From a virus, in IMG/VR virus record IMGVR_UViG_3300030106_004490, positions 1 through 20,487 of that record: a stretch of 20,487 nucleotides of DNA; one strand, 5' to 3'. The translations under genes were made by a program, and so were the position numbers. Numbering within the stretch: the first letter of the stretch is position 1; every line of letters begins with the position of its first letter. Shown piece by piece: positions 1-20,487 of the stretch. The notes under the pieces are model-generated. The model saw only the letters and a program-made list of their open reading frames with translations, ran no database searches and was not told where the DNA came from.

Positions 1-108
1 CATCTTTGAAATCTCAAGCCACGCCTGTTTGAGCTGACCCCTGAGTGCGGCGTTGTGCTCTTTCACTTCCTGCAACTTTCGCTGCTCGTCTGTCATCTCT
101 TTGGTCAC
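1..108 (-). CDS. Partial small coiled-coil protein, N-terminus only
   Basis: An open frame without stops runs from position 108 off the left edge. I prefer the GTG at 108-106 because AAAAGGTGA (about 121-113) is a good Shine-Dalgarno sequence at normal spacing. An in-frame ATG at 96-94 is the alternative. The visible residues are charged and helical (MTDEQRKLQEVKEHNAALR...), with a heptad-like pattern that suggests a coiled coil. The gene starts only about 20 nt after the T-tract of the terminator that follows the CsrA-like gene, so it is reached by read-through or by a promoter I cannot see. Function not recognised; the rest lies outside the window. Confidence 0.5.
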   Translation of the reverse strand, partial: MTKEMTDEQRKLQEVKEHNAALRGQLKQAWLEISKM

Positions 109-128
109 GTCGTCACCTTTTTGCGTAG

Positions 129-199
129 AAAAAAAGAGCCGGGGGCGGCCACCTGGCGAATCGGGGTGAAAGGCAGCCCCGAGCAGTCGCCCCCGACTC
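129..199 (-). terminator. Intrinsic terminator after the CsrA-like gene
   Basis: On the minus strand GAGTCGGGGGCG (199-188) pairs with CGCCCCCGGCTC (147-136), 12 bp with one G-U wobble, followed directly by seven Ts (135-129). The 40-nt loop holds a second small hairpin (CCCCG/CGGGG, 181-177 and 166-162). It begins six bases after the stop of the CsrA-like gene and should close the leftward operon. Confidence 0.8.
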
Positions 200-204
200 A
201 GCGC

Positions 205-390
205 TCACGTCGCGTTTCTTTCAGCTTCGATCTTCGCTTGAATCTCACCGCGCCAAACTGGGATGTCTCGCGGAGCGTCCACCAGCACGTAGCAGCCGCC
301 GCCGTTCTGTTTGAAGTCGACGAACTTCAAGCGAATCTCATCGCCAATCACGAGCTCTTCGTTTTCGCCGCGTCGCAGTTTCAAAGTCAT
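205..390 (-). CDS. csrA: CsrA-like post-transcriptional RNA-binding regulator
   Basis: The protein has 61 residues, the length of E. coli CsrA, and follows the family pattern along its whole length: LRRGENEELVIGDEI (residues 5-19) matches the start of CsrA, and VDAPRDIPVWRGEIQAKIEAE (37-57) matches its NAPKEVSVHREEI helix region, keeping the RNA-contacting arginine (R47, E. coli R44). Family members are small dimers that bind GGA motifs in mRNA leaders and change translation or stability. I chose the ATG at 390 because AAAGGA (402-397) sits six bases upstream. A second in-frame ATG at 405-403 has a poor ribosome site. Two GGA motifs (408-406 and 399-397, the latter inside the Shine-Dalgarno) would suit autoregulation. 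It is the last gene before a strong terminator. The middle segment (KQNGGGCYV) differs from host CsrAs, which suggests a diverged phage form. Confidence 0.85.
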   Translation of the reverse strand: MTLKLRRGENEELVIGDEIRLKFVDFKQNGGGCYVLVDAPRDIPVWRGEIQAKIEAERNAT

Positions 391-482
391 TTCGAATCCT
401 TTCATTCCAGAGTAAAGAGCGACGGCGGGCGCCTGCTGAACATGGGCCTGAACTGCCTGCGGAGTTCCCGCCGCCGCGTGAA

Positions 483-812
483 TCAATCTGCTTCCTTTGC
501 TGGCCACCACGTGACCGCTAACGTCCCCGCAACCAAACACGGTCGCCTTTCGCCTCGCTCGATCTGTACCGTCTTCGCCAACTCCGGCAGTCGCCGCGCT
601 GGCTGATGCCGGTTCATCTCAAGGCCTTTTGCGATCTCAGCGGAGGTCGCGCCGGGGTGCTCTTGAACGAATCGCAGCACCCGCGATCTCTGATCCTCCG
701 CCGTGCCGTTCGCTTCGACGCGTTCCGCGGCCATCGCGGACGTGACCGGATCTGACGTGCGAGCCGTGGCCGTCGCGGTCGGTTGGATATCAAACAATGT
801 GGGCTGATTCAT
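483..812 (-). CDS. Small phage winged-helix protein
   Basis: This 109-aa protein has a disordered N-terminus (NQPTLFDIQPTATATARTSDP) followed by a helix-turn-helix-like segment, roughly residues 46-80 (RVLRFVQEHPGATSAEIAKG then RHQPARRLPEL). It ends in a Trp-rich beta-like tail (VAGTLAVTWWPAKEAD). The arrangement resembles small phage DNA-binding proteins that carry an HPGATSAEIA-type winged helix; the role is not known. I use the ATG at 812, with AAAGG upstream, rather than the GTG at 881 that would extend the frame through an unlikely Cys/Lys-rich stretch. It lies 68 nt after the previous gene and 92 nt before the CsrA-like gene. Confidence 0.65.
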   Translation of the reverse strand: MNQPTLFDIQPTATATARTSDPVTSAMAAERVEANGTAEDQRSRVLRFVQEHPGATSAEIAKGLEMNRHQPARRLPELAKTVQIERGERRPCLVAGTLAVTWWPAKEAD

Positions 813-880
813 GGCGTTGCCTTTTTGCTTCGTGCATGAACAAGGGGGCGCTAGCTTTCCCCCAGTGCTCACACCCTTCA

Positions 881-1333
881 CTACACCGTGACTGGCTCCA
901 GTTTCGATTCGGCCAAAGGTTCGTGAGACTCACTCCCCTTCAACTGCTGCGAAACGATCTCCAGCATTCGCGACGCTGCGATGGCTTCATCAACTCGCCC
1001 ATGTTTGTGGGCCAATTGAATCTCGGACTTCAACTCTCCCCGAAGACGCTTCAGTCTTCGGATCGAAATGATGTCCACGTCTTCACCCTTCAACTCCGTG
1101 ACGGGCTTCCACTGCTTGCCGATGGTTTCGATGAACCCCTCAGTCCTAAGGCAGGACACTGCGTTGCTGACTTCACTTCCCAGGAAGGTCTTGATCAGCA
1201 CTTCGTATCCAACCTCATGGCCAAAGAACCTACCGGCCAAATGTGTCAGCGTTTCGATATCTCCATCCCCGGTACTGACCAACCGGAGGACTTCTTTTCG
1301 GAAGTCCTTTCGAACACGACGCATTGACGCCAT
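881..1333 (-). CDS. Hypothetical phage early-operon protein, helical
   Basis: This 150-aa protein begins at the ATG at 1333, with the strong Shine-Dalgarno AGGAG inside the end of the upstream gene. The stop of that gene is separated from this ATG by one base, so the two are translationally coupled. Residues 1-75 are basic and helix-rich and could form a winged helix (RKEVLRLVSTGD...VSNAVSCLRTEGFIETIGKQW). The C-terminal half is an amphipathic helical region (RRLKRLRGELKSEIQLAHKH). I recognise no family. Its place between two DNA-binding-like genes points to a regulatory or replication accessory role, but this is only context. Confidence 0.65.
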   Translation of the reverse strand: MASMRRVRKDFRKEVLRLVSTGDGDIETLTHLAGRFFGHEVGYEVLIKTFLGSEVSNAVSCLRTEGFIETIGKQWKPVTELKGEDVDIISIRRLKRLRGELKSEIQLAHKHGRVDEAIAASRMLEIVSQQLKGSESHEPLAESKLEPVTV

Positions 1334-1334
1334 G

Positions 1335-2066
1335 TCACTCTCCTGTGAGGGTTGGGTGAAAATTGAGGATGCGTTCCATCTGCTCACGCCATGCCTCATC
1401 CGCCTGCGCGACCCTCTCGCACGTCGACGGCCGGCGAAGGTGATTGATCTTCGCCTCATCAAGAAAGCGGGCAGCCGCCCTGACTGCCGCCACGTGATGT
1501 CTCAACTTGAGCTCGAAGGTGTCCTGCTCGTCATTGGGGAACAGGATCTGATTGACCTTTTGATTCCGCTTGTTGACCGCCTCTTTGATGACGCCGGCTT
1601 CGACAGCGGATTCAGCCGCCCACTCCGCTTTTGCTAAGCGGGTGGCAGCGGCTGGTGTGTGTCCTTGCTGTGTGTAGTGATCAAGGTATGGCTGGAAGTC
1701 CTCAGCATCATCACCAGTGACAGTGACGACTGATTGATTGCCCCGGCCGTCATCGTTGAGCTTGACAGATACAGCAGGAGCAAACTCTTTAAGGACACGC
1801 GGCACTTCATTTCGCTGCACGTTGTTCGTCTGGCCAGCGAGGGGAGGTGTCAACTTGTCACCCCCCCCTGTTGCCGCTGCAATGCCTGCCAGATCCAAGT
1901 GGTTTTGCACCCACTTGATGTGGTGGTCGAGTCTTTCAGCAACGTCACCAATGGAATGACCAACACAGTACCTCGCCACTGCCTGCGCGATCTCCATTCG
2001 GTGTCGCTTCTGCAGTCCACCCCAATCCTTGTCGATCTCTTCCCATGTCATGGCGTGTGTGCTCAT
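1335..2066 (-). CDS. Phage protein with ParB/KorB-like helix-turn-helix
   Basis: This 243-aa protein has an N-terminal segment (residues about 15-62) ending in SIGDVAERLDHHIKWVQNHL, which resembles the HTH of ParB/KorB-type proteins (IA-RLG-S---V-N-LRL). No ParB nuclease/CTPase box is visible, so it is not a full ParB. The middle contains a beta-like stretch (SVKLNDDGRGNQSVVTVTG) and the rest is helical and charged. It is the first gene of the left operon. The ATG at 2066 has AGGAAGG about 11 nt upstream, and an in-frame ATG at 2051 is the alternative. The gene contains an eight-base G run (1861-1868 on the plus strand read as C). Likely a DNA-binding regulator or partition/replication accessory; function is inferred only from the HTH. 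Confidence 0.65.
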   Translation of the reverse strand: MSTHAMTWEEIDKDWGGLQKRHRMEIAQAVARYCVGHSIGDVAERLDHHIKWVQNHLDLAGIAAATGGGDKLTPPLAGQTNNVQRNEVPRVLKEFAPAVSVKLNDDGRGNQSVVTVTGDDAEDFQPYLDHYTQQGHTPAAATRLAKAEWAAESAVEAGVIKEAVNKRNQKVNQILFPNDEQDTFELKLRHHVAAVRAAARFLDEAKINHLRRPSTCERVAQADEAWREQMERILNFHPTLTGE

Positions 2067-2152
2067 TTCAGCGCGTACCTTCCTCGCAGTTTTGGCTATG
2101 TGGTTTTCGAACAGAGCAGGGCATGGCGTCCGCCGTCTTGGCCGGACGCAAC

Positions 2153-2190
2153 AAAAAAAGCCCGCCGACCTTTTAGGCCTGACGGGCTTT
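2153..2190 (-). terminator. Strong intrinsic terminator upstream of the left operon
   Basis: On the minus strand AAAGCCCGTC then (A bulge) GGCC, loop TAAAA, GGTC, GGCGGGCTTT form a stem of about 14 bp followed by a run of Ts (2159-2153). It lies between the promoter-like sequence at 2244-2272 and the first left-operon gene at 2066. It can end the repressor transcript, and it would also attenuate or stop transcripts from that promoter. Confidence 0.8.
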
Positions 2191-2238
2191 CGCGACTTCG
2201 TGCCGCTGTTTAGTTGGTCGCTCCGTCAGTCGTGACGG
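2153..2238 (-). ncRNA. Candidate structured small RNA or attenuated leader
   Basis: A transcript from the promoter at 2272-2244 would start near 2238 and stop at the terminator T-tract, giving about 85 nt with no reading frame of note. It would open with a hairpin CCGTCA-CGAC-TGACGG (2238-2223), continue with a possible GCGAC/GTCGC pairing, and finish with the terminator stem. This layout is typical of phage-borne small regulatory RNAs, but it could equally be a leader with an attenuator in front of the 2066 gene. No homologous RNA is recognised; the call rests on structure and placement only. Confidence 0.35.
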
Positions 2239-2243
2239 CGGCC

Positions 2244-2272
2244 ACTCTATTCCTCGTGGAATATTCTTGCAA
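2244..2272 (-). promoter_or_regulatory. Putative promoter reading into the left operon, with an operator
   Basis: On the minus strand TTGCAA (2272-2267) is followed after exactly 17 bases by TAGAGT (2249-2244), each matching the sigma70 hexamers at four of six positions. The spacer and -10 are overlaid by the perfect dyad O1 (2248-2263). The layout copies that of the repressor promoter at 2562-2590, same -35 and same GAATATTCC spacer motif, which supports it as a repressor-controlled promoter. Confidence 0.5.
2248..2263. promoter_or_regulatory. Operator-like dyad O1
   Basis: TATTCC-TCGT-GGAATA is a perfect 6-4-6 inverted repeat covering the spacer and -10 of the leftward promoter. It is the best-conserved of four related 16-bp sites around the repressor gene (13 of 16 bases shared with O3). 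Probable binding site of the adjacent Xre-type protein. Confidence 0.6.
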
Positions 2273-2299
2273 CAGCAGTGGCGGGACTTTTTCGAACTT

Positions 2300-2315
2300 T
2301 ATTCCACTCGGACTA
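2300..2315. promoter_or_regulatory. Operator-like dyad O2
   Basis: TATTCC-ACTC-GGACTA matches the O1/O3 consensus at 14 of 16 positions, with half-sites TATTCC and TAGTCC. It overlaps the stop codon of the repressor gene and lies 36 nt upstream of O1, so it may be an auxiliary site for cooperative binding at the leftward promoter. Confidence 0.5.
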
Positions 2316-2552
2316 AGCCGGAACTGGCGGATCTCCAATCAGATCATCTGTCGTGACTTGGAGTGCGTCTGCCAAATTTTTCAGGTCGACCGCAGAACAA
2401 ACGGAACGCTGGTTGAGCAGTTTGCTGATAAAAGACTGTGATATATTGGCTTTCTCCGCGATTGCGGTTTGCGTCAATCCGCAATCGAGCATCAACCGCT
2501 GGAGATTTTCCGCGACGTTCAACTTCGCTCGGTTTTCGGTGATCATCTTCAT
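2313..2552 (-). CDS. Xre/Cro-type helix-turn-helix repressor
   Basis: This 79-aa protein is one HTH_3 domain: LTQTAIAEKANISQSFISKLL (residues 26-46) is a textbook helix-turn-helix, followed by DLKNLADALQVTTDDLI, the closing helices typical of Xre-family regulators. There is no C-terminal self-cleavage (LexA/CI-like) domain, so it is either a short phage repressor or a Cro-like protein. It reads divergently from the integrase, with the putative attP between them, as in many temperate-phage immunity regions. No Shine-Dalgarno is seen before the ATG at 2552. The predicted start of transcription is about 3 nt upstream, suggesting a leaderless mRNA. A second ATG at 2546 is possible. Four related dyads (O1-O4) flank it and are its likely targets. 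Confidence 0.85.
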   Translation of the reverse strand: MKMITENRAKLNVAENLQRLMLDCGLTQTAIAEKANISQSFISKLLNQRSVCSAVDLKNLADALQVTTDDLIGDPPVPA

Positions 2553-2561
2553 CGACCCGCT

Positions 2562-2590
2562 ATTATTACACGCGGAATATTGCTTTGCAA
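2562..2590 (-). promoter_or_regulatory. Putative repressor promoter
   Basis: On the minus strand TTGCAA (2590-2585), a 17-base spacer and AATAAT (2567-2562) form a sigma70-like promoter (four and five of six matches). Operator O3 covers the -10 and spacer, and a TATTGC-TTT-GCAATA dyad (2578-2592) covers the -35. Transcription should begin near 2555, three bases before the repressor ATG, and autoregulation is the natural reading. Confidence 0.6.
2564..2579. promoter_or_regulatory. Operator-like dyad O3
   Basis: TATTAC-ACGC-GGAATA is 13/16 identical to O1 and overlaps the -10 and spacer of the repressor promoter in nearly the same register as O1 in the leftward promoter. Likely the autoregulatory site. 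Confidence 0.6.
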
Positions 2591-2602
2591 TACCCCTGGA
2601 TG

Positions 2603-2618
2603 TATTCTGCGTCGCATA
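2603..2618. promoter_or_regulatory. Weak operator-like site O4 beside attP
   Basis: TATTCT-GCGT-CGCATA matches the O1-O3 consensus at 12 of 16 positions. It lies 24 nt from O3 and five bases from the end of the tRNA fragment, so it could be a cooperative repressor site or a recombination-factor site. Weakest of the four. Confidence 0.3.
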
Positions 2619-2622
2619 AAAG

Positions 2623-2669
2623 TCGGGACGACAAGATTTGAACTTGCGACCTCTGCACCCCCAGTGCAG
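2623..2669 (-). other. attP: tRNA-Pro(GGG) 3' half, probable phage attachment site core
   Basis: On the minus strand, in order: anticodon stem CTGCA (2669-2665), seven-base loop CTGGGGG with anticodon GGG, stem TGCAG, variable AGGTC, T-arm GCAAG-TTCAAAT-CTTGT, acceptor strand CGTCCCG and discriminator A (2623). CCA is not encoded. The 5' part is not a tRNA: the D-arm is wrong, and although CGGG occurs at 2697-2694, at about tRNA length, the rest of the acceptor strand does not pair. A 3' tRNA segment next to a tyrosine-recombinase gene is the classic attachment site used by phages that integrate into tRNA genes. The predicted target is the host tRNA-Pro(GGG) gene. Confidence 0.75.
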
Positions 2670-2770
2670 CGCCTTCGCTGCCGGGGTTTGTTACCCGCTG
2701 AAACGGAACGTTACAGAATTCGGCGGGCCAGTCTTTTTGCATGATGCATGCTCTCCCCTCAGGGGTGATC

Positions 2771-3640
2771 ATGTCGCTGACATTACAGGCAAACAGCTAT
2801 TGCACCGCGCACGGTCTGCGGCGGCGGAACCCAATTTACACAGCGAATCGATTTCGCCGGTTGTGCGGAAAAATCAGCGCAGAACAGCTCACAGTCGAAC
2901 ACGTCGAGCAGTTCCGGGCCGCCTGCAAAGCTGCGGGCCTGCGACCGGCCACGATTGAAAACGGCGTCACCGATCTGCGGTGCATCGTCAAACACGCCAC
3001 AGGCCGCGATTTGCCGCCCGGCCGGCGTCTGCGACTCCCACGCCCCGCCCCGAAACCCGTGCCGCTCTCGGATCTCTCAGCGGTCTACAACGCGGCCCCC
3101 GCATGGGTGCAGAAGTATCTGGCCCTGCAGTTTTGGACCGCCGCCCGCGTGTCGGATTGCCTGAGCCTTCTCACCGCCAGCCCGGGCAATGAACTGCGGT
3201 GGACGGCCAGCAAAACCGGAGCCGCTCACGTCTGCCCTGTGCCGATCTGGCTGAAACGGCATCTGGCCATGCCTGCCGCGTTGCCTCGCGGTCTGTCATC
3301 CGGCTGGATGATCAAACAGCTTCGCCGCGCTCTTACAACCGCCTGCGAAGCGGCTGGCGTCGCCCGCTTCACCCCGCAGCAGGTCCGGCAGCGTGGCCTG
3401 ACCGAATGGAGCCAGTCCAACGCGATGGCCGCTCAAGTGATCCACGGATCCGGCCTGGGCGTGATGGCGCACTATGTCGACCCGCTGGCCGTTCTTCAGT
3501 CCGCGGCCGGATCTGTGCGGCTGCCGCTCGCGTTCTGCACCGCAGAAGAACGGGCCGCGGATGATCTCCCGGACATCATCGCCCGCCTTGATCCGGACGC
3601 CCGGTCGCTGCTGATGGAAACGGCCCGCCGGTTAGCGTGA
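2771..3640 (+). CDS. int: Tyrosine recombinase (phage integrase), divergent
   Basis: This 289-aa protein has an N-terminal helical core-binding domain (about residues 1-95) and a C-terminal catalytic domain. Likely active-site residues are R126 (TAARVSDCLSLL), K148 (ASKTG), R206 (QQVRQRG, where the usual HxxR histidine is Q203), H225 (IHGSGLG) and nucleophile Y235 (AHYVDP), with spacings normal for the family. It catalyses site-specific recombination between phage and host att sites. I chose the ATG at 2771 because AGGGG (2761-2765) lies five bases upstream; the ATG at 2741 would add ten residues. A CCCC-TCA-GGGG dyad overlaps the ribosome site. It is the only plus-strand gene, sits 102 nt from the tRNA-Pro fragment and converges with the late operon. 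Confidence 0.85.
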   Translation: MSLTLQANSYCTAHGLRRRNPIYTANRFRRLCGKISAEQLTVEHVEQFRAACKAAGLRPATIENGVTDLRCIVKHATGRDLPPGRRLRLPRPAPKPVPLSDLSAVYNAAPAWVQKYLALQFWTAARVSDCLSLLTASPGNELRWTASKTGAAHVCPVPIWLKRHLAMPAALPRGLSSGWMIKQLRRALTTACEAAGVARFTPQQVRQRGLTEWSQSNAMAAQVIHGSGLGVMAHYVDPLAVLQSAAGSVRLPLAFCTAEERAADDLPDIIARLDPDARSLLMETARRLA

Positions 3641-3644
3641 GCGT

Positions 3645-3740
3645 CTACGCCGCCGCCCGGAACAACACCGAAAGCAGCCCGTAGAGGGCCATTGACAGGC
3701 CCAGCCCCATCACGGCCGCGTAGGCGATGTCACTCTTCAT
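3645..3740 (-). CDS. 31-aa single-pass membrane peptide
   Basis: The peptide is MKSDIAYAAVMGLGLSMALY followed by GLLSVLFRAAA: a short charged head, one hydrophobic helix of about 20 residues and a short basic tail. The ATG at 3740 is preceded by AGGTGG at proper spacing and overlaps the end of the upstream mini-zincin gene by 11 nt, as in the coupled genes elsewhere in this operon. It is the last gene of the late operon. Such peptides in phages can be holin-like or pinholin-like, or of unknown role; nothing beyond the membrane helix supports a lysis function. The longer frame reaching to 3998 is a shadow of the neighbour. Confidence 0.5.
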   Translation of the reverse strand: MKSDIAYAAVMGLGLSMALYGLLSVLFRAAA

Positions 3741-4002
3741 TCTGCCACCTGAGGCCGAGCTTCCATAAGCAGGCGGCGATCGCGTTCGATTCGTCACAAA
3801 TGTACTGTTCCGACTGTCCCCAGTCGGCCGCATGCCGCAGTTCATGGATGAGGATGCGAAGCTTTTCTTCGGATCGCAAATCGTCTCGGATGCGGATCTC
3901 TTTGCGGGGCGTATCTGGCGAATCACATTCGCCAAGCTGTGAGGCGTCTTCAAATTTGCAGAAACGTATACGCCAGCGCTTACCGTGGATCGTGACATTC
4001 AT
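3730..4002 (-). CDS. Mini-zincin metallopeptidase-like protein
   Basis: This 90-aa protein contains LIHELRHAADW (residues 51-61), a clean HExxH zinc-binding motif (H53, E54, H57), followed by a candidate third ligand, E71, in DESNAIAACLW. This is the arrangement of small gluzincin-like or SprT/IrrE-like proteins, but the whole protein is little more than the active-site core with a beta-hairpin before it (KEIRIRDDLRSEEKL). The ATG at 4002 has GAGGTG upstream and lies one base after the stop of the phosphoesterase gene. Substrate unknown. Possible roles are processing of a phage or host protein, or a lysis or exclusion function. Confidence 0.7.
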   Translation of the reverse strand: MNVTIHGKRWRIRFCKFEDASQLGECDSPDTPRKEIRIRDDLRSEEKLRILIHELRHAADWGQSEQYICDESNAIAACLWKLGLRWQNEE

Positions 4003-4003
4003 A

Positions 4004-4906
4004 TCACACCTCAGCCTCGCGGACTTCGAATTTAATCGTGGCGGTTGAATCGCGGCGGCCTTTGCGCTTCTCGCGGCCACGGTAGAACCTCAAAAAATAC
4101 CCTCCAGTGGGTTTCGGTGCATGACCACTTTCGACCGCCCAGCCACCCAGCCCGGTTTGATACTCATCTTTGTACGTTGGGATTTTGAGCGTCAGCAACG
4201 AACGTCGCTCCACCGTGCCCATCGAGTTGAGACGCAACCGAACGTCACGCGTCGCCCACTGATCGTGTGTGTGGCCCGAGACCATGATATCGGCATTCTC
4301 AACGTACGAACGCTCACGAGCCGCCTGGGGCAGGCCTTTTGTCACGCCACCGCCGCCCGTTCCGTGAGTGTGCCAGAGTCTGATTGATTGCGTCTGCGTC
4401 TTGCCGATTTTGAACTGGAACAAAACCCAGCCGGTATAGCCCGTCACAGGAAACGCTGCGCCCGTGCGATCACGAAGCCGGCTGGCCAGCCGCTCGATCA
4501 CGTTCGTTTCGTGTCGCTTGAGAATGCTGGCTTCGTGATTGCCCATCCCCTGCATCACCCACAGGTGAGCGTAAGGTTCGTACAGATCCGCACACCAGTT
4601 GATAACCGAGTCCAGATAGTTATCAACGTTATGCTCCGGCCTCACTTTTGACTTGGATTTGCGAGGATCCCAGGAACCCTGCATCAAACACATTAAATCT
4701 CCCGTGTCGATCACGCCGGCTTTGCGCTTCTTCGCTTCTTCCAGATGCTTTATCTGAAGTTCTAAGTTGCTCTGCGGATTGTCGCTATGTGCATCACTCC
4801 GCAGCAGGAAAAAGCGTTCGCCGTCTGGCGGGATGTTTCCGCAGTCGCAGATCACGACGTTCGGCGACGTTCCCGCGCGCACCTTGAACGGTAGGCTGTC
4901 GGCCAT
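4004..4906 (-). CDS. Calcineurin-like metallophosphoesterase
   Basis: This 300-aa protein shows the metallophosphoesterase motifs in order: D38-x-H40 (LRSDAHSDN), D70 (DTGD), GNHE with N123 and H124 (GMGNHE), HTHG (179-182) and GHTHD (211-215). The fold binds two metal ions and hydrolyses phosphomono- or diesters. Phage members are known as nucleotidases, phosphatases or nucleases, and the substrate cannot be read from sequence. A perfect Shine-Dalgarno (AAGGAGGTG) precedes the ATG at 4906, suggesting strong expression. It sits late in the tail or lysis part of the operon, unusual for a DNA-metabolism enzyme. Confidence 0.85.
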   Translation of the reverse strand: MADSLPFKVRAGTSPNVVICDCGNIPPDGERFFLLRSDAHSDNPQSNLELQIKHLEEAKKRKAGVIDTGDLMCLMQGSWDPRKSKSKVRPEHNVDNYLDSVINWCADLYEPYAHLWVMQGMGNHEASILKRHETNVIERLASRLRDRTGAAFPVTGYTGWVLFQFKIGKTQTQSIRLWHTHGTGGGGVTKGLPQAARERSYVENADIMVSGHTHDQWATRDVRLRLNSMGTVERRSLLTLKIPTYKDEYQTGLGGWAVESGHAPKPTGGYFLRFYRGREKRKGRRDSTATIKFEVREAEV

Positions 4907-4924
4907 TGGGCACCTCCTTGCGTG

Positions 4925-5140
4925 TCACTTGGAACTCAGAACTTCCAGTTGGCCCTCAAGTTTGCCAACGCGCACGCTGAGCACTTGCAGCTCATCCTGA
5001 GCTTTGCCGTGCTCCGCGTGACACAGATCAAGCTTGTCCTCGCAGCGCTTTGCCGACGCCTGCACCTGCCGCCAAAGGTAAATGATCGCCGTTGTTCCAG
5101 CGGAAATTGTGGCCCCGGTTGTGATCAGGTTTTCGTCCAT
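4925..5140 (-). CDS. Small membrane-anchored coiled-coil protein (spanin- or holin-like)
   Basis: This 71-aa protein has an N-terminal hydrophobic helix (ITTGATISAGTTAIIYLW, about residues 5-23) followed by a charged coiled coil (KRCEDKLDLCHAEHGKAQDE...VRVGKLEGQLEVL). A short N-terminal anchor with a coiled-coil tail resembles small phage lysis or accessory membrane proteins such as Rz-type inner-membrane spanins or class III holin-like proteins. This is a topology argument, not homology. I use the ATG at 5140 (CAGGA about 10 nt upstream); the longer frame to 5329 is a shadow of the neighbouring gene. Confidence 0.6.
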   Translation of the reverse strand: MDENLITTGATISAGTTAIIYLWRQVQASAKRCEDKLDLCHAEHGKAQDELQVLSVRVGKLEGQLEVLSSK

Positions 5141-5162
5141 TAGGTTGTGTCCTGAAAATCTT

Positions 5163-6761
5163 TTACCGCAGCACACCCCATGTCCCGTGCCGCATCCCAT
5201 CCTTGCCCATCCGCGCAGCGAGCTCATCGAACAACTTTGATTCCTCAACTCGCATGATGTCATCGACAAAAATAACAGCATCGTCTGCTGCCGCTTCCAT
5301 AATGCAGCCGATTCCGGCTTTCCTGTCACCGCGGAACGGGCCGTCGATCAGAATCACGCGATGTTTTTTCGTCGGCTCCCAGTCGTACCAACGATCTGCA
5401 TTCAACGGCGCATAGACTGCCGAACGAAACAACTTCGCCTGCTGTCGGCTTTGTTCAACTGCCGTGTGATGTGCCGCACTTTCGAAGGCTGTTGTCGATG
5501 TGCCACAACCGAATTCGAGCGTGCTGTCATCCGGCTGCACCTCGTCCCGGATCGCCCGCCACAGATCCAACGGCACGCCCCATGAAAGTTTGTGTTTGAG
5601 CACATGCATTCGCAGACGCCCGGCGTCATATCTTGACTCGCCTGTCTCAACGTACCGATCGCGAATATACGCGCCCGGTGTTGTCTCTACGGTATAACCG
5701 GCGAACGGAATCTGCTCCGCTAGCGGCTTGTCGTGATCCGCGCAGCGATAGCAGTTCCGCCGCCCGCTGTTGTCACCGTGTGCGATTGCGGAATGCTTCG
5801 CGATATGAACTACGGGCGACGGATCAACGAACCACATCGAGCGTCCGAGAAGATTGCAGATCTTCCCGACGGCCGTGTCAGCGTTGTTGATGCTCGACGG
5901 ATCTTGTCGCCGTGCCTGAAAGTGCGCCGGCCGTGCGCACTTCTTCCGCGGGCCGACGCCGAGCCACGTTTGGGCGATGTGATGATCAACGACTTTCGCG
6001 AGTGTGTCGCGATCCCACGCGACGGCCAGCGTGCCCCATAAGCTCGTCGTTGTCACTCGCCGCACTCCCGGCCCCCATCGATCCGGATCATTGTGCTTGA
6101 GCTGGTAGTGCTTCGGCGTGTAGAGACTCACGAACGCTGCGTCTTCACGTGGCCAGAGCACACTGTCCGCGAATTCTAGGCTGTCAGGATGAAAGACGGC
6201 GTCATCCTGAACCGTCATCAGCACGTCTGCGTCCGTGTGCTCCAGCAGCCAGCGTGCAGTGTGCAGCCAGTTGTGCCAGCAGCCGCGCTTTGTTTCGTTC
6301 TGCATCACGCGTGCGTTTGTGCGTTCGCTGCCTGGCTCCGCGAATACGATCGGATCGAAGCCAGCAGCGTGCAGGCTGTCGACGCACGCCGTCAGCGTGG
6401 GATCTTTGCGCGGTGCCGTTGTCACGCCGACAGCCCATGTGCGCCGCGTTTCAACGCTGCGAATCTGTGGCACTGCGGCCTGTACTGTTCCGGCTGTAAT
6501 CGCTCGATCCAGCCAGATATTGATGACGCGTTTGGCGGGCTGGCTTCCCAGCTTGAGCGCTACCTTCAGCGCCGGGTTGAGAAGCTGCCGGCCGCGGTTG
6601 TAGATCGTCTCCACCAGTTCATCGCGTTTGAGCGCGATCGTGTCAGCCGTGTGTCCGTTCAGCGAGATCACCGTGCGACGGCACGCCGGGCATTCAATGT
6701 GCCCAACATAACTTTCAATGATCTTTTCGAGTTCCGTCCCGATATTCGAGCGCTGAATCAT
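5163..6761 (-). CDS. Glycosyltransferase-methyltransferase fusion protein
   Basis: The 532 residues appear to hold three parts. Residues 20-90 carry a CPAC pair (C24, C27), possibly a zinc-binding knuckle, and a helical segment. Residues about 107-345 look like a GT-A type glycosyltransferase: TWAVGVTTAPRKDPTL starts the nucleotide-binding strand, and VLMTVQDDAVF (180-190) gives a DxD-like acidic motif. Residues about 390-532 look like a class I methyltransferase: STLEFGCGTSTTA (413-425) is motif I, with LIDGPF and VIFVDDIMR as later strands. It overlaps the upstream gene by ATGA. Encoded after the tail-tip genes, it may modify virion or host-surface glycans. I infer activities from motifs only; either domain may be inactive. 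Confidence 0.65.
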   Translation of the reverse strand: MIQRSNIGTELEKIIESYVGHIECPACRRTVISLNGHTADTIALKRDELVETIYNRGRQLLNPALKVALKLGSQPAKRVINIWLDRAITAGTVQAAVPQIRSVETRRTWAVGVTTAPRKDPTLTACVDSLHAAGFDPIVFAEPGSERTNARVMQNETKRGCWHNWLHTARWLLEHTDADVLMTVQDDAVFHPDSLEFADSVLWPREDAAFVSLYTPKHYQLKHNDPDRWGPGVRRVTTTSLWGTLAVAWDRDTLAKVVDHHIAQTWLGVGPRKKCARPAHFQARRQDPSSINNADTAVGKICNLLGRSMWFVDPSPVVHIAKHSAIAHGDNSGRRNCYRCADHDKPLAEQIPFAGYTVETTPGAYIRDRYVETGESRYDAGRLRMHVLKHKLSWGVPLDLWRAIRDEVQPDDSTLEFGCGTSTTAFESAAHHTAVEQSRQQAKLFRSAVYAPLNADRWYDWEPTKKHRVILIDGPFRGDRKAGIGCIMEAAADDAVIFVDDIMRVEESKLFDELAARMGKDGMRHGTWGVLR

Positions 6762-7219
6762 GCGTCCAAGAGCTCCCAGATGTACGCACGAAAATCGCGA
6801 TCACCGATCGCCCACGTGCCCGCCAGCATTTCATCGATCGGCCCGCGTGCACCGATCAACGTCAGCCCCGCATTTGCGAGCACCGATTGTTGACACATCT
6901 TCCGCATGTCGTTCGTTGGCCGCGAATCCCCGCACTCGTGATACTGGATCACGAGTCCGTCGTATTGCCAATCGTCCGGATTGAACATGCTTTCGCGCGT
7001 CTCGCGTTCGAGTACCTGGCAGCACGTCAGGTGCCACGCGCCGGCTGCGTCTTTGGCCAGATCCGGCATGATGTGTTCGCGATGCCACCATCTTGTCGGG
7101 TGATCCAGCGGAAGGAAGTGCGCCCTCATCACGTCGTCAGTGTGCTGCTCAAAAGCAGGCGCGACGCTTGGCGAGTCCATCGGACAGGTTGTCGACTGGA
7201 TCAGAAATTGGCCACTCAT
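6758..7219 (-). CDS. Hypothetical protein between virion and glycosyltransferase genes
   Basis: This 153-aa protein is not recognised. It is rich in Trp, His and Cys (TRWWHREHIMPDL, HLTCCQVLERE, IQYHECGDSR), suggesting a compact globular, possibly metal-binding fold, and it lacks signal peptide or membrane segments. The ATG at 7219 overlaps the previous stop (ATGA) and has AAGGA upstream. Its own stop overlaps the start of the glycosyltransferase fusion by ATGA. This tight coupling on both sides suggests it works with the fusion enzyme or with the preceding virion protein. Confidence 0.6.
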   Translation of the reverse strand: MSGQFLIQSTTCPMDSPSVAPAFEQHTDDVMRAHFLPLDHPTRWWHREHIMPDLAKDAAGAWHLTCCQVLERETRESMFNPDDWQYDGLVIQYHECGDSRPTNDMRKMCQQSVLANAGLTLIGARGPIDEMLAGTWAIGDRDFRAYIWELLDA

Positions 7220-8505
7220 TCGGCAGATCCTTCTACGCAAATTTCAATCGCGGAAATCTCGAAGGATGTCTCGTTCTTCCGATCTTCCTGCATCACCCAT
7301 TGATTCACGAATTCGTCCCAATCAATGTCGCCAACATTTGCCGGCAAAGTGACACCGCCCGTTACCTCTTCTTCGTACGTCGCGTAGTCTGTTCCTGAGA
7401 CGGTGAACGTGACGCTTCCAGCGTTCTCAGCGTCGCCATCGTCACCGATCGTCACGTCGATCTCCTGATCCGCTGCCTCTGTTGTTCCGAACTGCACAAC
7501 TTTCGCGCGCATCCTCGCCGTCACGCCGGTGATCTGTGTCCAGTTCGTCGGCAGTTCTCCATCGAGCGACATCGCGAAGACTTGGTTGCCGGGATCAGAC
7601 GTACCTGGCCTGATCGCCGTTGCGGCATCGTCCGACGAATCCACCCCCTCGTCGACTGCTTCATGTGACGACAGCCCGGACGTGCTGACGACACCGTTTT
7701 CGTAAACCTGAAACGTGTTTGTGCCGGTTCCGCTTGGAAGGTAGCAGTAGCAATTCTCGGTGCACGCGTCACCGCTGCCAGAACCTGATGCCCCTGATCC
7801 CGATGATCCCGACGCTGACGCGGAACCGCCTGAGCCTGAAAGGCCACCGCTGCCGGAGCCTGAGCCGCGGCCTGACTGCGACGTGCTGCCGATGCTTGTG
7901 CTTCCGCCGCCAGACACAGAACCTGTCGAAATCGTGTAAGACGAACCGGACGGGCCTGACGGTGCTGAGCCTGAGGGTTCCGACGGCTCGGACGGCTCCG
8001 ACGGCTCCGACGGCTCCGACGGCCCTGACGGCCCTGATGACGGATCAGGATCAGATGGCTGACTCGAAGATTCCGACGGCTCAACGGACGGATCTGGCCC
8101 CGGCTCTGATGGCTGTGGTGACGACGCGGACGACGATTCACTGCACTCCGTCGAATCTTCCCAGACGTACGGCCGCCATTCACCATCCACGGATTCGATG
8201 CGCGTCAAATCGCTGGGTGATATCGTCAAATCACATTGCCGATTCGTCACCGTCACGACTACGCCGGTGGCCGAGATTGTCAGGTTCGGATGATCAACAG
8301 CCCAGATTTCGAACTCCGCCGTCGGTGGTGCTGTGTCTGATTCACCCAGTGGCGCTAACTCAGTCTGAAAATACCCTTGATATCTGGTGTCTGTTTGAAG
8401 CCGCCCTTGTTTGAGCGGATCGTGCCCGCGGCTCGTCTTGCGCACCGTGCGGACGGTATCAACCACCTGATCCCGAAACTCGGGCGACATCGTTACGCCG
8501 GCCAT
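7216..8505 (-). CDS. Ser/Pro/Gly-rich virion (tail-tip or adsorption) protein
   Basis: This 429-aa protein has three parts: an N-terminal beta-rich domain (about 1-120), a low-complexity linker (about 121-246, first Ser-Pro-Glu/Asp then Ser-Gly), and a Cys-containing C-terminal beta domain (about 247-429, starting DACTENCYCYLPSG). The C-terminal part resembles the protein at 13397-14020 (DDAATAIRP...WTQITGVTARMRAKV against DDTEYIKNV...FDTATSVTAKVRQL), so a virion domain has probably been reused. Position after the tape measure and the 282-aa protein suggests a tail-tip or fibre-like adsorption protein. It starts at a TAATG junction. The linker is repetitive at DNA level and could vary in length. 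Confidence 0.65.
   Translation of the reverse strand: MAGVTMSPEFRDQVVDTVRTVRKTSRGHDPLKQGRLQTDTRYQGYFQTELAPLGESDTAPPTAEFEIWAVDHPNLTISATGVVVTVTNRQCDLTISPSDLTRIESVDGEWRPYVWEDSTECSESSSASSPQPSEPGPDPSVEPSESSSQPSDPDPSSGPSGPSEPSEPSEPSEPSEPSGSAPSGPSGSSYTISTGSVSGGGSTSIGSTSQSGRGSGSGSGGLSGSGGSASASGSSGSGASGSGSGDACTENCYCYLPSGTGTNTFQVYENGVVSTSGLSSHEAVDEGVDSSDDAATAIRPGTSDPGNQVFAMSLDGELPTNWTQITGVTARMRAKVVQFGTTEAADQEIDVTIGDDGDAENAGSVTFTVSGTDYATYEEEVTGGVTLPANVGDIDWDEFVNQWVMQEDRKNETSFEISAIEICVEGSAE
7973..8035 (-). repeat. Tandem 9-bp repeat encoding Pro-Ser-Glu units
   Basis: About seven consecutive 9-mers close to GACGGCTCC (plus strand), with exact copies at 7991, 8000 and 8009 and near copies on both sides. 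They encode repeated PSE/PSG triplets in the linker of the tail-tip protein. The unit is a multiple of three, so expansion or contraction keeps the frame. Confidence 0.8.
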
Positions 8506-9353
8506 TACGTAATTCCCGGCAAAAATGAAAACGACGTTTCGCCGTAGATTTTATAGGATCCGAACACAGCAGTTGTCGGGCCGGGGTTTGTTACCACCCC
8601 GCCGGAACCGTTCAACAGCGCCGGGTTCGTTACCGGCGTCGTATCTTTGTTGCGAATTATTCTGAAATCACCACTTGAGTCTCTCGCACGAAAGCCACAA
8701 TCGAGCGGCTGGTACAGCCACGTGTGCGGATTCACTTCGATGCTGTAGGACGCCTCGACGTATGCGATGGTGCCCTGCAACTTCGCCTCAGAAATCGACA
8801 CGCCCGCCAGTTTTCCACAGCGGGCCGGAATGGACACGCCATCAATCGTTATTGCGGTTGAGTTGATATAGTCCATCGCATTGAGCAGCGTTCCGTAGCT
8901 CGTCAGATTCGCCGTGATGTTTGCCGTGAATCGTGTCTCCGATCGCGTTGGCACCTGATCGAAGAAGTCGCCAGCACTGTTCACGATCGCAACGGGCGAG
9001 CTTTCAACCGTCACCCAGATCGGCACCTCTACCGTTGAGCTGCTCCACGAAACACGCGGCCCTGCTAAAGTTGGCGTCGCGTTTGTTTCGCGTTCGCTGG
9101 TATATTTTGCCGTCACTGTCCAGCCGTTGGGCGGCTCGTCCGCGTCAACGTTCAGTGCATAGCAGTAGGCGGATGAATCTTCCGGCCATGTGCCTCCGAG
9201 CACTGGCAGCCCTGTCGCGGAACCGACAGCGTACGGGCCTTCTGTGCTCGGGCTTGTCGTCGTCACTCTCCACGCGTATTCGTACGTGCGAATGCCACGA
9301 TCGTTCGAGGCTTTGTGGCTGCCCGGAATCACTCCTACCGCTGTGACTGTCAT
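8505..9353 (-). CDS. Tail-tip structural protein, distal-tail-like by position
   Basis: This 282-aa protein is rich in Ser, Thr and beta-prone segments (STVEVPIWVTVES, TRFTANITANLTSYG, GTIAYVEASYSIEVNPHTW), with no signal peptide. It is joined to the tape-measure gene and to the next gene by TAATG overlaps. In siphophages the gene after the tape measure usually encodes the distal tail or baseplate hub component, and this is the best positional guess. I do not recognise a specific family signature. Confidence 0.6.
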   Translation of the reverse strand: MTVTAVGVIPGSHKASNDRGIRTYEYAWRVTTTSPSTEGPYAVGSATGLPVLGGTWPEDSSAYCYALNVDADEPPNGWTVTAKYTSERETNATPTLAGPRVSWSSSTVEVPIWVTVESSPVAIVNSAGDFFDQVPTRSETRFTANITANLTSYGTLLNAMDYINSTAITIDGVSIPARCGKLAGVSISEAKLQGTIAYVEASYSIEVNPHTWLYQPLDCGFRARDSSGDFRIIRNKDTTPVTNPALLNGSGGVVTNPGPTTAVFGSYKIYGETSFSFLPGIT

Positions 9354-11566
9354 TACGCTACCGCCCCCTGAACCGCTGATTCTTCGCGTTGTTTTTGCAA
9401 CGTCAGTTGGATCTTCGCCAGCATCTTGTTCGTAACTTTTTGCTGTGCGATCATCGGCGTTTGCTTGCTCGCGTTCAGAATCGTTTCTGCTGCCTTCGCA
9501 CTGCCGAACGTGCCACCGTCTGCACGTCGTTTGCCGGCCTTTTCGTCCTCTTTCGCGATCTTTAAAGCCTGCTTGTTTATCTCGTCATCTGAAAGCTGTG
9601 GGCCTGCCACCTCATTCGGCTTGTCGACTTTCACCTTTGGTTCTTTGAGAACAACTTCTTTAACTTCAGGTGCCTTCGGTGCCTTCGGTGCTGCTGCTGC
9701 TTTCGGTGCTTCCCCAATACTTGTACTCGGCAAGCCCGCCTCAGCCTGCATCCGGTTAAGCTCTTCGAGCGGTTCCGTGACGTTCCGCCTGTAAGAATCT
9801 CCAATTGCCTTGGATGACTTCTCAGCGTTCGCTGACAGCGTCTTTTCGAGTGCTGTCATTTCGCGTTCCGCGATGTCCGGGAACTTCTTTGTCTCCGCAA
9901 TGAACCCGTCCGTCAGCCCTTTCCATTCGAAGTCGAACGAATCGGAATCGCCGCTGATCCAATCCCATAATGCTGTCCAGGCATTTTTCAGGTTCGTCAG
10001 CATGTTTGAGAAAACTGTCCACGCGAAGTTCACACCGTCCTTGAACAGGTTTCCGATGTTGTCCCACAGCCAGGCAGCTGCCGCTGGCAGCACAACCGTC
10101 AGCATGTGCTTGATGTCTTCGAATGACGACACGAAAAACAACGCAATTGAGTTCGCCGTGTAGCTGGCGATGTCTCCGAAGTTTTCGAACGCAACCGTCG
10201 CAATCCCAACCGCGAACGTGATCGCTTGCGCGATTGCATTTCGCACGACGGTAAACGCATCTTTGATGAAGTTCGTCACCGTGGAAACAGTCGAGCCAAC
10301 GCTGCTGAATGCTTCGTTCAGGTAGCCCGTCACGTCACCCATTCCGATCAGCGATGCCCCGGCCTGTACGATGCTAATCACCCAGCCTTTGAGCATTGTT
10401 GCCGCGTCAGAAATAAAGCCAGCCACCGCCGAAAATGCATCGATCATTGGCGGCCCAACTTCCGAGATGATTGCTGCGCCCGTCTGAATCACCAGAGCGT
10501 GAAATCCGCCGAGAATTTCGCCCGCCTTTTGCAGATACGGGACGAAACTGTTAATCGCCGACACGGCCATTTCACCGAACGCCGCAAAGTTTGTCGCCAG
10601 CCCATCGACGCCACCGCTGAAGGATATGACGCCACCTGCGGCACTGCTGAACCCGGCCATGAATGTGCTGTGGAAGCTCGTCACAACGCTTATCAACGCA
10701 GAGAATACAGCAGCCCCGATATCTTTCAGCGTCGTGAACACGGGCGCGACTTGACTGATCGCATTTGTCACGATTGCGGCGATACCTTCCATTCCGCCCA
10801 TTCGCGAAATGATGCCGTTTACGGCCCCAATAATTGCCGGCGCTATCTTCCCGAGAACTGTGATGCCGATCTGGCCGAACACTTCGCCGAGATCACCCAC
10901 GGCGTTTTTGAGTTGCGTCCACGGATCAGCCATCGCTGCGGCTGCTCCACCAAACTCGCTTTGAAGCTCTGACAGAATAATTTTTTGCGCGCCCAGCAGA
11001 TCACCTGATTCCTGTAACGCTTTGATCTGCTGCTTCTGCGCTTCCGTGAATGAAACCCCTGAGCGGCTCAGTGCGCTCAATCCCTTTGCTGGATCATTTA
11101 ACGCCTTCCCCAACTGAATCACAGAGCCTTTCAAATCCGTCCCCAGAACCGCGGACATATCCTGCGCGATTGCCAGCGTGTCCTTGAAGGCACCGCCTTT
11201 GATTTCCTTAAACGTTGCGAGCATTGCCGCAGCATTGATCGTCGCTTCGTCGCCGAAGTTTGTCATGCTTTGCAATTCGCCCGCATACGCCTTTATCTGT
11301 TCGGCTGTTAATCCTGCAGCACCGCCCGTTGACGCGAGCACGGCTTGCAGTTTTTGCTCGGCTTGTATCTGCGTCCGTGCTGACTCGATCGCACCACCAA
11401 CAGCACGGGCTGACAAATAACCTGCCGCCAGTGCTCCGACGCCAGCCACCGCACGCTTTGCACTCTGACTGAATTTCTTCAGTCGGTTTTCTGCATCACC
11501 AATACCTTTGCGGAACTTTCCTGAGTTCGCAGACAAATTGACGGCAAGTGTTCCGAGACTAGCCAT
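9353..11566 (-). CDS. Tail tape measure protein
   Basis: This 737-aa protein is long, Ala-rich and helical. It has the tape-measure motif GKALNDPAKGLSALSRSGVS (residues 153-172) followed by FTEAQKQQIKAL, a basic helical N-terminus and several long hydrophobic segments between about 220 and 560. Tape measures set tail length and are threaded through the tail tube. At about 0.15 nm per residue, a rule of thumb for siphophages, the tail would be near 110 nm. It starts eight bases before the end of the frameshifted chaperone reading frame, the normal position. The C-terminal part has an Ala/Pro/Lys-rich linker (PKAAAAPKAPKAPEV) before a final helix. Confidence 0.9.
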   Translation of the reverse strand: MASLGTLAVNLSANSGKFRKGIGDAENRLKKFSQSAKRAVAGVGALAAGYLSARAVGGAIESARTQIQAEQKLQAVLASTGGAAGLTAEQIKAYAGELQSMTNFGDEATINAAAMLATFKEIKGGAFKDTLAIAQDMSAVLGTDLKGSVIQLGKALNDPAKGLSALSRSGVSFTEAQKQQIKALQESGDLLGAQKIILSELQSEFGGAAAAMADPWTQLKNAVGDLGEVFGQIGITVLGKIAPAIIGAVNGIISRMGGMEGIAAIVTNAISQVAPVFTTLKDIGAAVFSALISVVTSFHSTFMAGFSSAAGGVISFSGGVDGLATNFAAFGEMAVSAINSFVPYLQKAGEILGGFHALVIQTGAAIISEVGPPMIDAFSAVAGFISDAATMLKGWVISIVQAGASLIGMGDVTGYLNEAFSSVGSTVSTVTNFIKDAFTVVRNAIAQAITFAVGIATVAFENFGDIASYTANSIALFFVSSFEDIKHMLTVVLPAAAAWLWDNIGNLFKDGVNFAWTVFSNMLTNLKNAWTALWDWISGDSDSFDFEWKGLTDGFIAETKKFPDIAEREMTALEKTLSANAEKSSKAIGDSYRRNVTEPLEELNRMQAEAGLPSTSIGEAPKAAAAPKAPKAPEVKEVVLKEPKVKVDKPNEVAGPQLSDDEINKQALKIAKEDEKAGKRRADGGTFGSAKAAETILNASKQTPMIAQQKVTNKMLAKIQLTLQKQREESAVQGAVA

Positions 11567-11864
11567 GTTGTTGCACTGCCTTTTGGTACTGGTTCTTCAG
11601 TGACTTGTAAACGTCTGCACCGCTGCCGTCATCGTCCGGTTTACTCCACGGCATTGTGATTGCTCGCAAGTCGTCAGCGTTGTCGAATTTCATGCCGATA
11701 TAGTTTGCGATCATGAACGCGATGAACCCCAGCATTTTGTCGGCGTGTCCCAGCATTCCGATCTCATCTGCTGCCATCCATCTTTGAAATGTTGCTTCGT
11801 CGATCGAGTCGGAAACCTCATCGATATTCGGCGATCCGGCCAGCATCGCCAGCCGGAGGCTCAA
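11559..11864 (-). CDS. Tail assembly chaperone T region, expressed by -1 frameshift
   Basis: This frame has only a TTG (11864) at its 5' end and no ribosome site of its own, but it is open back to the slippery heptamer at 11894-11888 in the upstream gene. Frameshifting there would give a 227-aa G-T fusion: 118 residues of the G protein plus 109 from this frame. The sequence (FQRWMAADEIGMLGHADKML, KFDNADDLRAITMPW) is that of small helical chaperones found just before tape-measure genes. In lambda the T part recruits tail-tube protein to the tape measure. It overlaps the tape-measure start by eight bases. Confidence 0.75.
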   Translation of the reverse strand: MSLRLAMLAGSPNIDEVSDSIDEATFQRWMAADEIGMLGHADKMLGFIAFMIANYIGMKFDNADDLRAITMPWSKPDDDGSGADVYKSLKNQYQKAVQQHG

Positions 11865-12241
11865 CTGCTCTCGTCGATCGTTTCGGAGTTTTTTACGATG
11901 TCTTCCATATCATCTGTACTCATGCCGCACGCAATCTGTGCAGCGTTTACAAGCCGCTCAACAATATCGGCCCGCTGCTTCCCAATCGCTTCGATGTCTG
12001 CTTCCGTCAGTAGTTGCTGCCCATCTGCATTGCACACGCAGGCAACCAGCATCCGCTGCCGAATCTCATTCATCTTACGCTCATTCGTGTCACCTTTGCG
12101 GGTGCGGAACTGTCGCTCGAATCGCGATCTCTCCGTAACTGTCATTCCTTTGATCCAGATGGAGCCGCCGAGCTCTGGAATCTTGAATTCCACGAGATCA
12201 ACGGGCACTGGCGTCAGGAATGCTGCCTTGTCGAGAGTCAT
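11861..12241 (-). CDS. Tail assembly chaperone, lambda gpG-like by position
   Basis: This 126-aa protein begins MTLDKAAFLTPVPVDLVEFK, contains a beta-like segment (GSIWIKGMTVTERSRFE) and then helices. It fits the tail assembly chaperones (gpG analogues) that coat the tape measure during tail building. It ends ten codons after the heptamer A AAA AAC, read in zero frame as GTA AAA AAC, the signal for -1 slippage into the T frame. Its ATG overlaps the stop of the preceding gene by ATGA. Both the short product and the fusion are expected. Confidence 0.8.
   Translation of the reverse strand: MTLDKAAFLTPVPVDLVEFKIPELGGSIWIKGMTVTERSRFERQFRTRKGDTNERKMNEIRQRMLVACVCNADGQQLLTEADIEAIGKQRADIVERLVNAAQIACGMSTDDMEDIVKNSETIDESS
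11888..11894 (-). promoter_or_regulatory. Programmed -1 frameshift slippery site
   Basis: On the minus strand A AAA AAC occupies 11894-11888 in the exact zero-frame phase (codons AAA at 11893 and AAC at 11890). This is one of the most efficient -1 slippery heptamers. The -1 frame is open from here to the T stop at 11559. A possible downstream stimulator is the perfect TCCGGC/GCCGGA stem at 11857-11852 and 11840-11835, about 30 nt away, which is farther than usual. Confidence 0.8.
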
Positions 12242-12552
12242 TCGTCATCGTCCTCATCGTATGCATCCGCCTCGAGTTCCTCCTTGAATTCTTGCTGCTC
12301 GCGGATCACGCGTTCGTGGTAAAACCGATGCTCTGCTTGCCTCGGAGTTGGTGGGTTTTCTTCACACTTCTTTCGGCACTCGTCGTCCGCAGCCTCTGCG
12401 AAGCCGCCGTTCACGAGCGTCCAGGCATCTGGCCAGTCGTACTCTGTACCGGCCGGAAGCCACGGCCGCCCATCCCGAAGTTCGATCAACTCCGGATGTT
12501 TTTTCGCGAACGATCTCGCGGCTTCCATATCGATCAACAGCTTAATTCGCAT
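12238..12552 (-). CDS. Small acidic tail-module protein, unknown
   Basis: This 104-aa protein has a charged N-terminal half (MRIKLLIDMEAARSFAKKHP, LRDGRPWLPAGTEYDWPDAW) and a long acidic helix ending in EELEADAYDEDDDE. It is not recognised. It lies between tail tube and tail chaperone, overlapping the chaperone start by ATGA, and starts ten bases after the tail-tube stop behind a G-rich ribosome site. It may be a tail assembly cofactor; this is positional inference. Confidence 0.6.
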   Translation of the reverse strand: MRIKLLIDMEAARSFAKKHPELIELRDGRPWLPAGTEYDWPDAWTLVNGGFAEAADDECRKKCEENPPTPRQAEHRFYHERVIREQQEFKEELEADAYDEDDDE

Positions 12553-12561
12553 TACCGCCCC

Positions 12562-12972
12562 CTACGCAAAAGTCGGAGCACCGGTGCACTTGGCTTCCAT
12601 CGAAACTTTGACGCCTTCTTCGCCCGCCGCGCTGACTTCGTAGCTGACTGACGCCGCATCGAAATCGATTGTGCTTGAATCGGCGAACGTCACTTGCATG
12701 GGAACATCATCAAGCGTCGATGCTGTGATCGCCGTCTGGACAATGTCCTGCCCTGCATCAGTGGAATCGTAGAAACACGAGATGGAAGCCGAGCCGGGTT
12801 CAGCGTGGCCTGATTGCTTGTACGTTTTGAAGTTGTCTGTTTGATCGATTGTGGTGGCGTCATACGTGACAGCCCCCTCGATACTCAGACTAAAGTCTGT
12901 GCATTGGCCGATAGCTGTCAGCGAACTGCTGCCGGCCTTGACGACAGTACCTTTGACGGGAACGAAAGCCAT
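12562..12972 (-). CDS. Major tail tube protein
   Basis: This 136-aa beta-rich protein has SLTAIGQCTDFSLSIEGAVT, SGHAEPGSASISCFYDSTD and VSYEVSAAGEEGVKVSMEAK, the alternating strands of the siphophage tail-tube fold. Ring-forming copies of this protein build the tail tube. Length and place, directly after the DUF3168-like tail terminator and before the chaperones, fit. The start has AAGGAG at seven bases, one of the best ribosome sites in the window, as expected for an abundant protein. Confidence 0.8.
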   Translation of the reverse strand: MAFVPVKGTVVKAGSSSLTAIGQCTDFSLSIEGAVTYDATTIDQTDNFKTYKQSGHAEPGSASISCFYDSTDAGQDIVQTAITASTLDDVPMQVTFADSSTIDFDAASVSYEVSAAGEEGVKVSMEAKCTGAPTFA

Positions 12973-12983
12973 TTTTGATCTCC

Positions 12984-13400
12984 TTATGAGGGTTCGTATT
13001 GAATGACGACTTCAGTCGTCGCTGTGTAAGTTCCAACCTGATCACCGCTCTGCGGCGACTCATACGCACACGATTCCGCCAACACGCTCACTGAATGAAT
13101 CGTGTCGCCGTTCACTGTGCCTGTGTAGTTCGTTAAAGCGTTACGGACTGCACCGGCGATGCCTTCCGCTGTCACTGAGCGTTGTGCAACGCAGTCAATG
13201 TCATACTCAAGAATCCGGGAGCCTGTCGTGCCGTCCAGCACTTGAATCTCGTCCGTGTCTGTCAGCGTTATCACGATGAACGGCAGCGTGAATGCCTGCG
13301 GTGCATGTCCCACGTTCACACGCGAACCGACGAGAGACGTGATTGTTGCGTCCGCCGTCAGAATCGTGATCAAATTGTCGGAACTCCGCGAAACTGTCAC
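12984..13400 (-). CDS. Tail terminator/completion protein (DUF3168-like)
   Basis: This 138-aa protein contains DNLITILTADATITSLVGSRV at its start and the strands LPFIVITLTDTDEI and LEYDIDCVAQRSVTAEGIAGA, the layout of the DUF3168/gpU-like tail-terminator family that caps the tube and joins it to the head. The start is GTG at 13400, with GGGAG upstream, overlapping the previous stop as GTGA. No ATG is available nearby. Confidence 0.75.
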   Translation of the reverse strand: MTVSRSSDNLITILTADATITSLVGSRVNVGHAPQAFTLPFIVITLTDTDEIQVLDGTTGSRILEYDIDCVAQRSVTAEGIAGAVRNALTNYTGTVNGDTIHSVSVLAESCAYESPQSGDQVGTYTATTEVVIQYEPS

Positions 13401-14020
13401 CGCTTACGCTCCCGCAGAATTTCCAATCCACCGAAGCAGACATGCCGCCACGTGCTTTCGCTTGAGTCACTCGAATCGTCGGAGCTCGGAATCGATGTCG
13501 CGGTGTAAACAAGATCGAGATCGATCTCCGAAATGTGCAGTTCCGGATCGTCACCGTCGCCGCTGCCGACGTGCGTGATCTTCATCAATAAGCCATCCCA
13601 CGCTGTTTTTGTCGTGGCTCCGGTGATCGTCAGGCTGATTGAATCTGTGCGGAAGCTGTGCGGGTGCGTGTGCCCGATCTCTGTTCCATCGCACTCGAGC
13701 TCAACCTCGTTGGTAAGTGCTGTTGTGCCGTCCGATTCGAAAAGCTGGTATTTTGCGGAGTCGTCGTTCGTGTAGCAGAGCTGCCGAACTTTTGCTGTCA
13801 CTGACGTTGCTGTATCAAAGTTTGACGGCATATCTTCGAAACCGAAAAAAGCGGCTTCCGATGAACTGCCTTCGTCGAACACGTTTTTGATGTATTCCGT
13901 GTCATCAGCCGTGCCGGTGCCGTGATTGATCGACGCAAATCGCGTTGATTCACCGCCGACGATCGTCCACAGCGTAGCCCCGGTTCCGTCACTATTCGGT
14001 TTGACTGTGGCTGTCGCCAT
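13397..14020 (-). CDS. Beta-rich virion protein inserted between neck and tail genes
   Basis: This 207-aa protein reads as one beta-sandwich-like domain: NSDGTGATLWTIVGG at the start, DDTEYIKNVFDEGSSSEAAF, TSVTAKVRQLCYTN, SDSISLTITGATTKTAW and ELHISEIDLDLVYT, then a Ser/Asp-rich tail. The pattern resembles the C-terminal domain of the tail-tip protein at 7216-8505. It is not a standard neck component. A decoration or carbohydrate-binding-like virion protein is the likeliest role. Start ATG at 14020 with AAAGGCG upstream. Confidence 0.6.
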   Translation of the reverse strand: MATATVKPNSDGTGATLWTIVGGESTRFASINHGTGTADDTEYIKNVFDEGSSSEAAFFGFEDMPSNFDTATSVTAKVRQLCYTNDDSAKYQLFESDGTTALTNEVELECDGTEIGHTHPHSFRTDSISLTITGATTKTAWDGLLMKITHVGSGDGDDPELHISEIDLDLVYTATSIPSSDDSSDSSESTWRHVCFGGLEILRERKR

Positions 14021-14023
14021 AAT

Positions 14024-14590
14024 TCAAAACGCCTTTCCGGCTTTGACTTCTGCTTCGAATTGCTTCCACGCACCTTCTTTGAACGCGGCGAACATCGCAC
14101 TCCGATTGCTGTTTGCGATGTCTTGCATCGGCCTTGTGTAGGCCCAAAAACGTCCCGTGTTTCGTCGCGTCTTTTTCGTCATCCTGTCTTTGGTTCCGAG
14201 GAACAGCCAGTGCGTGTTTGCTGATCCGATGCCGACGCCTTTCTTACCGTTACGCCCTTTGCTCCGTAGCCGTGCGCTATCGGCTTTCGCCTTCTTCCCA
14301 GTCCGGCCAACCTTTGAACCGATCTTTGCACCACCGTCTGGTGCATCACTTCTCTTGAGGTTCTTCCAGCCGATCCCCTTTTTCGCCCCTTTAAACTTCG
14401 AAGGGATTTCAGCCTTCGCCGATTTTGCCATGACTTGAGCGGCTTTTGCTGCCCCGCGTGATATCACACGCCGTGCGGCTGTCTCTCGCATGTTTTTCAA
14501 CGTGCGAAGCAGCTTCCTGTCGCCTTCAATGATGGAGCCGCTACGCGCATTGCTCCCGCCTCCTTCGGCTAGGCTCTTCATGACTCCCAT
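14024..14590 (-). CDS. HK97-gp10-like neck/tail completion protein
   Basis: This 188-aa basic protein starts with helices (DRKLLRTLKNMRETAARRVI, GAAKAAQVMAKSAKAEIP), has a Lys/Gly-rich middle (GAKIGSKVGRTGKKAKADSA) and then HWLFLGTKDRMTKKTRRNTG before a final helix. This matches the HK97 gp10 / minor-tail-protein family, which links head and tail. It is coupled to the preceding gene by a TGATG junction. Confidence 0.75.
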   Translation of the reverse strand: MGVMKSLAEGGGSNARSGSIIEGDRKLLRTLKNMRETAARRVISRGAAKAAQVMAKSAKAEIPSKFKGAKKGIGWKNLKRSDAPDGGAKIGSKVGRTGKKAKADSARLRSKGRNGKKGVGIGSANTHWLFLGTKDRMTKKTRRNTGRFWAYTRPMQDIANSNRSAMFAAFKEGAWKQFEAEVKAGKAF

Positions 14591-14940
14591 CAGACAGCCC
14601 TCTTCGTCTGGATCTCAATCTGCTCGTTGTCCAGATCGAGAACAACGACAGACAGAATCTCATACGTCTGGCCGTTGTACGTCAGCCGCATATCAGGCGT
14701 GACGCCTGCAAGTGTGGCGTTGTACGGACACGTCCACACATGGCTGACGTCCGAGTGCACTTGATGCACTTTCCAGAACTCGCGGCCGCCTTTGCTGCTG
14801 CACTTCGCAAAGGCTGTGGTGTATTCGCTCCAATTGTCAGACGATGTCGGATCGATGAAGCCGTGAGCATCCGCCGTGGCGGTTTTGCTCAGGTTCTCAA
14901 CCGTGATCTTTTTGTCGTACTGCCGGACGCACGTTTTCAT
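14590..14940 (-). CDS. Head closure (head-tail joining) protein
   Basis: This 116-aa protein has the SPP1 gp16 / phage head-tail joining pattern: an N-terminal strand (KKITVENLSKTATADAHGF), YTTAFAKCSSKGGREFWKV, a beta segment around HVWTCPYNATLAGVTPDMRL and the ending YNGQTYEILSVVVLDLDNEQ. It closes the head exit channel. I chose the ATG at 14940, which forms an ATGA overlap with the upstream stop; the ATG at 14961 has no ribosome site. Confidence 0.75.
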   Translation of the reverse strand: MKTCVRQYDKKITVENLSKTATADAHGFIDPTSSDNWSEYTTAFAKCSSKGGREFWKVHQVHSDVSHVWTCPYNATLAGVTPDMRLTYNGQTYEILSVVVLDLDNEQIEIQTKRAV

Positions 14941-15506
14941 ATTTTGTGATACTCCGTCCATCGCAACGCAGCGATCAGACGTTTGTACGCGTCGCTGGTG
15001 CTCAAATCAGAGCAGTCGCCCCACTCATTTATTGCCCACTGTTGCACGGCCAGACGCGCCTCTGCGGGCACGTCAGAGCCTGCATCGCCATAGCCACCAA
15101 CGAATTCGACAACCACCGCGTTCGGTGTGTTCGATTCCGTCTCCGGCCAGTTTTTGTCCGTCTTCAGTGCAACGCGGGCCGGCTCGCGGATCGTGTCAAC
15201 GTGATAATCCGCCGAGCTCAGCGTCTGCGTGTCGCCGGCCGTGTCGACGTACGTGACCGACGTGACGGACTGAACCGGAGCCTGTCGGATCTCGATTTCC
15301 TTTTCGACGGGAAAGCCATCCAGATACAGCTTCACCGTCTGAGTGATCAGCCGACGCAACGAGTCGTGCTCCACCTGCCGGCGGGATGCCGTCAGCAGAC
15401 GCGTCAGCTCCGTGTCGAAATCACTCGTCGTGATTCGCAGCACGTCCTTCAGCTCGCTGAGCGTCAGCGGCTCAACTGATGGCTCTGTGGTGACGACGTA
15501 CGTCAT
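14937..15506 (-). CDS. Head-tail connector protein (phiE125 gp8 / gp6-like)
   Basis: This 189-aa protein opens with PSVEPLTLSELKDVLRITTS and DFDTELTRLLTASRRQVEHD, the helical hallmark of the connector family. It continues with IRQAPVQSVTSVTYVDTAGD and ends in helices (EARLAVQQWAINEWGD). These proteins form the ring under the portal. The ATG at 15506 overlaps the preceding stop by ATGA, with AAAGGCG as ribosome site. Confidence 0.85.
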   Translation of the reverse strand: MTYVVTTEPSVEPLTLSELKDVLRITTSDFDTELTRLLTASRRQVEHDSLRRLITQTVKLYLDGFPVEKEIEIRQAPVQSVTSVTYVDTAGDTQTLSSADYHVDTIREPARVALKTDKNWPETESNTPNAVVVEFVGGYGDAGSDVPAEARLAVQQWAINEWGDCSDLSTSDAYKRLIAALRWTEYHKI

Positions 15507-15667
15507 TCAGCCGACGCCTTTGGCTTGCGTTTCGTTGCTGTCTTCACCGCTTCGGCCTGTCCGCGTTCAATGAGCGTTCTGGCTTCCGCGTCGTCGATGT
15601 CAACGACTTCGCCGGGTGCGTTTGAAAAATACTTACCCGCACGGGCAATCAGCAGCTTTACCTTCAT
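15503..15667 (-). CDS. Small head-module protein (DUF7210-like)
   Basis: This 54-aa protein, MKVKLLIARAGKYFSNAPGE then VVDIDDAEARTLIERGQAEA, follows the pattern of small phage proteins found after the capsid gene (strand, G-x-x-Y, VVDVDDAEA, LI..G.A). They are thought to help the head-tail interface. Start ATG at 15667 with GGGAG upstream; the longer frame to 15718 would run into the terminator hairpin and is not used. Confidence 0.65.
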   Translation of the reverse strand: MKVKLLIARAGKYFSNAPGEVVDIDDAEARTLIERGQAEAVKTATKRKPKASAE

Positions 15668-15685
15668 CGCGATGACTCCCAGAAG

Positions 15686-15716
15686 AAAAAGGCGACGCCC
15701 CTGATGGAGCGCCGCC
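15686..15716 (-). terminator. Intrinsic terminator or attenuator after the capsid gene
   Basis: On the minus strand GGCGGCGCTCC (15716-15706) pairs with GGGGCGTCGCC (15701-15691), 11 bp with two G-U wobbles, loop ATCA, followed by TTTTT (15690-15686). It starts 14 bases after the capsid stop. A partial terminator here would raise capsid mRNA relative to the downstream genes. Confidence 0.8.
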
Positions 15717-15729
15717 ACGATTCGAGAAA

Positions 15730-17094
15730 CTACGCCTGCACCAGATGCTTGACTGGTGTATTCGTAGCGCTGGCAGTCAGCAGGCCACCATCAGCACGAT
15801 TGATCGCCACCCAGCCCACTTGGTGAGCGTCGGCGTATCGTTCGTTGAGGCGAACGAGGCTGGTATTCAGAACTTCGCGAACCTTGTAAGCGCCCATGTT
15901 GCCGAAGCAAACAGTGACGTTTCCGGTTCCGAGTTCCGGCATGTCGTTATTAATCACAACCCTATACCCCAACAACTCATCGGGAGCGGCTCCTTCGAGA
16001 CCAGCCCGCCAGATGTAATCGTTGCTGGAGTTCTTCAGCTTCAGCAGCGCCGTCTTGGTGCTGTCGTGCATCATGAACGACGCGCCCATTCGGTAAGCCG
16101 GATCGACAGACGACACGAGATCAAGAATCTCATCCGTCGTGATCGCCGCCGCTCCGGCCGCAGTCACGCCGGTGGCACTGCCAACGGTGATCCCGGACGG
16201 CTGCGAACTTCCTGTCCCGGTCGTGAAGTGCTGGTTCTGGATGCGTGCGATCCGCTCGCCCAGCATCGTCCCCAGTTCAGCCGCGAGATTGATCCCGGTG
16301 TCCTGCAGGATCTCAACCGACGTCTTGATGATCTTCGACGTGTATTTGTACGCGCCGAGCGTAAACACTCCGAACGTAACATCCTGTTCACTGTCGGTTG
16401 TGTTCTCACCGAGAAGTGCCCCGACGTTACTGGTATCATCCGCAGTTGGCCACGGAAGATCATTGCCGCTGGCAGTTCGCAAAACATCGGCGACGCTTCG
16501 CACGCTGCCGTAGGTCAGCAAAGCCTTTTCGAGATTCGCGACGAAGCCTTCTGGGATGGTGTAGCCACCAGCACTGTCCGTCGTGCTTTGTGCCGCGTAG
16601 ATTTCATCCAGCGACTTCGGTGCCCGTGCTGTCAGCGGAATTTCCAGAGCCGGAGCGCCACTGTCGAACGAGAAGCCAATGCCGGCAGCCTTTGCGGCGG
16701 CCTGTGCTTCTTCATCCATCAGACGCGGGTGCCCATGACGAGCCAGCCCGTCAACAGCCGCTGCGATCGCTTCTGACTTTGAAACTCGCGAAGCGTCTGA
16801 GCTCGGCAGCCGCGGTACGTTGCCACCGGATGAAACCAGTGCGTCAATGCTTCCGCGTGATCGCACAGCATCCAGATCGGCCTGAGCCGCTTCGATGCGT
16901 GCAACGCGATTCGCTCGCACCTGTTCCTCTGCCAGATGATCGTCAATTTCGGCTTTCAGCGTGTCCGCGTCGGCCATCATGGCGTCGAACTGTGCAGACT
17001 CATCTGATGTTAGCCCCTCTTCTCGCTCGGTTAAAAAAGCCTGAGCGTCTTTGATCAGCTTCACGCGCTGATCGACTTTGCTTTGAATGTCCAT
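15730..17094 (-). CDS. Major capsid protein, HK97 family
   Basis: This 454-aa protein has an N-terminal coiled-coil delta/scaffold region (about 1-75, Ala/Asp/Glu-rich), a linker with prohead-protease cleavage expected at about 90-150, and the HK97 fold: TTDSAGGYTIPEGFVANL (171-188), TFGVFTLGAYKYTSKIIKTS (E-loop and spine helix region), HFTTGTGSSQPSGI and the P-domain ending VGWVAINRADGGLL. It forms the icosahedral shell. The ATG at 17094 has AAAGG eight bases upstream. The order protease-capsid is normal for this family. It is preceded by a 180-nt structured gap and followed by a terminator. Confidence 0.9.
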   Translation of the reverse strand: MDIQSKVDQRVKLIKDAQAFLTEREEGLTSDESAQFDAMMADADTLKAEIDDHLAEEQVRANRVARIEAAQADLDAVRSRGSIDALVSSGGNVPRLPSSDASRVSKSEAIAAAVDGLARHGHPRLMDEEAQAAAKAAGIGFSFDSGAPALEIPLTARAPKSLDEIYAAQSTTDSAGGYTIPEGFVANLEKALLTYGSVRSVADVLRTASGNDLPWPTADDTSNVGALLGENTTDSEQDVTFGVFTLGAYKYTSKIIKTSVEILQDTGINLAAELGTMLGERIARIQNQHFTTGTGSSQPSGITVGSATGVTAAGAAAITTDEILDLVSSVDPAYRMGASFMMHDSTKTALLKLKNSSNDYIWRAGLEGAAPDELLGYRVVINNDMPELGTGNVTVCFGNMGAYKVREVLNTSLVRLNERYADAHQVGWVAINRADGGLLTASATNTPVKHLVQA

Positions 17095-17107
17095 TTTTCA
17101 GCCTTTG

Positions 17108-17172
17108 CAAAATTGCTTTGAATTTTGTTGAGGCCAAAAAAAAGCACGCCGGCCTCAACACGTTGAACGTGT
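17108..17172 (-). promoter_or_regulatory. Overlapping inverted repeats in the capsid gene leader
   Basis: The 180-nt gap (17095-17274) between protease and capsid genes holds three dyads: CAAAATT/AATTTTG (17108-17114 and 17121-17127), the perfect 10-bp TGTTGAGGCC/GGCCTCAACA (17126-17135 and 17151-17160), and ACACGTT-G-AACGTGT (17158-17172). The second and third overlap by three bases and cannot both form. On the minus strand eight Ts follow a GC-rich segment, so a terminator/antiterminator arrangement is possible. I see no convincing promoter and no reading frame in 17173-17274. Confidence 0.5.
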
Positions 17173-17274
17173 GAAGGCGGAGCGCGCTCTTGCGGTTTCC
17201 CCTTGTCGCAGACTTTCGCCGACTCTTGCCAGCGGGTTCGTCTGATCAGATTTTTCGATCTGTTCGTATTTTCG

Positions 17275-17988
17275 TCACGCGATTCTGAGCGTCAAGTCCA
17301 TTTTCGCTTTGGCGAGTGCCAGCCGTTCTTCAGGGCAGTATTCCGGCTGTTGTTTTGGCTGAATTGCTGCGGCTTGTGCCGCCAGTTCTTCGAGTTCTTC
17401 GAGCGTTTCTACTGCCACCGCGAACGGCTCAGCCGTAGAGCAGGCCGCGATCGTTTTGTTTGGAATGATTGAATCCGCGAACCCGGCCCGCTTCGCTTCC
17501 GCTGCGCTGAACCATGTCTCCGCCTGCATCCAGTCCAGAATTTGCGATTTTTCACTGCCGGATCGCGCCGCGTAGATGTCGGCCATCGAGTCTTTGATGC
17601 CGTCCAGAATTGACGCCATCTTTTCCGTTTCAGCCGCTGCTTCTCGCAGATCGTCCGCGTCGCCCCACGCCATCGCAGACGGCCCCATCGGATTGTGAAT
17701 CATATACTTCGCGTTCTGTGCCATCACGACTTCGTCAGACGCACAGGCAATTATCGTGGCGATTGAACCGACAACACCGTACGCATGAACGCGAACCGGC
17801 GCCGGGTGCGCCGCCAGCATCGAATACATTGTCAGCCCGTCACGAACGACGCCGCCCGGACTGGAGATGTACACGTCAAGCGGTTCATCCGTTGAGGCTG
17901 CCGCGTACTGTTCGGCGAACGTGTTTGCTGTGATCCCGTCGCCGCCTTCGGTTTCGCCGATGGCTCCATACAGTTGAATCTCACTCAT
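17275..17988 (-). CDS. Prohead protease, ClpP-like serine protease
   Basis: This 237-aa protein has the ClpP/S14 signatures: ISSPGGVVRDGLTMYSML (residues 41-58), catalytic S75 in GVVGSIATIIACASDEV, and catalytic H98 in YMIHNPMG. The acidic third residue is unclear in DWMQAETWFSAAEAKRAGFA, typical of phage members. It cleaves the scaffold part of portal and capsid proteins during head maturation. I chose the ATG at 17988, overlapping the portal stop by eight bases, rather than the frame extension to 18117, which is a shadow of the portal C-terminus. The last 50 residues are Ala/Glu-rich. Confidence 0.9.
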   Translation of the reverse strand: MSEIQLYGAIGETEGGDGITANTFAEQYAAASTDEPLDVYISSPGGVVRDGLTMYSMLAAHPAPVRVHAYGVVGSIATIIACASDEVVMAQNAKYMIHNPMGPSAMAWGDADDLREAAAETEKMASILDGIKDSMADIYAARSGSEKSQILDWMQAETWFSAAEAKRAGFADSIIPNKTIAACSTAEPFAVAVETLEELEELAAQAAAIQPKQQPEYCPEERLALAKAKMDLTLRIA

Positions 17989-19744
17989 TGTTTGTTTGCT
18001 CCATGATCGAGTCAGTGATAATTTCGCCTCGCTCGTCTGTCCACGTGGCAACGCACTCTGCGACAGCCCCAGCCAGACTTGTTTGCGAACACGAGCCAGC
18101 AACATCAAGCAACGCAATCTTACTGGCTTGTGCGTGTGTCTTTAGTGCCGTTTCAGATCCGCTGGCTGGAATCGTCGCGTTGCTCACCCACTGCGGATAA
18201 AATGAATCGAGCCACGCCAGAAAGTTCTGCTCCGTCTTCGCAGCTTTGACGACACGATCTTTCTCAATTTGCAAGCTGCGCGAAATGCTGCTGTTTACCA
18301 TCGCCCGCAAGCTAGCAGCCGCTGGCGAACTGTCTTCTGTCGGCTCCGGTGCTTCGAGCCGTAGCGGCTGAGCGGTGTCTGGAACGAACTCATCCTCCAG
18401 ATTGAATCCCGCCTGTGTCACAAGCTGGCGAGCTTCTTCAGCCGTCACAACTTTGCCGACGCCCAGATAAACCTTCTGAATCAGACTCGCAATCTCAACC
18501 TCAGACAACGCTGCCGCGGTTGTTGGTGCGTCGCCTTGCGCAGGACGCTCTGTGATCTCCAGCAGGTTCGCCGGCCGGTACAGTGCGTCACCGTTCTCAA
18601 CCGGCGCCATGTTCTCCGCGTTCCGCACTTCGTTGATCGTCATGTTCCCCGACATCTGCATTTTCGTATAGAAGTTCGCGCGATCATTCGCACTCATTCG
18701 CAGCAGTGCCCGGCGATTAAACTCGACGAAGTGCGAGTCTGTCCGCTGCTCCGTATCACTCAGCAGCTTCGTGTTTGCTTCGCTTTCAATTTCGCAAAGC
18801 CAGTGATCAAGACAGTCCGTTAAGAAAGTAGTGTTCTCTGACTCGAGACTGTTGTGGCTGGTGCGTGTCGGATCACCCAGCTTGTGCGGTGGACAGCCGG
18901 TGATGTTCGCGATTGTGCGGACTTCATATTCGCGCGTCTCAAGGAACTGCGACTGTGCAGGGTTTACAGTCAAAGGTGTGAACCGAGTCCCGTCTTGGAG
19001 AAGGGCGACCTTGTGAGAATTCGATAATCCGCTGACCATGCTGCTCCAGGCATCCATCGTGGCTCTGATCTTCGCTTCCGAGAAGTGCCCCGGCACTTGG
19101 AGCACGCCGGAGACGTTCGCGCCTTGCCCAAAGAACCGCGCCCCGAACCGGGAAGCCGCCACGCCAACCGACAACGCTTCCGCCATCAGCGTGACTATGT
19201 CATAACCCTTCATTCCGTCATTGCTGAGCCCACGACAATGAAAGACATCCCTTGAGGGTATCCGCACCTGCTCGCCGCGAATCTCTGTCACATACCACAG
19301 CTCCGCGTCCTGCATCGCAGGAAACGTGACATCAGGATCAAGCAGCACCAGCTGTGTGGCGTCGCCGCGGTTGTTCCGTTCGATCGCCGCGTATCCATTG
19401 CCACGGAGCAGGGCGTGCCCCACGAGCGTCTGTTTCAATGTGAACGCCTTCACATACTTGGAACTGCGTTTCTTCAGCAGTCGCGTGGCCGGGTGCAGCG
19501 TGTCTCGTTCTTTCGCTCCGTCCGGCAGCCGGCGAAACACATCCACCGGCAGCTTTGCCACGCTGCCACTAATCAACGACACAGCACGCCAGAGCGGCGG
19601 GTGCCCCATCGCGATCGTGGGCGAGATCTTCACGCCTGCTTCAGTGCCCATGCCGCCGAAGTAACGATCCCACGCGGCCGGATCTTGTAACGATACGGCC
19701 GGATTTTCGAGCGGTGCGTTGTTCTCGATTTCGTCTGTCTGCAT
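17981..19744 (-). CDS. Portal protein, HK97 family, with long C-terminal extension
   Basis: This 587-aa protein has HK97 portal features: GHPPLWRAVSLISGSVAKLP (residues about 48-67), VGHALLRGNGYAAIERNNRG, VFHCRGLSNDGMKGYDIVTL and ANITGCPPHKLGDPTRTSHN followed by LESENTTFLTD. Portals form the dodecameric ring for DNA packaging and exit. Typical HK97 portals have about 400-450 residues; here roughly 130-150 more follow, Ala/Glu/Ser-rich and helical (EVEIASLIQKVYLGVGKVVT, SISRSLQIEKDRVVKAAKTE). The start at 19744 has AAGGA eight bases upstream and follows the terminase stop by ten bases. Confidence 0.9.
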   Translation of the reverse strand: MQTDEIENNAPLENPAVSLQDPAAWDRYFGGMGTEAGVKISPTIAMGHPPLWRAVSLISGSVAKLPVDVFRRLPDGAKERDTLHPATRLLKKRSSKYVKAFTLKQTLVGHALLRGNGYAAIERNNRGDATQLVLLDPDVTFPAMQDAELWYVTEIRGEQVRIPSRDVFHCRGLSNDGMKGYDIVTLMAEALSVGVAASRFGARFFGQGANVSGVLQVPGHFSEAKIRATMDAWSSMVSGLSNSHKVALLQDGTRFTPLTVNPAQSQFLETREYEVRTIANITGCPPHKLGDPTRTSHNSLESENTTFLTDCLDHWLCEIESEANTKLLSDTEQRTDSHFVEFNRRALLRMSANDRANFYTKMQMSGNMTINEVRNAENMAPVENGDALYRPANLLEITERPAQGDAPTTAAALSEVEIASLIQKVYLGVGKVVTAEEARQLVTQAGFNLEDEFVPDTAQPLRLEAPEPTEDSSPAAASLRAMVNSSISRSLQIEKDRVVKAAKTEQNFLAWLDSFYPQWVSNATIPASGSETALKTHAQASKIALLDVAGSCSQTSLAGAVAECVATWTDERGEIITDSIMEQTNNE

Positions 19745-19754
19745 GTTTGATTCC

Positions 19755-20487
19755 TTAGAACAAAATCACGCCGGCGTTTTCATCGGTGTACGCGCCCGCG
19801 TCAGATCCGTATTTGATCCCCAGCGCCATGCCCATCAGCGTGGACACAATGCCGTCAATTTTCTCTTGCGACTTCTTCTTGTCCGGTTTGATTCGCCCGC
19901 CCGTGTCTTCAATCGCCACCGTGTTCGCTGCCATCCATCGCAACACCGCGTTGCCGTTGTGCTTGAATTTGCCGTTGCCGATCCACGCCAGCATCTGGCG
20001 GAATGGCTCGTTGAATGTTGCTGTTGTCTGCGGCATCTTTTCCAGCGCGTGCTGTGGAATGCCGTTCAGTTTCATAAGCTGCGTCGGCCCTGCTGCGTTC
20101 CATCCATCGAAGCCGATCTTGATCACGTCAAACTGCTCGCAGATGTCTGCGATCTGCTGCGCGACCTGAACCGTGTCGACTTCGTTTCCGTCCGTAAGTT
20201 CGATCATCCCCTGATCAGCGAACGTCCGGATCATTTTCTGATCCTGTTTGGTTCGCTGGTTCACCGTGTCCTCCGGCAGCCAGAACCACGGAAGCACCTT
20301 GCAGCCGCCGTCTTCTTCCGGAAACACCAACACGAACGCCGTCACGTCCTGCGTCGATGCCAAATCCAGCCCGCCAAAACACTGCCTGCCGTACAATTCC
20401 GCCTCTGCGTATTGTACCGCACAAGCGTCGTAGGCGTGCATGGGAATGATGCGAGACTCGTTCTCCGTCCACTGATTCAAGTGCAGG
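19755..20487 (-). CDS. terL: Terminase large subunit, C-terminal nuclease part (truncated by window)
   Basis: The reading frame is open to the right edge: residues L-H-L precede NQWTENESRIIPM, the conserved HLN-W segment of Terminase_1-type large subunits, so the true start lies outside. The visible 243 residues are the RNase-H-like nuclease domain: FGGLDLASTQDVTAFVLVF gives the first metal-binding aspartate, IKIGFDGWNAAGP the second region, and GGRIKPDKKKSQEKIDGIVS the last acidic site. It cuts concatemeric DNA for packaging. The ATPase domain would lie to the right. The TTG at 20480 is internal, not a start. Confidence 0.9.
   Translation of the reverse strand, partial: LHLNQWTENESRIIPMHAYDACAVQYAEAELYGRQCFGGLDLASTQDVTAFVLVFPEEDGGCKVLPWFWLPEDTVNQRTKQDQKMIRTFADQGMIELTDGNEVDTVQVAQQIADICEQFDVIKIGFDGWNAAGPTQLMKLNGIPQHALEKMPQTTATFNEPFRQMLAWIGNGKFKHNGNAVLRWMAANTVAIEDTGGRIKPDKKKSQEKIDGIVSTLMGMALGIKYGSDAGAYTDENAGVILF

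Follow-up and report, generated by a model that had tools for sequence, protein, structure and literature searches.

A predicted lysogeny switch with tandem repressor and early promoters in a putative temperate phage of Fuerstiella-like planctomycetes

Three closely related dyads surround a small helix-turn-helix (HTH) repressor gene, rep, in IMG/VR record IMGVR_UViG_3300030106_004490, the whole of which (20,487 bases, hereafter the window) was analyzed in this study. The region is very probably the immunity locus of a tailed, temperate phage whose hosts are marine planctomycetes resembling Fuerstiella. In the best explanation of the data, which we hold with the same high confidence, the Rep protein would exert negative autoregulation and also repress a left operon arranged in tandem with rep, with no evident Cro.

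Gene order and attachment site of the phage

The leftward genes of the window start with the terminase gene at the right end and continue with genes for portal, ClpP-like protease, capsid, tail tube, and tape measure proteins. Beyond these structural genes lie the integrase gene int (2741–3640, plus strand), the repressor gene rep (2313–2552, minus strand), and small leftward genes from gene1 (1335–2066, minus strand) onward. The product of int is a tyrosine-type integrase of 299 aa (PHROG integrase, E = 2e-8) with relatives in planctomycetes, and the gene points away from rep. The portal gene (17981–19744, minus strand) has relatives with 83–91% identity in three short viral contigs (L044–L046), and rep was undetected in these portal-bearing relatives.

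The attP core (2623–2672, minus strand) consists of 50 nt that are identical to the 3′ end of a host tRNA-Pro(GGG) gene. This identity was found in four planctomycete genomes, three of which are labelled Fuerstiella. The location of attP in a tRNA gene and the presence of an integrase indicate a temperate lifestyle, and because the contig crosses attP and no host DNA flanks the core, it represents the excised or circular form of the phage. Integration places rep immediately after the host tRNA gene, and int comes to lie at the opposite end of the prophage. When the window was searched at the DNA level against phages, the tRNA-Pro sequence was the only match. Two viral contigs share the same attP core, one being a complete tRNA gene and the other a different phage with another integrase, and rep was undetected in both. 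In the latter (L063, IMGVR_UViG_3300043493_000052), the same tRNA-Pro 3′ end is found at 3899–3942, followed by an integrase gene at 3963–5036 (minus strand) whose product has no detectable similarity to that of int in the window.

Rep is a single-domain XRE-type protein

Rep comprises 79 aa and scored above the curated Pfam cut-offs for HTH_31 (42.5 bits, cut-off 27), HTH_3 (37.8 bits, cut-off 23), and HTH_26 (37.5 bits, cut-off 22), which places it among the XRE/Cro-C1-type HTH proteins. Consistent with this assignment, its PHROG match was to transcriptional regulators. The protein contains the HTH only and, since there is no second domain, lacks a self-cleavage domain. A single-sequence AlphaFold model of low confidence (pLDDT 56), which informs on the fold class only, showed a five-helix HTH. 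The Foldseek neighbors of this low-confidence model were XRE regulators, many of them stand-alone proteins such as C.AhdI, C.Esp1396I, and SinR (C.AhdI and C.Esp1396I were among the best neighbors, with E about 0.01). Controllers of the C.AhdI and C.Esp1396I type autoregulate via palindromic operators, and they resemble Rep in size and, as far as the low-confidence model indicates, in fold class. In contrast to these proteins, rep has no adjoining restriction-modification genes in the window and is proposed to control a phage operon. Two more specific assignments were rejected. The score of Rep for the RstR family (NF041951) was 32.5 bits versus a curated cut-off of 80, and a role as a restriction-modification C protein was discarded because the neighbors of rep are int and gene1 and none of the flanking genes tested matched a restriction-modification family.

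No close relative of Rep was found in viral contigs, and the best match among the 170 genomes searched from the Fuerstiella family reached 36% identity. Host genomes bearing the attP tRNA contained no Rep relative, and a tblastn search of the integrase relatives for rep gave no match. Among contigs with relatives of the portal or phosphoesterase, one very weak Rep match was obtained (12.9 bits, 27%).

Three operator-like dyads around rep

The dyads share the pattern TATTCC-N4-GGAATA. O1 (2248–2263) matches it perfectly (0/12 mismatches), whereas O2 (2300–2315), which overlaps the rep stop codon, and O3 (2564–2579) each deviate at 1/12 positions. Six places in the window match the pattern with ≤3/12 mismatches, and O1, O2, and O3 are the best three. 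A search of the full 20,487-base record, which the initial annotation had named as a check, returned these three as the sole matches with ≤2 mismatches, all contained in 332 bp. The earlier statement that two of the sites are identical at 13/16 positions proved correct for both O1/O3 (14/16 with one site reversed) and O2/O3, and the identity of O1 and O2 is 12/16 (13/16 reversed). Furthermore, O1 has a 20-nt repeat in common with O2 and an 18-nt repeat in common with O3.

The significance of this cluster was assessed by a motif-free test, in which copies of any perfect 6 + 6 dyad were counted in the segment 2240–2639 with ≤1 mismatch allowed and compared with dinucleotide shuffles (n = 2000). 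The segment contains three copies, and none of the 2000 shuffles reached three; the shuffles yielded zero, one, or two copies, with two in just four cases. Shuffled whole windows contained on average 0.01 sites with ≤1 mismatch. That chance or base composition in A+T-rich promoter DNA produced the cluster is an extremely remote prospect: promoter regions are indeed A+T-rich and dyad-prone, but the shuffles give no three-member family and neither does any other 400-base tile of the window. We thus treat O1, O2, and O3 as real, non-random sites.

The initial annotation had listed a fourth site, O4 (2603–2618), located between attP and P_rep. While its description of four sites with a shared pattern was exact in position for O1–O3, O4 is a weak dyad with 3/12 mismatches (9/12 match), and a match of this quality occurred in 2.4% of the shuffles of the surrounding 161-base segment (p about 0.024). 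O4 is therefore marginal and may be due to chance; of the four sites claimed, three are good and one is doubtful.

Proximity to attP could suggest that the dyads are arm sites of an integrase or excisionase, or parts of a transcription terminator, as O4 is 5 bp away from the attP core and O3 lies within 60 bp of it. We consider this very unlikely, because O1 and O2 are 300–400 bp off and beyond rep, the best two sites are centered in promoter spacers, and no U tract accompanies the dyads, the real terminator of the region being a different hairpin.

Two dyads occupy equivalent positions in predicted promoters

Two leftward promoters with the same TTGCAA −35 box and 17-bp spacing were predicted, with consensus scores that should be read in light of how little is known of planctomycete promoter rules. 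P_rep (2562–2590, minus strand; TTGCAA-17-AATAAT) matches the consensus at 9/12 positions and has a TG ahead of the −10 box. P_L (2244–2272, minus strand; TTGCAA-17-TAGAGT) is located downstream of rep and matches at 8/12 positions, its −10 box being a weak match. O1 lies inside P_L and O3 inside P_rep. As proposed in the initial annotation, they occupy nearly the same place in these promoters, which run exactly from 2272 to 2244 (P_L) and from 2590 to 2562 (P_rep); O1 begins 3 bp and O3 5 bp from the respective −35 box, and both dyads extend into the −10 box. A repressor bound at either site, between the −35 and −10 boxes, would be expected to block RNA polymerase.

The −10 box of P_rep ends at 2562 and the rep start codon (ATG) is at 2552. 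Because P_rep sits so near the start codon, the geometry suggests that the rep mRNA is probably leaderless, with a predicted start at or adjoining the ATG. The repressor mRNA transcribed from PRM of phage lambda is leaderless. For phage PY54, a leaderless cI mRNA has been demonstrated experimentally (PMC4488713).

A terminator in the leader of the left operon

An intrinsic terminator, consisting of a strong hairpin and a U7 tract, was identified between P_L and gene1 (2153–2190, minus strand), about 50 bp into the predicted P_L transcript; this hairpin was not listed by a standard terminator scan. The P_L leader (2238–2148, minus strand) folds with −41.6 kcal/mol (z = −4.9). A shortened leader folds differently, as CUGACGG (2229–2223) pairs with CCGUCAG of the terminator 5′ arm. 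With a 5′ hairpin, an alternative pairing, and a strong terminator, the leader (2153–2238, minus strand) has the predicted form of an attenuator, which is suggestive only.

The left operon is opened by gene1, which encodes a protein of 243 aa without a match in family-profile searches. A search of 2.9 million viral contigs retrieved one homologue, which is 57% identical and located in contig L004, and no homologue was found in the sampled planctomycete genomes or in phages. A low-confidence model of the gene1 product contains N-terminal HTH-like helices. Another gene of the left operon (205–540, minus strand) encodes an RNA-binding regulator of the CsrA type (Pfam CsrA, 41.8 bits, cut-off 27). 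L004 also has a CsrA-like gene (9002–9217, plus strand) near its gene1 homologue, and in phages of the type represented by the window and L004, early genes may be controlled post-transcriptionally.

The proposed switch and its relation to other systems

In the proposed switch, the 79-aa XRE protein would bind the 16-bp dyads as a dimer. Occupancy of O3, located in P_rep between the −35 and −10 boxes, would limit Rep synthesis, while binding at O1, at the same place in P_L, together with O2 would shut off the leftward early operon starting with gene1. The center of O2 is 52 bp upstream of the center of O1, and since this distance corresponds to about five helical turns, the two sites are likely on the same face of the DNA. 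Repressor gene and early operon are arranged in tandem and oriented in the same direction, without a divergent cro, and no Cro-like second regulator was found. Transcripts from both P_rep and P_L should mostly end at the terminator in the P_L leader, and full early expression would consequently also need readthrough or antitermination.

The nearest annotated Rep homologue found is the XRE-like repressor SUAG_00031 of Sulfitobacter phage pCB2047-A (HQ332142; 45% identity over 51 aa). This phage has its own predicted dyad, TGTCGA-N5-TCGACA, in one copy before the repressor gene (position 2367) and in two copies between this gene and the next co-directional gene (positions 2939 and 2973), the last of which begins 4 bp after a TTGACA box, inside the promoter spacer. 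These three dyads are the sole places with ≤1 mismatch in the 41-kb genome, and among 1000 shuffles two reached even two members and none three. The arrangement of one dyad before and two after the repressor gene parallels that of O3 versus O2 and O1 in the window. The two phages thus share a homologous HTH and the same dyad layout, with the caveat that the pCB2047-A operators are unannotated and were predicted here. In contrast to the window, pCB2047-A has another dyad motif, a longer repressor (about 107 aa), a spacing of 34 bp rather than 52 bp between the downstream dyads, and a gene annotated as antirepressor divergent from the repressor gene. The initial annotation had interpreted the region as a phage genetic switch combining autoregulation with control of the left operon. 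This prediction gains support from the location of the HTH gene between the sites, the position of two sites over promoter cores, and the layout in pCB2047-A.

Could the dyads instead be the operators of another regulator, of the host or encoded by gene1, with Rep acting elsewhere? The HTH-like helices modeled for the gene1 product and the conservation of gene1 beside a dyad in L004 would fit this explanation, but the L004 dyad is a wholly different one, as expected if the dyad tracks the changed HTH gene. In L004, the predicted motif TTTACA-N4-TGTAAA occurs before an excisionase-like small HTH gene and before gene1, 306 bp apart. Because L004 keeps gene1 but has a different dyad, the dyad appears to go with the neighboring HTH gene rather than with gene1. 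Moreover, pCB2047-A, in which gene1 has no homologue, shows the same layout. Host genomes hold essentially no such sites; six planctomycete genomes (about 43.6 Mb) contain one exact match, which argues against a host regulon. Control by another regulator is therefore improbable, and regulation by Rep remains the preferred explanation.

For a negative control, a degenerate O1/O3 pattern was used to find matching sites in viral contigs, and the 23 stretches obtained were inspected. In none of them does a second copy occur within 1 kb or a similar HTH gene adjoin the site; in one, a similar HTH gene is located at a distance of about 2 kb. Lacking a second copy or an adjoining similar repressor, these matches most likely arose by chance. 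At the weak HTH homologues in L037 and L043, the search for a repeated dyad of the expected type was negative.

Like lambda-type CI/Cro switches, including those of the telomere phages N15, phiKO2, and PY54 (PMC4488713), the window has a few related palindromic operators in the repressor and early promoters, with O3 in P_rep and O1 in P_L. Unlike in these systems, the operators flank rep on both sides instead of forming one intergenic block, the position divergent from rep is taken by int and not by a cro with operators between the two genes, and Rep has no counterpart of the C-terminal dimerization and self-cleavage domain of CI. The cluster A mycobacteriophage L5 also has repressor sites at the repressor gene and the early leftward promoter, but its 20–30 asymmetric stoperator sites are distributed genome-wide (PMC6550527), whereas the sites in the window are three, symmetric, and confined to 332 bp.

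In a lysogen, the distance from the end of the tRNA-Pro(GGG) gene to the rep start codon is 71 bp, and no terminator was seen between the two. Transcription of the host tRNA could conceivably continue into rep and supply additional repressor that does not depend on P_rep. O4 would then act as a roadblock at the junction, and the terminator in the P_L leader would isolate the early operon from the extra flow of transcripts, but we regard this scenario as unlikely.

Implications for planctomycete phages

Compared with the initial annotation, our analysis gives less weight to O4 and adds the tandem layout without Cro, the leader terminator, the host, and the location of attP a short distance upstream of P_rep. 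The literature searched contained no description of a lysogeny switch from a planctomycete phage, and Fuerstiella phages appear essentially undescribed there. Mechanistically, this is a familiar kind of system, most simply an ordinary self-limiting lysogeny switch; it is the host group that makes it worth recording. The region offers a predicted repressor/operator pair that is amenable to testing in a poorly studied host group, attP names both the host group and the integration site, and the compact tandem layout can be sought in other phages.
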